A stretch of 64,000 bases of DNA, from contig CALUSR010000004.1 in the NCBI GenBank assembly GCA_944323485.1, forward strand, positions 62,001 to 126,000, given 5' to 3'. The notes under the pieces are model-generated. The model was not told the DNA's origin, searched no databases, and saw only the letters and a program-made list of their open reading frames with translations. A program made the translations under genes and the position numbers. The DNA is from Candidatus Gastranaerophilales bacterium. GTDB taxonomy: Bacteria; Cyanobacteriota; Vampirovibrionia; Gastranaerophilales; CAJFVJ01. Shown here piece after piece: positions 1 to 64,000 of the stretch (within the stretch, counting starts at the first letter, position 1; each line of letters opens with the position of its first letter).

Positions 1-250
1 CCGTTTCTATCTTGCTTGTTGCATGTCTCAAAAATGCAAGAGTGATATCTTCTTTGATAATTCCTGAGCCGTTATCTGCGACTCTTATATCTCGGCAGTC
101 ATTTGAAATTTTAATTTCTATTTTTTTTGAGCCTGCATCAATTGAGTTTTCGACGAGTTCCTTTACAACTGATGATGGTCTTTCTATTACTTCACCTGCT
201 GCTATTTTATTTGATAGGTTTTTATCTAAGAGTTTTATGCGTTTTGTCAT
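1..250 (-). CDS. mutL: DNA mismatch repair protein MutL, N-terminal part (cut by window edge)
   Basis: Only the first 83 codons lie in the window; the rest of the gene runs off the left edge. MutL is the GHKL-type ATPase that links mismatch recognition by MutS to strand incision. The visible residues carry the family's ATPase signatures: [12 protein letters not shown] at residues 14-25, the ELVEN motif with the catalytic glutamate near residue 34, SIDAG, and the DNGSGI nucleotide-binding turn near 59-64. The ATG is at 248-250, two bases after the stop of hydG, so the two genes are probably co-transcribed. No odd residues are seen in this part. The identification is firm; whether the full gene is intact cannot be seen. 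Confidence 0.93.
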
Positions 251-252
251 GT

Positions 253-1632
253 TTAGATGTAGATATCCCTTTCTCCTGACGCTATTTTAGATAGCTTTTC
301 TCTTACATTCTTTTGTATATTTGCATCTTCTATTTCCGATACACGCTGTTCGATGAGTTTTATACCTGCTTCTCTGACGTTTGTTGGAGCGTAGTCATCA
401 AGAAATTCTCTAAAGGTAAGAAGAGCATTTGAGTTGCAGAATCTTTTGATTAGTCCGGGTTTTGCTAAATCCATAAAGTCTTTGCCTACTCTGCCTTTTC
501 TGTAGCAGGCTGTACAAAAACTCGGGGTATAACCATGTTCTATCAACTCCATAATTACCTCAGAGACACTTCTGTGGTCTGCCATCTCAAACTGTTCTGT
601 GCAGTCTTTATAAACTTTATAGCCGCCAGGATTGACTTTTGACTCGGCGCTTATTTGAGATATTCCCAGTTCTAGCAGCTCTCTTCTCAGCTGAGGAGTT
701 TCTCTTGTTGATAGAATCATTCCTGTATAAGGAACTGATAATCTCAAGACTGCTACCAGTTTTTTAAAGTCTTTATCGGTCATCGCAGCCGGTGGATTAT
801 CTGAGAAAGCGACACCTTCAGCGTGCTCTATTCTCGGCACTGATATGGTATGCGGACCGCAGCCGTATTTTTTGTCAAGGTGAGCGGCATGCATCAGTGT
901 TGCTAGTGTTTCATATTTGTAATCGGCAAGTCCGAAGAGAGGCCCTATTCCTACATCGCTGATACCTGCATCCATAGCTCTGTCCATAGCTTCAAGACGC
1001 CATTCGTAGTTTGATTTTTTTCCAGCAGGGTGTGCTTGTATGTAAGTCGGTTTGTGGTATGTTTCCTGAAAGAGCTGATAAGTTCCGATACCAAAAGTGT
1101 TCAGACGTCTGAAATCTTCTACGCTGAGAGGTGCTATGTTGATGTTAATACGTCTTATTTCTCCTTTGAACGCTTTTTCATGATAAATTCTGTCCATAAT
1201 TTCCTGAATATAGTCAAGACCTGCAAGTTTGTAGTCTTCACCAGTCAGGAGGACTATTCTTTTATGTCCGAGTTTCATTATGGCTTTTGCTTCTTCAACA
1301 ACTTCTTCAGGAGTGAGGTGGACTCTTTTTGTTACTTTGTTATCACGTCTGAATGCGCAGTAAACGCAATTATTTGAACAGTAGTTGCTTGCATACAACG
1401 GTGCAAACAGGACGATTCTTTTTCCATAAATCAGCTCTTTGAGTTCTTTTGCTGCTTTAAAAATTTTGTCTAAAAGGATGTCATCTTCGACATTCAATAA
1501 TTTTGCCGATTCTTCCAATGAAATCCCTTTCATATGAAGAGCCTTATCGAGAATTTCTTCAACTTCGCCAGATTTTGGCTTTTTATCCATTAACTCTTGT
1601 ATAAGACTGTCGTCGATGATTTGTTCCGCCAT
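253..1632 (-). CDS. hydG: [FeFe]-hydrogenase maturase HydG (tyrosine lyase)
   Basis: HydG is a radical-SAM enzyme that cleaves tyrosine to give the CO and cyanide ligands of the [FeFe]-hydrogenase H-cluster. The 459-residue protein has the radical-SAM motif C-x3-C-x2-C at C85, C89 and C92. Near the C-terminus C373, C376 and C399 form C-x2-C-x22-C, the auxiliary-cluster motif that separates HydG from the thiamine enzyme ThiH. Length is normal. The ATG at 1630-1632 has an AAAGGGGG ribosome site just upstream. It is followed directly by mutL. The gene implies an [FeFe] hydrogenase with HydE and HydF elsewhere in the genome and hence an anaerobic, hydrogen-evolving metabolism; none of those partners is in this window. 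Confidence 0.95.
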
Positions 1633-1796
1633 AATTCCGTCCCCCTTTGGTATATGAATTTATTCAAATATCTGATATAATTATAGAGCTAAAATTAAAA
1701 AGATTAAATAAAACAAAGAAAATATTAAGATTTTAAGATTTATAGCAAGTTTATTTTTTTACAAACTTTATTCAGCGTGAAAGGAAGGGATGAGCT

Positions 1797-2042
1797 ATGA
1801 TGATAGATGCAATAAATCCTTTGATGTCTTTTAGAGGAAAGTACAGGGTTGAAGTTCCTGAAAATAAGGATGACAAGTCGGATTTGATATCTCTCTCAAA
1901 AGACGCTGATGATTACGGGCTTATTATGGAAGGAATAGGGCTCGGTAACAGTTTTGTTGAAGTTGATATGCCGGATGAAGAAGACGAATCTTTTGAAACA
2001 TCTATGAGAATCAAAGGTTTACACTTTGAAAAAATAGCTTAG
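1797..2042 (+). CDS. Small conserved-type protein of unknown function with N-terminal 'SFRG' motif
   Basis: An 81-residue acidic protein I cannot assign to a family. It starts at tandem ATG codons (1797 and 1800) with a good AAGGAAGGGA ribosome site 6 bases upstream, which supports real translation. Residues 10-15 read M-S-F-R-G-K, similar to the F-x-G motif near the start of two other proteins in the window (4053-4382 and 36643-37731). The rest is rich in Asp and Glu with no signal peptide or membrane segment. It lies between the divergent hydG promoter region and the unknown gene upstream of era. Function is not inferable from sequence alone. Confidence 0.6.
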   Translation: MMIDAINPLMSFRGKYRVEVPENKDDKSDLISLSKDADDYGLIMEGIGLGNSFVEVDMPDEEDESFETSMRIKGLHFEKIA

Positions 2043-2134
2043 TCTTTATTTTTAGAAATTTGTTGGATGAATATTCTTAATATATGCCTTTTTATGTATA
2101 ATTAAATAAATTCTACAAAGAAGGAAATATTTTT

Positions 2135-3010
2135 ATGCAAGAAAAAGATATATTAGAAGATGCTCAGGTAAAATTTCAAAAACTCTGTGAGATGGCAAAT
2201 GAGCTGAATGAGGGAATTGTTCAGGATGGAGATCATACTGCAAGACAGTTTGTTTTAACTGCCGTATTAAAATCAGACAACAGATTTTTGTACGAAATAA
2301 TGGAAGAGGCACTTTTTGATGATAACTATCAAGATACACTGAAGACAATTATATCGGGGATTTTCCTTAATAAAAAGAAACATCAAATTTTGTCGAAATT
2401 TGTTGATAAAACAATAGGTTCGGATTGCTTGATGGATGAATCTTTTGAGAAGAAAGAAGGACTCATTCTTGCATCTGAAGGAATTGTTGATGCGCTCAGG
2501 GATGATGTTGCCGATGATAAAGATTATTATATTAATGTATTAAAAAAAGCTTATATAGCGGCATGCAAGCAGGATAATGATTTGAGGCTTGCCGATAATA
2601 TGCTTCAGCGTTTTATAAATATTCTTCCTAAAAAATCTTCTTATATTGATGAGATGCTGAAAGATATTATTAAAGACAAATCTCTTGAGCTTAATCCGAA
2701 ACTGGTGGCTGTTGAGGTGTTATCCCGTTCTTTAGGGCCGGAATTTTTTGAACATATTTCCGATATTGTCTATAACATAGATGAGTATACGAATAATAAT
2801 ATAGAAAAACTCTATATGCTTGATGTTACAACAAAAGCGCTGAATGCATTCAGTGCTGAGATGTCAACAAAAGAGATGAGAGATATTGTCGCTTTTTTGT
2901 CATCTGTTGAATTCAAGCTGACGGATGGTGATGAGTATGCACAGGCAATAATAAACAGAATCAGGAAAAGAATAAAAAATATAAATGACAGATTTAACTC
3001 TGTTAACTAA
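2135..3010 (+). CDS. Unknown predicted all-helical cytoplasmic protein upstream of era
   Basis: A 291-residue protein with no motif I recognise. The sequence is highly charged and reads as a succession of amphipathic helices, with no signal peptide and no membrane segment, so a HEAT- or TPR-like helical scaffold is possible but unproven. The ATG at 2135 follows an AAGGAAA ribosome site. An extended -10-like element (TGTATAAT, ending 2102) lies about 30 bases upstream of the start, so a promoter may sit here. The gene ends 12 bases before era and is presumably co-transcribed with it, which weakly suggests a role near ribosome assembly or a housekeeping process. Confidence 0.65.
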   Translation: MQEKDILEDAQVKFQKLCEMANELNEGIVQDGDHTARQFVLTAVLKSDNRFLYEIMEEALFDDNYQDTLKTIISGIFLNKKKHQILSKFVDKTIGSDCLMDESFEKKEGLILASEGIVDALRDDVADDKDYYINVLKKAYIAACKQDNDLRLADNMLQRFINILPKKSSYIDEMLKDIIKDKSLELNPKLVAVEVLSRSLGPEFFEHISDIVYNIDEYTNNNIEKLYMLDVTTKALNAFSAEMSTKEMRDIVAFLSSVEFKLTDGDEYAQAIINRIRKRIKNINDRFNSVN

Positions 3011-3022
3011 AAAGGGTGAAAT

Positions 3023-3916
3023 ATGGCATATAAATCAGGTTTTGTAACAATTATAGGACGCCCGAATGTCGGGAAATCAACTCTGTTGAATAAAATTATC
3101 GGACAGAAAATTGTTATAACAAGTGATAAAGCTCAGACAACAAGAGAAAGACTCAGAGGAATTTATACATCTGAAAAAGGTCAAATTGTTTTTATTGATA
3201 CTCCGGGTGTTCACAAACCGTTGAATAAACTCGGAGAATTCCTTCTTGAGGAAACAAAACTTGCTGTTCCTGATGCAGATGTAATTTTGTTTATGGTTGA
3301 TGGGAAAGAACCTGCAGGAGCAGGGGATAAGTGGATTGCAAAAAATATTTTGCAGACGAATATTCCTATTATTCTTGTTGTTAATAAAGTTGATACCATA
3401 AAAAATGTATCGGAGAGAGATTTGAATGTTGTAACTTACAGAGAACTCTTTGATAATCTAAAGATTCCTGTCGTAAAAGTATCCGCAAAAACAGGCAGAA
3501 ATATTGATACCCTTATAAAGAATATTTATGCAAAACTGCCTGAGGGAATAGCCATGTATGATGAGGATGAAGTTACGGATCAGAATATGCGTGAAATTGC
3601 AAAAGAGATAATCAGAGAAAAAATACTCAGATTGACTCAAGATGAAATTCCACACAGCGTTGCCGTAAAAATTGATCTTTTTGAAGAGAAAAAAACTTTG
3701 ACAAAGATTTCAGCAACAATTTTTGTTGAGCAGGATTCTCAAAAGCTGATAGTTGTCGGCAAACAGGGTCAGATGATAAAAAAAATCGGAGAATACGCAA
3801 GAGTCGAACTTGAGAATATGATAGGGAGAAAAGTTTTTCTTGAATTATTTGTAAAAGTTAAAAAAAATTGGAGAAAAAGGCAAGACAATTTGAAAAATTT
3901 GGGGTATAATAATTAG
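3023..3916 (+). CDS. era: GTPase Era (30S ribosome assembly)
   Basis: Era is an essential GTPase that binds 16S rRNA near its 3' end and checks maturation of the small ribosomal subunit. The 297 residues show G1 (GRPNVGKS, about residues 12-19), G3 (DTPG, about 59-62), G4 (NKVD, about 121-124) and G5 (SAK, about 152-154), then the C-terminal KH RNA-binding domain with the V-G-K-Q-G-Q-M-I-K-K-I-G loop near residue 248. Length is typical of Era. It starts 12 bases after the preceding unknown gene, with GGGTG as ribosome site. No abnormality is seen. Confidence 0.97.
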   Translation: MAYKSGFVTIIGRPNVGKSTLLNKIIGQKIVITSDKAQTTRERLRGIYTSEKGQIVFIDTPGVHKPLNKLGEFLLEETKLAVPDADVILFMVDGKEPAGAGDKWIAKNILQTNIPIILVVNKVDTIKNVSERDLNVVTYRELFDNLKIPVVKVSAKTGRNIDTLIKNIYAKLPEGIAMYDEDEVTDQNMREIAKEIIREKILRLTQDEIPHSVAVKIDLFEEKKTLTKISATIFVEQDSQKLIVVGKQGQMIKKIGEYARVELENMIGRKVFLELFVKVKKNWRKRQDNLKNLGYNN

Positions 3917-4052
3917 ACTTGATTATAAATAAAAAATTATGTGTAGTTATGTAACATTTTCTGTTTTTTGGTGTAAAAAAAGCAAATTTATAAATTCAGG
4001 ATATTTATATATTCAGAAGTGAAAAGTTATATTATTTAATGGAGGCTCATAT

Positions 4053-4382
4053 ATGAATATTTCAAGAATGCAGTGTGCAGGATGCGAACCTAAGTCTCTT
4101 GCTTTTGAAGGAAGGAAAAAACATTCAACTGCTGCGAAGAAAATTGCTACAGGTGTTGCTGTAGTCGGTGCTGTTGCAGGCGGTACTTATTTGGTAAAAA
4201 GCGGCAAAGCAAAACAATTGCTCGACCAAATTACAGGTTCTGATGCATTCAAAGGGATTACAAAATTTGTAGGTGATACGGCACGTAAAGTCGGTGAGTT
4301 TTTCACAAGTATCCCTGAAAAAATGTCAAACTTGGGAGAAAGAATCAAAAATATTTTGCCGACAAGAGCTCCCAAAGCGTAA
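4053..4382 (+). CDS. Small Ala/Gly-rich protein of unknown function with N-terminal 'FEG' motif
   Basis: A 109-residue basic protein with no recognised family. Residues 17-21 read L-A-F-E-G, followed by a Lys/His-rich stretch, matching the N-terminal F-x-G pattern of the proteins at 1797 and 36643. A mildly hydrophobic Gly/Ala/Val segment (about residues 32-49) could insert in or lie on a membrane; the rest looks amphipathic, and proline is scarce until the very end. A clear GGAGG ribosome site precedes the ATG at 4053, and a strong terminator follows, so it appears to be a stand-alone expressed gene. Function unknown. Confidence 0.6.
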   Translation: MNISRMQCAGCEPKSLAFEGRKKHSTAAKKIATGVAVVGAVAGGTYLVKSGKAKQLLDQITGSDAFKGITKFVGDTARKVGEFFTSIPEKMSNLGERIKNILPTRAPKA

Positions 4383-4401
4383 TTAACATTTTTATTTTAT
4401 T

Positions 4402-4432
4402 AAAAAGAGCCTGTATTTACAGGCTCTTTTTG
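4402..4432. terminator. Bidirectional intrinsic terminator between converging genes
   Basis: Stem AAAAAGAGCCTGT / ACAGGCTCTTTTT with a short TATTT-like loop. It is flanked by A and T runs on both sides, so it can end the 4053-4382 transcript on the plus strand and the patatin transcript on the minus strand. Confidence 0.85.
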
Positions 4433-4450
4433 TTTTGTATATTGTTGCAT

Positions 4451-5557
4451 TTATAACGATTCTTTTTCGCTTTCTTCAATCAGTTTTACCAGCTCATCAA
4501 GTTCTTTTCTGTGATCCTGTATATACTGGTCAGCTATTCTGTTGAGGTTTTCGAGATTATCTTTTGATGTATCGTCAGGCTCATTGTTGAACTTGTCATA
4601 TTTCTTGTGGTACACGGGTTGTAATCTTACATATTTGTCGTCTTTATCATAAGTTGTGAGTTTTTCTATGTATTCACTGTTTGCGTTTGCCGTACCATCA
4701 AGCATAAAAACGATTGTTGGGAGGATAAAACGAACAAAACCCCATCCCTGCATTCTGTTATAGCTGTATCTTTCTTTTTGCTGATATCCAGCACCAAGAG
4801 AAACAAGAAGAATTTTTGCATCCGGGTATAACAACTTTGCCTCTGTATAAGCATACATAGACGGGTTTTTGGCAGCAAGTCCTCCGTCAATCAGAGTGTG
4901 CTCTCTATTTTCGTTATCTTTGAATAAAACAGGGTCAAAATAAAACGGAGATATGCTTGTTGCCATACCGGCATCTTTCATCAATGCATGACTGACTTTT
5001 TTATCATATGTTTTGAAACAAAATGGTTTTGTCACTTGAGTATCAAAGCTTATAACAAGAGCATTTCCAGGTGCATCAGACATTTTGAGGTCTTGAAAAC
5101 GGTTTTCCATTGCTGTTTCGATATTTTTTCTCGGGTATGCGGGTTTGAAGAGCTGGACTGTTCTTTTCCCTATTACTCTTGATAACGGGCGCGGTTTGAA
5201 AATTGTCTGGGCATCCTCTTCAACGAGCTTTATAATTTCAGCTGCCGAATATTTGCTTTTTGTCGGATCATTTTCATCCGGGATTGAAAAATAAAGCGAC
5301 ATCAAACCGCCTGATGAGGTTCCTGATATCAAATCAAACAATTCTGTTGTTCTTTTTCCTGTTTTGGTTTCAATATAATCAAGAATTTTTAAAGTGATGA
5401 TTGATTTGATTCCACCTCCATCAAGAGCCAGTATTCTGACTGTTTTGGGTGATTTTGGATGCGGAAGTGCAAAAGCATACCCTGTAGAAAAAGTACAGAG
5501 TATAAGAAATATTGTGAATAATTTAAAAATAAAAAGATTTGTTCTGAGTCCTCTCAT
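4451..5557 (-). CDS. Secreted patatin-like phospholipase
   Basis: Patatin-family lipid acyl hydrolase using a Ser-Asp dyad. After an N-terminal signal peptide (basic start, hydrophobic core about residues 9-28, A-x-A-like region near 29-31) come the glycine-rich oxyanion-hole motif DGGGIK (about 46-51), the nucleophile elbow GTSSGG (about 84-89) and the catalytic-aspartate motif DGG (in I-D-G-G-L-A-A-K-N-P, about 224). All the essential residues are present. At 368 residues it is near the usual length. The ATG at 5555-5557 has an AGGAG site about 9 bases upstream. It is monocistronic, between a terminator and a divergent acyltransferase gene. Substrate is unknown; membrane or host lipids are possible for an exported enzyme. 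Confidence 0.85.
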   Translation of the reverse strand: MRGLRTNLFIFKLFTIFLILCTFSTGYAFALPHPKSPKTVRILALDGGGIKSIITLKILDYIETKTGKRTTELFDLISGTSSGGLMSLYFSIPDENDPTKSKYSAAEIIKLVEEDAQTIFKPRPLSRVIGKRTVQLFKPAYPRKNIETAMENRFQDLKMSDAPGNALVISFDTQVTKPFCFKTYDKKVSHALMKDAGMATSISPFYFDPVLFKDNENREHTLIDGGLAAKNPSMYAYTEAKLLYPDAKILLVSLGAGYQQKERYSYNRMQGWGFVRFILPTIVFMLDGTANANSEYIEKLTTYDKDDKYVRLQPVYHKKYDKFNNEPDDTSKDNLENLNRIADQYIQDHRKELDELVKLIEESEKESL

Positions 5558-5700
5558 TTTTTCATACTCCTATTCTCCCTCTAATAAAATATTATACATA
5601 AAGAAATATTTTTAAGACGGCGTTTTTTACAAATAATTAAGTCCGCTATGTCTTGTTGTGTGATTTATTAATCATAAAAATACTCTACTATACATATGTT

Positions 5701-6498
5701 ATGACTCAGGCAGAAATATTATACGACTACACCCCACCGTCAATTCTCAAAAATGATAAAACTTTTATTCCGGCTAAAGTAAATCGTTTTGTGGCTTTTG
5801 CGTTTTATCATATTTTTGAGCATATGATAAAAAATAATTTTGCATCTATCAGAATGAAAAATCTCAGATATTATAATCTTCGGGATAAAAATAAAGCTAA
5901 CATTTTCTATGCCCCGCATCAGTGCTGGTGGGACGGTCCTGTCGGTTATTATCTCAGCCAGAAAGTGTTCAAAACAAACATAAGAATTATGGTAGAAGAC
6001 TTGAGCAGTTTTCCTATTTTATCAGGAATAGGCTGCTTCTCGGTTTCAAAAAGCAATCCTTCGCTTGCCGTAAAATCATTGAAATATGTAATTTCTTTTT
6101 TGAAAGAACAAACAGGTTCACTGTGGATTTTTCCTCAGGGAATGATAAAACCTCCTGATTTTCGTCCTGTATCGTTTGCGTCAGGAATGTCTTATATTGC
6201 CCAGCAAATGGATGGCATAAACTTATTCCCGCTTTCTTTCAGATATGAGTTTTTGAGGTGCGAACAGCCTGAAATTTTGGTTGAACTCGGAAAACCCATT
6301 CTGCTCAAGAAGCCAATCAAAGATAGAAAGAAATTCAACTCATTTTTGGAAAAAAACTTTGAAGAAAATTTGAACGCTCAAAGACTGGATATTTCTCAGG
6401 GCAAACTCGATAATTATGTAAAAATTCTCGAAAGACATGAGCCGATACTCCGTCGTATAGAGAAGAAATTGAAATCTTATGATAAATGGCGGGCATGA
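5701..6498 (+). CDS. Lysophospholipid acyltransferase (PlsC-like family)
   Basis: Family of 1-acylglycerol-phosphate acyltransferases, which add an acyl chain to a lysophospholipid at the inner membrane. The H-x4-D catalytic motif is present as H-Q-C-W-W-D (about residues 77-82 from this start), and the later F-P-Q-G segment (about 144-147) stands at the position of the E-G-T substrate-binding motif, so that block is divergent. I chose ATG 5701 because the longer reading frame begins with TTG at 5653 without a ribosome site. Length (265 residues) is normal. It is transcribed away from the secreted patatin, so both lipid enzymes share an upstream region. True substrate uncertain; other PLSC-domain roles such as glycolipid acylation are possible. 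Confidence 0.8.
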   Translation: MTQAEILYDYTPPSILKNDKTFIPAKVNRFVAFAFYHIFEHMIKNNFASIRMKNLRYYNLRDKNKANIFYAPHQCWWDGPVGYYLSQKVFKTNIRIMVEDLSSFPILSGIGCFSVSKSNPSLAVKSLKYVISFLKEQTGSLWIFPQGMIKPPDFRPVSFASGMSYIAQQMDGINLFPLSFRYEFLRCEQPEILVELGKPILLKKPIKDRKKFNSFLEKNFEENLNAQRLDISQGKLDNYVKILERHEPILRRIEKKLKSYDKWRA

Positions 6499-6608
6499 GT
6501 TTTGATTGAAAATCCCTGAAAACTTTATTCTGTGTATCTTTTATATAGTATTCACTTTATTTTTTTTGCTGTTATAATTATCACTGAGGCAGAATAAAGG
6601 TAAAAAAA

Positions 6609-8900
6609 ATGAGTTTAACTTGTATGACTGAATCAACTGAATTATTGGAAAAAATGTTGTTCGATATGTACGAACAAAAAACACCTGACTATATTAAGAA
6701 CAGAAAACTTATTAATTTTGATGATAAGAATGAAATAAGTTTTATTTTGAAAAAAGAATATCTCTATCCTTATGATGAATTTTCAAATCCCGAAGGGTTG
6801 GGACTGCTTGATTGGTTTGCAGAATATGAAAAAGAAGCAAGAGTTTCAACAGCAGGCATCAGAGGACCTCAGAATATTCTATATCCTACAGATACAAGAT
6901 TCCCGATTAATGCTATAGGTATTATTATTGCTACACTTGCAAAGGGGCTTGTTGCAAAAGAAAAATATCCTAATAAAGAACTGCATAAACTGGCAGCTTG
7001 CGAGGTGAGATACAATTCTCAACTCTATCTTGATTTGATAAGCCGGGTTCAGGCTGCTTTGGGAATAACAACACATATCCCTTCAGGTAGAGATACTATT
7101 CCTATCTGGATGGCATCATTCCTTGTATTTAAACTTGATTTGCTTGGAGGGGAATATATTACCTCAAGCCATGGTATAAGTGTTAAAAATGCTACAAAAG
7201 ATTTGAATAATCAAGGCAGCCAGTATTTACCCGAGGAGTCTATGGCATTCATTGAAAAAATCAGAGAAATTTTTTCAATAGTAGAAGAAACAGGCTCTTA
7301 TGAAATTAAACTTGCTGCAGAAGACAGCGCATATATTGATGAACATCTTATGGAGCAGTTGAATAACGGTGTTGACCTCTATGTCGACTATTTGAAAAAT
7401 GGTGTTGCAAATGCAGAAAACCTCGAATCAATCAAAAGCATACAAAACAGGGTTATCATTGAGAATGTAGGAGGGTCTGCCTATAAGACTCTCAGCAAAG
7501 TGCTGATGAAACTCGGTATCAGCAACGAATTTCAGTGGTTTAATAAAGAAGAATCACCATTCTTTCATGGAATAGGAAAATATTCAAAAGATCCTGACGG
7601 CAGAGAAACGTTCTATGACTACTCTGCAGATGCAACCGTTGTAAAACAGCACAGAGACGGGTCTGTATTTATGCCTGTTATCGAAACAATGAACTATGAA
7701 AAGAAACTGAAAGATAAACCTATCGGAACGGTTGTTCTGATTACTGATCCTGACCATGACAGATTGACTATTGTTCAGGTTGAATCAAGAGAAAGAGCTC
7801 AGGAACTCTCAAAACTCGGTATTCAATATATTCCTTTAAACGGAACAAGACTTCTTGCTGTTTATTCTGCAAATCAGGCATTCCTGATGATTATGGATTT
7901 CTGGACAAAACAGCTCAAAGCAAAAGGTCTTTTTGATAATCACCCGAGATTTATCATCAAAACAACAGCTTCATCTATGGCGTGGGATGAGTGGGCTGCG
8001 AAAGAAGGCATCAAAGTTGTCAATGTCCCTGTAGGCTTCAAAGAAATTGCAGGTATAATGAAGAAAGTCGAAAAACAAATTTCAGAAAATCCTGAAAAAG
8101 ATGTTATCGTTAGAGATGTCTTCGGCGAAGAAATTAATCTCGGAGTTAATCCCCGTATGATATTCGGCGGAGAAGAATCAGGCGGTATGATTATCGGTGC
8201 AGAAGAACTTATTCGTTCAAACAGCGGTCGTATAGCAATTGCTATGAGAGAAAAAAGTGCAACGGAGGCGATTGTTGTTGCCTCAGCTCTTGTAGGTCAT
8301 ATTCAGAAATATGATTTAAATCTTGCTGATTACCTCAGCGAGTTGTTCTCAAAAAATAATATCATCGCAAGATTTGATGTAAGAGAGGATATCTCTTACT
8401 ACAACGAAAGCGAGCCTGATATAGACAAGCTTAAAGCTGCAAAAAGAGAGGGAGAGCAAAGAAGAATCGATAATGATTTGTTCTATTTATCTTTAGCTAT
8501 GGCAAAAAGAGAAAATCTGATGACGATGAATGCAGTAAGAAATATTCTCAACTTTACCTTCCCTCAGCTTGATTTCTCAAATCTTGAGGATATCAAATTT
8601 GTCGGTGATGGTACGTATTTGAAATTTAGTGATAAATTTATTGAAATCAGACCATCGGGTACTGATGCAAAAACAAAAGCGTATGGCGGCGGTCGTGACA
8701 GAGATGAGATTGTCCGTTATGCAAATGCTCTTGCAAACTATTCAGGTTCAAGAAATGATGTTTATAACAAATACATCAGAGATCAGTACTATAATAATGT
8801 AAAAGAAGAGTCGCTTAATACTTATCAAAAATGGTCAGATGACGGTATGCCTGAAGAAAATTTTGAGGTACCTGATTATTCTGAAACATTGAAGTATTAA
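6609..8900 (+). CDS. Phosphohexomutase family protein (phosphoglucomutase/phosphomannomutase-like), large and atypical
   Basis: Interconverts hexose 1- and 6-phosphates in the alpha-D-phosphohexomutase family. Recognisable blocks in order: substrate loop S-T-A-G-I-R-G (about residue 80), active-site serine region T-S-S-H-G (about 187), metal loop D-P-D-H-D-R (about 380-385), sugar-specificity loop G-G-E-E-S-G-G (about 521-527) and the phosphate-binding loop R-P-S-G-T-D (about 682-687). At 763 residues it is far longer than the usual 450-580, with inserts before and between domains. The usual active-site string T-A-S-H-N-P is here T-S-S-H-G-I, which keeps Ser and His but loses N-P. It precedes manC by 390 bases and may supply mannose-1-phosphate or glucose-1-phosphate; specificity cannot be read from sequence. 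Confidence 0.85.
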   Translation: MSLTCMTESTELLEKMLFDMYEQKTPDYIKNRKLINFDDKNEISFILKKEYLYPYDEFSNPEGLGLLDWFAEYEKEARVSTAGIRGPQNILYPTDTRFPINAIGIIIATLAKGLVAKEKYPNKELHKLAACEVRYNSQLYLDLISRVQAALGITTHIPSGRDTIPIWMASFLVFKLDLLGGEYITSSHGISVKNATKDLNNQGSQYLPEESMAFIEKIREIFSIVEETGSYEIKLAAEDSAYIDEHLMEQLNNGVDLYVDYLKNGVANAENLESIKSIQNRVIIENVGGSAYKTLSKVLMKLGISNEFQWFNKEESPFFHGIGKYSKDPDGRETFYDYSADATVVKQHRDGSVFMPVIETMNYEKKLKDKPIGTVVLITDPDHDRLTIVQVESRERAQELSKLGIQYIPLNGTRLLAVYSANQAFLMIMDFWTKQLKAKGLFDNHPRFIIKTTASSMAWDEWAAKEGIKVVNVPVGFKEIAGIMKKVEKQISENPEKDVIVRDVFGEEINLGVNPRMIFGGEESGGMIIGAEELIRSNSGRIAIAMREKSATEAIVVASALVGHIQKYDLNLADYLSELFSKNNIIARFDVREDISYYNESEPDIDKLKAAKREGEQRRIDNDLFYLSLAMAKRENLMTMNAVRNILNFTFPQLDFSNLEDIKFVGDGTYLKFSDKFIEIRPSGTDAKTKAYGGGRDRDEIVRYANALANYSGSRNDVYNKYIRDQYYNNVKEESLNTYQKWSDDGMPEENFEVPDYSETLKY

Positions 8901-8922
8901 GAAATTTTAATATATTTTACAC

Positions 8923-8960
8923 AAAAGACCTGCCTGAAACACGCTCGGGAAGGTCTTTTT
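8923..8960 (+). terminator. Intrinsic terminator after the phosphohexomutase gene
   Basis: Stem AAAAGACCT / AGGTCTTTT around a GC-containing loop, followed by a T run. It lies 23 bases after the stop codon at 8898-8900. Confidence 0.75.
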
Positions 8961-9046
8961 GTATGGACTAAACCACCTGGATGATGAAATAAAATGCACA
9001 ATAGCTAAAATAAAAACAGGAAGAGGATTTTTAGTAGGGGAATAAT

Positions 9047-9208
9047 ATGAAAAAACATGTAAATACGGTTCTTGATAACTATACAGCTACGGAGAATGTG
9101 ACTATTATGACGGCATGGAAAAATCAACATCCTTTAATGCAATGGTGGTTAATATTATCGGCTTTTGCTTATTTGGGCGGGTCAATTATTTTATTTGTTA
9201 ATTTTTAA
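9047..9208 (+). CDS. Small single-pass membrane protein (53 residues)
   Basis: A short open frame from ATG 9047 to TAA 9208 with a good AGGGGAA ribosome site. The first 30 residues are polar; residues about 33-52 (starting W-W-L-I-L and ending I-L-F-V) form one hydrophobic helix, so it is probably a small inner-membrane protein. It sits alone between a terminator and manC, with its own AT-rich upstream region. No family recognised. The evidence is the ribosome site, the coherent hydrophobic helix and the lack of any other use for this gap; it remains a prediction. Confidence 0.5.
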   Translation: MKKHVNTVLDNYTATENVTIMTAWKNQHPLMQWWLILSAFAYLGGSIILFVNF

Positions 9209-9293
9209 ATAACTTCAATTTATATTATTCTCAAATTTTTTATAACTATGCTAAAATTTTGATATAGCAAAGAGTTTATAAAAGAGGGGAATA

Positions 9294-10721
9294 ATGCAAA
9301 AAAATATGTTCGCACTTATCTTAGCAGGCGGGAGCGGTTCAAGACTTTGGCCTTTGAGCAGGGAGTTATATCCGAAACAATTATTAAAGCTGAATAACTC
9401 AGAGAAAACACTTTTGCAAATGTCAGTAGAACGATTGCAGGGACTTATTCCTGATGAACATATTTTGAGCATTACAAACATAAAACACCTGGCTAATGTA
9501 AAGGCTCAAATTTCTGAAGTAGCAAAAACATCGAATACCTCTTTCATTGTAGAACCTGTCGGGTGCAATACGGCTCCTGCGATAGCTCTCGGAGCAAAGT
9601 TTATTCAAAGTTTTTTTGATTCTTCGAAAGACCCTGTTATACTGGTTTGTCCTTCTGATCATTTTATATCGGACAGTGCCAAGTTTAGAAAAATGCTCTC
9701 AGACGGGGCAGAACTGGCTGAGAAGGGTTTTATTGTTACCTTCGGAGTCAAACCTACCTCTCCTGATACAGGGTATGGCTACATAAAAGTTTTTGATGAA
9801 AAAGTAGCAGAGTCTTATAGAGTTGACAGATTCAAGGAAAAACCCGACTATGCTCTTGCAAAAGAGTATTTTGAATCGGGAAATTATTTCTGGAACGCAG
9901 GGATATTTATGTTCAAAGCATCAACTATTTTGAACGAGCTGAAAAAATATTCTCCTGATATTATTGATGTGCTTGAAGAGCTTAATATAAAACCTGAATC
10001 ACCATCGGTAAAATTTGATGATTATGCCAAAATGCCGAATATTTCAATAGATTATGCTGTTATGGAATATTCGAAAAATATTGTACTCCTCCCTATGGAT
10101 TGCGGGTGGAATGATGTAGGATCATGGGAAAGTATTTATGATATGTCTGAGAAAGATGCGAACAAAAACTATATTTCTGGAAATGTAATAGAACTTGATT
10201 GCAAGAATTCGATGTTTTATTCAACTTCGAAGCTGATATCGGCAATAGGGCTTGATAATGTTGTTATTGTTGAAACTGAAGATGCTATCCTTGCCTGTGA
10301 TAAATCAAAAACACAGGAAGTCAAAAAGATTTATTCTCAGCTGAAAGACAACGATGATCCTCTTTGCTCTTATCACAAAACGGTTTATCGTCCATGGGGA
10401 TATTACACTGTTCTGAATGAAGGTGAAGGATTTTTGACAAAAGTTATTCAGGTCAACACTGATGCAAAACTCAGCTTGCAACTTCATAACCACCGTTCTG
10501 AACACTGGGTCGTGCTTGAAGGGCGGGCAAAGGTGATTAAAGGAGAAGAAGAATTTATTCTCGAAGCCGGCGATAGCATAGATATTGCCGTGAAAGAAAA
10601 ACATTCCCTTCAAAATCCTTTTGAGAAACCTTTGAAAATTCTTGAAGTTCAAAAAGGTGATATCATCTCGGAAGAAGATATTATTCGTTTTGAGGATATG
10701 TACGGACGAGTAAATGCTTGA
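9294..10721 (+). CDS. manC: Mannose-1-phosphate guanylyltransferase / mannose-6-phosphate isomerase
   Basis: Makes GDP-mannose for surface polysaccharide or glycoprotein synthesis. The nucleotidyltransferase domain opens with L-A-G-G-S-G-S-R-L-W-P (about residues 10-20) and the following P-K-Q lysine, then shows E-P-V-G-C-N-T-A-P-A-I-A, C-P-S-D-H and F-K-E-K-P blocks. After about residue 355 comes the type II phosphomannose isomerase cupin with R-P-W-G, L-Q-L-H-N-H-R-S-E-H-W and V-V-L-E-G. Length (475) is typical of the bifunctional ManC/AlgA type. AGGGGA precedes ATG 9294. Together with the upstream phosphohexomutase it forms a plausible mannose-6-P to mannose-1-P to GDP-mannose route. A terminator follows. 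Confidence 0.93.
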   Translation: MQKNMFALILAGGSGSRLWPLSRELYPKQLLKLNNSEKTLLQMSVERLQGLIPDEHILSITNIKHLANVKAQISEVAKTSNTSFIVEPVGCNTAPAIALGAKFIQSFFDSSKDPVILVCPSDHFISDSAKFRKMLSDGAELAEKGFIVTFGVKPTSPDTGYGYIKVFDEKVAESYRVDRFKEKPDYALAKEYFESGNYFWNAGIFMFKASTILNELKKYSPDIIDVLEELNIKPESPSVKFDDYAKMPNISIDYAVMEYSKNIVLLPMDCGWNDVGSWESIYDMSEKDANKNYISGNVIELDCKNSMFYSTSKLISAIGLDNVVIVETEDAILACDKSKTQEVKKIYSQLKDNDDPLCSYHKTVYRPWGYYTVLNEGEGFLTKVIQVNTDAKLSLQLHNHRSEHWVVLEGRAKVIKGEEEFILEAGDSIDIAVKEKHSLQNPFEKPLKILEVQKGDIISEEDIIRFEDMYGRVNA

Positions 10722-10734
10722 TTAATGTGATTTC

Positions 10735-10769
10735 AAAAAATCCCTCATCAAGAAGATGAGGGATTTTTA
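10735..10769. terminator. Bidirectional intrinsic terminator between manC and the dedA-family gene
   Basis: Stem TCCCTCATC (10741-10749) / GATGAGGGA (10755-10763) with loop AAGAA, A run before and T run after. It serves both converging transcripts. Confidence 0.85.
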
Positions 10770-10784
10770 TTTGTCTGTGTTGTC

Positions 10785-11411
10785 TTATGACTCTTTCAAA
10801 TTTTTGAAGTGGTGATACAAATAATACCCGAATAACAAAACACATACAGCAACAATAAGAATATCAAACTTGTGCCATAATGCGCTGAATTTTTCTCTGT
10901 GTTCTCCAAATTTTATGCCCACATAGACAAGAGGGTAGCTCCATATCAAAGACCCGAGGAAGGTCAGTGTGAGAAATTTCGGAAGATTTACCTTCAAAAT
11001 GCCAGCAGGAAGAGAAATAAATGTCCTGACAACAGGCAGCATTCTGCATATAAAAAATGCCATATCTCCCCATTTTTCTGCCCATTTATCTGCAAGTTCG
11101 ATGTCTTTTTTGCTGATTAAAAACCATTTCCCGTATTTTTCAACAAAGGGTCTTCCTCCGAAATATCCAAGGAAATAAGAAGGAATTGATCCTATTACGC
11201 AACCGAAAGCGCCTGCAAATGCAGCCGTATGAATTGACATGACTCCTTTGCTCACGAGATATCCTGCAAAAGGAAGAATTGCCTCGCTTGGAAGCGGGAT
11301 GTTGCAGGATTCTATTGCCATCAATAAAGCAACACCAGCAGGTCCCATATCGCTGATTGTATGCTCTATCCACATACCTATCGGGGTTAAAATTTTATCC
11401 AAAACACTCAT
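10785..11411 (-). CDS. DedA-family membrane protein
   Basis: Polytopic inner-membrane protein of the DedA/SNARE-associated family, some members of which recycle undecaprenyl phosphate or phosphatidylethanolamine across the membrane. Visible signatures: E-x(5)-P-x-P-S-E near residues 34-43, the G-x3-G-x(4)-Y-x2-G re-entrant loop near 70-85, and the arginine-bearing F-I-C-R-M-L-P-V-V-R-T block near 121-131 followed by P-A-G-I. About four to five hydrophobic segments. I use ATG 11411, preceded by a GAGAG site; the frame extends 28 codons further upstream but that stretch is less like the family. Length 208 is normal. Substrate unknown. Confidence 0.85.
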   Translation of the reverse strand: MSVLDKILTPIGMWIEHTISDMGPAGVALLMAIESCNIPLPSEAILPFAGYLVSKGVMSIHTAAFAGAFGCVIGSIPSYFLGYFGGRPFVEKYGKWFLISKKDIELADKWAEKWGDMAFFICRMLPVVRTFISLPAGILKVNLPKFLTLTFLGSLIWSYPLVYVGIKFGEHREKFSALWHKFDILIVAVCVLLFGYYLYHHFKNLKES

Positions 11412-11632
11412 AAATTTCTCTCTCAAATTTCTAACTATTATTACTCTAACCTGAACAGAGGGATTTGTAAAATAAAATAATGCCCCCGCTGCCATTCTGA
11501 AAGATAAAGACTCTTCGCTGCATTCTGAGTGACATACATCGGCTCTCCATCATTCTAAGAACTTGAATAAAAATATCCACTGACAGCTGTCATCATTTTT
11601 GTCATACCGTTTGAAGAAAAATCTTAAATATT

Positions 11633-11665
11633 GTCATTCTGAGCCTGAAGGGCGAAGAATCTCTT
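11633..11665. repeat. REP-like intergenic element (CATTCTGAG...GAAGAATCTC type)
   Basis: Reads G-T-CATTCTGAG, a short centre CCTGAAGG and GCGAAGAATCTC-TT. ATTCT and AGAAT at the two ends are complementary, so it can form an imperfect hairpin. Short elements of this CATTCTGAGC..GAAGAATCT type are dispersed in many bacterial intergenic regions. A degenerate relative lies about 100 bases away (11508-11536). Confidence 0.55.
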
Positions 11666-11786
11666 ACAAAAAATCAGGATTTGATACAAAAAGAGCACTA
11701 GATGAGTACAATTTGACAAATTATTGAGGACTTTGTTATTATTAAAATGATTTTTTAAAATAATTAGTTTTATATATATGACTCAG

Positions 11787-11808
11787 ATACATACATACAT
11801 ACATACAT
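11787..11808. repeat. Tetranucleotide microsatellite (ATAC)5
   Basis: Five uninterrupted ATAC units plus AT, 111 bases before the likely start of the DUF1796 gene and 19 bases before an in-frame TTG at 11827. Such tracts can slip during replication. Here it is outside the coding region, so any effect would be on promoter spacing or leader length. Confidence 0.85.
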
Positions 11809-11919
11809 CGCACCGTCTTAAAAGTTTTGTCATTCTTCATTTTTTCTTCAAAAAAGAGGAAAGAATTTCGCAGGCGTTATTCTGATTTTTCAATAACTGA
11901 ATTTATCAGATATAAAAAA

Positions 11920-12519
11920 ATGGATTACAAAATTATTCCCCTTGGTTTCAACTGTTATCCTAGAGTAATAGCTACATATGCCGGTTTGAAACCAAGAAAA
12001 ATCTACGGTGAACTCAGTTGTCCTTTTGATAATGTTTTGTGTAGTTCATTTGGTGATGTTTTGAACTGTTTGGAACGAAATTTTGAACATTATTTTGATG
12101 ATATTCAAATGGGTGAAGATAATTTTTATTTTAACAATATCTACAAAATTCGATATCTCCATGATTCTTTTTTGAGTAAGGATGAGTTAGTTAATAGATA
12201 TAAAAAACGTATAAAAAATTTTTCCAAATATTTGAAATCAAAAAAACATATATATTTTCTGTTTAATGGTCTAAAAAGAGATACGGTTGATTTTGAAAGG
12301 CTGCTTGCTGTACTGAAAAAATTAAGAAAAGATAATTTTTCGATAATTTTTTTAGACCAGAATAATGCCTCAGCTCCCAGTGAAAAATTAAATAATAATA
12401 TATACATTATTCATGAGTATGAAAAACTAACTACTCCAGACTGGGTAGGAGAGCTGTTTGCAGGAAAATATCCTGCTGCAGAGTCTAATGTTCAAAAACT
12501 TAGGGCAATAATCAAATAG
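11920..12519 (+). CDS. DUF1796 family protein (putative papain-like cysteine peptidase fold)
   Basis: The N-terminal block I-I-P-L-G-F-N-C-Y-P-R-V (about residues 4-15) and the following G-E-L-S-C-P-F-D (about 30-37) match the start of DUF1796 proteins, which are annotated as putative papain-like cysteine peptidases; C11 would be the candidate nucleophile. I place the start at ATG 11920 since homology begins there; the frame is open upstream to a TTG at 11827 but those residues are lysine/arginine-rich and unlike the family. No strong ribosome site is seen. No signal peptide. It abuts the converging C_GCAxxG_C_C gene with no gap. The repeat-rich leader is unusual. True activity of this family is not established. 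Confidence 0.65.
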   Translation: MDYKIIPLGFNCYPRVIATYAGLKPRKIYGELSCPFDNVLCSSFGDVLNCLERNFEHYFDDIQMGEDNFYFNNIYKIRYLHDSFLSKDELVNRYKKRIKNFSKYLKSKKHIYFLFNGLKRDTVDFERLLAVLKKLRKDNFSIIFLDQNNASAPSEKLNNNIYIIHEYEKLTTPDWVGELFAGKYPAAESNVQKLRAIIK

Positions 12520-12945
12520 CTAGACAGTTGTTTTTTTCTCTTCGATTTCTTTGATTAGACTTTCAAGAATATCGCAGCAGTCAGCAACCATCGTTGAGCA
12601 GTGCTGTTTTCTCTCTGGAGAATGGAAGTCAAATTTTGCAGTCAACACACGACAGCAGGTTACTTTGTGTTTTGCTTTAAATCTGTCTATAAGTTCTTTT
12701 GCAATTGCTCTGACATTTTCAGTTGAGTTATAAGCGTTTTCTCTTCCGTAACGGTGACCTATTACAAGCTGGCTTGCAGCAACGGCACCGCAAAGGCAGC
12801 CTGATGACATTGCCCCTGAGAACGAGCCTGCAATCGTGAGCAGGTTTTCTTTTGTTAATCCGCATTCATAAGCAGCCAGTGCAACTGACTCGGAGCAAGA
12901 GTAACCTTTTTTCAAAAAATTTTCAACCGCTTTTTCTTTTAGCAT
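12520..12945 (-). CDS. C_GCAxxG_C_C family putative redox protein
   Basis: A 141-residue protein matching the small C_GCAxxG_C_C family of presumed redox-active or metal-binding proteins found mainly in anaerobes. Cysteines occur at C17 (Y-S-C-S-E-S-V-A), C28 (E-C-G-L), C50 and C52 (S-G-C-L-C-G-A-V), C97 and C98 (V-T-C-C-R-V-L), C115 and C122/C123, giving the family's spread of pairs. Cytoplasmic, no signal. Last gene of the run that starts at grpE, 12 bases after the O-methyltransferase. Biochemical role unknown for the family; electron transfer or metal handling is inference. Confidence 0.75.
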   Translation of the reverse strand: MLKEKAVENFLKKGYSCSESVALAAYECGLTKENLLTIAGSFSGAMSSGCLCGAVAASQLVIGHRYGRENAYNSTENVRAIAKELIDRFKAKHKVTCCRVLTAKFDFHSPERKQHCSTMVADCCDILESLIKEIEEKKTTV

Positions 12946-12957
12946 AATAACACCGCC

Positions 12958-13515
12958 TTATTTTATTTTTTCACCAACCAATAATCCACCGTCATATTCA
13001 ACATAGTATGTTTTGTAGTCAGGATGATTTTCTGCTGCATCAAGAAATTCCTGAACTGATTTTTTGTGTGATATGACATTATCTGCAACGAACATAGCTC
13101 CCGGTCTGAGCATAGGATGGAGCTGTTCAAAGTATTTTATGTATTCTTTTTTGTTTGCATCAATCAAGACAAAGTCAAGAGGGATTGTTTTATCAATATT
13201 TTTGAGGGCGTCAAGTGCCGAGCCTTGAATTATGTCGACATATTCTCTCAGCGAACAGTATTCGAGATTTGCTTCTGCCAGAACAATTCGTTTTTCCCAG
13301 AATTCAAAAGAGGTGATATGTCCTCCTGTTTGTTTTGCCGCCATAGCAAGCCAAATTGTTGAATATCCGTTTGAGGTGCCTATTTCGAATATATTTTTGT
13401 AGTTATTTTCAGTAATATATTTGTAGATTAACTCGGCGCTTTCTCTTGCAATATTCCAGAATTCTTTTCGTGTTTGTTCGAGCTCGTGCAGTTTTATTTC
13501 TGTTTTTTCGTCCAT
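12958..13515 (-). CDS. SAM-dependent O-methyltransferase
   Basis: Class I methyltransferase of the catechol-O-methyltransferase-like family. Motif I reads I-F-E-I-G-T-S-N-G-Y-S-T (about residues 39-50), the acidic residue after strand 2 is in S-F-E-F-W (about 70), and the strand-4 block is D-F-V-L-I-D-A-N-K-K-E-Y (about 114-125), where the second aspartate is a likely metal ligand. 185 residues, a little short but complete. It lies 10 bases after the YVTN-propeller gene and 12 bases before the C_GCAxxG_C_C gene in the same orientation. Substrate unknown. Confidence 0.85.
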   Translation of the reverse strand: MDEKTEIKLHELEQTRKEFWNIARESAELIYKYITENNYKNIFEIGTSNGYSTIWLAMAAKQTGGHITSFEFWEKRIVLAEANLEYCSLREYVDIIQGSALDALKNIDKTIPLDFVLIDANKKEYIKYFEQLHPMLRPGAMFVADNVISHKKSVQEFLDAAENHPDYKTYYVEYDGGLLVGEKIK

Positions 13516-13525
13516 TTTTGCCTGT

Positions 13526-15019
13526 TTACTTATATTTTTTTGCTACGATAACTTTGTTTATGCTGATATCTATAGGATATTTTTTGAGGACAATATCTTT
13601 TTGTAAATCGAGCAGAATGTATTCTTTGATATTTGCGCTTGTGATAAAGGCTCTTGTCAAAGAAGGGAGGACTGTGATTCTTCTTGGAAAACCTCCTGAT
13701 GATAGAGGAACATCTTTTATTTTTTGATTTGCTGCTATATCTATTACGCTTACTGAGTCTGATTCTGCATTCAGAACATATGCTTCAGAGCCTATGAGGA
13801 CTATATCAACAGGTTTTTCTCCGACCGGGATTGATATTACAGGTTTTTTTGTTGTTATGCTGAAAATATCCATTTGATTTTTGTTTCTGTTGATTATATA
13901 AAGCAGGTTATTTTGCTCAAGAAATTTTGAGAGCGAAGAAATTTGAGTGATGTAGTTATTTCTGTCTTCATCTTTTAGAGTATCATCAAGGATGTATTCA
14001 TACACTTTTCCCGATACAGAATCGGCGTAGATGAGTTTTTTTCTGTCATAGGATAAAATCATCTTTGATGGGCGACCTGTTACCGTATAGGTGTTTATGA
14101 GTTCCATCTCAGAAAGGTCTATTACGCTGATTGTTGATGAGTTTTGGTTTGATACATATGCAAGTTTATTCAGCGAATCTATGGCTATTGAAGATGGATA
14201 TTGACCTATTTCTATTTCTTTAATCATTCTGTTCTGGAGCAGGTCTATAACATACAATTTATTTGAAGCGATAGTTGATACGAGAAGATATCTTTCATCA
14301 GGTGTTTGAACTATATCAGTAGGGATTGATTTTACGGGAATTTGATAAAGGTCACGACCTGTTTCCGGATTGACGATATGAACGCTGTTTGTTTCAAGAT
14401 TTGTTATGTAATAAGCTTTTTCTTTCACCTCTGGTGCTGTGTTTGTAAAAATAGACGAAAGCTTTTTTGCAGGAGTTTTTGTTGTGGATGGTTTTTTATT
14501 TATGTTGAAGAATTCATCAAAGTCGTTGAATGTTTTGAACTCATCAGGTCTTTCTTTGATTGGAATGACAAGATCTCCGAGGATAACTCTCAAGCTTTCT
14601 GGAATTACAAGGTTTTCCGGAACAAGCAAATCCTGAGGGAGGATTCCCAATTTTACGGTAAGAGGCATGTTATTGTCATCAATTACTGTTGGTTTTGCGT
14701 TTGGAGATTTTATAATTTTCAACAAAGCGAAGTTGTTATCAAAAAGAATCATATCCGGTTTATTTTTGAGAGGAGTGTTTGCAGGGATAGTTTGTTTGAT
14801 TTTTACAGGGCCGCTGCTTTTGATGAGATTTATCGGAAATACCGGTAAGTACTGTGTTTTATCGGGTAATTCAATAAAACCGTCAAATCGTACGTTTACT
14901 CCTGGGAAATCTTTTTTCAGTTCTTTCAGCACTCCCTCAGGTATTTTGGTTGCAAAAGCCATAGACGGCAGGAGTACTATAGAAAGAATTAAAAAGATAT
15001 TTATCAGGAGTTTTTTCAT
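13526..15019 (-). CDS. Exported YVTN/NHL-type beta-propeller protein
   Basis: A 497-residue protein with an N-terminal signal peptide (hydrophobic stretch about 4-22 ending A-F-A). The first 170 residues have no recognised fold; from about residue 195 onward there are six or so repeats of the form '..Y.I.PVGxxPxxI....' and 'A-Y-V-S-N-Q-N-S-S-T-I-S-V-I-D', typical of YVTN-type seven-bladed propellers. Such proteins act in the cell envelope as binding scaffolds. It starts 3 bases after the stop of dnaJ and is followed by an O-methyltransferase, so it seems part of the grpE-dnaJ transcript, though nothing in its sequence ties it to protein folding. Confidence 0.8.
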   Translation of the reverse strand: MKKLLINIFLILSIVLLPSMAFATKIPEGVLKELKKDFPGVNVRFDGFIELPDKTQYLPVFPINLIKSSGPVKIKQTIPANTPLKNKPDMILFDNNFALLKIIKSPNAKPTVIDDNNMPLTVKLGILPQDLLVPENLVIPESLRVILGDLVIPIKERPDEFKTFNDFDEFFNINKKPSTTKTPAKKLSSIFTNTAPEVKEKAYYITNLETNSVHIVNPETGRDLYQIPVKSIPTDIVQTPDERYLLVSTIASNKLYVIDLLQNRMIKEIEIGQYPSSIAIDSLNKLAYVSNQNSSTISVIDLSEMELINTYTVTGRPSKMILSYDRKKLIYADSVSGKVYEYILDDTLKDEDRNNYITQISSLSKFLEQNNLLYIINRNKNQMDIFSITTKKPVISIPVGEKPVDIVLIGSEAYVLNAESDSVSVIDIAANQKIKDVPLSSGGFPRRITVLPSLTRAFITSANIKEYILLDLQKDIVLKKYPIDISINKVIVAKKYK

Positions 15020-15022
15020 ATT

Positions 15023-16159
15023 CTAACGACTTATAGCCTCTTTAAATTTGCTCAGCAGCGACTCGCTTTGTTTTTCTTTTGACTGTTTTTCTATTTCAAG
15101 AAGTCGTCTGTATAGTTTTTCTTCTTCTTGAGATATTTTCTTGGGAGTCAACAGTTTTATTTTAACAAAAATATCACCTTTTTGGGACGGATTGTTAAGA
15201 TAAGGAACTCCCTCTCCTTTTATTTTCAGAGTGTCGCCATCCTGAATTCCTGATGGGATTTTCAATTTTGTTGTTCTATCTCCCGGGAGAGGGATATCTA
15301 CTTCATCTCCCAATGCAGCCTGAGCAAGGCTTATAGGGTAATTTATGAATAAGTTTATATTATTTCTCTGGAATATTTTGTGAGGTTTAATTCTTATAAA
15401 GACGAACAAATCTCCTGAAGGACCGCCGTTTTTTCCGCAGTCGCCCTCTTGTGATACACGCATTTTCATACCTGAGTCAATGCCTTGAGGGATTTTTATT
15501 GAGATTGTTTTCTTTGCCATGCTTTGTCCGCTTCCCTTACATTTTTTGCATGGATGAGGGTTCATTTGACCTGTTCCGCTGCAATTCGGGCATGGTACTA
15601 TTTGAGTAATATTTCCAAGAATTGTTCGTGATACTTTTTTAATATGACCGCTTCCTTTGCAGGTTGTACAGGTTTCTTTTTTATAACCTGATTCAACTCC
15701 GCTTCCTGAACACATTTTACATGGTTCGAGGTGTTCAAGAGGAATTTCTTTTTCTGCTCCGAAGATTGCTTCTTCAAAGTCTATTTCAAGCTGGTAGCTC
15801 AGGTCGCTTCCTCTTTGAGGTGCATTCGGGTCTACTCTGCGGGAAGAAAAGCCTCCCATATCTCCGAAGAAAGATGCAAATATTTCATCGAGCCCGCCAA
15901 AACCGAAATCAAAAGGTCCCTGCTGTGCATAACCTGCTCCTGCAAGTCCTTCTTCTCCATATTGGTCATACATAGCTCTTTTTTCGTCATCCATCAGAAC
16001 TTCATATGCTTTTCCAAGTTCTTTGAATTTTTCTTCGGCATCAGGTGCTTTATTGACGTCAGGGTGAAGTTTTATGGCTTTTTTTCTGAACGCCGATTTT
16101 ATTTCTTCTTTTGTTGCTGTTTTCTCTACTTCTAATATTTCATAATAGTTGGCAGACAT
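15023..16159 (-). CDS. dnaJ: Chaperone protein DnaJ
   Basis: Hsp40 co-chaperone that delivers unfolded clients to DnaK and stimulates its ATPase. In order: J domain with the H-P-D triad at residues 32-34, a Gly/Phe-rich linker (about 75-115) with G-F-G-G, four zinc-finger repeats C-x2-C-x-G-x-G beginning at C-K-M-C (about 147) and ending C-K-K-C-K-G-S-G, then the client-binding C-terminal domains (about 212-350). Length 378 is normal. It starts 17 bases after grpE. dnaK and hrcA are not in the window. Confidence 0.97.
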
Positions 16160-16176
16160 TGTTTTTTACTTTACCT

Positions 16177-16749
16177 TTATTGTTCAGTTGCTACATTAAC
16201 CATAGCCGGTCTTATCACTCTATCATCGAGTCTGTATCCTTTCTGGAGTTCTGCTATGATTGTATTTTCTTCATAATCTGATGTTGGTGTTTGCATAACC
16301 GCTTCGTGGAAATTCGGGTCAAATTTCTGGTCTTTTGTATCTATAACTTTGAGTCCCATTTTATCCACAGTATCATTAAGCTGTTTATAGATTACATCTA
16401 CGCAATCTTTAATTTTTGCTATTTCTGTTTCTTCATCAAAGCACTTTTGCGCTCTGTCAAATGTGTCAAGAAGAGGCAGGAGCTTTTTGAGAGTGTCTTC
16501 TTTTCCGTATTTGAGGAGAGATTCTCTTTCTTGAGCCTGACGTTTTCTGTAGTTATCAAAATCGGCAGCCATTCTTATATAAAGGCTGTTAAGTTCTTCC
16601 AATTCTTTTTTCAGCTTTTCTGTTTCTTCTGTTTTTGATGATTCTTTTTGTATATCAGTGTCATCTGTTTTTGTTTCTTCTATGTTTTGATTAGTTTCTT
16701 CTTCTTTATTTTGGTTTTCTTCAGAAAACGGATTATTATCTTGTTTCAT
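16177..16749 (-). CDS. grpE: Nucleotide exchange factor GrpE
   Basis: Exchanges ADP for ATP on DnaK. The first 55 residues are acidic and low-complexity (Glu, Asn, Thr, Lys), followed by the long coiled coil (about 40-95) with the typical A-A-D-F-D-N-Y-R-K-R block, and the C-terminal beta domain containing G-Y-x-L-x-D-R-V-I-R-P-A-x-V near residue 172. 190 residues, normal. First gene of a minus-strand run with dnaJ. No CIRCE element (TTAGCACTC inverted repeat) is present upstream, so HrcA control of the usual kind is not evident; a small palindrome lies in the leader instead. Confidence 0.95.
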   Translation of the reverse strand: MKQDNNPFSEENQNKEEETNQNIEETKTDDTDIQKESSKTEETEKLKKELEELNSLYIRMAADFDNYRKRQAQERESLLKYGKEDTLKKLLPLLDTFDRAQKCFDEETEIAKIKDCVDVIYKQLNDTVDKMGLKVIDTKDQKFDPNFHEAVMQTPTSDYEENTIIAELQKGYRLDDRVIRPAMVNVATEQ

Positions 16750-16762
16750 TATTATGCCCTCT

Positions 16763-16779
16763 TTTCATATAATATGAAA
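16763..16779. promoter_or_regulatory. Perfect 17-base palindrome in the grpE leader
   Basis: TTTCATAT-A-ATATGAAA: 8-base arms with one central base, just upstream of the AGAGGGC ribosome site of grpE. It could be a repressor operator, or a hairpin in the mRNA close to the ribosome site. Function is inferred only from symmetry and position. Confidence 0.4.
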
Positions 16780-16851
16780 TCGTATATTAATATTTTACCT
16801 AAAGAATTGAGAAAAAGCCTTAAGAATTAAAAAAAACTTAATGTTTCAAAT

Positions 16852-17448
16852 TCATATTTCTCTTCTTCCTTCCATTGCACGGGCAAGAGTCAGCTCATCG
16901 ACATATTCAAGTTCAGAGCCCATGGGCAGTCCGAAGGCAATTCTTGTCAATTTTACCCCGAAGGGTTTGAGGAGTTTGCTCAAATAGAGCGTTGTTGCAT
17001 CTCCTTCTACAGACGGATTAATGGCGAAGATAACTTCTTTCACTTCGTCATCAGCAACTCTTTGCAGCAGTTCTTTTATTCTCAAATCCTCGGGAGTAAT
17101 TCCATCAATCGGTGATATAAGTCCCTGCAGCACATGATACATTCCTTTAAACTCATGAGTTTTTTCAATTGCCGTAAGGTCTTTTGTTTCTGCAACGACA
17201 CAGATGGTATCTTTTGTTCTTTTATGTGACGAACAAATTTCGCATGGATCTTGAGATGACATATTGAAGCAGATATGGCAGTATTTTATTTGTTTTTTTG
17301 CCTCGACCAGAGTTGTTGCAAATTTTTCAACTTCAGAAAGAGGCATTTTTAACATAAAAAAAGCCATTCTCTGCGCTGATTTCGGACCTATTCCGGGAAG
17401 TTTTTGGAATTGATCTATTAGTTGTGCCAGTGGTTTTGTATATTCCAT
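16852..17448 (-). CDS. recR: Recombination protein RecR
   Basis: Acts with RecF and RecO to load RecA on gapped DNA. The N-terminal helix-hairpin-helix region contains [11 protein letters not shown] (about residues 17-27), then a four-cysteine zinc finger C-H-I-C ... C-E-I-C (about 57-72) and a Toprim domain starting I-C-V-V-A-E (about 82) with the final [10 protein letters not shown] block (about 173-182). 198 residues is the standard size. Three bases separate it from ebfC, the common ebfC-recR pairing. Confidence 0.97.
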
Positions 17449-17451
17449 GGT

Positions 17452-17814
17452 CTAGAGAAACTTTCCAATTCCGCCGCCGAAGCCGCCTGTTATTGCATTA
17501 ATCTGATTTGAGATAGGGGAAAGTTTTTCTTTTGATATTTTTGCTGCTTTTTCTGATGCATCTATAATAGCAGAAGAAATTAAGTCTTCAAGGGTTTCGA
17601 TTGTTTCTCTATCAACAGATTCAGGATTGTCAGGATTGATTGCTTCAGGTTTAATTTTTATACCGAGGAAAGCACCCTGAGCGTTTGCTTTAACCTCAAC
17701 AAGCGAACCGCCTGAAGAACCTAATACTTCCGTATTTTTCAATTCTTCCTGAACATTCTCCATTTGTTTTTGCATTTTTTGTGCTTGTTGCATTACTTTT
17801 GCTATGTTAAACAT
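17452..17814 (-). CDS. ebfC: YbaB/EbfC family nucleoid-associated protein
   Basis: Small DNA-binding protein of the YbaB/EbfC family. Shows the typical N-terminal M-Q-Q-A-Q-K-M-Q-K-Q-M helix (about residues 8-18), the G-S-S-G-G-S-L-V-E-V strand region (about 32-41) and the C-terminal helix. 120 residues includes a Gly-rich tail (G-G-F-G-G-G-I). Coupled to recR as in many bacteria. Normal features. Confidence 0.93.
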   Translation of the reverse strand: MFNIAKVMQQAQKMQKQMENVQEELKNTEVLGSSGGSLVEVKANAQGAFLGIKIKPEAINPDNPESVDRETIETLEDLISSAIIDASEKAAKISKEKLSPISNQINAITGGFGGGIGKFL

Positions 17815-17903
17815 TTTTTATCTCCTCCGGTTTTTTTATTTTGCATTATTTATTATAATAATAGAATAAACATATCGTAAGCGTAAGACAAGAATTTAAT
17901 AAA

Positions 17904-18701
17904 ATGGAAAATGTTACATATTTAGATTATTGCCTGAAAAATAATACTCTCATGCGTTGGCCTGACAGTTGTATGCCGCTGACTGTATATATTGCTCCTT
18001 TCCAGTGGTATAAAGCAAAGGGGAGTGATGTTTATACTTATAAACAGATGGTTATGGATGCGTTTGATTTGTGGAGCAAAGCGACGGGTGGGAAAGTTTC
18101 TTTCAGAATAGTCAATACTCTGCATGAATCTCAGATTAATATAAGCTGGAAGAGAGTTGATAGAAAAGCTTTAGGAATGTGTTATTTTAATTATGACAAA
18201 CAAAACAGGCTTTATTCAGCAGAGGTTGAGATAGGCTTATCTGACGGGATTTTGCATGCGAAATATCAGGATCAAAACGAAGTTATGCACACGATTGTCC
18301 ATGAGATAGGTCATGCGCTCGGTCTGCAGCATAGTCCATATAAGAATGATATAATGTATGTTCCTCATCAGTTCGGGGTTTATAATGTAACGCAGAGGGA
18401 TAAAGATACTCTTAAGTGGATGTATTCTTTACCTTATGGAATACCGGTTTCAGAGATGGCTGCTTTATATTCAATGCCAGGGGTTAGCAGTGTTGATCAG
18501 ATTGTTAAAAATCTTTTGACCCGTTCTACATCTGAATTTGAACATGTTAAATCTGATATTGAAGCTCAACGTCCATCAAGAGATTTGCTGCAGGAGCAGG
18601 ATATGCTTGCGAATTTAAATCTCTACAACTTTACTGTTCAGAGTGTGAATTTATCTCAGGATGTAAAAAAGTATTTGGATGATTTGAGAAGAAAGTCTTA
18701 G
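17904..18701 (+). CDS. Matrixin-like zinc metalloprotease (M10-type) without signal peptide
   Basis: The zinc site H-E-I-G-H-A-L-G-L-Q-H lies near residues 133-143 and is followed by a Met-turn (I-M-Y, about 152-154), both diagnostic of matrixin/M10-type metzincins. The N-terminal part has R-W-P-x(4)-P-L-T-V-Y-I and an A-F-D-L-W-S-K segment, as in bacterial matrixins. After about residue 190 is an unrelated, probably helical tail. There is no N-terminal signal peptide or lipobox and no visible cysteine-switch propeptide, which is odd for a family that is usually exported. The ribosome site before ATG 17904 is weak. Target unknown. Confidence 0.8.
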   Translation: MENVTYLDYCLKNNTLMRWPDSCMPLTVYIAPFQWYKAKGSDVYTYKQMVMDAFDLWSKATGGKVSFRIVNTLHESQINISWKRVDRKALGMCYFNYDKQNRLYSAEVEIGLSDGILHAKYQDQNEVMHTIVHEIGHALGLQHSPYKNDIMYVPHQFGVYNVTQRDKDTLKWMYSLPYGIPVSEMAALYSMPGVSSVDQIVKNLLTRSTSEFEHVKSDIEAQRPSRDLLQEQDMLANLNLYNFTVQSVNLSQDVKKYLDDLRRKS

Positions 18702-18733
18702 AAAAAAGCTCTGTTGTTCAACAGAGCTTTTTG
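18702..18733. terminator. Bidirectional intrinsic terminator
   Basis: Stem AAAAAGCTCTGTTG / CAACAGAGCTTTTT with a 2-3 base loop, directly after the metalloprotease stop and facing the DUF2229 gene on the other strand. Confidence 0.88.
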
Positions 18734-18739
18734 TTTTCT

Positions 18740-19810
18740 TTAGATATTTATTGCTATTTTGTATTTGTTTGTTTTCTTTTCCTGTTTGTTGTCTTTTGAT
18801 TTGAATTCTTTATCAAATGACTGTGTGAGATTGAGTCTTTTCTTTCTGAACAACATATCGGTAAATGCTTCAAGACGTGTGATAAATCCTGCTTCTCCCG
18901 TATGTTCATCGATTGTCAGGTTGAGAAGAGGTTTTCCGAATTTTTTTGAAAAGCGGGTCATTCTTTCAATCATAATTGAGTCTGGACCGCAACCAAAGGC
19001 TGTAACAGTGATAACTCCATCGATGTGGTCATCTTTCATGTAGTATCCTGCTGCGCCGGTCATTTCATATTCATTTGCCCAGTAGATATCCGTCTCAAGA
19101 TTTCTGAAGCCTTCTTTCATCTCTTCCTGAGTTAATCTGTCGGCTGTATATGTTTTTACTCCCAATTTATTTAATTTTGAGAGAATTTTCATACTTGAAT
19201 GGTCGTCATGCAGGTTGTATCCATGAGCGATTACTGCGACGTTTATCGGATATTCCTCTTCTTCTTTCAAAATGACAACTTTGCCTTCAATAGCATATCT
19301 TAAAGCTTTTTCGAAGCTTACTCCTGAGTGAATCATCATATTGAAGTTATTTTGAGCTTTCCATCCCACTTTTGATGCTCTTTTGATAGCTTCTTTATCA
19401 GTAACCCCCAAATCTTTAACAGATTCTTCGAGGTAATCATAGAAGGTTTTATCTTTATCTGATTTATCAAGAGTCGGTTCTATCAACAGAAAATCCTGTT
19501 TTATGACATTTCTGATAAGGTCAGGCAAACCTCTGATTTTTGAGCAGTTGTAAATTTTGTAGTCAATTGACTGAATGCTTGGAGTGTAGATAGCGTCTAC
19601 TTTTTTATTCTGGAGCAAATCAAGAACGTGTCCTACGTAGATTTTTACAGGCAGACAAGTTTCGGTAACAACAAGCGCACTTCCTGCTGATACTATGCTT
19701 TTTGTTGTTTTTCCTGACAAAACAACTTCAAATCCCAAATTAGTGAAGAAACCATGCCAGAAGGGATAGTAGTTGTAAAAACTTAATGCTCGTGGAATAC
19801 CTATTCTCAT
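18740..19810 (-). CDS. DUF2229 protein (acyl-CoA dehydratase activase-related)
   Basis: Starts M-R-I-G-I-P-R-A-L and continues with E-T-C-L-P-V-K (about residues 50-56), N-C-S-K-I-R-G (about 88-94) and F-G-C-G-P-D-S (about 273-279), which match the DUF2229/CoA-activase-related family. In many anaerobes this unit is part of very large proteins fused to a BadF/BcrA-type ATPase; here it stands alone at 356 residues. The conserved cysteines could bind an Fe-S cluster. The start ATG at 19808-19810 is followed directly by family homology. No ATPase partner is adjacent. The reaction catalysed is unknown; a role in activating a radical dehydratase is only by family association. Confidence 0.75.
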   Translation of the reverse strand: MRIGIPRALSFYNYYPFWHGFFTNLGFEVVLSGKTTKSIVSAGSALVVTETCLPVKIYVGHVLDLLQNKKVDAIYTPSIQSIDYKIYNCSKIRGLPDLIRNVIKQDFLLIEPTLDKSDKDKTFYDYLEESVKDLGVTDKEAIKRASKVGWKAQNNFNMMIHSGVSFEKALRYAIEGKVVILKEEEEYPINVAVIAHGYNLHDDHSSMKILSKLNKLGVKTYTADRLTQEEMKEGFRNLETDIYWANEYEMTGAAGYYMKDDHIDGVITVTAFGCGPDSIMIERMTRFSKKFGKPLLNLTIDEHTGEAGFITRLEAFTDMLFRKKRLNLTQSFDKEFKSKDNKQEKKTNKYKIAINI

Positions 19811-19903
19811 TGATTAATTATGCTCCTTGAAATTTTATATAACAAATTAACTTACATCATTATATAATAAACGACAAAAAATATCTCAAAAGATAATCTA
19901 TTG

Positions 19904-20458
19904 TTAACTTTTTCTTATTGAGTATTTACACCCGCAGTAGTTTTGCCTGAACAAGTTGTATTCTTTTGATATTTCAAGACTTTTTTTGAATCCGTCATTT
20001 TTTTTGAAATCAACATCAACATAGGATATTGAAAACTCTTCAGCGAGTTTATTGCCTATTTCTGATATAACTTTATATGACTTATGCGGGCTGATTGTGA
20101 GAGATGTGGAAAAATAAGGGTAGCCGTTTTCTTTTGCAAATTTGGCTGTTTGTCTGAGTCTGATATCAAAGCAGACTGCACATCTTGCTCCCCGTTCAGG
20201 TTCCTGAGCGTAAGCTTCCGTTTTTTTGAGCCAGTCATCAAATCCGCTGTTATCGATAATCAGTTCATAATTTTTTTTCTTAGAAAATTCGATGAGTTCA
20301 TCTCTGCGTTTTTCATATTCTTCCATCGGGTGGATATTCGGGTTGAAAAAATAAATAGCAGGAGAATATCCCATTTCTTTAATTTTTTCTATCGAATAGC
20401 TGACGCATGGTGCGCAGCAGGTGTGGAGGAGTAGTTTTTTAGTCATGGGTATGGACAT
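19904..20458 (-). CDS. queH: Epoxyqueuosine reductase QueH (B12-independent)
   Basis: Reduces epoxyqueuosine to queuosine in tRNA, the last step of queuosine synthesis, replacing the cobalamin-dependent QueG. Shows L-L-H-T-C-C-A-P-C (C14, C15, C18), N-P-N-I-H-P-x-x-E-Y-x-x-R, R-C-A-V-C, T-S-L-x-I-S-P-H-K and the C-terminal Y-C-G-C pair (C175, C177), all family cysteines. The frame given starts at ATG 20458, overlapping the VKOR-DsbA gene by 20 bases; ATG 20446 (M-T-K-K) would shorten the overlap to 8 bases and begins closer to where the family usually starts. Translational coupling to the upstream gene is likely either way. Confidence 0.92.
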   Translation of the reverse strand: MSIPMTKKLLLHTCCAPCVSYSIEKIKEMGYSPAIYFFNPNIHPMEEYEKRRDELIEFSKKKNYELIIDNSGFDDWLKKTEAYAQEPERGARCAVCFDIRLRQTAKFAKENGYPYFSTSLTISPHKSYKVISEIGNKLAEEFSISYVDVDFKKNDGFKKSLEISKEYNLFRQNYCGCKYSIRKS

Positions 20459-21635
20459 AGTCTGCTTTTTTCAGAGTACCTCCGTTTTTTAGAACAATTT
20501 CTTCAAGCTGGCTGTATTCAGGGAGTGCTTGATATAATTTTCCGTTAATTTCGAACACCGGTGTAGCATTTAGTCCCATTTTGATAGCCTGTTCTATATC
20601 TTTTTGAAGGTCTTCCTCAACTTCTTTTGAGTAAGCGTCATGTTTGAGCTGATGAACATTAAGCCCTGCCTGTTTCCCTAGTTCAATCAGTTTGTCTTCC
20701 GTAAATATTTCATCGTTGTTATCAAATAATAATGATGAATATTCCCAGAATTTCCCCTGTTTTTTTGCAGCTATTGCAAATCTTGATGCCATACATGAAC
20801 CGATATGAAAATCGTTTGTCAAAAGTCTGTTGCATTCTTTATCCAGAGGAAAGTGATGGTGGATTACTTTGACATTATCAACATTTGCCACTAGTTCATG
20901 GAGCTGGATATTAAATACAGCGCAGAACGGGCACATATAGTCGGTATATTCATGAATAACCACTTTGGCATTCTCATCTCCGAGAGTATTCCCTTTTACT
21001 AATAAAATAGTCGGTGTTGCAGCCTTTTGTATATCAGGTCTTGTCGGTTTGAATATTTCATATTGGTTTATCAAAAGAACAAAAATCAGAAAAAAGACAA
21101 CAGCTGCAGCAAATAATTTTTTATTGAAATTGTCCTTGAGAAATTCTCCGAGGTCTTCGAAGCCTGTTTTTGCTGATTTAAAAATATTTCTTCCCCATCC
21201 TGAAGTGAGAGCAATCAAACCGTTGACTACATACGTTGCACAGCATAGAGTGCAGATTTTATGGATTACAAAATATGAAAGAGCTCCGAGTCCTATTGAA
21301 ATAAAGAAAGCAAGCAGAGAAAAATCAAAGACATAATCCATTGGATTTTTGCAGGCTTTCATAAAATTGAAAATTTTTATGTTTGATATTTTGTCTATAA
21401 AAGTCAGAAAAATCAAGAATAAATAAAGGAAAATTCCCCACAGGGAAAGAGGTATGCCTATAAACATCGAATATGGTGATTGCGCAACTCCATCGCAGTT
21501 TATGACATTGTTGATTGTGCAAAAACTCGGCGGAGCACCTACTACGAAATTTGCGTTTATATAAACCTGTGTCAGTTTTACTGAAAGCAGCAAACCAACC
21601 AAAGCCAATATTAAAATTATAACTCTTCTTATCAT
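20439..21635 (-). CDS. VKOR-DsbA fusion, thiol-disulfide oxidase
   Basis: A membrane VKOR domain fused to a thioredoxin-fold DsbA-like domain; the pair forms disulfides in exported proteins, passing electrons to quinone. The N-terminal 170 residues hold about four membrane helices with N-C-D-G-V-A (outer cysteine, about 46) and the redox pair C-T-L-C (about 132-135). After a fifth hydrophobic segment (about 175-190) comes the DsbA-like part with active site Y-M-C-P-F-C (about 233-238) and a cis-proline T-P-V-F segment (about 357). Length 398 is normal for this fusion, which is typical of cyanobacteria and also present elsewhere. Overlaps queH downstream. Confidence 0.93.
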   Translation of the reverse strand: MIRRVIILILALVGLLLSVKLTQVYINANFVVGAPPSFCTINNVINCDGVAQSPYSMFIGIPLSLWGIFLYLFLIFLTFIDKISNIKIFNFMKACKNPMDYVFDFSLLAFFISIGLGALSYFVIHKICTLCCATYVVNGLIALTSGWGRNIFKSAKTGFEDLGEFLKDNFNKKLFAAAVVFFLIFVLLINQYEIFKPTRPDIQKAATPTILLVKGNTLGDENAKVVIHEYTDYMCPFCAVFNIQLHELVANVDNVKVIHHHFPLDKECNRLLTNDFHIGSCMASRFAIAAKKQGKFWEYSSLLFDNNDEIFTEDKLIELGKQAGLNVHQLKHDAYSKEVEEDLQKDIEQAIKMGLNATPVFEINGKLYQALPEYSQLEEIVLKNGGTLKKADYVHTHD

Positions 21636-21752
21636 TCCAGAATTCCCCTGTTGTCCAATATGAATTTTTGATTTCTTCCTATATACTATTTTAACTTAAA
21701 ATGTATAAAAAACATAATTAGTTAGTACAATTTTATTTCAGGTCCTTTTCGG

Positions 21753-23072
21753 TTATTTTACCTGCTTTTGTAATGATGGCAGTACTTTTCTGAGGTCTGA
21801 TGCTTCGTTGCAGCCGACAATAACATTCCACCCCTGTAGTTCTTCTTCTGTTTCTTCTTTTAAAACATCTACAAAGCCGGGGATTATAATATTTTTATGG
21901 TTTATTTTTTTCTCTAGTTCGCTTGAGTTTACTGCTTTTGCAATAGTTTCTCCGGTAAGTTTTGATGCAGACCAGGCTGTGAGCACGCTCATCCCGTCAG
22001 CATCAGTGATAAGCAGATATGACGGCAGATTTAAGCTCTCAAGTTCATTTCTCATAGCAAAATAAGTTAGGGCAAAATTTGTTGTGACGAAAACAAGAGA
22101 GTCTTCTTTCGGGTCTGCAATTTCGTACAACCCCGGTTTGACCTGAAGAGGAACCTGCGGGTCGATGAATATGCTCTGTCTTAGTGTCAAAAGAGAAGAT
22201 AACACCTCCTGATGAATATCAGGAAGAACTATTATGTTTGCGTATTTGCAGAGGAATACGGATGATAGGATTGACTGCTCGAATTTATCAAACTCATCAG
22301 ATAGTTTTATCATTGTAGGAAATCCGAGGGTTTCTTTTTTGTTGTTGATACTTTCATATCTGATTTCTGTCAGTAATGATGCAGCTTTTAGAATGTTTGA
22401 CTCATCTATATTCAGGACAATGTTTTCTATTCCGTCTTTCAAGAGAGGTTCTGTTTTTTCTTCAAAGTCTGATATTGATTTGCCGTTTATAACAAAAGGC
22501 TGGTCTTTATTATTCTGCTCTTCGCTGTCGAGAAGAAATTTTGTGAATTTAAGTTTTTCTATAACTTTTTTTCTTCCCTCTTCTGTCCTAGGTGTTGCAA
22601 TAATCGGAAAATCAAGAGCGGCTGATTCATCTATCAGATTTTCGAATTTTTGAGGGTCATCTTCAACTATGTTGATTGCAGAAATTCCAAATGTTTCTCC
22701 TACCCGTTCGATTGAATAGTTTTTGATTTTGCATAATTTTTCCATGTAGTTTTCTGAGGATGAAACCCTGATTGCTATTGTTGTCTGGTTGATGAATTTT
22801 TTTTCATGTCTGAACAGAACGTTTTCACCGCCTATTTTTAGCGGATTGGAGACTCCGAGTTGAATTTCTTTCTGAGGTTTTTTGAATGATTCTGATAATA
22901 AAGATTTTGCTTCTTCAGAAATATAAGGACAGGTATCAGGCGATACCTGATTTTTGACAAGTTTCATAGCAAAAGCCATACAGGTCGGACAGGAGCATTT
23001 TTTGCAGTTTGCATTTTCTTGTTTTAGTCCTCCTGGGAGGTATTTGAATATTTGAAGTGCTGTTAGTGCCAT
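21753..23072 (-). CDS. acsC: Corrinoid iron-sulfur protein, large (gamma) subunit
   Basis: Carries a methyl group on a corrinoid cofactor between methyltetrahydrofolate:CFeSP methyltransferase and acetyl-CoA synthase in the Wood-Ljungdahl pathway. The N-terminal [4Fe-4S] motif C-x2-C-x4-C-x16-C is at C23, C26, C31 and C48, with an additional cysteine C28 inside it. A TIM-barrel follows, then the corrinoid-binding end with I-I-I-P-G-F-V-D-V-L and W-N-V-I-V-G. Length 439 is close to the usual 445. AGGAG precedes the ATG. It starts 4 bases after acsD, which itself overlaps fliI. acsB, acsE and CODH genes are not in the window, so whether a full pathway exists is unknown. Confidence 0.9.
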   Translation of the reverse strand: MALTALQIFKYLPGGLKQENANCKKCSCPTCMAFAMKLVKNQVSPDTCPYISEEAKSLLSESFKKPQKEIQLGVSNPLKIGGENVLFRHEKKFINQTTIAIRVSSSENYMEKLCKIKNYSIERVGETFGISAINIVEDDPQKFENLIDESAALDFPIIATPRTEEGRKKVIEKLKFTKFLLDSEEQNNKDQPFVINGKSISDFEEKTEPLLKDGIENIVLNIDESNILKAASLLTEIRYESINNKKETLGFPTMIKLSDEFDKFEQSILSSVFLCKYANIIVLPDIHQEVLSSLLTLRQSIFIDPQVPLQVKPGLYEIADPKEDSLVFVTTNFALTYFAMRNELESLNLPSYLLITDADGMSVLTAWSASKLTGETIAKAVNSSELEKKINHKNIIIPGFVDVLKEETEEELQGWNVIVGCNEASDLRKVLPSLQKQVK

Positions 23073-23076
23073 GGTC

Positions 23077-23955
23077 TTATTGCTCCTTGAAAACTTTGTT
23101 GAAATATTCTATGCTCTTTGGATTTGCAAGAGTAACTATATTTGCGCCTGCAGAGATAAATGCTGATGCTGTTGTGAGCTCCCATATCAAAGCTCTGTCT
23201 TTGAGATGTCCCCAGTTTTCAGGGAAATCGTTTGATTTTGTTTCTTTTGCTCTATAAACTTCTTCTGCGCACATGGAGATTATCGGGAGATTGAGAGTTG
23301 TATCTCCGTTCAGGGCTGCAAATTTGATTCGTTCAATGATACTGTAAGCATAGTCGAGTCCATATCCGAGTGCAGCGGCTGTAGGGTCTATTATCAATCT
23401 GTCGAGAGAAAATCCCATATCTCTGATTAGAATGTTGAGTTCTTTTGTCAGATTAATATCGATAGGTGTTCTTGCTATGATGAGATGTTTTGTATCAATC
23501 AGATTCGGTATGATTTCCTTGTAGTTTGATTCTTCTATTCCTGCAAAAATAAGCGGCGATTGTATTGTTTGGGCAAGATGCATAATAATATCAAGTTTAT
23601 TTTCCGTTGTAGAAAGAGTTGATATTATTACAGGCAGATTTGTTTCTTTGATAATTTGAGATATGCTCTCTGTTTGTTCGTTTAGAAATTTTTCTTTATT
23701 ATCAATCTTTTCAACATTAATTTTATAACTAAGCATATCTGCATTATTGTTTTTGGCAGATAAAGCATCTTCAAGCGGTTTTCTAATTTTATCTTTTAAG
23801 ATTTCAGGGATAATACCATCTTTTGACGAGTATATTTCCTGAGCGAGGACAAAGTTTTGTTTTTGTGAGGTGAAGGTCAGAGTAAACTCATCTTCAATAA
23901 TTTGTGTTCCATTTAGTGTTAAGCCTTTTATCGGTGTATTGTATGCAGGTATCAT
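23077..23955 (-). CDS. acsD: Corrinoid iron-sulfur protein, small (delta) subunit
   Basis: Partner of AcsC; the TIM-barrel small subunit completes the corrinoid-holding heterodimer. The best match to the family is the stretch from D-R-L-I-I-D-P-T-A-A-A-L-G-Y-G (about residues 187-201) through Y-S-I-I-E-R-I and A-L-N-G-D, ending S-A-G-A-N-I-V-T-L-A-N-P. Length 292 is slightly short of the usual 310-320 but not truncated within a recognised block. Its ATG overlaps the TGA of fliI as ATGA, so translation is coupled to a flagellar gene, a setting I know of no precedent for. Base composition and codon use look like the neighbours. Confidence 0.9.
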   Translation of the reverse strand: MIPAYNTPIKGLTLNGTQIIEDEFTLTFTSQKQNFVLAQEIYSSKDGIIPEILKDKIRKPLEDALSAKNNNADMLSYKINVEKIDNKEKFLNEQTESISQIIKETNLPVIISTLSTTENKLDIIMHLAQTIQSPLIFAGIEESNYKEIIPNLIDTKHLIIARTPIDINLTKELNILIRDMGFSLDRLIIDPTAAALGYGLDYAYSIIERIKFAALNGDTTLNLPIISMCAEEVYRAKETKSNDFPENWGHLKDRALIWELTTASAFISAGANIVTLANPKSIEYFNKVFKEQ

Positions 23956-25274
23956 TGTTTTTCTGAAATCTCCATAAGTCTTTTTATTGTTGAGTCAAAA
24001 TTTGTTTTATCATTAATCGATTGTTGCAGGAAAGAATTTATGTCATCCATAAGCCTGATTGCTCTATCGACGTTTTTGTCACTTCCTCTTACATATGCTC
24101 CGATGTTAATCAGGTCAGCGTTCTTGTTATACACAGAGAGGAGATTTCTCAGGTCGCCTGCTGCTTTTTTGTGTTCCGGGGTTGCTATTTCTGACATAAC
24201 ACGGCTGATACTTTGCAGGACATCAACAGCCGGATAGTGATTTTTATGAGCCAAATCTCTTGATAGCATAATGTGACCATCAAGTATGCTTCTGACTGTA
24301 TCTGATATTGGTTCGTTGAAGTCATCTCCTTCAACAAGAACAGTGTATAGACCTGTAATTGTTCCTTTATCTGATGTTCCTGTTCTTTCAAGAATTTTGG
24401 GCATAAGTGCAAATACTGACGGAGTGTAGCCTCTTGTTGCAGGAGGTTCTCCTATAGCAAGACCTACTTCTCTTTGTGCCATGGCTATACGGGTTACGGA
24501 GTCGAGCATAAAAAGAACGTCTTTTCCTTGATCTCTAAAGTATTCGGCTATGGTTGTTGCAACAAAAGCTGCTTTAATTTTTACAAGGGAAGGCTGTTCT
24601 GATGTGGCAACGACGACAACAGAACGTTTCAATCCGTCATCTCCGAGAGTTTTTTCAATAAACTCTCTCACCTCTCTGCCTCTTTCTCCAATAAGCGCTA
24701 TAACATTTACATCAGCATCGGTATTGCGGGCCATCATTGCCATAGTCGTACTTTTTCCGACACCGCTTCCTGCAAATATTCCCATTCTCTGTCCTTTCCC
24801 TACTGTAGAAAATGCATCAACCGACCTGATTCCAAGTGTTATAACTTCATCTATAGGTTTTCTGACGAGAGGGTTTGATATTTTTTGAGATGTACTGTAG
24901 TAAATATTTGATTTTATATCTCCTTTTGAATCAATCGGTTCTCCAAGACCATCGAGAACCCTTCCAAGGAGCATATCACCGACTTTGATTTTCATTGATT
25001 CTTTTGTATTTGTGACTATTGCTCCCGGTTTCAGACCTTCCATACTTCCAAGAGGCATAAGGAGAATTTTCTTTTCCTGAAATCCTACAACTTCTGCAAA
25101 AACAGGTTTTTCGTTCATTGAGTTGAATATGTAGCACAAATCTCCTATACTTGCCTCCGGTCCGTCAGCTTCTATAACAAGACCGATTATGCGAAGAACC
25201 TTTCCTACTTTTTCTCCTGCGGGAAGGTTTTTGACTGTATGTATGAATTTGTCCAGATTACAGAGAGTTGTCAT
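23952..25274 (-). CDS. fliI: Flagellar export ATPase FliI
   Basis: Hexameric ATPase of the flagellar type III export apparatus. Walker A reads G-S-G-V-G-K-S-T (about residues 163-170) in an F-A-G-S-G context, Walker B is V-L-F-M-L-D-S-V-T-R (about 244-253) and the P-A-T-R-G-Y-T-P-S-V-F loop (about 268-278) is typical of FliI. I use ATG 25274, one base after the fliH stop; a TTG three codons earlier is the other option. 440 residues, normal. The last codons overlap the start of acsD by four bases. Confidence 0.96.
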   Translation of the reverse strand: MTTLCNLDKFIHTVKNLPAGEKVGKVLRIIGLVIEADGPEASIGDLCYIFNSMNEKPVFAEVVGFQEKKILLMPLGSMEGLKPGAIVTNTKESMKIKVGDMLLGRVLDGLGEPIDSKGDIKSNIYYSTSQKISNPLVRKPIDEVITLGIRSVDAFSTVGKGQRMGIFAGSGVGKSTTMAMMARNTDADVNVIALIGERGREVREFIEKTLGDDGLKRSVVVVATSEQPSLVKIKAAFVATTIAEYFRDQGKDVLFMLDSVTRIAMAQREVGLAIGEPPATRGYTPSVFALMPKILERTGTSDKGTITGLYTVLVEGDDFNEPISDTVRSILDGHIMLSRDLAHKNHYPAVDVLQSISRVMSEIATPEHKKAAGDLRNLLSVYNKNADLINIGAYVRGSDKNVDRAIRLMDDINSFLQQSINDKTNFDSTIKRLMEISEKQ

Positions 25275-25275
25275 T

Positions 25276-26046
25276 TTATTCAATTATTTCCAGATTATCG
25301 GGGATTATTCTTGTTGTTTGAGCTTCTTTCTTTAGTGCTTTAAGGATTTCATCCACTCTTGTTTTGAAACTTGCATCTATTCTCGATTCTTCCGTTTCGA
25401 TTATCAAGCCGTCTTCAGCAAGCATTTTATCTTCGAGTATTTTAATATTCTTCAGGCTGAGAATTCTTTTTTTGAGTTCATCGGTAATTGAATATAGATT
25501 TTTTGCCATAGACGGGTGGACTGTTATGGTGAGGTTTTCTTTTTCTTTAAGCTCGCTGCTTGCTTCATCTATGAGGTTCAGGAGCAGATTTTTATTTTCC
25601 TTCAGTTTGCCGCATGTGAGTTTTTCAGCAATAGTTACAACAAATTCCAAGAGTTCATCCTGAGCTTCCCTGTAGATATTATTTTTTGAGCTGACTACTA
25701 AATTGATAAATTCTTCAAAATGCTGGATTTTTTGAGTAAGCTCCGAGTTTATCTTATTGAGTCCGTCTTGTTCTCCTCTCTCGAAACCTTCGTTGTATCC
25801 TTTTTCTGAGGCTTCGACATAGGCTGTTTGCTTCAGTTTTTCTGCTTCTGTTTTAGCGTCTTCTATGATTTGAGAGGCTTCTTTTCTTGCATTATCAAGA
25901 ATTTTTTTGATGCCTGCCTGCATTTCATCAGAAAGTGAAGCAAGAAAGTTTTTATCCGTTATATCAATTTTTTCTATTTTTTCTTCTTGTTTGCCAAAAA
26001 CAAATGAGTCGCCGAGTTTTATATCGGAACTTTTGATTCTACTCAA
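25276..26046 (-). CDS. fliH: Flagellar assembly protein FliH
   Basis: Regulator and stator of the FliI ATPase. Charged N-terminus, a long helical coiled-coil region (about residues 40-130) with A-R-K-E-A-x-x-I-I-E-D-A-K-T-E-A-E repeats and a C-terminal FliH/VpsE-like domain. Start choice: a TTG at 26046 lies 8 bases after a strong GGAGGA and overlaps the fliG stop by 8 bases; the longer frame from ATG 26082 would overlap fliG by 44 bases without a clear ribosome site. Gene order fliG-fliH-fliI supports the call even though FliH sequences diverge widely. Confidence 0.85.
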   Translation of the reverse strand: MSRIKSSDIKLGDSFVFGKQEEKIEKIDITDKNFLASLSDEMQAGIKKILDNARKEASQIIEDAKTEAEKLKQTAYVEASEKGYNEGFERGEQDGLNKINSELTQKIQHFEEFINLVVSSKNNIYREAQDELLEFVVTIAEKLTCGKLKENKNLLLNLIDEASSELKEKENLTITVHPSMAKNLYSITDELKKRILSLKNIKILEDKMLAEDGLIIETEESRIDASFKTRVDEILKALKKEAQTTRIIPDNLEIIE

Positions 26047-27070
26047 TATATTCGTCCTCCACGCCGGATCTGAGAACAACAATTTCTCCTGATGATTCGA
26101 GCATTCTTATTATGCCGACAATTTTTGATTGACATTCCTGAACGTCTTTTGCTCGAACAGGTCCCATATATTCCATATCATCAGTAAGCATTATTCTTGC
26201 TCTTTCTGACATATTTTTGAAGATTTTATCTTTAACTTCCTGATTAGAGCCTTTCAGACTCATAGCAAGGTCTTTGTTATCTACTTCTCTTAGGATACGC
26301 TGAATAGCTCTGTCTTCAAGTTTTACTATATCTTCGAATACGAACATCAAATCTTTGATTTGTTCTACCAGGTCTTTATCTCTTGCTTCTATAGATTCCA
26401 TAATTTTCTTTTCAGTTGCACGGTCTACACGGTTGAGGATAGTTGCAAGAGATTCTACGCCGCCTGCTTTTGAAAAGTCCTGTATAACGACTGATGAAAA
26501 TTTATTTTCGACAATTTTTTCTATATCTGCAATAATCTCAGGGTTTGTTGATTCCATCTCGGCTATTTTGAAAGCGACGGCTGTTTGAACCTCAGGTGGT
26601 AAGAAGTTGAGAACTGCTGCCGATTTCTCAGGTTTGAGGTAGGCAAGAATCAGCGCAATCAGCTGAGGGTTTTCGTTCTGAAATGATGTTGCAAGCTGTT
26701 GGGCGTCAGCGTCGTTAAAGAATTGAAACGGTGTACTGTTGAGGATTGTTACCAGTTTCTCCAGAATATTGCTTGCTTTATCAGGTCCATAGGCTTCTTC
26801 GAGGAGGATTTTTGCATAATCAATACCTCCTCTTGAGATAAATCCGCTTGCCTGAAAGATTGAATAAAACTCTTCAAGTATCTGGTCGAGGGTTTCCATC
26901 GGAACTTTATTCAGGTTTGCAATATCAAGAGTAATTTGTTCAATCAAGTCTTCATCAGGAATATTTTTCAGAATTTCCGTTGCGGCTTTAGGTCCAAGGA
27001 CGATTAAGAGCGCAGCGACCTTTTGGGTAGCATTCATATTTGAAAGGTTTAGTTGTTTTATAGCGGTCAT
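26039..27070 (-). CDS. fliG: Flagellar motor switch protein FliG
   Basis: Rotor protein joining the MS ring to the C ring and contacting the stator. Recognised by L-S-N-M-N-A-T-Q-K-V-A-A-L-L-I-V-L-G (starts about residue 8), E-K-S-A-A-V-L-N-F-L-P (about 147-157), the middle-domain F-V-F-E-D-I-V-K-L-E-D-R-A-I-Q block (about 245) and the C-terminal charged motor helix with M-S-E-R-A-R-I-M-L-x-D-D-M. 343 residues, usual size. It is 18 bases after fliF. Confidence 0.96.
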   Translation of the reverse strand: MTAIKQLNLSNMNATQKVAALLIVLGPKAATEILKNIPDEDLIEQITLDIANLNKVPMETLDQILEEFYSIFQASGFISRGGIDYAKILLEEAYGPDKASNILEKLVTILNSTPFQFFNDADAQQLATSFQNENPQLIALILAYLKPEKSAAVLNFLPPEVQTAVAFKIAEMESTNPEIIADIEKIVENKFSSVVIQDFSKAGGVESLATILNRVDRATEKKIMESIEARDKDLVEQIKDLMFVFEDIVKLEDRAIQRILREVDNKDLAMSLKGSNQEVKDKIFKNMSERARIMLTDDMEYMGPVRAKDVQECQSKIVGIIRMLESSGEIVVLRSGVEDEYIE

Positions 27071-27088
27071 TTTGATTTTATTTCCTTA

Positions 27089-28687
27089 TTATTCTTTGAT
27101 GAAGGTTAATATAAGTCTTGCAGCATCAGCAGGATCAGAAAGAATCATATCATTCAGCTCCGTTTTCATTTTTTCAAGCTGAGGATCGAGTTTTGTTTCA
27201 ATCAACGGAGGCATTTCTATATCAAGCAGACCTGTTGCATCTTCATCCGCTCCAATTTCAGGGAATGATTTTGGTGATGAGCCTGTAGTAACTTCGTATC
27301 CTTCAAGAGGCTTTTTAATCATATTATTAATGATAACCAGAGCTGTTATTCCTAGGATAAGAATTACCGCCATAGGTGCGAGTTTGCCTACAATCATGTC
27401 TGTCATTGATTGTTTTTGAACTTCTTCAAGCAATTTTGCCTGATTTTCTGCATCTGTTTGGGCGAACTGCATGCTGGTTATGTTGATGACATCCCCTCTT
27501 TCGAAGTTAACTCCTCCAGATGATGCGATAAGGTTTGTGAGTTCTTCTTTTTCCGAGCTGGTAAGAACTTTATTCAGAGCGATACCTACAGTAAGTCTTT
27601 TTACTTCACCCGGGGCATAGACGACCTGTCTTATTTCTTTTGAAACATTGTAGTTGTTATATGCTTTTGTTTTCTGGTAGTTCAGACGTTTTGTTTTCTT
27701 ATTTTCGTCTTTTGTTGTTTCATCTTCTACGACTTCTTCTTCTCCGTTTTCATTTTCTTTTTTGACGATAACTCTGTTTGCGCCGTTCTCATAGATTTCC
27801 TGCTCTGTTTGAGAAGAAGAAAGAACACCTGCCCCATCTTCGTTTATTGGTTTGTAGGTTTCTATTGTTGCTCTTGCCGAGTCAAAGTTCATTTCGGCAG
27901 AAACCTGTACGTTTACGTTTCCTCTGCCGACTATTTGTTCGAGGACTTCCGTAATTTTCTTTGCTGTTTTTTCTTCGTAGTTTGTTTTATAACTTTCGAT
28001 GTCTGTTGAGTTTTTGCTCAAATCTTCAGAGAGATTATTTCCGTTCTGGTCTGTTATGAAGACTTTTTCCGGTTTTAGTCTAGGAACAGAGTATGCTACG
28101 AGGTTTTTAATTGCTGTGACCTGTGGTGTTTTCAATCTATAACCCGGTTCGAGAACAAGCATGACAGAGGCTGATGGTGATTCATCGTTGTCTTCGAACA
28201 CTGAGCGTTCAGGCTCAGCTATTTGGACACGGGCTTTTCTTATTCCGCTGATTCTTTCTATGGTTCTTGTAAGTTCTCCCTGAAAAATTCTTTGACGGGT
28301 CATTTTATTGTGGAAGTCAGTAGCTCCGAAGTTCATCTTATCAAGGAGTTCAAATCCAGGGTTGCTGTCCTGAATGATGTCATTTTCAGCAATCATCAGC
28401 CTGAGGTCTTCTTTAACTGAAGCAGGGACAAAGATTGCTTTTTTATCATCGCTGAGTTTGTAAGGATAACCGCCTTTTTTGAGGTTTTCGACGATAGCTA
28501 CGACATCAGGTTCATTTAAGTCGCTGTAAAGAACAGACCAGTTTGGTTCTGTCGCTTTGCCGGCAAAATATGCGCCTGCGAAAACAGTTATAACAATAAG
28601 AGCAGAGATTATGATTTTTTGTGTAAAATCAAGTCCCGTCCAAATACGTTTTATATCATATAGCAGTAATTTTAAATAATTCCCCAA
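27089..28687 (-). CDS. fliF: Flagellar MS-ring protein FliF
   Basis: Forms the membrane ring on which the flagellum is built. Two membrane helices (about residues 26-45 and 435-457) flank a periplasmic domain containing F-G-A-T-D-F-H-N-K-M-T-R-Q-R and the E-P-E-R-S-V-F-x3-D-x-S-P-S-A-S-V motif typical of FliF (near 158-173). The C-terminal tail (about 490-532) would bind FliG. The start is a TTG at 28685-28687 supported by GAGGT 7 bases upstream; no ATG is suitably placed. 532 residues, normal. Confidence 0.95.
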   Translation of the reverse strand: MGNYLKLLLYDIKRIWTGLDFTQKIIISALIVITVFAGAYFAGKATEPNWSVLYSDLNEPDVVAIVENLKKGGYPYKLSDDKKAIFVPASVKEDLRLMIAENDIIQDSNPGFELLDKMNFGATDFHNKMTRQRIFQGELTRTIERISGIRKARVQIAEPERSVFEDNDESPSASVMLVLEPGYRLKTPQVTAIKNLVAYSVPRLKPEKVFITDQNGNNLSEDLSKNSTDIESYKTNYEEKTAKKITEVLEQIVGRGNVNVQVSAEMNFDSARATIETYKPINEDGAGVLSSSQTEQEIYENGANRVIVKKENENGEEEVVEDETTKDENKKTKRLNYQKTKAYNNYNVSKEIRQVVYAPGEVKRLTVGIALNKVLTSSEKEELTNLIASSGGVNFERGDVINITSMQFAQTDAENQAKLLEEVQKQSMTDMIVGKLAPMAVILILGITALVIINNMIKKPLEGYEVTTGSSPKSFPEIGADEDATGLLDIEMPPLIETKLDPQLEKMKTELNDMILSDPADAARLILTFIKE

Positions 28688-28763
28688 TGTTTTTACCTCT
28701 AAAACAGTCTAGTTTAATTCTACAAATAAATGAATAATCTTTCAAAAATGTAAAAAATGTTAA

Positions 28764-29183
28764 TCAAACACTCATCCTGAATATCTCGTTATAAGCTTGA
28801 ATTGCTTTATTTCTTACCTGCATAGCCATTTGTAAGCTGAGGTTTGCCTTTTGTGATGCAATCATAACAGTGTGGACATCAATGTCTCCGCCTGCGAGAA
28901 ATGTTTCTTTTGCTGCGTTTGCCTGTTTATCCAGTTCCGTTACTTCATCAAGACTTTTTTTAAGAGCGTCCGCAAATGAATCACAGGTTTTATCTGTTTG
29001 ATTTGTTCCGTTCAGTTCGTTCAGATCATTTTGAAGTTCTTTATCATTTGAGATAAGGTTTGGATCTATCTGAAATTTTTCGATGCCTCCTTCGAGAAGT
29101 TTTGTATTATTGTTAACTTCCTTGAGGTTTTGGTCGAAAATGTTTTGATAATTTCCTATTGGATTATAGCTGAAGTCATTCAT
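28764..29183 (-). CDS. fliE: Flagellar hook-basal body protein FliE
   Basis: Rod-MS ring junction protein. The C-terminal 75 residues match the family: S-F-A-D-A-L-K-K, the G-G-D-I-D-V-H-T-V-M-I-A-S-Q-K-A block and the end M-A-M-Q-V-R-N-K-x-I-Q-A-Y-N-E-I. At 139 residues it is longer than the usual 100 or so, because of an Asn/Glu-rich N-terminal part. GGAGA ribosome site 6-7 bases before ATG. In the standard flgB-flgC-fliE order. Confidence 0.93.
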   Translation of the reverse strand: MNDFSYNPIGNYQNIFDQNLKEVNNNTKLLEGGIEKFQIDPNLISNDKELQNDLNELNGTNQTDKTCDSFADALKKSLDEVTELDKQANAAKETFLAGGDIDVHTVMIASQKANLSLQMAMQVRNKAIQAYNEIFRMSV

Positions 29184-29193
29184 TATTCATCTC

Positions 29194-29694
29194 CTAGATT
29201 TGCAGAGCCGATCTAATCATTGATTTTGCTGCTTCTGCTGCTGTTACGTTTGCTTCGTAGGCTCTTGATGCCACCATAAGATTAACCATTTCCGTAACGG
29301 CATTTATGTTTGGCATCTTCACATATCCCTCTTCATCCGCATCAGGGTGGCTTGGATCATATATCATTTTGTAGGGTTCTTTATCTTCTTCTATCTGCTG
29401 AACTTCTACGCCGTTTGATACATTTCTTGAATCAAAAGATATTCTTCCCTTTAAACCCATTGATTCTGTTTCTTTATTATATTCCGGGTGAACACCGCCG
29501 AAAGGGAAATCAGGTCCTGATGTTGCTTTGTCATAGACCGCTTTGAAGACGACATTTTTTTTGATGTAGGGATTAACATTCCCGTTTTCATCTCTTGTTG
29601 TATTAACGTTTGCTATATTGCTCGAGATAGTATCCATTCTGAGTCTTTGAGCATGAAGACCTGATGCGCTTATGTCAAATGAACTGAAACTCAT
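29194..29694 (-). CDS. flgC: Flagellar basal-body rod protein FlgC
   Basis: Proximal rod subunit. Begins with F-D-I-S-A-S-G-L-H-A-Q-R-L-R-M-D-x-I-S-S-N-I-A-N (split here: residues 5-14 and 15-28), the flagellar rod/hook N-terminal signature, and ends with the V-N-L-M-V-A-S-R-A-Y-E-A-N helix. 166 residues with an ordinary middle part. One base separates it from the end of flgB. No oddities. Confidence 0.95.
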   Translation of the reverse strand: MSFSSFDISASGLHAQRLRMDTISSNIANVNTTRDENGNVNPYIKKNVVFKAVYDKATSGPDFPFGGVHPEYNKETESMGLKGRISFDSRNVSNGVEVQQIEEDKEPYKMIYDPSHPDADEEGYVKMPNINAVTEMVNLMVASRAYEANVTAAEAAKSMIRSALQI

Positions 29695-29695
29695 A

Positions 29696-30178
29696 CTATT
29701 GTGCTCCCTTTATTACGTCTGATAATTTTGTGAATGATCTGCTTTCAAGTTCTGAAAGAACCATAAATTTTGAGGCATTTTTTGATAATTCAGCCATTTC
29801 TTGTTCTATGTTGACGTTATTTCCATCTCCGGTAATCGGTTCGTTCAAATCGTCAACAGCCATTGGTTTGAAATCTTCGTAAGAATTTTTTGCAAGAATA
29901 GCCTGAACTGTTTTGGTATTTACATCAAGATTGCTTCCAGGGATAAATGTGTGCTGCACCTGAAGAGGCATTCCTGAAGAGTTTGCTTTTTTAATATTTT
30001 CTTTGAGGTTTTCCTGCTGCATGATTTTTACGAGCTGGTCTTCAAAGATAACATCTTTACGTTGATATCCGGGAGTTTCTGCATTAGCGATATTGGCAGC
30101 GATGACTTTTTGTCTTGCCATCAAACCGTCCATGGCCAACTCTGTCAGATTCATAGTTCTATCTGTTAAGAAATCCAT
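29696..30178 (-). CDS. flgB: Flagellar basal-body rod protein FlgB
   Basis: Proximal rod subunit. Contains A-R-Q-K-V-I-A-A-N-I-A-N-A-E-T-P-G-Y (about residues 21-38), the rod signature, then F-E-D-Q-L and a C-terminal coiled-coil helix. 160 residues, slightly longer than some. A strong GGGAGGAGG ribosome site precedes the ATG, suggesting high translation at the head of the structural genes. It follows the histidine kinase gene by 20 bases. Confidence 0.94.
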   Translation of the reverse strand: MDFLTDRTMNLTELAMDGLMARQKVIAANIANAETPGYQRKDVIFEDQLVKIMQQENLKENIKKANSSGMPLQVQHTFIPGSNLDVNTKTVQAILAKNSYEDFKPMAVDDLNEPITGDGNNVNIEQEMAELSKNASKFMVLSELESRSFTKLSDVIKGAQ

Positions 30179-30198
30179 ATATTACCTCCTCCCGTTGT

Positions 30199-31449
30199 TT
30201 AATTTATCGGTAAAAATATACCGAAAGTACTCCCTGTATCCCCTGTTGAAATAAGTTTCAAATCTCCGTTGTGCGACTGTATTATTTTTCGTGATTCATA
30301 CAGACCGATTCCTGTTCCTGTTTTTTTGGTTGTGAAAAACGGAGTGAATAATTTATTTTGATTTTCTTCTTTTATTCCTATTCCATTATCCTCTATTTTT
30401 ATTAATAGATAATCCTTAATTTTCAGTATTTCTACAAAAATTTTTCCGTTTTCTTTTGATGCTTCTACTGCATTTTTTATGAGATTCAGGAGTGCTCTTG
30501 TGAACATCATTTTATCGAGTTTTATCTCAGATATGCCTGAATTATTTGTTTTGACTATTTCAAGGTGTTTTTCTTTTGTTTGTGCTGAGAGCATATTTAT
30601 AGCAGTGTTTATTTCGTTATCTATATTTTCTTTTGCAAGATTCAATTTGTAGTCTTTTGAAAAAGCAGACAGGTTGTTTGTAATTTCATTCAGCAAAAAT
30701 ATTGATTTTTGAATTGCTGTGTAGAAGTTTTCCGCTTTTTCTTTAAGCTCTGTATCAGAGATGTTTTTATCAAAATATTTTTTCAAAAGATTTGTGTTTA
30801 AGTCTATTATGCTGATAGGTGTTCTCAGCTCATGAGCGATGGTTGAGTAGCTCATGTTATCTTTTGATGAGTTGTCTATTTTCAAATCGATACACATAAG
30901 CTCTTTTTCTACTTCGTCGTTCAATTCGATTAATTTTGAGAAGATATCATTTATATTTTTATTTTGTCTTCTATCCATCTTCAGAGTTGAGAGAATATTT
31001 TCGAGTTTTTGATTTTTGCTCTGATTTTGGAGATATTCGATTATTGAAAAGATTTCTTCTCCATTTAAAGAGGAATAAAATTCAATTATATTATTTTGAA
31101 TTTCTTTCCAGTATATGCAAATTGAAAAACGTTCCGAGATGATTATGAGAAATTCATCGCTTTCGAGATTTTTGTTTTGAATTTCGACAGTTTCAAATGA
31201 AAATGGAAAGCTGTTGCAGTAAGAAAAAGTTTCTATATTTTTGTTGTGTTCAAGTCTGCTGAGGACTCCTGAAAAATTTTTTGTTTCAGTGCTTTTGAAC
31301 AGGACTGCCGATTGTTCATTTTGTTCCATTGTCGTTTCAAGCAGCACACGAAACAGACCTTTGATGGTCTGTTTCGCAAACACTTTCGGCTCTTTGTTGA
31401 GAAAAAGAGAAGATATAGATCCTTTGTATGTTTTGAATTGTCTCTTCAT
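30199..31449 (-). CDS. Soluble sensor histidine kinase at the head of the flagellar operon
   Basis: A 416-residue kinase without membrane segments. H-box A-H-E-L-R-T-P-I-S with phosphoacceptor H206, N-box N-L-I-K-N-A-V-E-A-S (about 320), G1 box D-N-G-I-G-I and F-box F-T-P-F-F-T-T, then G-T-G-I-G-L. Residues 1-150 are a separate sensory region; the F-S-Y-C and E-R-F-S-I-C-I-Y-W segments recall the DICT-type sensory domain of cyanobacteria, but weakly. It lies 37 bases after the response regulator gene and 20 bases before flgB, which suggests it is the partner kinase and that the pair controls motility. Signal unknown. Confidence 0.88.
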   Translation of the reverse strand: MKRQFKTYKGSISSLFLNKEPKVFAKQTIKGLFRVLLETTMEQNEQSAVLFKSTETKNFSGVLSRLEHNKNIETFSYCNSFPFSFETVEIQNKNLESDEFLIIISERFSICIYWKEIQNNIIEFYSSLNGEEIFSIIEYLQNQSKNQKLENILSTLKMDRRQNKNINDIFSKLIELNDEVEKELMCIDLKIDNSSKDNMSYSTIAHELRTPISIIDLNTNLLKKYFDKNISDTELKEKAENFYTAIQKSIFLLNEITNNLSAFSKDYKLNLAKENIDNEINTAINMLSAQTKEKHLEIVKTNNSGISEIKLDKMMFTRALLNLIKNAVEASKENGKIFVEILKIKDYLLIKIEDNGIGIKEENQNKLFTPFFTTKKTGTGIGLYESRKIIQSHNGDLKLISTGDTGSTFGIFLPIN

Positions 31450-31486
31450 TTTACTCTTACCGCCGTATTTTTTGTAATCAGTGAAC

Positions 31487-32197
31487 TTAAGCTGTTGCTT
31501 TTACTTTTCTTCTGTTTCCTATGCCATGGTTCAATGCGTAGAGAACAGCTTGAGTTCTGTCATTTACCTGTAACTTCTGGAATATATTGTTGACGTGAGT
31601 TTTTACGGTTGTTTCGCTGATAAACAGTTTGCTTGCTACGCCTTTGTAAGTTATTCCATGAGTCAATAGTTCAAGAACTTCTTCTTCTCTTTGTGTCAGG
31701 TAATTCAAGAGGTTATCTTCATCGTTTATTCCGGCATCGCTTTCTTCGTTCAGAGCTTTCTGGAAGTGTTCAAAGAATTTTGACGCAAGTACTGTCGGAA
31801 GATAAATTTTTCCGTTAAGAATTTCTTCTATTGCATAAATAAGTTGTGATGAAGCCATTGTTTTGAGAATGTAGCCGTTTGCACCGACTTTCATTGTTCG
31901 ATAGATAAGGTCAGCATCGTCATAACCTGTCAGAGCGATGATTTTTACATCAGTGTTGAACTTTCTGATTTTTTGGATTGCTGTGATGCCGTCTACATCT
32001 GGCATGTTGATATCCATCAATACTAAATCAGGATTGTTCTTTTTGATTAGTGATATTGCTACATCACTGTTTGCTGCGACTCCTACCACGTTACATGGAC
32101 TTTCAAGATTTACAAGCTCCTTAATACCCATAGCATGTTCAAAGTTGTCATCTACGACTACGACTTTTGCAGCTCCTTTAAGATCTAATCTTCTCAT
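31487..32197 (-). CDS. NarL/FixJ-family response regulator
   Basis: Receiver domain (residues 10-128) with acidic pocket D16/D17, phosphoacceptor D62 in L-M-D-I-N-M-P, and K near 112 in Y-I-L-K. The C-terminal LuxR-type helix-turn-helix begins L-T-Q-R-E-E-E-V-L-E-L-L (about 168) and has the recognition helix S-E-T-T-V-K-T-H-V-N-N-I. 236 residues. GGGGGAG precedes the ATG. First gene of the run that continues with the histidine kinase and flgB; a likely transcription activator or repressor of this operon or of other flagellar genes. Target sites are not proven; a palindrome upstream (32337-32352) is a candidate. Confidence 0.92.
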   Translation of the reverse strand: MRRLDLKGAAKVVVVDDNFEHAMGIKELVNLESPCNVVGVAANSDVAISLIKKNNPDLVLMDINMPDVDGITAIQKIRKFNTDVKIIALTGYDDADLIYRTMKVGANGYILKTMASSQLIYAIEEILNGKIYLPTVLASKFFEHFQKALNEESDAGINDEDNLLNYLTQREEEVLELLTHGITYKGVASKLFISETTVKTHVNNIFQKLQVNDRTQAVLYALNHGIGNRRKVKATA

Positions 32198-32336
32198 TAA
32201 CTACTCCCCCATTTTTATTTTCATACTTTCAATGTATTTCTTAGGTTGTTTACATTTAGATATTACCTTCTTTCGGAGGAGTTTCTCATCGACTATAGGA
32301 TTTATATTTACTGAATTTGGGGTGCATACAAAGGTT

Positions 32337-32352
32337 TAGACCATGTGGTCTA
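32337..32352. promoter_or_regulatory. Inverted repeat TAGACCA-N2-TGGTCTA, candidate operator
   Basis: Two 7-base arms with a TG spacer, 140-155 bases upstream of the response regulator ATG and about 36 bases downstream of a TTGACA element on the minus strand. Placement and symmetry fit a dimeric regulator site; binding partner is unknown. Confidence 0.4.
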
Positions 32353-32467
32353 TTGTCTTTTAAAACCTTGTTAGAGTAAGCATATACTGTCAATACTCTT
32401 TTTAGGGCGGTGTATCTTTGGTGTAAATCAAACGCATGAGCATCCTGTCTTTGGATGAATTGAATAA

Positions 32468-32496
32468 TAAAAAAGCTATTTTTTAATAGCTTTTTT
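32468..32496 (-). terminator. Intrinsic terminator after cimA
   Basis: Stem AAAAAAGCTATT / AATAGCTTTTTT with a T4 loop, downstream of the cimA stop on the minus strand. Symmetrical A/T flanks would let it also work on the plus strand. Confidence 0.8.
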
Positions 32497-32522
32497 ATTT
32501 GGTTGTATATAAAATTTGTTTT

Positions 32523-34127
32523 TTAGACTCTGGCTGTCTGTTTATGTCTTGATGGGACATCCTGCATAAGCAAACCGAAAGTAATGCTCTCTGTCAGTGA
32601 AATATAAGCTGCCTCAACTATATTCACGCTGACTCCGACCGTATCCCAGACACTGTATCCGTTTGTAGATTCAATATGGACTCTTGTTTTTGCTGCAGTG
32701 CCGTCTTTACCGTCAATTATTCTTACTTTGAAGTCTTTAAGTCTGAAATTTTTTATCTCTGGATATAACGGCAGAAGAGCTTTTCTTACGGCATAATCAA
32801 GAGCGTTGACAGGTCCTGAGCCTTCGCTTACGGTATGGAATATTTCATCTCCGACTTTTAATTTTATTGATGCTTCCGAGTTTATGTCGCTCATTGCGTC
32901 ATGGAATGTATCCGTAATAACCCTGAATCCCATCAGCTCGAAATATTTCGGACGAGTTCCTAGAACTTCAGTCAGCATTATTTCAAATGATGCATCTGCA
33001 TCTTCAAAAGACATACCGTCTGATTCTCTTTTTTTGATTTCTTCTATTATTTTGGGCAAATCTTCATCCCGGACAATAGTTCCGAGTTTCAGATTTTTGA
33101 TTTTTTCCCGAAGGGTTGCAATCCCTGATTGGTCGCTTACGAGAATTTTTCTTGTATTGCCGATAGCTTCAGGAGGAACATGTTCGTAGGTGCTTGAGAA
33201 CTTTCTTACTCCGCTGGCATGGATGCCTGCTTTGTGTGAAAAAGAGCTTCTGCCTACATAAGGCGTATGCTCATAGAGGTTTTTGTTTGCTATTTCGCTT
33301 ATTTTTTTTGCAGTATGTGTAAGTTTTTTGATGTTATCACCGATGATATCTATTCCCATCTTTAGCTGGATGGTTGGTATAACGGAGCATAAATTTGCGT
33401 TTCCGCATCTTTCTCCATATCCGTTAAAAGTTCCCTGTATTTGAAAAACTCCTGCGCTCATGGCTGCTATTGCATTAGCAACAGCCATATCGCTGTCGTT
33501 GTGAGTATGGATTCCGAATTTGGTATCAGGAAATTTTTTGCACATTTCATGAGAAATTTTGTAGATTTCTGTATTTATGCAGCCGCCGTTTGTATCACAA
33601 AAAATAATTCTTTCTGCTCCTGATTTATATGCAGTTTCAATGGCTTTCACAGCATATTCAGAATTGTTTTTATACCCGTCAAAGAAATGTTCGGCATCGA
33701 AGAAAACTCTTTTTCCTTTTGATTTGAGATATTTTATGCTATCTGAAATCATATTGAGATTTTCTTCAAGCGTTGTGTTGAGGGCATGTTCTACATGGAA
33801 ATCCCAGGTTTTTCCAAAGATTGTAATAACTTTTGTATCAGCCTCGAGCAAACCGTTTAGAATTTTATCTTCCTGAGGCAGAGTATTTGGTTTTCTTGTG
33901 CAGCCAAATGCAGCAATCGTTGAATGTTTAAGCGGAAGAGTTTTTAAAATTTCAAAGAGCTCAACGTCTTTTGGATTTGCCCCCGGCCAGCCTGCTTCTA
34001 TGTAATCAATTTGCATATCATCCAAAATAGAAATAATTTTCAACTTATCATTTACCGAGAAAGATATTCCCTCTGCTTGAGAGCCTTCTCTTAGTGTTGT
34101 ATCATAGATTTCTATTTTTTGATTCAT
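32523..34127 (-). CDS. cimA: (R)-citramalate synthase CimA
   Basis: Condenses acetyl-CoA with pyruvate to give citramalate, the entry to isoleucine without threonine deaminase. N-terminal DRE-TIM barrel with Y-D-T-T-L-R-E-G-S-Q (about residues 7-16) and the H-T-H-N-D metal motif (about 210), then the LeuA-type allosteric domain. The long form (534 residues) with E-A-G-W-P-G-A-N matches the citramalate-synthase branch rather than 2-isopropylmalate synthase. Start: ATG 34127 has GGAG about 6 bases upstream, whereas ATG 34139 has no site. It is near ilvC, with a terminator between them. Product assignment by family; leucine-pathway activity cannot be excluded. Confidence 0.85.
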   Translation of the reverse strand: MNQKIEIYDTTLREGSQAEGISFSVNDKLKIISILDDMQIDYIEAGWPGANPKDVELFEILKTLPLKHSTIAAFGCTRKPNTLPQEDKILNGLLEADTKVITIFGKTWDFHVEHALNTTLEENLNMISDSIKYLKSKGKRVFFDAEHFFDGYKNNSEYAVKAIETAYKSGAERIIFCDTNGGCINTEIYKISHEMCKKFPDTKFGIHTHNDSDMAVANAIAAMSAGVFQIQGTFNGYGERCGNANLCSVIPTIQLKMGIDIIGDNIKKLTHTAKKISEIANKNLYEHTPYVGRSSFSHKAGIHASGVRKFSSTYEHVPPEAIGNTRKILVSDQSGIATLREKIKNLKLGTIVRDEDLPKIIEEIKKRESDGMSFEDADASFEIMLTEVLGTRPKYFELMGFRVITDTFHDAMSDINSEASIKLKVGDEIFHTVSEGSGPVNALDYAVRKALLPLYPEIKNFRLKDFKVRIIDGKDGTAAKTRVHIESTNGYSVWDTVGVSVNIVEAAYISLTESITFGLLMQDVPSRHKQTARV

Positions 34128-34192
34128 ACTTGACTCCATATGGGCTTTTCAATATTAGTTATTTTAATCAAGTTATGGAAAAATAGCAAATA

Positions 34193-34228
34193 AAAAAGCG
34201 TCTGATATGAATATCAAACGCTTTTTGT
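34193..34228 (-). terminator. Intrinsic terminator after ilvC
   Basis: Stem AAAAAGCG..TGATAT / ATATCA..CGCTTTTT with small internal mismatches, 20 bases after the ilvC stop codon on the minus strand. Confidence 0.78.
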
Positions 34229-34248
34229 GAAAATTATTGAAAAATGAT

Positions 34249-35292
<1,044 letters not shown>

Positions 35293-35313
35293 TTATTTAT
35301 TCTTTGTGCTTAT

Positions 35314-35342
35314 AGTGTAAACTTTAATAGCGAGTCAGTCAA
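35314..35342 (-). promoter_or_regulatory. Sigma-70-type promoter of ilvC
   Basis: On the minus strand: -35 TTGACT (35337-35342), 17-base spacer, -10 TACACT (35314-35319). It lies 70 bases upstream of the ilvC ATG. Confidence 0.65.
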
Positions 35343-35404
35343 CAATCAGATTGAATTTTTTATAAAGTTGGATGTAATATTATAAATCAAAGAGGTATTT
35401 AGAA

Positions 35405-36640
35405 ATGAATATAAACAATGAACTGAGAAGTTTGGTTATTTATCGTAATTTGCTTGATGATGAGTTAATTCAAAATTTGATTGATATTTTTGATATATTG
35501 AATGATCCTGAGAATTCTTTTTTTGAAGAGTGCGTTTCTTTGTACTCGAACTTATGTTCAAAGCTGTATTCAAAAGATATCTCTTTTTCAGATTATATTC
35601 TTGATTTGATTTTGTATGATGAAAATATTTTTTCGATGAGTTGCTCAAAAGAAGGCTTTTCTAATTTGAATGAAAATTTGAAAAATGCCGCATTTCATGA
35701 TCTGGATATATTATTATCTGTTTGTTCTTTGAGCTCTAGAGTTTTGAAAGAAGAGATTGAAAAATCTTTTGATAAAGAAAAATCTTTCATCTCTACTTTT
35801 TGTGAATATAAAATATCTGATATCTGCTATGATAAAAACTCTATAGCCGAGTTTTATGAAAAAAATTCATTCGGGGTATTTGCAAAATACAAAGCCTTTT
35901 TATTTACCGTGGATAAATCATTAAAACCTGTTTCAAACCTTGATGATATCAGTTTATCAGATTTAAAGCTGTATGAATCTCAGAGAGAAAAAGTTGTTCA
36001 TAACACTCTTTGTCTTCTAGAAGATGCACCATATAGCAATGTATTATTATATGGAGATAGGGGAACAGGCAAATCTTCGACTGTTAAGGCTGTATTAAAC
36101 GAGTATTCTTCAAAAGGCTTGAGAATGGTTCAGCTTGTGAAAGATAACATAATGCTTTTGCCTGATTTGATGGAAAGACTCGGGAAAATTCCTCTTAAAT
36201 TTATTATTTTTATTGATGATTTAACTTTTAATGAAAATGATTACAACTTCGGGGCGATGAAGACAGTTTTAGAGGGGTCTTTGAACAAACAACCGTCGAA
36301 TATTGCAATATATGTTACGACAAACAGAAGACATTTGATAAAAGAAACCTTCTCTTCACGTGAAGGAGATGAGATACATCGTGCTGATACGATTGATGAT
36401 ACGATATCGTTATCAGAAAGATTCGGTTTGACTATAACTTTTTCTATCCCGAATAAAGACAATTATTTGGAAATAGTCAGACAGATAGCTGAAGATAGAA
36501 ATCTTCCCGTTGAAAGAGAAGAACTCTTCAAAGGTGCAGAACGTTTTGCTTTATTGAAAAACGGCAGAACGCCAAGAGTTGCAAAACAGTACGTGGACAG
36601 TGTGGAGTCAAATTTGAAGCTGTCTGCAGGAGTAAAATAA
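35405..36640 (+). CDS. DUF815-family AAA-type ATPase
   Basis: A 411-residue ATPase. The N-terminal 200 residues are helical without recognised motifs; the C-terminal half matches DUF815: Walker A G-D-R-G-T-G-K-S (about residues 218-225), Walker B F-I-I-F-I-D-D-L (about 267-274), then T-T-N-R-R-H-L (sensor 1 region) and the downstream S-E-R-F-G-L block. AGAGG ribosome site before ATG 35405. It converges with the RelA/SpoT-domain gene with a 2-base gap. DUF815 ATPases are widespread but their cellular role is not established; no substrate can be inferred. Confidence 0.85.
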   Translation: MNINNELRSLVIYRNLLDDELIQNLIDIFDILNDPENSFFEECVSLYSNLCSKLYSKDISFSDYILDLILYDENIFSMSCSKEGFSNLNENLKNAAFHDLDILLSVCSLSSRVLKEEIEKSFDKEKSFISTFCEYKISDICYDKNSIAEFYEKNSFGVFAKYKAFLFTVDKSLKPVSNLDDISLSDLKLYESQREKVVHNTLCLLEDAPYSNVLLYGDRGTGKSSTVKAVLNEYSSKGLRMVQLVKDNIMLLPDLMERLGKIPLKFIIFIDDLTFNENDYNFGAMKTVLEGSLNKQPSNIAIYVTTNRRHLIKETFSSREGDEIHRADTIDDTISLSERFGLTITFSIPNKDNYLEIVRQIAEDRNLPVEREELFKGAERFALLKNGRTPRVAKQYVDSVESNLKLSAGVK

Positions 36641-36642
36641 TT

Positions 36643-37731
36643 TTAATGTTTTTTGTGTTCTCTGTCTGCTTTGGCTTTCATCATAGCCAGCTCATTGAAA
36701 TCCAGTTCTTTCGGAATAATTGAATCTGCCGGAATATATAGAAACTCAGAGTTTTCATTGTTTGATGGCTCTTTTTCACGTTCATGAATATAGGCTGCTT
36801 TTGTATAATCCATAAACGCCTGTTTTAATTCGATATTTTCATTATCCCCGCTCGAGCGTAAACCTGTTTGTTTAAAAACTTTATCTATATCAGCATATTT
36901 TGGAGGAATGTTTTTGTTGTCCATTGCTTTATAGCACAAATCTTCTATGTCTTTGAGTCGTGCAACATCTCTTCCGAGAATTTGGAGTTCTCCGACAAAA
37001 CCGTCTTTTAATTCAATAAGCATATGAATAGCCATGTATCCTGAGGCTGTTTCTTGCATGGTATTTTTGAAATTCCATACTCCTTTTTCTTTCGACACCT
37101 TTGCAAGAGTGTTCAGCTTTGACTGGCTTGCGTATTGATATTTTGTGTTTGGTCTGTAGTGTTCAATTTCAATAATTTTAATTTTATTTTCTTTAACTCC
37201 TTTAATGAGTCTGTCGACAACCTGATTGCCGCCGCCTTCAGAAGCATCTCCCAATATGACACGAGCTCCGATTATGTCTGTTAAGCCTTCTTTTATACTC
37301 TTTTTTGTTCTCATATTTTTCTGGCAGGCTTTTTCCATAATGGATCGTTCGCTTTTTATTCTGTATTCAATTTTGTCTATAGGATGATTTTTGCGGTCAT
37401 GAGTTACCACAAGAGGAGTCAGGAGAGAATCGATGTTATATTTGAATAAGCCAAAAGAATATTTTGCTTCTTTTCTTATATCTGCTGCTACGTTCCTGCT
37501 TCCCATATTTGACTTATCTACGAGTTTTTTAGCATCTCTTGATTTTGTTTTTTTTGTTTCAGCCTTTCCTGCAGGAACAATAGGCTTTGAAGATGTTCTT
37601 GCAGAAAAAGAAATCGTATCTGCAGAGAGCGGTTTCAGATTCGGGTATTGATTTTTGTTTGCTTGCTGTGATTGACTTTTGTTTAATATTTGAGTTTTTG
37701 CAATTGGGTTGAAGTTTAAGAGGTTTATCAT
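36643..37731 (-). CDS. RelA/SpoT nucleotidyltransferase-domain protein with N-terminal 'SFSA' motif
   Basis: Single synthetase-type RelA/SpoT domain with no HD hydrolase, TGS or ACT domain. Recognised by R-I-K-S-x2-S (about residues 121-127), the D-I-I-G-A-R-V-I-L strand (about 153-161) with the catalytic aspartate, G-Y-M-A-I-H-M (about 240-246) in place of G-Y-x-S-x-H, and G-E-L-Q-I-L-G-R-D (about 256-264). Core residues are kept, so (p)ppGpp-like synthesis or another pyrophosphate transfer is plausible. Residues 1-80 are polar, Ser/Lys-rich, with S-A-D-T-I-S-F-S-A near 36-44. I use ATG 37731; the frame extends to a GTG at 37752. Possibly co-transcribed with tyrS-ilvB-ilvN. Confidence 0.75.
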   Translation of the reverse strand: MINLLNFNPIAKTQILNKSQSQQANKNQYPNLKPLSADTISFSARTSSKPIVPAGKAETKKTKSRDAKKLVDKSNMGSRNVAADIRKEAKYSFGLFKYNIDSLLTPLVVTHDRKNHPIDKIEYRIKSERSIMEKACQKNMRTKKSIKEGLTDIIGARVILGDASEGGGNQVVDRLIKGVKENKIKIIEIEHYRPNTKYQYASQSKLNTLAKVSKEKGVWNFKNTMQETASGYMAIHMLIELKDGFVGELQILGRDVARLKDIEDLCYKAMDNKNIPPKYADIDKVFKQTGLRSSGDNENIELKQAFMDYTKAAYIHEREKEPSNNENSEFLYIPADSIIPKELDFNELAMMKAKADREHKKH

Positions 37732-37828
37732 AATATTCTTTATAACTCGCACATTAAAGTAAACTGTTTATACAAAACAGATGAAACAAAATTTTTGTTA
37801 TGATATTAATAAAAATTAATGAATAATA

Positions 37829-38353
37829 TTATTTATCTGCCGCCTCTATACCTAGTTTCTGGTTAAGGCTGATAAACTGGTTTTCTCTTGATATAGCTAC
37901 TTTTCCTGAACGAACTATTTCTTTGATGCCAATAGGGCGGAGAAGTTCTATCAAAGAGGTTATTTGTCTGTTATCACCTATTGCCTCTATTGTATAAGTT
38001 TTGGGAGAAACGTCTATTATCTGTGCATGGAAAATTTCTGCAATACGCAGAATTTCTGAACGGTCTTCATCTTTAGCCGTAACTTTACACAAGATTAGTT
38101 CTCTATCGATACAGTCATCGCCTGAAAGCTCGACCACTTTGATTGTATTAATCAATCTGTTAAGCTGCTTGCTAATTTGTTCTATTACTGCATTATCTCC
38201 TGTTGTGACGATGGTTATTCTTGAAAAAGCGTTGTCTATTGTAGGAGCAACTGTAAGACTTTCTATGTTGTATCCTCTTCCCGAGAAAAGTCCGGATATG
38301 CTCGATAAGACCCCGGCTTCATTTTTTACTAATATAGATAAAGTATGACGCAT
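37829..38353 (-). CDS. ilvN: Acetolactate synthase small (regulatory) subunit
   Basis: Regulatory subunit of acetohydroxyacid synthase; binds branched-chain amino acids for feedback inhibition. N-terminal ACT domain begins L-S-I-L-V-K-N-E-A-G-V-L-S (about residues 4-16) with G-L-F-S-G-R-G-Y-N-I-E-S-L (about 22-34), followed by the second conserved domain. 174 residues, normal. Starts 15 bases after ilvB. Confidence 0.95.
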   Translation of the reverse strand: MRHTLSILVKNEAGVLSSISGLFSGRGYNIESLTVAPTIDNAFSRITIVTTGDNAVIEQISKQLNRLINTIKVVELSGDDCIDRELILCKVTAKDEDRSEILRIAEIFHAQIIDVSPKTYTIEAIGDNRQITSLIELLRPIGIKEIVRSGKVAISRENQFISLNQKLGIEAADK

Positions 38354-38368
38354 TTTGTTTACTCCTAA

Positions 38369-40111
38369 CTAAGCAATCGGACTATCATTCGAAAGAAGAA
38401 CTTTATTGAGCGGGCTTCCTGCGAGAACCCAAGGATAAACCATCTCAAAAGGCTCTACGACAAAATCCATCAGGACTGGTCCGTTGTAGGCAATAGCTTT
38501 ATCTAGAGCTTCGTCAATTTCTTCTTCTTTTGTTATTCTCAAACCAAGTGCACCGTAAGCTTCTGCAAGTTTTACAAAATCAGGGCTTGTGATGTGTGTT
38601 TGAGAATAGTGTTTGTTATAGAGTTTTTCCTGCCATTGTCTGACCATACCGAGATATCCGTTGTTAATAATGGCTACTTTAACAGGTATGTTATAGTCAA
38701 TACAGGTCATAAGTTCTTGTATATTCATCTGTATGCTGCCATCGCCGGCTATGTTGAAGACGAGTTTATCTTTTTTCCCTATTTGTGCTCCCATTGCAGC
38801 AGGAAAACCAAATCCCATTGTACCGAGACCTCCTGATGTAATCAGCTGGCGCGGTTTATTGAATTTATACAGCTGTGCCGTCCACATTTGATGCTGACCA
38901 ACTTCTGTTGCGATGATTGCATCTTTGTCTTTTGTTTTTTCATAAATTTTTTGTATAACTGTCTGAGGATTAATCTTATCCGAGTGAATAACCGGCATTG
39001 CACGTTTTTCTTTCCACGCATTTATCTGAGAAAGCCATACTTCTTTTAATTCTTTTTGAGGGTTATATTTGCCTGATTCAAACTCTTTGAGCATGATTTT
39101 AAGAACATTCTTTGCATCACCTACGATAGGTATATCTACAGGAACATTCTTACTGATTGAGCAAGGGTCTATATCAACATGGATAATCTGAGCATCTTTG
39201 CAAAATCTTTTCAGACATCCTGTGATTCGGTCATTAAATCTAGTTCCCACAGCAAACAGAACATCACAGCTGCTTACTGCATGATTTGCCCAGTAATTGC
39301 CGTGCATTCCAAGCATTCCTAAAGATAACTCATCATCCTGAGGGAATGTACCTATTCCCATGAGAGTTGTAGCTGTCGGAATACCGAGTTTTTGTGATAA
39401 TTCGGTTATTTCAGCAGCTGCATCAGAGTGAATGATACCTCCTCCTGCAATTATTACAGGTCTTTCAGCTTCACATAGCAGCTTAAGTGCTTTTTTGCAT
39501 TGTATAGGGTGACCGTCATATTTTGGATTATACCCCGGTAAGTCTATCTTATCAGGATAGTGAAATTCCATCTTTGCCGTCAAAATATCTTTTGGCAGAT
39601 CTACGACAACAGGACCGGGTTTCCCTGTTGTTGCAATATGGAAAGCTTCTTTGATAACACGTGGTAAGTCTTTGACATTTTTGACCAGATAGTTATGTTT
39701 GCAGCAAGAACGAGTAATCCCGACAATATCGGCTTCCTGAAAAGCATCGTTTCCTATCTGGCTTGATGCGACCTGTCCTGTGAATACAACAAGCGGATAG
39801 CTGTCATAATAAGCATTTGCAATACCAGTTATAGTATTGCAGGCACCCGGACCTGATGTTACCAGAGCAACTCCGGGGCGTCCCGTGACTCTTGCATAGC
39901 CTTCCGCAGCATGCACGGCTGCTTGTTCATGTCTTACGAGATAATGTTTTATAAAATCACAGTTGTACAATTCATCATAGATATTGAGGATGACACCGCC
40001 TGGGTATCCGAATATTTCATCTACTCCTTCTTCTCTAAGACATTCTAAGAATATTTTTGCTCCCGTGAGCTTTTCAGTTTTTGTTTCCTGTATTATTTCC
40101 GTGCTCATCAT
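38369..40111 (-). CDS. ilvB: Acetolactate synthase large (catalytic) subunit
   Basis: Thiamine-diphosphate enzyme forming acetolactate and acetohydroxybutyrate. Contains F-G-Y-P-G-G (about residues 38-43), the R-H-E-Q-A-A-x-H-A-A-E-G-Y-A-R block with the catalytic glutamate (about 61-75), and the ThDP motif G-D-G-S-I-Q-M-N (about 458-465) ending at N-N-G-Y-L-G. 580 residues, typical. CTGGAG ribosome site; tandem ATG start. Lies between tyrS (17 bases) and ilvN (15 bases). Confidence 0.96.
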   Translation of the reverse strand: MMSTEIIQETKTEKLTGAKIFLECLREEGVDEIFGYPGGVILNIYDELYNCDFIKHYLVRHEQAAVHAAEGYARVTGRPGVALVTSGPGACNTITGIANAYYDSYPLVVFTGQVASSQIGNDAFQEADIVGITRSCCKHNYLVKNVKDLPRVIKEAFHIATTGKPGPVVVDLPKDILTAKMEFHYPDKIDLPGYNPKYDGHPIQCKKALKLLCEAERPVIIAGGGIIHSDAAAEITELSQKLGIPTATTLMGIGTFPQDDELSLGMLGMHGNYWANHAVSSCDVLFAVGTRFNDRITGCLKRFCKDAQIIHVDIDPCSISKNVPVDIPIVGDAKNVLKIMLKEFESGKYNPQKELKEVWLSQINAWKEKRAMPVIHSDKINPQTVIQKIYEKTKDKDAIIATEVGQHQMWTAQLYKFNKPRQLITSGGLGTMGFGFPAAMGAQIGKKDKLVFNIAGDGSIQMNIQELMTCIDYNIPVKVAIINNGYLGMVRQWQEKLYNKHYSQTHITSPDFVKLAEAYGALGLRITKEEEIDEALDKAIAYNGPVLMDFVVEPFEMVYPWVLAGSPLNKVLLSNDSPIA

Positions 40112-40128
40112 TATCTCCAGTATTAATT

Positions 40129-41370
40129 TTATTTTTTCAGCAGTTTTGCAAAATTTCTTTTCCCTGCTTGTAATATTACCTCATTTTTTGTTGAAAACAT
40201 AATTTTTTGCATAATATCACTAACTTTTGTTTCGTCTAATTTAACACCGCCTCCTTGTATGAGCCTTTTGGCTTCGCCTTTGCTTTTTACAAAGCCGCAG
40301 TCTAAAATTACATCAACAAGCATTTTTCCATCTTCTGTTTCTACTGATTGGATATCATCAGGAATTCCTTTGTTTTGAACAACATTAACAAAGTTATCCT
40401 GAGCTTTTTTTGCTGCATCTGCTCCGTTATATAACTCGGTGATTGTATACGCAAGCTGCATTTTTATATCTCTAGGATTTGTCGATGTTTTTTCGAGCAA
40501 TGATTTTATTTCATTGAGTTTTTCTGTCGGAATATCTGTAAGAAGTTCATAATATTTTAGAATTAAACTATCAGGGATAGACATGAGTTTGCCATACATA
40601 TTATTCGGATCTTCTGTCAGGCTTATACAGTGCTCTGGATAAGTTTTTGACATCTTGACCAATCCGTCTGTTCCCTCAATCAGAGGAAGCAGCATAACCA
40701 GCTGAGGGTCTTCTTTTCCATAAGCAAGCTGTATTTCTCTTCCCATTAAGACATTAAATCTCTGATCCGTTCCTCCGAGTTCTATATCGGCGTCTATTTC
40801 AACAGAGTCATATGCCTGCAGAAGCGGATAGAAAAATTCATGTACGCTGATTGGTTTTCCTTCGGCATAGCGCTTTGCAAAATCATCACGAGCCATCATT
40901 TGAGCAACAGTAACATTTGAAGCTAATTTCAAAAGTTCGGCAAGTTTCATCGGATGGAGCCAGTCTGCATTGTTATGGACTTCTGCTTTATCGATATCAA
41001 CAATTTTGCTCATCTGCTCAAAATAGGTTTTTGCATTTGTTTCAACCTGTTCTTTTGAAAGACTCGGTCTTGTTTCTGATTTTCCTGATGGGTCACCTAT
41101 CATTGCAGTTGCACCGCCAACAATCAGAACAACCTTGTGCCCTGCATCCTGAAATTGTTTGAGCTTTCTCATTACAACGCTGTGGCCGAGGTGCAAATCA
41201 GGACGAGTCGGGTCAAGTCCGAGTTTTACACGGAGAGGTTTATTATTTTTTTCAGCTTTTTCCAATTTCTTTGCAAGTTCAAGAACACCTCCGGGGAGAA
41301 TTTCTGTTCCTCTTGCAATAAATTTTGCCTGTTCTATGAACTTTTGATTGATTTTGTTTGCAACTTCCAT
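40129..41370 (-). CDS. tyrS: Tyrosyl-tRNA synthetase
   Basis: Charges tRNA-Tyr. Class I signatures: H-L-G-H (about residues 60-63) following L-D-P-T-R-P-D-L, G-D-P-S-G-K (about 92-97), and K-M-S-K-T (about 240). A C-terminal S4-like RNA-binding domain (about 345-413) with G-G-G-V-K-L-D-E-T-K-V. 413 residues; the HLGH/KMSKT form is the TyrZ-like bacterial type. No T-box seen upstream. It appears to head the run tyrS-ilvB-ilvN, an uncommon pairing. Confidence 0.96.
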   Translation of the reverse strand: MEVANKINQKFIEQAKFIARGTEILPGGVLELAKKLEKAEKNNKPLRVKLGLDPTRPDLHLGHSVVMRKLKQFQDAGHKVVLIVGGATAMIGDPSGKSETRPSLSKEQVETNAKTYFEQMSKIVDIDKAEVHNNADWLHPMKLAELLKLASNVTVAQMMARDDFAKRYAEGKPISVHEFFYPLLQAYDSVEIDADIELGGTDQRFNVLMGREIQLAYGKEDPQLVMLLPLIEGTDGLVKMSKTYPEHCISLTEDPNNMYGKLMSIPDSLILKYYELLTDIPTEKLNEIKSLLEKTSTNPRDIKMQLAYTITELYNGADAAKKAQDNFVNVVQNKGIPDDIQSVETEDGKMLVDVILDCGFVKSKGEAKRLIQGGGVKLDETKVSDIMQKIMFSTKNEVILQAGKRNFAKLLKK

Positions 41371-41546
41371 CTGTTTTACCCTAAAAATACTAATAGTTGA
41401 TTATTTATTTTAGCGCTTAAATATTTTAGTGCAAATAAAATTACGAAATTTTTACTCTTAATTTTTAATTTTGCCATTATTTTTTGTCGGTGATAAAATT
41501 TTTTTATCGGATATATAGTTAATTTTATGAAAAAGAGGAGCAGAAG

Positions 41547-43460
41547 ATGCAGGTTATTTTACCGGATGATAGTATCCTAGAATTTGAGAAAAATCCATCG
41601 GCCTATGAAGTGGCTCAAAAAATCAGTCAAGGTTTAGCAAAAAATGCAGTTGCAGCTAAGGTAAACGGTGAGATAACAGGTTTAACCGCTACTCTTCAGG
41701 ATAAAGATAAGCTTGAAATTTTGACATCTTCAAATACTGAGGCATTGAGCGTTTTGAGACACTCAACAGCTCATATTATGGCGCAGGCTGTACAGAATCT
41801 TTTTCCTAATGCAAAATTGGCAATCGGACCGAGTATAGAGAATGGTTTTTATTATGACTTTGATATAGACGGTCATACTCTGAATGCTGAGGATCTTGAT
41901 GCTATCGAAAAAGAAATGCATGAAATTTTGAAAAACGAACTCTTCTTTGAACAGCACAAGATAGAAGATGTTGATGCGGAAATCAAAAAATTCAGAGAAC
42001 AGGGGGAAATTTATAAAGCAGAGTTGATAGAGGAACATAAGAGCGAATCACCTACTCTGTACTATACAAAAGATAAAGATGGAAATATTTTGTGGAATGA
42101 TTTCTGCAGAGGACCTCATTTGATGAGCACAAAGCCGATTAAGGCGTTCAAGCTGTTGAATGTGGCAGGGGCATACTGGAGAGGAGATGAGCATAATAAA
42201 ATGCTCCAAAGAATTTATGCAACTGCATTTTTCTCTCAGAAAGAGCTTGATGAGTATCTTACCCAGCTTGAGGAAGCCCAGAAAAGGGATCATAGAAAAC
42301 TCGGTACACAGCTTGATTTGTTCAGCGTAAGAGAAGAAGTCGGAGCCGGTCTGGTTCTCTGGCATCCGAATCTCGGTATAGTTCGAGAACAACTTGAAAA
42401 TTACTGGCGTTCCGAACACAGAAAAAGAGGCTATGATATTGTTTATACTCCTCATATAGCCAAATCAAAACTGTGGGAAATATCAGGTCATATGGCTCAC
42501 TACAAGGACAATATGTTCTTTATTACATCTGAAGAGGAAGAGTTTGTCTTGAAGCCGATGAACTGTCCTTTTCATATATTGATTTATCAGGCAAACAGAC
42601 ACAGCTATCGAGATTTACCTTTGAGATTGGCTGAGTTGGGTACTGTGTACAGAAAAGAACGTTCAGGAGCTCTTCAGGGGCTTACACGTGTTCAGGGATT
42701 TACTCAGGATGATTCTCATATTTTCCTGACTCCAGAGCAGCTAGTTGATGAGATAAATGATATTATTGATTTTGTTGATGATATTCTAAAAAAATTCGGT
42801 ATGACGTATGAAGTCGAACTCTCTACAAGGCCTGATGACTTTACAGGAACAATCGAAAACTGGGAAAGAGCAGAAGCAGGATTGAAAGAAGCACTTGATA
42901 AAAGAGGTCTGAAATATGATATCAACGAAGGTGACGGTGCATTTTACGGACCGAAGATTGATTTTAAACTGAAAGATGCAATCGGGCGTATTTGGCAGTG
43001 TGCAACAATTCAGCTTGATTTCAATCTGCCTGAGCGTTTTGATATTAAATATCAGGATAAAGACGGTCAGTTAAAGACTCCTGTAATGATTCACAGAGTT
43101 GTCCTCGGATCTATTGAAAGATTTGTAGGTATTTTGATAGAACATTATGCCGGTGCGTTCCCTCTCTGGTTAGCTCCCGAGCAGGTAACAATTATTCCGA
43201 TAGCTGACAGACATGCTGATTATGCTTATGAAGTATTGAAAAAACTGAAAGCTCAGAACATCAGGGCGAAAGTTGATGACCGCAGTGAGAGTATGAACTA
43301 CAAAATCAGAGAAGCCCAGAATAAGAAAGTTCCTTATATGCTTGTTATGGGTGATAAAGAAATTGCAGATTCAAAAGTTGCCGTAAGAAAACGCGGAGAA
43401 GGTCAAATCGGTGTATTTGGAGTTGATGAATTCATAGAAAAGATTAACTCAGAGATTTAG
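41547..43460 (+). CDS. thrS: Threonyl-tRNA synthetase
   Basis: Class II synthetase for threonine. Domains in order: TGS (residues 1-61), editing domain with H-S-T-A-H-I-M-A-Q-A (about 72-81) and the C-R-G-P-H zinc/editing motif (about 183-187), catalytic core with the zinc ligands in M-N-C-P-F-H (about 331) and R-x-E-R-S-G-A-L-Q-G-L (about 370), and the anticodon-binding C-terminus. 637 residues, normal. GAGGAG site before ATG 41547. The lytic transglycosylase gene follows after 3 bases. Confidence 0.98.
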   Translation: MQVILPDDSILEFEKNPSAYEVAQKISQGLAKNAVAAKVNGEITGLTATLQDKDKLEILTSSNTEALSVLRHSTAHIMAQAVQNLFPNAKLAIGPSIENGFYYDFDIDGHTLNAEDLDAIEKEMHEILKNELFFEQHKIEDVDAEIKKFREQGEIYKAELIEEHKSESPTLYYTKDKDGNILWNDFCRGPHLMSTKPIKAFKLLNVAGAYWRGDEHNKMLQRIYATAFFSQKELDEYLTQLEEAQKRDHRKLGTQLDLFSVREEVGAGLVLWHPNLGIVREQLENYWRSEHRKRGYDIVYTPHIAKSKLWEISGHMAHYKDNMFFITSEEEEFVLKPMNCPFHILIYQANRHSYRDLPLRLAELGTVYRKERSGALQGLTRVQGFTQDDSHIFLTPEQLVDEINDIIDFVDDILKKFGMTYEVELSTRPDDFTGTIENWERAEAGLKEALDKRGLKYDINEGDGAFYGPKIDFKLKDAIGRIWQCATIQLDFNLPERFDIKYQDKDGQLKTPVMIHRVVLGSIERFVGILIEHYAGAFPLWLAPEQVTIIPIADRHADYAYEVLKKLKAQNIRAKVDDRSESMNYKIREAQNKKVPYMLVMGDKEIADSKVAVRKRGEGQIGVFGVDEFIEKINSEI

Positions 43461-43463
43461 TTT

Positions 43464-45500
43464 ATGACAAAGAAAAACTTTTTTACGATATTCATATGCG
43501 TTATGATTCTCATAATCGCAGCGGGAGTATTTATACAAATTACCCCCGGAGTTGTAAAAAAGTTTTCTTTTTTGAATTTTCTTAACACTCAGGAGCAGAA
43601 TAGGGAGTTTTATTCTCAAGCTTTGTCTTTTGAAAAAACCGGGGAGTATAAGAAGGCGTACGATACATACCAACTTGTTTCAGGAACTTATGCAGCTTAT
43701 GAAGGCGGATTATTTCATCAGGCGCAGTGTCTTGAAAAACTCTCTGATGAAAGAGGTGCCGAAAAAAAATACAAGCAGCTTTTATTTGAACGCAGCAAAT
43801 CAAAACTTGTGCCTGTTACGAGATATCGTCTGGGGCAATTGTATATGCGCCAGAAAAAGTATGCGCAGGCAGAGAAAGAGTTTGATGTTTTAATAAAAAA
43901 ATATCCTCATGAAAAATATTCGATAGGTGCATATTATTATTTGGGAATTGCAGAAAAAGAAAAAAATCCTGAGAAATCACGGGCGTATTTTTTTGAATAT
44001 TTGAAAGAGTCACCATCAGGTATTTTTGCAGGTGAGTGTATAAAAGAACTTTCAAAATATTCTTCAGGTTTTTCAAGGGATGAAAATTTGTATTATGGAG
44101 CTGCGTTATATCATGCTAATTCGTATAAAGAGGCAATACCTTATTTAACGGCGGCTGCTACTAGAAATTCCTGGTATTACAAAGTGAAGGCTCTTTATGG
44201 AGTCGGAGAAAACATGCAGTCTTTTGCCGTAATAGAGAACGGATTAACTAATTATGCGTCTTATTTGAGTGAAAAAGAACTCAAAGAAATGATGAATTTG
44301 TATGTCCGTCTTGATAATCGTTCTGCGTTGATGAGTTGGAGTCATTTAGCTGAGATAACTTCTGGTAAGAAATCTAATGATTATGCGCTATATAATAGGG
44401 CTTTGAGAGAGTCTGATATTTCATCTTTGAAAACATATAAGATAATTGCTGATAAGTATCCTTATGGAGATTATGCATCTGAATCTTTATGGAAGTTATT
44501 TTTTGACAGGTATAAGAAAGGGGATTATGTGCAGGCTCTTGAGTTTGCATCATTGCATATTGACAGATATAAGAATACAAAAGCTTCTCCTGCTGTTTTG
44601 TTCTGGTGCGGGAAGATAAAAGAAAAAATGAATAAGAAAAAAGAAGCTGTTGGTTTTTATCGAAGGGTAATTTCTGATTATCCTGACAGTTATTATGCGC
44701 TTCGAGCGTTTGGCAGAAAAAGCTCGATTGAAGGAAAAAAAGATTTTATGTGGAAATCTGCGTATTTTGAGAATATAGATGAAGAGCTGTTTGTTGACTC
44801 AATGAAGCAAACAGCACAGGAGTTGAAATCAAAATACGGGAATTTTATTGCTGAATTGGCTGTTGTTGACGATTTTGACACTATCTTGCTTATTGATGAT
44901 AAGGATAAAATTTTTCTCAGTTTATCTGCGTTGAAAAAAGGACAGGGAGCTTCATCCTGTTTTTATGCAAGGACATATATTGATGAAGTTTCTCAAAAAC
45001 CTGATAAGAAGAGTATTATATGGCTGCTCGGATATCCTATACATTATGCAGAGAGGATAAACAATTCTGCAAGATATCATAAGATTGATCCGTATTTGGT
45101 TATTGCTTTGATGAGAGAAGAGAGTCATTTTAATCCAAGTGCAATCAGTTCTGCCAATGCTTACGGTCTTATGCAGATTTTGCCCGGGACTGCAAACGAT
45201 GTTGCTAAGTGGAACAAACTTCCTCCTGTTGTTCCTGCCGAGTTATTAAATCCTGATACAAATATCAGATTTTCTACTACATATTTAAGTTTTTTGAAAA
45301 ATAAATTCAACGGTAATATGGCATTTGCCGTTGCATCTTATAACGGCGGATACGGGTCTGTTCAGAGATGGATAGATAAAAATGATTATAATCAGGATAT
45401 AGATGAGTTTGTTGAGAATATTCCTTATCCTGAAACGCAAAATTATGTAAAAAAAGTTTTCGGTTCTTATTGGAATTATATGAGAATTTACAATCGTTGA
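43464..45500 (+). CDS. Soluble-type lytic transglycosylase with TPR-like repeats (Slt70-like)
   Basis: Cleaves peptidoglycan glycan strands. An N-terminal membrane anchor or signal (about residues 7-26) is followed by tetratricopeptide-like helices (about 45-400) including A-x-Y-Y-L-G-I-A and a second cluster near 340-410, then the SLT catalytic domain: A-L-M-R-E-E-S-H-F-N-P (catalytic Glu near 552), A-Y-G-L-M-Q-I-L-P-G-T-A and A-S-Y-N-G-G. 678 residues. Starts 3 bases after thrS. It abuts the converging HD-GYP gene with no gap and no terminator. Could serve wall turnover or passage of the flagellar rod; no direct evidence for the latter. Confidence 0.9.
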   Translation: MTKKNFFTIFICVMILIIAAGVFIQITPGVVKKFSFLNFLNTQEQNREFYSQALSFEKTGEYKKAYDTYQLVSGTYAAYEGGLFHQAQCLEKLSDERGAEKKYKQLLFERSKSKLVPVTRYRLGQLYMRQKKYAQAEKEFDVLIKKYPHEKYSIGAYYYLGIAEKEKNPEKSRAYFFEYLKESPSGIFAGECIKELSKYSSGFSRDENLYYGAALYHANSYKEAIPYLTAAATRNSWYYKVKALYGVGENMQSFAVIENGLTNYASYLSEKELKEMMNLYVRLDNRSALMSWSHLAEITSGKKSNDYALYNRALRESDISSLKTYKIIADKYPYGDYASESLWKLFFDRYKKGDYVQALEFASLHIDRYKNTKASPAVLFWCGKIKEKMNKKKEAVGFYRRVISDYPDSYYALRAFGRKSSIEGKKDFMWKSAYFENIDEELFVDSMKQTAQELKSKYGNFIAELAVVDDFDTILLIDDKDKIFLSLSALKKGQGASSCFYARTYIDEVSQKPDKKSIIWLLGYPIHYAERINNSARYHKIDPYLVIALMREESHFNPSAISSANAYGLMQILPGTANDVAKWNKLPPVVPAELLNPDTNIRFSTTYLSFLKNKFNGNMAFAVASYNGGYGSVQRWIDKNDYNQDIDEFVENIPYPETQNYVKKVFGSYWNYMRIYNR

Positions 45501-46520
45501 TTATAAAAGGTCGTCAGGGTCTGCATTGAGGTTATTCAGCTTATCAAAAACATCAGCAGGAATTTGCAGAAATGCATCGACTACTGCAGGATTAAATTGA
45601 GTTCCAGACATTTCTTTTATAATTTCGAGAGCTTTATCATGGCTTAGTTTTTCTTTGTATGGTCTGTTTGAGATTATACTGTCGTATGTGTCTGATATTG
45701 CAATAATCATGGAACCAATAGGAATTTCGTCGCCTTTTATGCCATAAGGGTATCCTGTTCCGTCATATTTTTCGTGGTGGTATTTTATAATATCCAAAAC
45801 GGGAGCAAGTTGTTTAATATCTTTGAGAATATAGATACCGTAGTTTACATGATTTTTGATAATCCCGTATTCTTCATCAGTCAGAGGGGTTGTTTTGTTC
45901 AAAATGCTCTCAGGTACACCAATCATCCCTATGTTGTGCAAAAGCGCCGCAAGGCATATTTTGCTTCCTTCTATTTCTGAGAGATTCATCTGTTTGAGAA
46001 GATGAACGACAAGGAATGTAACTCTTTTGCTGCGCCCCAGTGTGTAAGAATCTTTTGCATCAAGTGCTTCGATGATTGCTGAGATTGTGCCTGCAAACAA
46101 TTCATTGTAGCTGTTGATTATATTGATGTTGTCAATCTTTAATTTATTTTTTGTAACAAGCGAGTCTATAATCTGTTTGAGTTCTTCATGGTTATAAGGT
46201 TTCTTTATAAACTGGTTTATTTTACCTGAGTTGATTGCATCAATCAAAATAGCTGAATCTGTATAAGTTGTTATAAGTATTCTTATTGTATCCGGATATT
46301 TTTCGTATACTTCTTTCAAAAATTCAACACCATTGAGATGAGGAAGTTTATAATCCGTTATTACGATGTTTATCGGATATTCTTCAAGAAGAGAGAACGC
46401 TTCATCATAATTCAGTGCTGTATATACCGTATAATTTTGACTGAAAGTATTTTTTAATAAATCAAGATTGTTTATATCATCATCTAAAAATAAGATACTG
46501 TAAGTTTGGTGTTTGCTCAT
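45501..46520 (-). CDS. Response regulator with degenerate HD-GYP domain
   Basis: Receiver domain (residues 7-120) with phosphoacceptor D56 and conserved K107, fused to an HD-GYP domain (about 140-325), a family that hydrolyses cyclic di-GMP. Here key metal-site residues differ: the usual G-H-S-x-R-V is G-R-S-K-R-V (R163 for His) and the namesake L-H-D-I-G-K-I-G is L-H-N-I-G-M-I-G (N196 for Asp, M199 for Lys). H195, H224, H248/H249 and the D-G-T-G-Y-P motif (253-258) are kept. Loss of two metal ligands suggests weak or no phosphodiesterase activity, perhaps a sensor or scaffold role. Last gene of the fliP-flhA-PilZ-kinase run; the adjacent kinase is its probable partner. Confidence 0.88.
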   Translation of the reverse strand: MSKHQTYSILFLDDDINNLDLLKNTFSQNYTVYTALNYDEAFSLLEEYPINIVITDYKLPHLNGVEFLKEVYEKYPDTIRILITTYTDSAILIDAINSGKINQFIKKPYNHEELKQIIDSLVTKNKLKIDNINIINSYNELFAGTISAIIEALDAKDSYTLGRSKRVTFLVVHLLKQMNLSEIEGSKICLAALLHNIGMIGVPESILNKTTPLTDEEYGIIKNHVNYGIYILKDIKQLAPVLDIIKYHHEKYDGTGYPYGIKGDEIPIGSMIIAISDTYDSIISNRPYKEKLSHDKALEIIKEMSGTQFNPAVVDAFLQIPADVFDKLNNLNADPDDLL

Positions 46521-46549
46521 TTTTTCTTATATCCATTATCTACAGAGAA

Positions 46550-48175
46550 TTAAGCCTGTTTTTTCTCAGGTTTCTTTTCCATTTTTATCGGAAGAGTCAA
46601 CGAGATAGTTGTTCCTTCGTTCAATTTGCTTTTGACATCTATTTTTCCGTTATGAGTTGAGATTACTTTGTATGATATAGACATCCCGAGACCTGTTCCC
46701 GAACCGATAGGTTTTGTTGTGAAGAAGGGCTCAAAGATTTTTTCTTTTTGTTCATCGGTCATACCCTTTCCGTCATCTTGAATTTCTATGATGACATTTT
46801 GACCGTCTTGTTTTGTTCTTATATAAATATTACCTGTTTTCTTCACTTCTTTTATGGCGCCTATTGCGTTATCGAGAATGTTTACAAAAACTTGGTTTAA
46901 TTGTCCGCCATAGGCTTCGATGTTTGGAACATGAGAAAATTCTTCATGTATTTCAATTACATTTTTATATTTATTATGGAGAATATTCAGAGCTGTCTGG
47001 AGTTCTTTTTCTACATTAATCTCTGAAATCAGCATCTCTTCCATTCTTGAGAAGTTTTTCAAATCCATAACAATGTTTCTTGTTCTTTCTGTTCCTTCCT
47101 GACAGCTGCCGATTAGTTTCGGAAGGTCTTCTTTGAGATATTCATAATCAAGTTCTTCAAGCAGGGCAGATATTTCTTCTTTATCCTGCTCAGGAAGTTT
47201 TTCCGTATATTCTTTCATTTTGTCGATTATTTCAATCAAATCATGAGAATAATTTTTCAGGTGGACAAGATTTCCGTGTATAAAGTTTACAGGGTTGTTT
47301 ATTTCGTGCGTAATACCTGATACCATTTCTCCGAGTGATCTCATTTTTTCTGAGTGAACCATCATTGATTGAGTATCTTTAAGTTCTATATAGACTTTTT
47401 CGAGTTCTTTATTTTTTGTATCGAGCTCTTGAGTTCTTTGTTTTACTTTTTCTTCGAGTGACATATATATTTTTTTCAATTCATAAGACATTATATTCAA
47501 TGATGTTACAAGCTGGTTCATTTCACGGTAGCCTGTTCTCGGGATGAAGTTATCAAAGTTTCCTTTTGATATGAATTCAGCCTGCTGAGAAAGATTCTTG
47601 AGAGGAGAAACTACTTTTTCTGCAAATATAGCTATTGTTATAAGCGAGATTATGAGAACTATAAGCACTGCGAATTTGCTTATATTCAAAAATTTTGTGA
47701 TGTTAAGATCACCTGTTTTCGGAAAAGTGATAAAAATTATATTCGTATCAGTATTTACGAGAATAGTATTTTCATTGCTGCCGGCTGCTTTCATATATTT
47801 TTGCAGGGTAATGTTATTTTTAACAAGATTTTCGTTTGTGGACCAAATTATATTAGGATTATCTTTTTTAAAGAAGCTTACCTGTTCTACGAGTTTTTTG
47901 CTTTTTAGTTTTGTTGCAACCTCTTCAAAGTTTTGATATTGACCTTTTGCCATCAGTTTGTTGTTATCGTTTATTACGATATCAGTTATAGTTCGTTTCA
48001 GAAACTCTTTGTCAAGTTTGTGAGAAAGATCCAATTTTGATGTTAAATCAAGGTAAAAAAGCGACAACAATATAACTATTGTTGCTATACCTATTGATGA
48101 AATTAGTGCCAGATGCACTCCGAATTTTTTTTCACCTAAATAACTGTTAAAAACTTTTTTAATTTTTGTCAGCAC
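46550..48175 (-). CDS. Membrane sensor histidine kinase (HAMP-type)
   Basis: Two membrane helices (about residues 21-42 and 167-189) bracket a periplasmic sensor of about 125 residues. Then HAMP (about 190-245), a coiled coil (about 235-285), and a NtrB-like kinase core: G-E-M-V-S-G-I-T-H-E-I-N-N-P (phosphoacceptor His near 293), N-box N-I-L-D-N-A-I-G-A-I, G1 D-D-G-K-G-M, F-box F-E-P-F-F-T-T-K and G-T-G-L-G-M. The start is GTG (48173-48175), overlapping the small membrane protein gene by 17 bases. Followed by the HD-GYP regulator 29 bases on. Signal unknown. Confidence 0.9.
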   Translation of the reverse strand: MLTKIKKVFNSYLGEKKFGVHLALISSIGIATIVILLSLFYLDLTSKLDLSHKLDKEFLKRTITDIVINDNNKLMAKGQYQNFEEVATKLKSKKLVEQVSFFKKDNPNIIWSTNENLVKNNITLQKYMKAAGSNENTILVNTDTNIIFITFPKTGDLNITKFLNISKFAVLIVLIISLITIAIFAEKVVSPLKNLSQQAEFISKGNFDNFIPRTGYREMNQLVTSLNIMSYELKKIYMSLEEKVKQRTQELDTKNKELEKVYIELKDTQSMMVHSEKMRSLGEMVSGITHEINNPVNFIHGNLVHLKNYSHDLIEIIDKMKEYTEKLPEQDKEEISALLEELDYEYLKEDLPKLIGSCQEGTERTRNIVMDLKNFSRMEEMLISEINVEKELQTALNILHNKYKNVIEIHEEFSHVPNIEAYGGQLNQVFVNILDNAIGAIKEVKKTGNIYIRTKQDGQNVIIEIQDDGKGMTDEQKEKIFEPFFTTKPIGSGTGLGMSISYKVISTHNGKIDVKSKLNEGTTISLTLPIKMEKKPEKKQA

Positions 48176-48482
48176 TTTTCTTCTCAGCCTCTTTTTCTTT
48201 TTTTTCTATTCCTATATCATACACGAGCAGGTCTTTTATTAAAAGGTCATCATTCTTCAGAGTATGTTTATTTTCTTGCGTATTGATTTTATCTTTTTTT
48301 GAGTTTTCAATTATGCGTCCCATAAAATATCCGAGGATACCAAAAACTACAGCTCCGCCGCCTGCTACTTTCATAAAGTAAAAAAATACATCAAGATTCA
48401 AATAAGTTGATTTTAGCATAATATTTGAACCGAGTATTATAAGGGCAACACTTCCAAAAAACAGAGCTAAAGATACTGGCAT
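48159..48482 (-). CDS. Small two-helix membrane protein of unknown function
   Basis: 107 residues: hydrophobic helices at about 3-22 and 36-54, a G-x3-G-containing turn (F-G-I-L-G-Y-F-M-G-R), then a highly charged Lys/Glu-rich cytoplasmic tail. No family recognised. It overlaps the PilZ gene by 16 bases at its start and the histidine kinase gene by 17 bases at its end, so all three are tightly coupled, suggesting a protein that works with the c-di-GMP or kinase signalling at the membrane near the flagellar base. Role is inference. Confidence 0.65.
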   Translation of the reverse strand: MPVSLALFFGSVALIILGSNIMLKSTYLNLDVFFYFMKVAGGGAVVFGILGYFMGRIIENSKKDKINTQENKHTLKNDDLLIKDLLVYDIGIEKKEKEAEKKSADKN

Positions 48483-48832
48483 TTATTTTTATTCTCCTTG
48501 ATTTTTTTGAAATATTCCCGTCTATTCTCCAGATATTTTTTTACTAAAGCTATTTTATCAGGATTTTTGTTTTTTTTAAACTTTCCTGATAATAAAAATG
48601 TATTTGATGTATTTTTCTTTGAGTCTATCACTGTATATTCATCAAATATTATATCATCATCACAGTTTATACAAACATTAAGCGATGAATTTTTGGGGAT
48701 ATCTGTCTGCGACATCACCTGCATTCCCTCTTCGCTTATATTTGTACTGATTGCATTTTGGTTTGTTGAATCTATATACAATTTTACCGGTAGTGATATT
48801 TTTATTCTCGGATATTTTCGTCTTTCTTCCAT
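48467..48832 (-). CDS. PilZ-domain cyclic di-GMP receptor
   Basis: 121-residue stand-alone PilZ protein. The c-di-GMP-binding features are present: R-x3-R at R5 and R9 (in R-R-K-Y-P-R) and the N-I-S-E-E-G-M motif (about residues 31-37) corresponding to D/N-x-S-x2-G. The C-terminal 35 residues are lysine-rich and basic. It lies 10 bases after flhA and overlaps the next gene, in an operon with export-gate genes, so it may act as a flagellar brake or export regulator; no YcgR-type N-terminal domain is present. Confidence 0.85.
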   Translation of the reverse strand: MEERRKYPRIKISLPVKLYIDSTNQNAISTNISEEGMQVMSQTDIPKNSSLNVCINCDDDIIFDEYTVIDSKKNTSNTFLLSGKFKKNKNPDKIALVKKYLENRREYFKKIKENKNKCQYL

Positions 48833-48842
48833 TTTTAACTCC

Positions 48843-50945
48843 TTATATTCTTTGGGCGACTTTTACCATTCCGACTGATTTTGCCGCTATATTTTGAGGA
48901 ATTTCCGTATATGCCATAACACTTATTTGAGGATATGTGCGTTCTATCAATCTTCTGAATGCAAGTCTTATAGGTGAACTGCATAGGATTACGGGCTGAT
49001 TCCCGGTTGATGTAAGGGCTTTTTCTATTTCTAGATTTAAGTTATCTATTAATGACCTTGTAAAATTCGGATCAAGGCTGAGATTTTGCCCGTCATGGCT
49101 TATGCCTGATGCGATAGTGTTTTCAACATCAGGAGAAAGCGTGATTGCAAGCAGCTCACCTGAGTCAGATAAATTTTGTTTGCAGATGCTTCTTGATAAT
49201 TTTGCTCTGCACTGTTCTGTCAGAAAATCTGTGTTGTTATTTATTTTTGAATAAGTACTCAGTGTTTCAAGTATTGATTCCAAATCTCTTACAGAGATTC
49301 TTTCCTGCAGTAAATTTTGCATAACAATCTGAAGCTGGGCTATATTGATATCCTTGATTAGAGCTTCTGCCATATCTTCATTTTGTTTTTTCAGATTATC
49401 AAGGAGTGATTGAACATCCCCTCTTGTAAGGATGTCCGCTGCATTTTTCTTTATTACTTCTGTCAGATGGGTTGAGATTACCGCTGATGGTGTGACAACT
49501 GTATATCCTATTATTTCAGCATTTTCTTTATCCGCTTCATCTATCCATAGTGCAGGCAGTCCAAAAGCAGGTTCGACAGCTTTAATTCCCTTTATCGGAG
49601 AGTTTTCTTCAGGAATATTTGCTGCGTTCATCGCAAGATATTTTTCGGGATAAACTTCTCCTGACTCGATAGCCACACCCTTGAGCTTGATTTGATAAGT
49701 ATTCGGTGCAAGCTGTAAGTTATCACGCACTCTTATTGACGGAAGTATAATCCCTAAATCAAGCGCTGTTTGTCGTCTTATCTGGGCTATTCTTTCAAGC
49801 AAATCACCGCCTTTTTCAACATCGAGGAGCGGTACAAGACGGTAACCTATTTCTATTTCCATAGGTTCAACTGTTAGCAGCTCCATTACATTTTCTCTGC
49901 TTGCTTTTTTCTGTTGATTTTTGGGTTTCAGGGCTTCTTTTTCTTTTCTTATTTTATCTTGTTCTTCTTGAAGTTTTTTCTGTTTTTTTTCTTTATCCTT
50001 CAAAAAAGCTATATAACCTACAACAAGGGCGCATATTCCGAATGGAATTGTCGGAAACCCGGGGACTATACCGACGACAAATAAAAATCCTGAGAGAATA
50101 TACAATATTCTCGGATCGGAGAACATCTCTCTTCCGATATCAACGCTCAGAGAGTTATCCTGTCCGGCTGCTCTGCTGACAATCAAACCTGTTGCCGCTG
50201 ATATCAAAAGCGCAGGAAGCTGAGAGACAAGACCGTCGCCGACTGTTAATCTCGTAAACGTTGCTAGCGCATCCATAAAGTCCATATGCTGCTGCCACAT
50301 ACCGATAATTAAGCCGCCGACGATGTTTATAACAGTAATTATAATCCCTGCCGTTGCATCACCTTTGACAAACTTCGAAGCACCATCCATGGTACCGTAG
50401 AAATCAGCTTCTCTTTCAAGTTTTTTTCTGCGGGCTTTTGCCTGCTCTTCTGTGATAAGACCTGCGTTTAGGTCAGAGTCTATACTCAGCTGTTTTCCGG
50501 GCATACTATCAAGGGTAAATCTTGCCGAAACTTCAGCGACTCTTGTTGCACCGCCAGTGATAACCATAAAGTTGATTATGACAAGAATTGCAAAAACAAC
50601 GGTACCGACAACGTAGTTGCCTCCGATTGCTACAGAGCCGAAGGCTTCGATTACCTGTCCTGCATTTCCGTATAAAAGTATAAGTCTTGTAGAGCTTACA
50701 TTCAAAGCAAGCCTGAATAGGGTTGAAATCAGAAGCATTGTCGGAAATGATGAATATTCAAGAGGTTCTGTCGTGTATAGACAGACAAGAAGAATAATCA
50801 CAGACAGAGATATGTTTATTATGAGCAAGAAATCAAGAAGCGGAGAAGGAACGGGGATGACCATCATGGCTACGATAAGTATTACACCTATTGCCAGAAC
50901 AATATCATTATTTTTTAATACATCCGCCAGTTTAATTTTTTGCAT
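48843..50945 (-). CDS. flhA: Flagellar export gate protein FlhA
   Basis: Largest membrane component of the export apparatus. Eight or so membrane helices in residues 15-320, including the conserved cytoplasmic FHIPEP-type loop with R-F-T-L-D-S-M-P-G-K-Q-L-S-I-D-S-D-L (split: 142-152 and 153-159), then the C-terminal cytoplasmic ring domain (about 340-700) with I-R-V-R-D-N-L-x-L and E-R-I-S-V-R-D-L-E motifs. 700 residues, standard. Six bases after flhB. Confidence 0.97.
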   Translation of the reverse strand: MQKIKLADVLKNNDIVLAIGVILIVAMMVIPVPSPLLDFLLIINISLSVIILLVCLYTTEPLEYSSFPTMLLISTLFRLALNVSSTRLILLYGNAGQVIEAFGSVAIGGNYVVGTVVFAILVIINFMVITGGATRVAEVSARFTLDSMPGKQLSIDSDLNAGLITEEQAKARRKKLEREADFYGTMDGASKFVKGDATAGIIITVINIVGGLIIGMWQQHMDFMDALATFTRLTVGDGLVSQLPALLISAATGLIVSRAAGQDNSLSVDIGREMFSDPRILYILSGFLFVVGIVPGFPTIPFGICALVVGYIAFLKDKEKKQKKLQEEQDKIRKEKEALKPKNQQKKASRENVMELLTVEPMEIEIGYRLVPLLDVEKGGDLLERIAQIRRQTALDLGIILPSIRVRDNLQLAPNTYQIKLKGVAIESGEVYPEKYLAMNAANIPEENSPIKGIKAVEPAFGLPALWIDEADKENAEIIGYTVVTPSAVISTHLTEVIKKNAADILTRGDVQSLLDNLKKQNEDMAEALIKDINIAQLQIVMQNLLQERISVRDLESILETLSTYSKINNNTDFLTEQCRAKLSRSICKQNLSDSGELLAITLSPDVENTIASGISHDGQNLSLDPNFTRSLIDNLNLEIEKALTSTGNQPVILCSSPIRLAFRRLIERTYPQISVMAYTEIPQNIAAKSVGMVKVAQRI

Positions 50946-50951
50946 ATCGCT

Positions 50952-52025
50952 CTATATTCCCCTGTTCTTTTCATTATATACAAAAGCCAAGACTTCTGCC
51001 ACTGCTAAATATAATTCCGGTGGAATTATGTGATCGACCTTCACAAGTTTATACAGGCTTCTTGCTAGAGGTTTGTTTTCAACAATTGGTATGTTGTTAT
51101 TTTTAGCTATTTCTCTGATTTTGAAAGCCATGAAATCGGCACCTTTCGCTATAACCTGAGGGGCAGGAGCTATCTGGGTATTATATCTGATTGCAACGGC
51201 AAAGTGTGTCGGATTTGTTACGACAACATCAGCTTTTGGTACGGCTGCAATAGTTTTTTGTCTGAGAAATTGCATTTGAGCAGCTTTTATTTTTGATTTA
51301 ATTTCCGGATTTCCGTCGATATCTTTTCTTTCATCTTTGATTTCCTGTTTGGTCATTTTGATTGATTTTTCATATTCATAGTCCTGATATTTCTTATCAA
51401 GAATACCCATAACAATCATTGCAATACATATATCCGTCACCATCTGTGCGACGATTGCGCTTATTGTTGAAAATGCAGCTTCAATAGGGACTCCCAAAAG
51501 CAGCAGCAGCTCTTCTTTTCTTGCGTTGATAACCATATATCCGACACATCCGATAATAGCTATTTTAAGAATAGATTTTGCCAGTTCTACAAGTTTTTTG
51601 GGGCTGAATATATTAAAGTTGTTTTTGAAATTTTCCATGAATTTCATGGGGGAAATTTTTTCGAACTTCGGGGCAATTGCTTTGACTGAGAATAACGGAC
51701 CTACCTGCCACCTTACAACTATTATTGCCACTACGAAAGTAGCCAGCAGAAAAGGCAGAACCGTTTGCATAAGTACCTGCAGGAAAGGGATTAGTATTCC
51801 GCCGAGATTCTCGGCATTTATTGTATCAGGGTTCAGGTTTGATAGAGTTTGCGAGGTCATCTGCATAAACACTTTCAGCATAAAGGCAGACATTGCAAAA
51901 AATATGCCGAAAGCCGCACTAAGGATTAGAGCAGAATTTAAATCGGTACTCTTTGATATTTGTCCTTTTTCTCTTGCTTTCTCCCGCCTCCGGGGAGTAG
52001 CTTCTTCCGTTCTTTCCTGAGCCAT
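50952..52025 (-). CDS. flhB: Flagellar export protein FlhB
   Basis: Substrate-specificity switch of the export apparatus. Starts with the polar E-R-T-E-E-A-T-P-R-R-R-E-K-A-R-E-K-G-Q segment, has four membrane helices (about 29-50, 85-105, 140-160, 187-208) and the autocleavage motif N-P-T-H (about residue 268) in V-V-T-N-P-T-H-F-A-V-A. 357 residues, normal. Ten bases after fliR. Confidence 0.97.
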   Translation of the reverse strand: MAQERTEEATPRRREKAREKGQISKSTDLNSALILSAAFGIFFAMSAFMLKVFMQMTSQTLSNLNPDTINAENLGGILIPFLQVLMQTVLPFLLATFVVAIIVVRWQVGPLFSVKAIAPKFEKISPMKFMENFKNNFNIFSPKKLVELAKSILKIAIIGCVGYMVINARKEELLLLLGVPIEAAFSTISAIVAQMVTDICIAMIVMGILDKKYQDYEYEKSIKMTKQEIKDERKDIDGNPEIKSKIKAAQMQFLRQKTIAAVPKADVVVTNPTHFAVAIRYNTQIAPAPQVIAKGADFMAFKIREIAKNNNIPIVENKPLARSLYKLVKVDHIIPPELYLAVAEVLAFVYNEKNRGI

Positions 52026-52034
52026 TGTCCCCTC

Positions 52035-52823
52035 TTATGTGAATATTGCGCTGACGTGGATGAGCATGTCGTTTATTACATTCGACAGATAAGTGTAAGT
52101 CTTTATTGTAAACATAATCATCAGAACAAATCCGATGTAAATTTTTATCGGCAGAGACACAACAAAGATATTCATCGTAGGCATCATTTTTGACATAAAA
52201 CCAAGCAGAATATCAGCAACCAAAAGTACTGCAAAAATAGGCATTATTATGTTGAAAGAGATTACAAAAATCTGTGATGTAAATCTTATAACCTCTTCTA
52301 TTAACTGACCTGAGAAAATAAACTCTCCTCCTATCGGCAGTGATACATAACTCTCAAATACACTTGTAAAAAGATAGTGATGACCGTTTATACCGAGGAA
52401 TAAAATCATTGCCATATACAAATATAACTGACCCATAATAGGCACCTGATGTCTTGTAACAGGGTCAAGAACGTTTGATATAGCAAGTCCCATCTGCATG
52501 CTCAGAAGATGTCCCGCCATCTGTATTGCTATGAAAATTATGTTTATGCAAAATCCAATCATTGCACCTATCATAATTTCACGGCTCACCATCCAGCCAA
52601 GACCAAGCATGTTGTTTGGTATCATGTTTTCAGGTGTTATTGATGCAATTATCGGATAAGTTAGAAATGCAATGAGAGCAATCAATCCAGCTTTGACCTG
52701 CATCGGTATCGGAAAAGTCGAAAAAAGCGGTGCAGTAATAAACATCCCGCTTAGTCTTGATACAACGAGAATGAATATGATAATTTTTACAGGTGTTATA
52801 TAAGGTAATATGTCTACAAACAT
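52035..52823 (-). CDS. fliR: Flagellar export protein FliR
   Basis: Membrane component of the export gate with FliP and FliQ. About six hydrophobic helices over 262 residues, with R-L-S-G-M-F-I-T-A-P-L-F near residue 23, Q-M-G-L-A-I-S-N-V-L-D-P and the P-x-N-I-F-V-V-S-L-P-I-K-I block (about 222-234), all typical. Directly joined to fliQ (stop and start adjacent). Confidence 0.95.
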   Translation of the reverse strand: MFVDILPYITPVKIIIFILVVSRLSGMFITAPLFSTFPIPMQVKAGLIALIAFLTYPIIASITPENMIPNNMLGLGWMVSREIMIGAMIGFCINIIFIAIQMAGHLLSMQMGLAISNVLDPVTRHQVPIMGQLYLYMAMILFLGINGHHYLFTSVFESYVSLPIGGEFIFSGQLIEEVIRFTSQIFVISFNIIMPIFAVLLVADILLGFMSKMMPTMNIFVVSLPIKIYIGFVLMIMFTIKTYTYLSNVINDMLIHVSAIFT

Positions 52824-53087
52824 CTATATTGTCGCCATTTTTTCAAATATTTGCTGTACGTTATCTGTGAAAACCTGAAGCATCCAGGGGAATGTCACAA
52901 TCAAAACAACAATTCCCGCAATTATTTTGGGTACAAAAGTGATTGTTGATTCTTGAATTTGCGTAACCGCTTGCAGGATACTTATAACCAGACCGACAAA
53001 CATACTGACTGCGAGAACTGGCGTTGCAAGAATCAGTACAAGAATCATTGTTTGCTGCAATATTGATATAAACTCTATTTGTTCCAT
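52824..53087 (-). CDS. fliQ: Flagellar export protein FliQ
   Basis: 87 residues with two membrane helices (about 14-38 and 52-75) and the conserved A-V-T-Q-I-Q-E-S-T-I-T-F-V-P-K-I segment between them. Standard size and position between fliP and fliR. No deviation from the family. Confidence 0.95.
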   Translation of the reverse strand: MEQIEFISILQQTMILVLILATPVLAVSMFVGLVISILQAVTQIQESTITFVPKIIAGIVVLIVTFPWMLQVFTDNVQQIFEKMATI

Positions 53088-53105
53088 TATAAAATCCTTC
53101 TTCAG

Positions 53106-53870
53106 CTACCGTAGAAATCCCTCGACAAGCGATTTTGCTATCAGATGCCAGCCGTCAACCATTACAAATAGAATAATCTTGAATGGCATAGATATTGTTG
53201 TCGGAGGAAGGAATAACATCCCCATAGAAACAAGAATACTTGATACAACGATGTCTATTACCAAAAAGGGAATAAAAATCATAAAACCTATTTTGAACGC
53301 TGTTTTTAACTCGCTCAAAATAAAAGACGGAAGCAGAACATAGGTAGGAACATCGTCTTTATTTGCCGGTTTTTGTATTTTTGCCATTTTGACAAACATT
53401 GCAAGTTCTTTTTCATCCGTGTATTTGAACATAAAATCTCTCATAGGTTCGATGCCTCGTTTCAAGGCTTCCTGCTGGGTAATTTTGTTTTCCATATATG
53501 GATTATATGCTGTGTCATAAATTTTGTTGATGGTCGGTGACATAACAAAAAATGTCAAAATCAAAGCAAGTCCTACAATAACCTGATTCGGCGGTAATTG
53601 TGCCGTACCTATTGCCTGTCTTGTAAGAGAAAGGACTATTACTATTCTGGTGAAAGATGTGGCAAGTATGATTATACTCGGTGCGAGAGTTAAAATAGTC
53701 AGCAGAATGAGAATTTGTATTCCCTTGCTAAACTCATCAGGAGTGTTTGCACTCTGAAAACCGATATTTATTGATGGTAAAGTAACCTCAGCAGATGCGC
53801 TCAGTGTATTCATTGCCGAAAAAACAAAGCCGGCAAAAACCAAACACAGCCATTTATAAAATTTATGCAT
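53106..53870 (-). CDS. fliP: Flagellar export protein FliP
   Basis: Core of the export gate pore. Signal-sequence-like N-terminus (about residues 8-27), then I-L-L-T-I-L-T-L-A-P-S-I (about 50), F-T-R-I-V-I-V-L-S-L-T-R (about 67), the P-P-N-Q-V-I-V-G-L-A-L segment (about 88), and the C-terminal G-M-L-F-L-P-P-T-x-I-S-x-P-F-K block. I use ATG 53870 since GGAGGAG lies 9 bases upstream; a TTG at 53876 would be too close to it. 254 residues. First gene of the run fliP to HD-GYP. Confidence 0.96.
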   Translation of the reverse strand: MHKFYKWLCLVFAGFVFSAMNTLSASAEVTLPSINIGFQSANTPDEFSKGIQILILLTILTLAPSIIILATSFTRIVIVLSLTRQAIGTAQLPPNQVIVGLALILTFFVMSPTINKIYDTAYNPYMENKITQQEALKRGIEPMRDFMFKYTDEKELAMFVKMAKIQKPANKDDVPTYVLLPSFILSELKTAFKIGFMIFIPFLVIDIVVSSILVSMGMLFLPPTTISMPFKIILFVMVDGWHLIAKSLVEGFLR

Positions 53871-53917
53871 TCCCAAATGCTCCTCCGATTTAGATATATT
53901 TATTGCTATTCTACTTA

Positions 53918-53946
53918 ATTCTACACTAATCGGGCTGTGTGTCTAA
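53918..53946 (-). promoter_or_regulatory. Probable sigma-70-type promoter of the fliP operon
   Basis: On the minus strand: TTAGAC (53941-53946), 17-base spacer, TAGAAT (53918-53923), 48 bases before the fliP ATG. The rest of the 53877-54039 gap shows nothing else. Confidence 0.45.
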
Positions 53947-54039
53947 ATTCTTAACGTTGCTTAAAATATTATCAGCAGGTATTTACAGTATAAAGTTTTT
54001 CAAGTGCTTTTTACTCGGTCGGATGAATGACATTATCAG

Positions 54040-55089
54040 TTAGTTGTATGTAACCGCTATTTTCAAGCAGTTATCAGCTTTATTTTCGAAGAGTTCATAG
54101 GCGTGTTTTATATTCTCAAGAGGTATTTTTTTGCTGATGAGAAAATCTGTAGAAATTTTCTCTTCTTCTATGAGTTTTATGAGCTTTTCACAGTGAACAG
54201 CATCTACACCTCCTGTTTTAAAAATGAGATTTTTTCCATACATCTCCGGAAGAGGTAAAATTTGATTTTTTTCATACATAGCGACAAGTGCGACTATTGC
54301 ATTCGGTCTTGCGATTTTCCAGGCTGTTTCAAACGTATTCTCTCCTCCTGCTGCTTCTATTACGCAGTCGGCTCCTCTTGATGATGTCAGGTCTTTTATT
54401 GCTTCTTCAGCATTTATTTTGGAAGGATTTATTATGAAGTCAGACAGGGATTCTTTTTTCGCAACTTCAAGACGTGAATCATCAATGTCTAGGGCAACAA
54501 TTTTTTCAGCTTCCATAACTCTTGCACAAGCCATGGCGCATAAACCTACAGGCCCGGCACCGATTACTGCAACGGTATCTCCTTTTTTGATTTCGCATAA
54601 CTCTGCTCCAAAGTATCCGCTTGATAATATATCTCCAACAAACAAAGCATTTTCATAAGATACGCTTTCAGGAAGTTTGTTTAGTCCGTTATCAGCATAA
54701 GGTACCCGTACATATTCCGCCTGACATCCGTCAATCTTACATCCGAGATACCATCCTCCATGTTCGCAGTTGTTGATATATCCTCTTTTGCAGAAAAAGC
54801 ATTTCCCGCAAAATGTTTCACAGTTTGCGGCAACTCTGTCGCCTGCTTTGAGTTTTTTGACATTTTTGCCTGTTTCTATAACTTCTCCGACAAACTCATG
54901 TCCGAGTGTCGTTTCGGGGATAGCCTGAGGCACTGCATTGTGTATTATATGCAAATCGCTAGTGCAGATGCTTGATAGAGTAACTTTGACTATGGCATCA
55001 TCAGGATGTTGAATTTTGGGTATATCTTTTTCAATAAGATGTATTGAGCCGTCTTTTTTCCAGATTAGAGCTTTCATTTTATTATTCAT
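54040..55089 (-). CDS. Zinc-dependent alcohol dehydrogenase (MDR superfamily)
   Basis: Medium-chain dehydrogenase of 349 residues. Catalytic zinc ligands C42 (S-I-C-T-S-D), H in G-H-E (about 64-65); a lobe with C-G-K-C-F-F-C and a further C-E-H (about 94-108) provides four cysteines for a structural zinc; nucleotide fold I-G-A-G-P-V-G-L (about 177-184) followed by A-L-D-I-D-D, whose aspartate favours NAD(H). AGAGGTG site before ATG. Likely oxidises or reduces a small alcohol, a polyol or an aldehyde during fermentation. Substrate cannot be told. Lies 33 bases after the P-type ATPase gene and could be read through with it. Confidence 0.88.
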   Translation of the reverse strand: MNNKMKALIWKKDGSIHLIEKDIPKIQHPDDAIVKVTLSSICTSDLHIIHNAVPQAIPETTLGHEFVGEVIETGKNVKKLKAGDRVAANCETFCGKCFFCKRGYINNCEHGGWYLGCKIDGCQAEYVRVPYADNGLNKLPESVSYENALFVGDILSSGYFGAELCEIKKGDTVAVIGAGPVGLCAMACARVMEAEKIVALDIDDSRLEVAKKESLSDFIINPSKINAEEAIKDLTSSRGADCVIEAAGGENTFETAWKIARPNAIVALVAMYEKNQILPLPEMYGKNLIFKTGGVDAVHCEKLIKLIEEEKISTDFLISKKIPLENIKHAYELFENKADNCLKIAVTYN

Positions 55090-55122
55090 ATTTTCACCTC
55101 TTTTTTATTTTACAAGAGGTTT

Positions 55123-57021
55123 TCAGATTTGTATATTTTTTACTCTAAGGCTGCGAAGAGAATTGAGTACGGCAAGCAGAGCAACACCGACATCTGCAAA
55201 TACCGCTCCCCACATAGTCATAAATCCGAATGCACCGAGGAGAAGGAATAAAGCTTTAACTCCGAGTGCAAATATTATGTTTTGTTTTACTATAAGCATT
55301 GTTTTTTGTGCAATTTTTACGGCCGTATAAATTTTTGATAATTTATCATCCATAATAACAACATCGGCTGCTTCGATTGCGGCATCAGACCCCATGGCTC
55401 CCATTGCTATTCCTACATCGGCTCTTGTCAGAACAGGTGCATCATTTATTCCGTCGCCGATGAATATTACGTTTTTATCTTTTTGTTTTTCAGAGATTAT
55501 ATCCTCGAGTTTTTCAACTTTATCCTGAGGAAGCAGTTGTGAATAAAATCTTTGAATACCTAATTTTTCTGCTGTTTTTTTTGCTGCCGTTTCAGAATCA
55601 CCTGTCAGCATAACCGTATTTCTGACAACTTTTTTGAGTGCTTTGATTGCAAGAGGAGTATCCTCTTTTATTTCATCTGATATAAGAACATATCCTATAT
55701 ATTTTCTGTCTTTTGCACAGTAAACAACAGTTCCTTCATCAGATTGTTCAGACAGATTAATTTGAAATTTTTTCATAAGAGCCAAATTGCCGCTCAAAAT
55801 TTCTGCTCCGTTAACATCAGCTTTTACACCGTTGCCTGCAAATTCTGATATATTGCTGATTTTTGATGTGTCGATGTCTTTTTTGTAAGCTTTCTTTAAA
55901 GACATGGCAATAGGGTGGTTTGAGTAGTTTTCCGCATAAGCTGCATATTCAATCAGCTGATTTTCTGATATTCCATCTTGGGGGCATATTTTTGTAACCT
56001 CGAAAGAGCCTTTTGTCAGCGTACCTGTCTTATCAAAAACAACAGAATCAGGTCTTGAGAGGGCTTCGAGGTAGTTGCTTCCTTTTATCAAGATACCGCA
56101 TTTTGATGCACCTCCTATCCCACCAAAGAAACTGAGGGGAATAGATATTACAAGAGCGCATGGACATGAGATGACAAGGAACGTGAGTGCTCTTTTAAGC
56201 CATACGCCGAACTGGGCGTCAGGTAAAAACAATGGAGGCAAAACAGCAAGTATAACAGCTGCAGCAACTACGGCAGGAGTATAGTATCTTGCAAATCTTG
56301 TGATAAAATTTTCTGTTTTTGATTTTTTTGAACTTGCATGTTCGATAAGTTTGAGAATTTTTGATACGGTTGATTCTCCATATTGTTTTGTAACTCTGAT
56401 TTTTATTACACCATTTGTGTTGATACATCCGCTTATTGCTGTATCTCCTGTTTTTAGTGTTTTGGGCACGGATTCTCCAGTTAGTGCTGCTGTGTCAATG
56501 ATGGCGGAACCTTCTGTCACAATTCCGTCGAGAGGAATTTTCTCTCCTGTTTTAACAAGGATTATATCTCCTGTATTTATTTCTTCAGGAGAGTGTTTGA
56601 TGATTTTACCGTTTTCTTCTTTGTATGCATAATCAGGTCTTATATCCATCAGGTCGAGAATTGAGCGGCGTGATTTTTTTACTGCCCGATGTTGAAAATA
56701 TTCTCCGAGCTGGTATAATACCATAACCATAACAGCTTCAGGATATTCTTTTATGGCAAGCGCACCAAGAGTAGCCAGACCCATAAGAAAGTTTTCGTCA
56801 AAAACTTTTCCTCTGAGAATATTTTTGATAGCGGAGTATAAAATATCATAACCAGCAATTAAATAAGCAAATAAAAAACAACAGATTTTGATATCATGTG
56901 GGATATTTAAAAATATTGCGGACAGCAGAATAAGAAATGCTGCTGATATTCTCGTCAGTGTTAAAATTTCATTCTTATGCTCATCTTTATGATTATGATT
57001 GCCGGTACAATGATTACACAT
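55123..57021 (-). CDS. Zinc/cadmium-type P1B ATPase (metal exporter)
   Basis: Heavy-metal efflux ATPase. The N-terminus lacks an HMA domain but has a compact metal-binding stretch, C2 and C5 with several histidines in residues 2-15. The core shows T-G-E-S (about 183), the transmembrane metal site S-C-P-C-A-L (about 285-290), D-K-T-G-T-L-T (phosphorylated Asp near 327), and G-D-G-I-N-D-A-P (about 538). S-C-P-C-A-L plus a late K-residue helix fit the Zn/Cd/Pb (ZntA/CadA) group. Start: the frame opens at a TTG at 57033, but ATG 57021 has GAGG about 6 bases upstream. Divergent from an ArsR/SmtB gene whose operators cover the shared promoter region. Confidence 0.9.
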   Translation of the reverse strand: MCNHCTGNHNHKDEHKNEILTLTRISAAFLILLSAIFLNIPHDIKICCFLFAYLIAGYDILYSAIKNILRGKVFDENFLMGLATLGALAIKEYPEAVMVMVLYQLGEYFQHRAVKKSRRSILDLMDIRPDYAYKEENGKIIKHSPEEINTGDIILVKTGEKIPLDGIVTEGSAIIDTAALTGESVPKTLKTGDTAISGCINTNGVIKIRVTKQYGESTVSKILKLIEHASSKKSKTENFITRFARYYTPAVVAAAVILAVLPPLFLPDAQFGVWLKRALTFLVISCPCALVISIPLSFFGGIGGASKCGILIKGSNYLEALSRPDSVVFDKTGTLTKGSFEVTKICPQDGISENQLIEYAAYAENYSNHPIAMSLKKAYKKDIDTSKISNISEFAGNGVKADVNGAEILSGNLALMKKFQINLSEQSDEGTVVYCAKDRKYIGYVLISDEIKEDTPLAIKALKKVVRNTVMLTGDSETAAKKTAEKLGIQRFYSQLLPQDKVEKLEDIISEKQKDKNVIFIGDGINDAPVLTRADVGIAMGAMGSDAAIEAADVVIMDDKLSKIYTAVKIAQKTMLIVKQNIIFALGVKALFLLLGAFGFMTMWGAVFADVGVALLAVLNSLRSLRVKNIQI

Positions 57022-57033
57022 ATAACGCCTCAA

Positions 57034-57049
57034 TTGAATAATTGTTCAA
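57034..57049. promoter_or_regulatory. ArsR/SmtB-type operator 1 (next to ATPase start)
   Basis: TTGAATAATTGTTCAA, an inverted repeat with TTGAA/TTCAA ends, a few bases upstream of the ATPase ribosome site. Confidence 0.7.
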
Positions 57050-57065
57050 CTATATTATCAGTATA

Positions 57066-57083
57066 ATTGAACAACTATTCAAT
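57066..57083. promoter_or_regulatory. ArsR/SmtB-type operator 2, within the ATPase promoter
   Basis: ATTGAACAACTATTCAAT, imperfect inverted repeat of the same kind. On the minus strand a -35 TTGAAT and a -10 GATAAT with a 17-base spacer run across and just past it, so bound repressor would block the ATPase promoter. Confidence 0.7.
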
Positions 57084-57123
57084 TGTCAATCTTTTTATTT
57101 TTTATCTTTACATAATTTGACAA

Positions 57124-57138
57124 TTGAACAATTATTCA
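57124..57138. promoter_or_regulatory. ArsR/SmtB-type operator 3, within the repressor gene's own promoter
   Basis: TTGAACAATTATTCA overlaps a -35 TTGAAC (57124-57129); a -10 TATAAT lies at 57146-57151 after a 16-base spacer. This predicts autoregulation of the arsR-family gene. Confidence 0.7.
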
Positions 57139-57176
57139 TATATTATATAATTGTAAATATGGAGTAGTGACTTTTT

Positions 57177-57527
57177 ATGGATAATAAACGAAGTGATTGC
57201 GAAGCTATAAATATTGATATAGTCAACAGAGTGAAACCCAACATGCCTGAGATGAAGCTTTTGTATGAGCTGTCCGATTTCTTTAAAGTTATGGGTGACA
57301 GCACCCGCATACAACTTCTCTGGGCTTTAGAAGAAAGCGAGATGTGTGTCGGAGACCTTGCTGTTTTGTTGAATATGACAAAATCAGCCGTTTCTCATCA
57401 ACTGAAGGTTCTTCGTACTGCAAAACTTGTTCGTGCTGAAAAAAAAGGAAAAAATGTCTATTATGCTCTTGATGACCATCATGTGAAAGATATTCTCGAG
57501 AAAGCTCTCGGGCATGTTTGTGAATAA
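57177..57527 (+). CDS. ArsR/SmtB-family metal-sensing repressor
   Basis: 116-residue winged-helix repressor. Helix-turn-helix L-N-M-T-K-S-A-V-S-H-Q-L-K-V-L (about residues 66-80). The C-terminal helix has D-H-H ... H-V-C-E: D-x-H-x10-H-x2-E, the alpha-5 metal site of the CzrA/SmtB zinc/cobalt sensors, with Glu in place of the last His. The alpha-3 site is reduced to one cysteine (E-M-C-V-G-D-L). So it is probably a zinc (or cobalt) sensor rather than a cadmium/lead one. Controls the divergent ATPase and itself through the operators between them. GGAG lies 12 bases before ATG. Confidence 0.92.
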   Translation: MDNKRSDCEAINIDIVNRVKPNMPEMKLLYELSDFFKVMGDSTRIQLLWALEESEMCVGDLAVLLNMTKSAVSHQLKVLRTAKLVRAEKKGKNVYYALDDHHVKDILEKALGHVCE

Positions 57528-57576
57528 TTTTGACGGTCTTTGCTAACAGACATTTTTGTTTTATTCAAATTATTTT

Positions 57577-58119
57577 TTATACGGATTTCCCTAAGATATA
57601 TGCCTGCTGAGGAAAATCTGTTTTGTTGACATCTCCCATCTTCCAAACGCCCGTAGCGTAGATAATGTGTTTTTCTTTTACATTTTCAAGGCAGTCTAAA
57701 AATCCTCTGAAACTTTCGACTGCTCTTTCAAGAGATGTTTTTTCAGTGTCAGCTGATGTTAAGATGAAATAGAAGTCTTTGTTCTTTATTTGGGTATATC
57801 TTGCACAGCATCTGTCTATAAGTGTTTTCATCTGTGCGCTCATTGCATAAAAATAAATTGGAGTTGCAAGAACAATAATATCCGAATTGATTATTTTATC
57901 GAGGACTTCTGTCATATCATCATTTTGAGAGCAGCCTGTGTTGTTGTTTTCAACACACAGCCCGCATCCTGTGCAGTAGTTTATGGTTTTGTCTTTCAAG
58001 AAAAATTTTTCGACATGATTATTTGACTCTTTTGCCCCTCTGGCAAATTCATCACACAGAGTGTCTGAGTTTCCTCCTTTTCTCGGAGAGGATGAGATTA
58101 TTAAGACATTTTTTCTCAT
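57577..58119 (-). CDS. Iron-sulfur flavoprotein-like NAD(P)H-dependent FMN reductase
   Basis: Flavodoxin-fold protein, 180 residues. FMN phosphate loop S-S-S-P-R-K-G-G-N-S (residues 9-18), compact cysteine motif C-x2-C-x2-C-x7-C at C49, C52, C55 and C63, as in iron-sulfur flavoproteins of anaerobes, and A-T-P-I-Y-F-Y-A-M-S for the isoalloxazine ring. Possible roles: electron transfer, oxygen or peroxide defence, quinone or nitro reduction. Ten bases downstream of the secreted cupin gene, so they appear co-transcribed. A second protein with the same cysteine spacing is at 62262-62999. Confidence 0.85.
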   Translation of the reverse strand: MRKNVLIISSSPRKGGNSDTLCDEFARGAKESNNHVEKFFLKDKTINYCTGCGLCVENNNTGCSQNDDMTEVLDKIINSDIIVLATPIYFYAMSAQMKTLIDRCCARYTQIKNKDFYFILTSADTEKTSLERAVESFRGFLDCLENVKEKHIIYATGVWKMGDVNKTDFPQQAYILGKSV

Positions 58120-58128
58120 GTTATCCTC

Positions 58129-58590
58129 CTATTTATATTCTTTATCAGAAACAGGTCCAAGCCAGGTTGTTTCGTTGTTTGGAATATTAGTTTCTATTGA
58201 AATATGAGCAAACCAGCTGTCAGGAGCAGCGCCATGCCAGTGTTCAACATTAAGAGGAATTCTTACAACATCTCCTTTTTTCAGAATTTGTATTTCTTTT
58301 CCTTTTTCCTGATATCTGCCTTCTCCAGCAGTGACAAGAAGAATTTGCCCGCCTGAATGTTTATGCCAGTTTGTTCTTGCTTTTGGTTCAAATGTAACAT
58401 TTGCAATAGAAGAGTTCCAGATGGAATCATTTTCGCTGAGTCTTGTCAGATAAGTTGTTCCAGTGAAAAATTTGTTATATGGATTTATATCGCCTTTTTT
58501 GAATGGTTGTTCAAGTTCTTGTGACATAGCAAGATTTCCTCCTGTAATAAATGTTGTCAATACTAATAACATCAGTAGTTTTTTAATCAT
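58129..58590 (-). CDS. Exported cupin-domain protein
   Basis: 153 residues with a signal peptide (hydrophobic about 5-19; cleavage probably near A-M-S at 21-23) and one cupin barrel. Metal ligands appear as H76 and H78 (N-W-H-K-H-S-G-G-Q), Q82 and H117 (E-H-W-H-G-A). The W-H-x-H-x-G-G-Q...H-W-H-G-A layout resembles small cupins of the mandelonitrile-lyase-like and carboxymuconolactone-associated groups. Enzymatic role unknown. First gene of a two-gene run with an iron-sulfur flavoprotein, divergent from the nrdDG riboswitch region. Confidence 0.8.
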   Translation of the reverse strand: MIKKLLMLLVLTTFITGGNLAMSQELEQPFKKGDINPYNKFFTGTTYLTRLSENDSIWNSSIANVTFEPKARTNWHKHSGGQILLVTAGEGRYQEKGKEIQILKKGDVVRIPLNVEHWHGAAPDSWFAHISIETNIPNNETTWLGPVSDKEYK

Positions 58591-58722
58591 AATAACTGCC
58601 TTTTTATTATCTGAACTTATATTTTTAGTTTATCTCTTGAGAGCGGCTATCAGTCAAGAATATTTTTAATGATTAAAATTTATTATGAAATAATTTCTTA
58701 ACTTTTAATTAAATAAAAAATG

Positions 58723-58731
58723 TGATACAAT
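58723..58731 (+). promoter_or_regulatory. Extended -10 promoter of the nrdDG transcript
   Basis: TGATACAAT, an extended -10 (TG-N-TACAAT, hexamer 58726-58731), just upstream of the riboswitch. No strong -35 is seen at 17 bases. Confidence 0.45.
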
Positions 58732-58739
58732 ATTTTGAC

Positions 58740-58835
58740 GAGGAGTAATAAGGAAAGATCAGGTGGAAATCCTGCGCTGGTCCGCAGCCGTTACAGCCGG
58801 AATGCTTATTCTTTTATTTATTGACTTACGTGACT
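58740..58835 (+). promoter_or_regulatory. Cobalamin riboswitch controlling nrdD-nrdG
   Basis: The RNA has the cobalamin core elements in order: GGAA (58752-58755), the B12-box-like GGTGGAAATCC (58762-58772), a GCTG-GTCCG-CAGC hairpin (58776-58788) matching the conserved GGTCC-CGC junction loop, then CAGCCGGAATGC (58794-58805). The peripheral domains of the large adenosylcobalamin form are missing, so it looks like a short (class II-like) variant. It ends just before the GAGGGGG ribosome site of nrdD (about 58837-58844), suggesting translational control by sequestration. Cobalamin would then repress the B12-independent reductase. Confidence 0.78.
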
Positions 58836-58852
58836 AAGAGGGGGTTGTATTT

Positions 58853-61138
58853 ATGGAAAATGTGTCAAAAAAAGACAAATCTTTGTCTGAAGTTTTTTCA
58901 TCCGAAATTGTATCAAATGCGGTAGAGAACACAAATCTTATAAAATATAAGATGGATGAAAAAGGTATTAAAACAGATAATAATATTGTAATAATCAGTT
59001 CTTCACCCAAACTGGATGCTGTAAAAGTAATCAAAAAAGACGGCACGGTCGGCAGTTATAATGTCAAAAAAGTTGTAAACGCCGTTAAGAAGTCAGCCGA
59101 ACGTATGCTGATAAAATTCAGCGATGCTGATATAGAAAAAATTTGCTCTCTTGTTAACAAAAGAGTTCTTGAACTCGGATGTGATGAGATTTATGTTTCT
59201 CAGATGCATAATATAGTAGAATCTGTTCTTGAAGATGTTAATCCTAAAGTAGCAAAGTCATATAGAGATTACAGGAACTATAAGATAGACTTTGTTCAGA
59301 TGCTTGATAAAGTTTATCAAGAGAGTCAAAAGATTATGTATATCGGTGATAAAGAAAACTCAAATGCCGATTCGACTCTTGTTTCAACAAAACGTTCATT
59401 GATATTCAACCAGCTGAATAAAGAGCTGTACAAAAAGTTCTTTCTGAATGTGGAAGAACTACAGGCTATTCGTGACGGATACATCTACATTCATGATATG
59501 TCAGCAAGAAGAGATACAATGAACTGCTGTTTGTTTGACATTGCAAATGTGCTAAAAGGCGGATTTGAAATGGGCAATCTCTGGTATAACGAGCCAAAGA
59601 CACTGCGTGTTGCTTTTGATGTAATCGGAGATGTTACCATGGCAGCGGCAGGACAGCAATATGGCGGTTTTACTCTGCCTGAAGTAGATAAAGTTCTTGC
59701 TCCGTATGCAGAGAAGTCTTATAAAGTTTATTACGAAAAATATGTATGTCTTGGTGTCCCGTTTGAAAAAGCGAGAGAAGAAGCGCTGAAAGATGTTCAA
59801 CGTGATATGGAACAAGGGTTCCAGGGATGGGAATATAAATTTAATTCTGTAGCCTCCTGCAGAGGGGATTATCCGTTCATTGCCATAACTGCTGGACTTG
59901 GAACCGGTGAGTTTGAAAAGATGGCAACTCATGCCATGTTGAAAGTCAGAATGAACGGACAGGGCAAAAGTGATTGCAAAAAACCTGTTTTATTCCCGAA
60001 AATTATTTTCTTATATGACGAAGAACTGCATGGAGAGGGAAAAAATTCCGAGGATTTGTTCAAAGCAGGTGTTGAGTGCTCGAAAAAATCAATGTATCCT
60101 GACTGGTTATCTTTATCTGGAGAAGGCTATGTTGCGAGTATGTATAAGAAGTACAAACGAGTTGTATCACCTATGGGATGCCGTGCTTTCTTATCTCCAT
60201 GGTTTGAAAGAGGCGGTTTGACTCCTGCTGATGAGAATGATAAACCTGTTTTTGTCGGGAGATTTAACGTCGGGGCGATTAGTCTTCATCTCCCGATGAT
60301 TTATGCAAAGGCAAAAAGAGAGAGCAAAGATTTCTACAAAGAGCTTGATTATTATATGGAGATGATAAGAAATCTTCATAGAAGAACTCTTGATTATCTC
60401 GGTGAGATGAAAGCATCCGTAAATCCTCTTGCTTATTGCGAAGGCGGTTTCTTGGGAGGTCATCTCGGTATTCATGATAAAATTAAGCCGCTTTTGAAAT
60501 ACACTACAGCTTCATTTGGAATTACCGCATTGAATGAACTTCAGCAGATTTATAACGGAAAATCAATCGCAGAAGACGGTGAGTTTGCTCTTGAGGTAAT
60601 GAAATATATCAACGAAAAAATAGAGCAGTATAAAAAAGAAGACGGCTATCTCTATGCGATATACGGTACTCCTGCTGAGAATTTGTGCGGTTTGCAGATA
60701 AAACAATTCCGCAAAAAATACGGTATAGTTGAGAATGTATCTGATAGAGGATATGTTTCCAACAGTTTTCACTGCCATGTAAGCGAAAATATTACGCCGA
60801 TTGAAAAACAAAATCTTGAAAAAAGGTTCTGGGATTTGTTCAACGGCGGAAAAATTCAGTATGTAAAATATCCTATTTCTTATAACACCGAGGCAATAGA
60901 AGTCTTGATAAAAAGAGCCATGGATATGGGATTTTATGAAGGAGTTAATCTCTCGCTCACCTATTGTGACGACTGCGGTCATCAGGAGTTGAATATGGAT
61001 GTCTGCACAAAATGCGGCAGCTCTAATCTTACCAAAATAGAGCGTATGAACGGATATCTTTCTTATTCGAGAGTTAAGGGGGATACACGTTTGAACGAAG
61101 CAAAGATGGAAGAAATCAAAGATAGAGTGAGTATGTAG
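58853..61138 (+). CDS. nrdD: Anaerobic (class III) ribonucleoside-triphosphate reductase
   Basis: Glycyl-radical enzyme making deoxyribonucleotides without oxygen or cobalamin. Domains: disordered residues 1-60, an ATP-cone (about 62-150; V-I-K-K-D-G-T-V), the barrel with catalytic cysteines in M-N-C-C-L-F-D (about 223-229), and a C-terminal zinc site C705, C708, C718, C721 followed by the glycyl-radical loop R-M-N-G-Y-L with G734. 761 residues, typical. A GAGGGGG site precedes ATG 58853 and the cobalamin riboswitch lies directly upstream. nrdG follows after 2 bases. Confidence 0.96.
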   Translation: MENVSKKDKSLSEVFSSEIVSNAVENTNLIKYKMDEKGIKTDNNIVIISSSPKLDAVKVIKKDGTVGSYNVKKVVNAVKKSAERMLIKFSDADIEKICSLVNKRVLELGCDEIYVSQMHNIVESVLEDVNPKVAKSYRDYRNYKIDFVQMLDKVYQESQKIMYIGDKENSNADSTLVSTKRSLIFNQLNKELYKKFFLNVEELQAIRDGYIYIHDMSARRDTMNCCLFDIANVLKGGFEMGNLWYNEPKTLRVAFDVIGDVTMAAAGQQYGGFTLPEVDKVLAPYAEKSYKVYYEKYVCLGVPFEKAREEALKDVQRDMEQGFQGWEYKFNSVASCRGDYPFIAITAGLGTGEFEKMATHAMLKVRMNGQGKSDCKKPVLFPKIIFLYDEELHGEGKNSEDLFKAGVECSKKSMYPDWLSLSGEGYVASMYKKYKRVVSPMGCRAFLSPWFERGGLTPADENDKPVFVGRFNVGAISLHLPMIYAKAKRESKDFYKELDYYMEMIRNLHRRTLDYLGEMKASVNPLAYCEGGFLGGHLGIHDKIKPLLKYTTASFGITALNELQQIYNGKSIAEDGEFALEVMKYINEKIEQYKKEDGYLYAIYGTPAENLCGLQIKQFRKKYGIVENVSDRGYVSNSFHCHVSENITPIEKQNLEKRFWDLFNGGKIQYVKYPISYNTEAIEVLIKRAMDMGFYEGVNLSLTYCDDCGHQELNMDVCTKCGSSNLTKIERMNGYLSYSRVKGDTRLNEAKMEEIKDRVSM

Positions 61139-61140
61139 AG

Positions 61141-61650
61141 ATGAACTATCATAATATAACAAAAGACGATATGCTCAATGGTGACGGGCTTAGGGTTGTT
61201 CTATGGGTAGCTGGATGCACTCATCACTGCAAAAACTGTCAAAACCCGATAACATGGGATGTGGCAGGCGGGTTGCCTTTTGATAAGGAGGCAGAAGACG
61301 AGCTTTTTGAAGCATTGGATAAACCCTATATTTCGGGGATAACTTTCAGCGGGGGAGATCCTCTGCATTTTCTCAACAGAGATGAAGTGTTCAGACTTGT
61401 AAAAAAATGTCGGGAGATGTTTCCTCAAAAGACCATATGGATTTATACAGGCTACTTATGGGATGATGTCAAGGACTGCAAGGGGCTCGAACTGGCAGAT
61501 GTCCTTGTTGACGGAGAATTTGAGGAAAAACTCAAAGATAACAACCTGCACTGGGTCGGGAGTTCAAATCAGAAGATTATTGATATAAAACAATCTCTCA
61601 AAACAGGTGAAATTGTTTTGTATCATACAACATCTTATCAGGAAGCATAA
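61141..61650 (+). CDS. nrdG: Anaerobic ribonucleotide reductase activase (radical SAM)
   Basis: Generates the glycyl radical on NrdD. Radical-SAM cysteines C26, C30 and C33 in G-C-T-H-H-C-K-N-C-Q-N, then F-S-G-G-D-P-L (about 76-82) for SAM binding. 169 residues, normal. Begins 2 bases after the nrdD stop, so it shares the riboswitch-controlled transcript, and is followed by a strong terminator. Confidence 0.96.
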   Translation: MNYHNITKDDMLNGDGLRVVLWVAGCTHHCKNCQNPITWDVAGGLPFDKEAEDELFEALDKPYISGITFSGGDPLHFLNRDEVFRLVKKCREMFPQKTIWIYTGYLWDDVKDCKGLELADVLVDGEFEEKLKDNNLHWVGSSNQKIIDIKQSLKTGEIVLYHTTSYQEA

Positions 61651-61655
61651 AAAAC

Positions 61656-61685
61656 AAAAAGACAGGATTCTTTCCTGTCTTTTTA
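61656..61685. terminator. Bidirectional intrinsic terminator after nrdG
   Basis: Stem AAAAAGACAGGA / TCCTGTCTTTTT with a short TTCTT-like loop; also faces the YkgJ-type gene on the minus strand. Confidence 0.87.
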
Positions 61686-62252
61686 TCAGAGCTGGTCTTT
61701 CATCTTTCTTATTTCTCCGAAAGAGAGATTTAAATCTCTTGCAATGTCAAGATTCATAATATTTTCGTTATTCAGATTATATGCTGTCGGTTCTTTTGAA
61801 TAATTATATTTTGCTACCAGTTCGCTTGATATCATTTTCCTTTCGGAGTCAAAGACTTTTGAATAATTCAAGCCTTCTTTTCTGCAAAAAGGAATTGTCA
61901 ATTTCCCGTATTTATTTTCGCTTATGACTCCGAAAGTTCTGCATATGATAGGTCTGTATTTGTATAGAGAACATTTCTTATTTACAAGAAAAGGACATAT
62001 ATGCAGACGTTCATCAGAGTTTTTTATCTCTTCGATTGTTTTGTTTATTTTTTTCTGCAAATCTTCATCAAGAGTTTTGAAACCATACATAAGATATTCG
62101 AACTCAAGATCGGATATAGGGTATTCTCCCTGCTCACAGCATAGAGAGCACCCTTCTTTACAGCAGAGATATTCTTTTTCTCTTTCAAAGATTGTATGCA
62201 GAGTACCGTCAAGTATAAACAAAAACTTTTCGTATTCCTTAAGCTGATGCAT
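61686..62252 (-). CDS. YkgJ-family cysteine-cluster protein
   Basis: 188-residue cytoplasmic protein with C30, C31, C35, C38 and C39 in C-C-K-E-G-C-S-L-C-C and later C-P-F-L and C-S-L-Y ... I-C-R-T-F-G motifs, the zinc/iron-chelating (CxxCxxxxxC...) signature of the YkgJ family. Function is unproven; Fe-S or metal binding is implied by the cysteines. It is 9 bases after the lipoprotein-type flavoprotein gene and is last in the run from the cobalt/nickel transporter and larE. Confidence 0.82.
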   Translation of the reverse strand: MHQLKEYEKFLFILDGTLHTIFEREKEYLCCKEGCSLCCEQGEYPISDLEFEYLMYGFKTLDEDLQKKINKTIEEIKNSDERLHICPFLVNKKCSLYKYRPIICRTFGVISENKYGKLTIPFCRKEGLNYSKVFDSERKMISSELVAKYNYSKEPTAYNLNNENIMNLDIARDLNLSFGEIRKMKDQL

Positions 62253-62261
62253 ATTCTGCCT

Positions 62262-62999
62262 CTATCTGATAAAGTTTGTCGCAATTTTTTCAGGCAGAAC
62301 AGGATGGTTTATGCCTTCTTTTTTTGCAGCTTCAAATGCTCTCAGGTACCATGTCATATTTTCTGCAAGAATTTGCATAATCTGTATACCTTCTTTATCT
62401 TCATATACATCTTCTGCTTTTGAACCATGCACCATATTCCAGTAATTTGATGAAACAACAGGCATGTTGTTTATGGTAAAGTGTTTGTTTATAACGTCAA
62501 AAGACGCTGTTGTTCCGGCTCTTCTTGCAGAGAGTACGGCTGCAGCAGGTTTAAATTTGAAATATTCTCCTCCTGCAAAGAAAGCTCTATCCATAACTGA
62601 GAGCAATCTTCCAGTAGGGTGTCCGTAATATACGGGAGAACCGAAGACAAAGCCGTCTGCTGTTTTTGCTTTTTCTATTAAAGTATTTACAATATCATCA
62701 TCAAATACACATCTCCCGCTGTTATTTTTTCTGCAAGCATAGCATCCGATGCAGTCTCTTATCGGTTCTGAACCAAGCTGGATTATCTCTGTATCAATTT
62801 CATTTTTATTCAAAACTTTTGCAACTTCAGATAGTGCGGTATAAGTGCATCCATTTTTGTGCGCACTGCTGTTAATCAATAGTACTCTCATATTATTTCC
62901 TCCATTACATTTATCAACCATTTTATTGCTGCATCCGCTCAAAAGAGCCATTGCGCTGATTGTGATTATAGAATTTTTCAAAAACTCTCTTCTTTTCAT
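62262..62999 (-). CDS. Iron-sulfur flavoprotein-like reductase with possible Tat/lipoprotein N-terminus
   Basis: Flavodoxin-fold protein of 245 residues. The FMN loop N-S-S-A-H-K-N-G-C-T is at 43-52, and C83, C86, C89 and C97 form C-x2-C-x2-C-x7-C as in iron-sulfur flavoproteins. The first 36 residues read like a twin-arginine signal (R3-R4-E-F-L-K) with a lipobox L-S-G-C (C23). Yet M37 (62889-62891) has a perfect GGAGGAAATAAT ribosome site directly upstream, so a second, cytoplasmic product is possible. The first ATG overlaps the larE stop as ATGA. Substrate unknown; which start is used is open. Confidence 0.82.
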   Translation of the reverse strand: MKRREFLKNSIITISAMALLSGCSNKMVDKCNGGNNMRVLLINSSAHKNGCTYTALSEVAKVLNKNEIDTEIIQLGSEPIRDCIGCYACRKNNSGRCVFDDDIVNTLIEKAKTADGFVFGSPVYYGHPTGRLLSVMDRAFFAGGEYFKFKPAAAVLSARRAGTTASFDVINKHFTINNMPVVSSNYWNMVHGSKAEDVYEDKEGIQIMQILAENMTWYLRAFEAAKKEGINHPVLPEKIATNFIR

Positions 63000-63778
63000 C
63001 TGTCCATACTCCCAGAGCGAAACCCCTCGAGGTCAAGAGTAAGATAGTGAAATCCTGCTGATTTTAGTTCTTGAGTTATCTTATCGCTGTTTTTCAATAA
63101 TTCTGCGAATTTGTCTTTTTCGATTTCTATCCTTGCTACATCTCCATGCATTCGCAGCCTGTTCTGCAAAAAACCGTTGTTTTTGAGAATATTCTCTCCC
63201 GTTTTTACCTGTTTTATTTTAGAAGCTTCAAGCAGCGTTCCGTAAGGAAATCTTGTTGCAAGACATGGAGTTGATGGTTTGTCGAATATATCTATTCCGC
63301 ATTCTTTTGCGTAGAGTCTTATTTCTGCCTTGGTTATTTTATGTTCCGCAAAAGGAGAAATAATATTCAGCTCTTTTAAGGCTTTTAACCCCGGTCTGTA
63401 TTCTTTCAGGTCATCATAGTTTGTTCCGTCAAATATATTTTCTAGATTGTTTGCTGCTGCGTATGCTTTGATTTGCTCAAAGAACATTTTTTTGCAGTGA
63501 TAACATCTGTCTTTAGGATTATTTTTAATGCTTTCATCATCAAGCGGGTTAAGTTCAAGAATTTTATGTTTGATATTATAGCGTTTGCAGAGTTGTTTTG
63601 TAAGAGCTGTTTCCTCTTCAGGCTGAAATATTGAAGAGAATGTTACCGCATGCAGGTTCTTATCTCTGCAGAGATATAGCAGAAGAGTACTGTCTATACC
63701 ACTTGAGAAAGCAAGACAGATGCCTTGCTTTCCCAAATTTTCGATAGTATTTTGAAGTTTTTGAAATTTATTATTCAT
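62996..63778 (-). CDS. larE: LarE-like ATP-dependent sulfur transferase
   Basis: PP-loop enzyme that supplies sulfur for the nickel-pincer nucleotide cofactor of LarA-type racemases. PP-loop S-S-G-I-D-S-T (residues 25-31), a C-x2-C pair (C92, C95 in R-C-Y-H-C-K-K) and C172 in T-P-C-L-A-T-R-F-P-Y-G. Three conserved cysteines fit the [4Fe-4S]-using branch of LarE rather than the sacrificial single-cysteine type. I use ATG 63778, overlapping the transporter stop by 8 bases; the longer frame begins with TTG. larA, larB and larC are not in the window. Neighbouring cobalt/nickel uptake gene fits a nickel cofactor, but relation to other PP-loop sulfurtransferases keeps some doubt. Confidence 0.82.
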   Translation of the reverse strand: MNNKFQKLQNTIENLGKQGICLAFSSGIDSTLLLYLCRDKNLHAVTFSSIFQPEEETALTKQLCKRYNIKHKILELNPLDDESIKNNPKDRCYHCKKMFFEQIKAYAAANNLENIFDGTNYDDLKEYRPGLKALKELNIISPFAEHKITKAEIRLYAKECGIDIFDKPSTPCLATRFPYGTLLEASKIKQVKTGENILKNNGFLQNRLRMHGDVARIEIEKDKFAELLKNSDKITQELKSAGFHYLTLDLEGFRSGSMDR

Positions 63779-64000
63779 ATATTTCGACTGTTTTGTAAGA
63801 TAAAATATATCCGACAGCAGCCATAAGAATTGCCGCAATTATTATACCTGATATATTTGCGGTGATAGGCTGTATTTGCCCCAGAACAGCGGTTTTTGCC
63901 TGTATTGCTTCAGATACTGAATACAAAACGCCCTGAGTTTGCATAACCATAGAATCAGACATCTTAATCAAAGACCACTCGAGTCCGTCTGGTTTTTGAG
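63771..64000 (-). CDS. C-terminal end of CbiM/NikM-type cobalt/nickel transport protein with PDGLE domain (cut by window edge)
   Basis: About 76 codons of open frame run to the right edge, so the start lies outside. The visible part begins with K-P-D-G-L-E-W-S-L, the hallmark of the PDGLE domain attached to or next to CbiM/NikM substrate-binding membrane components of energy-coupling-factor cobalt and nickel transporters, and ends with a membrane helix (about the last 30 residues) and a short Y-K-T-V-E-I-Y-E tail. It overlaps larE by 8 bases. Whether it is fused CbiM-PDGLE or a separate CbiN-like piece, and whether the metal is cobalt or nickel, cannot be told from this end alone. Confidence 0.7.
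   Translation of the reverse strand, partial: QKPDGLEWSLIKMSDSMVMQTQGVLYSVSEAIQAKTAVLGQIQPITANISGIIIAAILMAAVGYILSYKTVEIYE

Follow-up and report, generated by a model that had tools for sequence, protein, structure and literature searches.

A predicted AdoCbl-II cobalamin riboswitch upstream of the B12-independent ribonucleotide reductase genes nrdDG in Gastranaerophilales, and its association with the B12-dependent reductase NrdJ

Why should genes for a ribonucleotide reductase (RNR) that does not use vitamin B12 be preceded by an RNA element that resembles a B12 sensor? The question is raised by the nrdDG operon of Candidatus Gastranaerophilales bacterium (assembly GCA_944323485.1, contig CALUSR010000004.1, positions 62,001-126,000, forward strand); this stretch of 64,000 nt, analysed as a whole, is referred to below as the window. 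The features of the operon and its leader are as follows.

58723-58731 (+): possible extended -10 promoter element, TGATACAAT, recognized by eye only; the RNA start is expected near 58738
58738-58815 (+): aptamer of an AdoCbl-II (cobalamin) riboswitch, from model score and covariation
58780-58784 (+): aptamer loop L5 (GUCCG), from sequence; GUC at 58780-58782 is one half of the putative kissing loop
58825-58838 (+): P13 hairpin CUUA-CGUGAC-UAAG, with loop L13 (GAC at 58832-58834); the same hairpin and loop occur in orthologous leaders
58836-58844 (+): nrdD ribosome-binding site, AAGAGGGGG, from sequence, 8 bases 5' of the ATG
58853-61138 (+): nrdD, class III anaerobic, B12-independent ribonucleoside-triphosphate reductase, 761 aa
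61141-61650 (+): nrdG, radical-SAM activating protein of NrdD, 169 aa

Both proteins score above the cut-offs of their family models (TIGR02487, 571.6 bits, for NrdD and TIGR02491, 185 bits, for NrdG) and thus belong to the class III NrdDG system. NrdD carries the PF13597 domain (383.7 bits) and an N-terminal ATP-cone (PF03477, 53.5 bits), and a C-terminal RMNGY and a four-cysteine motif are readable in its sequence. The -10-like element has the same letters in a second genome of the same genus (G007); a scan with a consensus promoter model did not list it. The divergent neighbour of nrdD (58132-58590, minus strand) codes for a secreted cupin that closely resembles (R)-mandelonitrile lyase, with a score of 126.7 bits, slightly under the cut-off.

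Examination of the window with all Rfam models at their gathering thresholds gave no match, and a permissive-threshold search was therefore performed. Its sole credible match within 58590-58900 was to AdoCbl-II (RF01689) at 58738-58815 on the plus strand, with 30.3 bits, an E-value of 2.2e-5 for the 311 bases searched (3.5e-5 genome-wide) and coverage of all model positions (1-81). The helices P3, P4, P5 and P6 and the conserved joining strands of this class are all present. The score lies below the gathering score of RF01689 (36.5 bits), which counts against the assignment; four of six further orthologous leaders tested, all of type B, reach that score. The general Cobalamin model (RF00174, 189 positions) was also considered and fits the same site less well, with 20.9 bits. 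Because this score is so low, the large peripheral domains are taken to be missing, and the element is a compact variant, as the initial annotation had proposed.

A profile built from 33 AdoCbl-II sites of Gastranaerophilales gave 54.3 bits for the window element, compared to 9.8 bits for the best of five-fold shuffled controls. When the window site was left out of the profile the element still scored 51.5 bits (the next best place in the window remained under 8 bits), and when all six nrdD-type sites were left out it scored 46.9 bits. A covariance model of the nrdD leaders gave 78 bits, the window being one of the sequences from which that model was built.

The aptamer comprises P3 with an outer extension, P4 (58760-58763/58771-58774), P5 (58777-58779/58785-58787) and P6 (58788-58790/58798-58800). 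Pairing was assessed in 38 orthologous leaders of equal length, aligned without gaps, in which 90.9% of the cells in the aptamer helices are paired and P3, P4 and P5 covary. Changes on both sides occur in 6 of the 15 pairs, compared to 2.4 expected under shuffling, and none of 500 shuffles was as high, either in score or in both-side pairs; the signal is lost when the partner strand is slid by one to three bases. The window element has compensated pairs (A-U for G-C, and a C-G pair in P4), and the outer part of its P3 is altered. The aptamer core of G007 is identical to that of the window, with differences in the spacer bases. In several nrdD riboswitches of the order (L057, L066, L078, L081, L087, L093, L101, L112 and others) the P6 loop bears an insertion of 30-60 bases between GCCGU and AGUCGG. 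The prediction of a cobalamin riboswitch upstream of nrdD, recognizable by a significant match to a cobalamin family, is thus confirmed by model scores and covariation alike, and its position was correctly given: the aptamer proper occupies 58738-58815 and the expression platform extends as far as the ribosome site (about 58844).

Downstream of the aptamer, the 3' strand of P13 runs into the nrdD Shine-Dalgarno sequence, an overlap that is conserved in many leaders. The GAC of L13 is complementary to the GUC of L5, giving a pairing of 3 bp and a possible fourth that would compete with P5 and P13, a point against the switch model proposed below. In relatives the loop pair covaries, reading GUU/AAC in one nrdD leader (L062) and GUGC/GCAC before btuB. 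Across the set, a strong match between L5 and the downstream sequence is found in 43 of 91 distinct sites; 500 permutations of L5 among sites gave 24 on average and never more than 35, in a comparison that ignores kinship. In cobalamin riboswitches the L5-L13 kissing loop stabilizes a hairpin formed by P13 and the ribosome site, as has been established in E. coli btuB and in env8HyCbl (PMC10653944). Judged by its letters, the complementarity in the window is this known kissing loop, joining aptamer and expression platform as in other AdoCbl-II members.

A scan of the nrdD leader for intrinsic terminators found no terminator-like site, which points to translational control. Plain secondary-structure folding did not recover the aptamer (z -0.09); its energy is -11.4 kcal/mol, as opposed to -26.2 kcal/mol for the free fold, and that of P13 alone is approximately zero. 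With the aptamer enforced, the ribosome site became more, not less, open. The folding models used contain neither ligand nor kissing loops or pseudoknots, and such energies do not support the OFF direction proposed below.

If the element represses nrdDG when B12 is available, the genome should encode a B12-dependent class II reductase, and such an NrdJ, likewise predicted by the initial annotation, was found at C6:21382-23460 (L033:1135-3213). It scores 757 bits with the model of the adenosylcobalamin-dependent family (TIGR02504, cut-off 400), also matches PRK08665, and is both the only PF02867 protein of the genome and its only RNR large subunit besides NrdD. Two further AdoCbl-II sites are present. 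The first (C4:135077-135155, 42.6 bits, above the gathering score) precedes genes for a TonB receptor, an ABC permease, an ATPase and a binding protein that resemble BtuB, BtuC, BtuD and BtuF. No protein of the genome exceeds the cut-off of PF02310, no QueG was found, and the PF07685 matches are to short proteins, too short for full CobQ or CbiA. Given these gene contents, B12 is probably imported, and NrdJ is possibly the sole enzyme of this cell that depends on it, within a search that covered PF02310 and QueG.

The second site (C2:325614-325693, minus strand, 28.7 bits) sits by a gene (L195:6797-7501, minus strand, on contig C2) of an unannotated family of about 235 amino acids, and the same arrangement is seen in L003-L036. 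Of 25 other AdoCbl-II sites checked in the order, 24 precede this family, which is characterized by an N-terminal CPHG(L/M)xxGxCPIC and a conserved GEMSWNEC-like motif and has no Pfam or NCBIfam match. The family persists in genomes that lack NrdJ and is a candidate B12-linked protein.

The relation between switch and NrdJ was then examined in 192 genomes of the order, all of them assemblies and many incomplete, such that absence of NrdJ may in some cases represent a gap. When the NrdD protein was used to find relatives, these bore the names Candidatus Gastranaerophilales or Melainabacteria. An AdoCbl-II site occurs in 180 genomes, NrdD in 149 and a TIGR02504 match in 148 (136 over the cut-off). 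The DNA upstream of 148 nrdD genes was inspected, one locus at a contig edge being set aside. The riboswitch precedes nrdD at 73 of 87 loci in NrdJ-containing genomes, compared to 4 of 60 in genomes lacking NrdJ; for the NrdD type of the window alone, the numbers are 10 of 19 and 0 of 47, respectively. Counted by locus the association has a p-value of 8e-22, with relatives that are not independent; we therefore also counted by genus majority, obtaining 8e-4 for all loci, 0.04 for the window's NrdD type and, with the other type taken by itself, 0.24.

Exceptions are evident in both directions. Four genomes (G019, G081, G149 and G184) carry the riboswitch before nrdD without NrdJ, possibly owing to assembly gaps, and 14 nrdD loci in NrdJ-containing genomes are devoid of it. 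Apart from a full-length protein in G014 and some short, weak matches in genus g32, the NrdJ-less genomes gave no other PF02867 reductase, so that with NrdD repressed by B12 they would have no second RNR to rely on. None of 20 nrdD leaders from such genomes matched any of the B12 riboswitch classes in Rfam. The nrdD leaders of G009 and G002 (L096 and L114) have no AdoCbl-II site and no Rfam match; they contain a repeated TTTAGCTAAGAGT-like motif, possibly the site of another regulator.

Taken together, we consider it very probable that the nrdDG leader is an AdoCbl-II translational OFF switch. The nrdDG mRNA would start with the compact class-II aptamer, and binding of a B12 cofactor would allow L5 to pair with L13, the loop of the weak hairpin P13. 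The pairing would hold P13, the 3' strand of which overlaps the ribosome site, and translation of nrdD and of the coupled nrdG would be blocked. With B12 present, deoxynucleotides would be supplied by NrdJ; when B12 is scarce, P13 would open and NrdDG would be made. The most likely purpose of the switch is thus to turn NrdDG off when B12 lets NrdJ do the job, a logic already suggested for this locus and supported by the co-occurrence of riboswitch and NrdJ across the order. For the nrdD leader we infer ligand binding, ligand preference, the OFF direction and the translational level, the direction being drawn by analogy with homologues and from the biology.

The same aptamer could also act in the opposite sense or at another level, with B12 raising nrdDG expression or terminating its transcription. 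An activating corrinoid riboswitch is known before cobT of A. halodurans (PMC10653944), and the more open ribosome site of the aptamer-enforced energy model would agree with activation. Such a switch is nonetheless improbable here: the leader has no terminator-like site, the overlap of P13 with the ribosome site is kept in many leaders, and no benefit is apparent in having B12 activate an isoenzyme that does not need it. Moreover, genomes with NrdD as their sole reductase hardly ever carry the element, as expected of an OFF switch.

Somewhat less probable still is that the window element is a decayed or non-functional remnant. Its score is under the gathering threshold, and remnants do occur in the order (e.g., L155/L156 and L188). 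Decayed AdoCbl-II elements scoring above nearly all shuffles precede nrdD in G120, G182, G034 and G079, which have kept NrdJ, and in G016, which is without it; the nrdD leaders with such remnants are L155, L156, L164, L184 and L188. With the nrdD profile these real remnants reach 5-23 bits, whereas, as given above, the general profile gives the window 54 bits and the covariance model that includes it 78 bits. In the window, the invariant core positions, P4 with its compensatory changes and the L5-L13 match are all intact, and the core is unchanged in G007 although the spacer bases differ. A chance resemblance, with nrdDG under other control such as NrdR, to which RNR operons are generally subject, has next to no probability given the leave-one-out score, the covariation and the same placement in orthologues, and as regards the RNA element it is already refuted statistically; NrdR control could nevertheless operate alongside the proposed OFF switch.

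The order contains a second NrdD type, only 22% identical to that of the window, which matches PRK08270 and is accompanied by an NrdG2-type activase. The aptamer cores before the two types have a mean identity of 0.86 to each other, compared to 0.70 to other AdoCbl-II sites of the order, and in a tree of cores the nrdD leaders are set apart from the rest with a support of 0.91, one other site excepted. Because the cores before both types resemble each other most, the leader seems, on sequence comparison, to have been shared or captured between the two NrdD families. The route was not revealed by the gene neighbourhoods, and in-place replacement of type A by type B, which was also considered, is not shown by them; in G162 a block found elsewhere upstream of type A nrdD sits at the other side of type B nrdDG. 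We tentatively suggest, with rather less than even confidence, that the leader is an exchangeable module of the two NrdDG systems, with their NrdG1- and NrdG2-type activases, and that turnover of the reductases depends on its state: once the switch decayed, NrdD would become constitutive and NrdJ dispensable, leading to the loss of NrdJ, or the events may have occurred in the reverse order.

The rule that B12 represses a B12-independent reductase if a B12-dependent one is present has been proposed and little tested, and is here extended to a largely uncultured gut order. Gastranaerophilales offer a natural comparison in which the tie of the switch to a second reductase is unusually visible, the switch being common with NrdJ and very rare in genomes that have NrdD as their only reductase. 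The findings also suggest that the choice of reductase in these bacteria is set by the B12 supply of the gut. A search of the open-access literature found no report for Gastranaerophilales; most subscription papers lay outside that search.

The AdoCbl-II class (RF01689, formerly AdoCbl-variant) was first described from marine metagenomes (PMC2864571). The gut elements share its core architecture and conserved positions and, like env8HyCbl, the L5-L13 kissing loop; they differ in their habitat, in a score slightly below the gathering level and in the P6-loop expansions of some relatives. B12 control of nrdDG has itself already been proposed, and the present system is classed with that known kind. 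For the delta-proteobacteria Desulfovibrio vulgaris and Desulfuromonas, B12-elements preceding nrdDG in genomes that also encode NrdJ, and a regulatory logic like the present one, were put forward in 2004 (Rodionov et al., PMC545781), a precedent that the initial annotation does not mention; a cobalamin riboswitch upstream of nrdD is mentioned in a passage on Candidatus Chlorobium antarcticum, where translational control is proposed for Chlorobi (PMC8620254). The arrangement in the latter is alike, in another phylum. Desulfovibrio vulgaris and Desulfuromonas likewise combine a B12 riboswitch before the NrdDG genes with NrdJ; they belong to another phylum and use the general B12-element, whereas Gastranaerophilales use the compact AdoCbl-II class. 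To these systems Gastranaerophilales add the association with NrdJ, including how rarely the switch occurs in relatives without NrdJ, a series of decaying elements, and a leader shared by two distant NrdD families.
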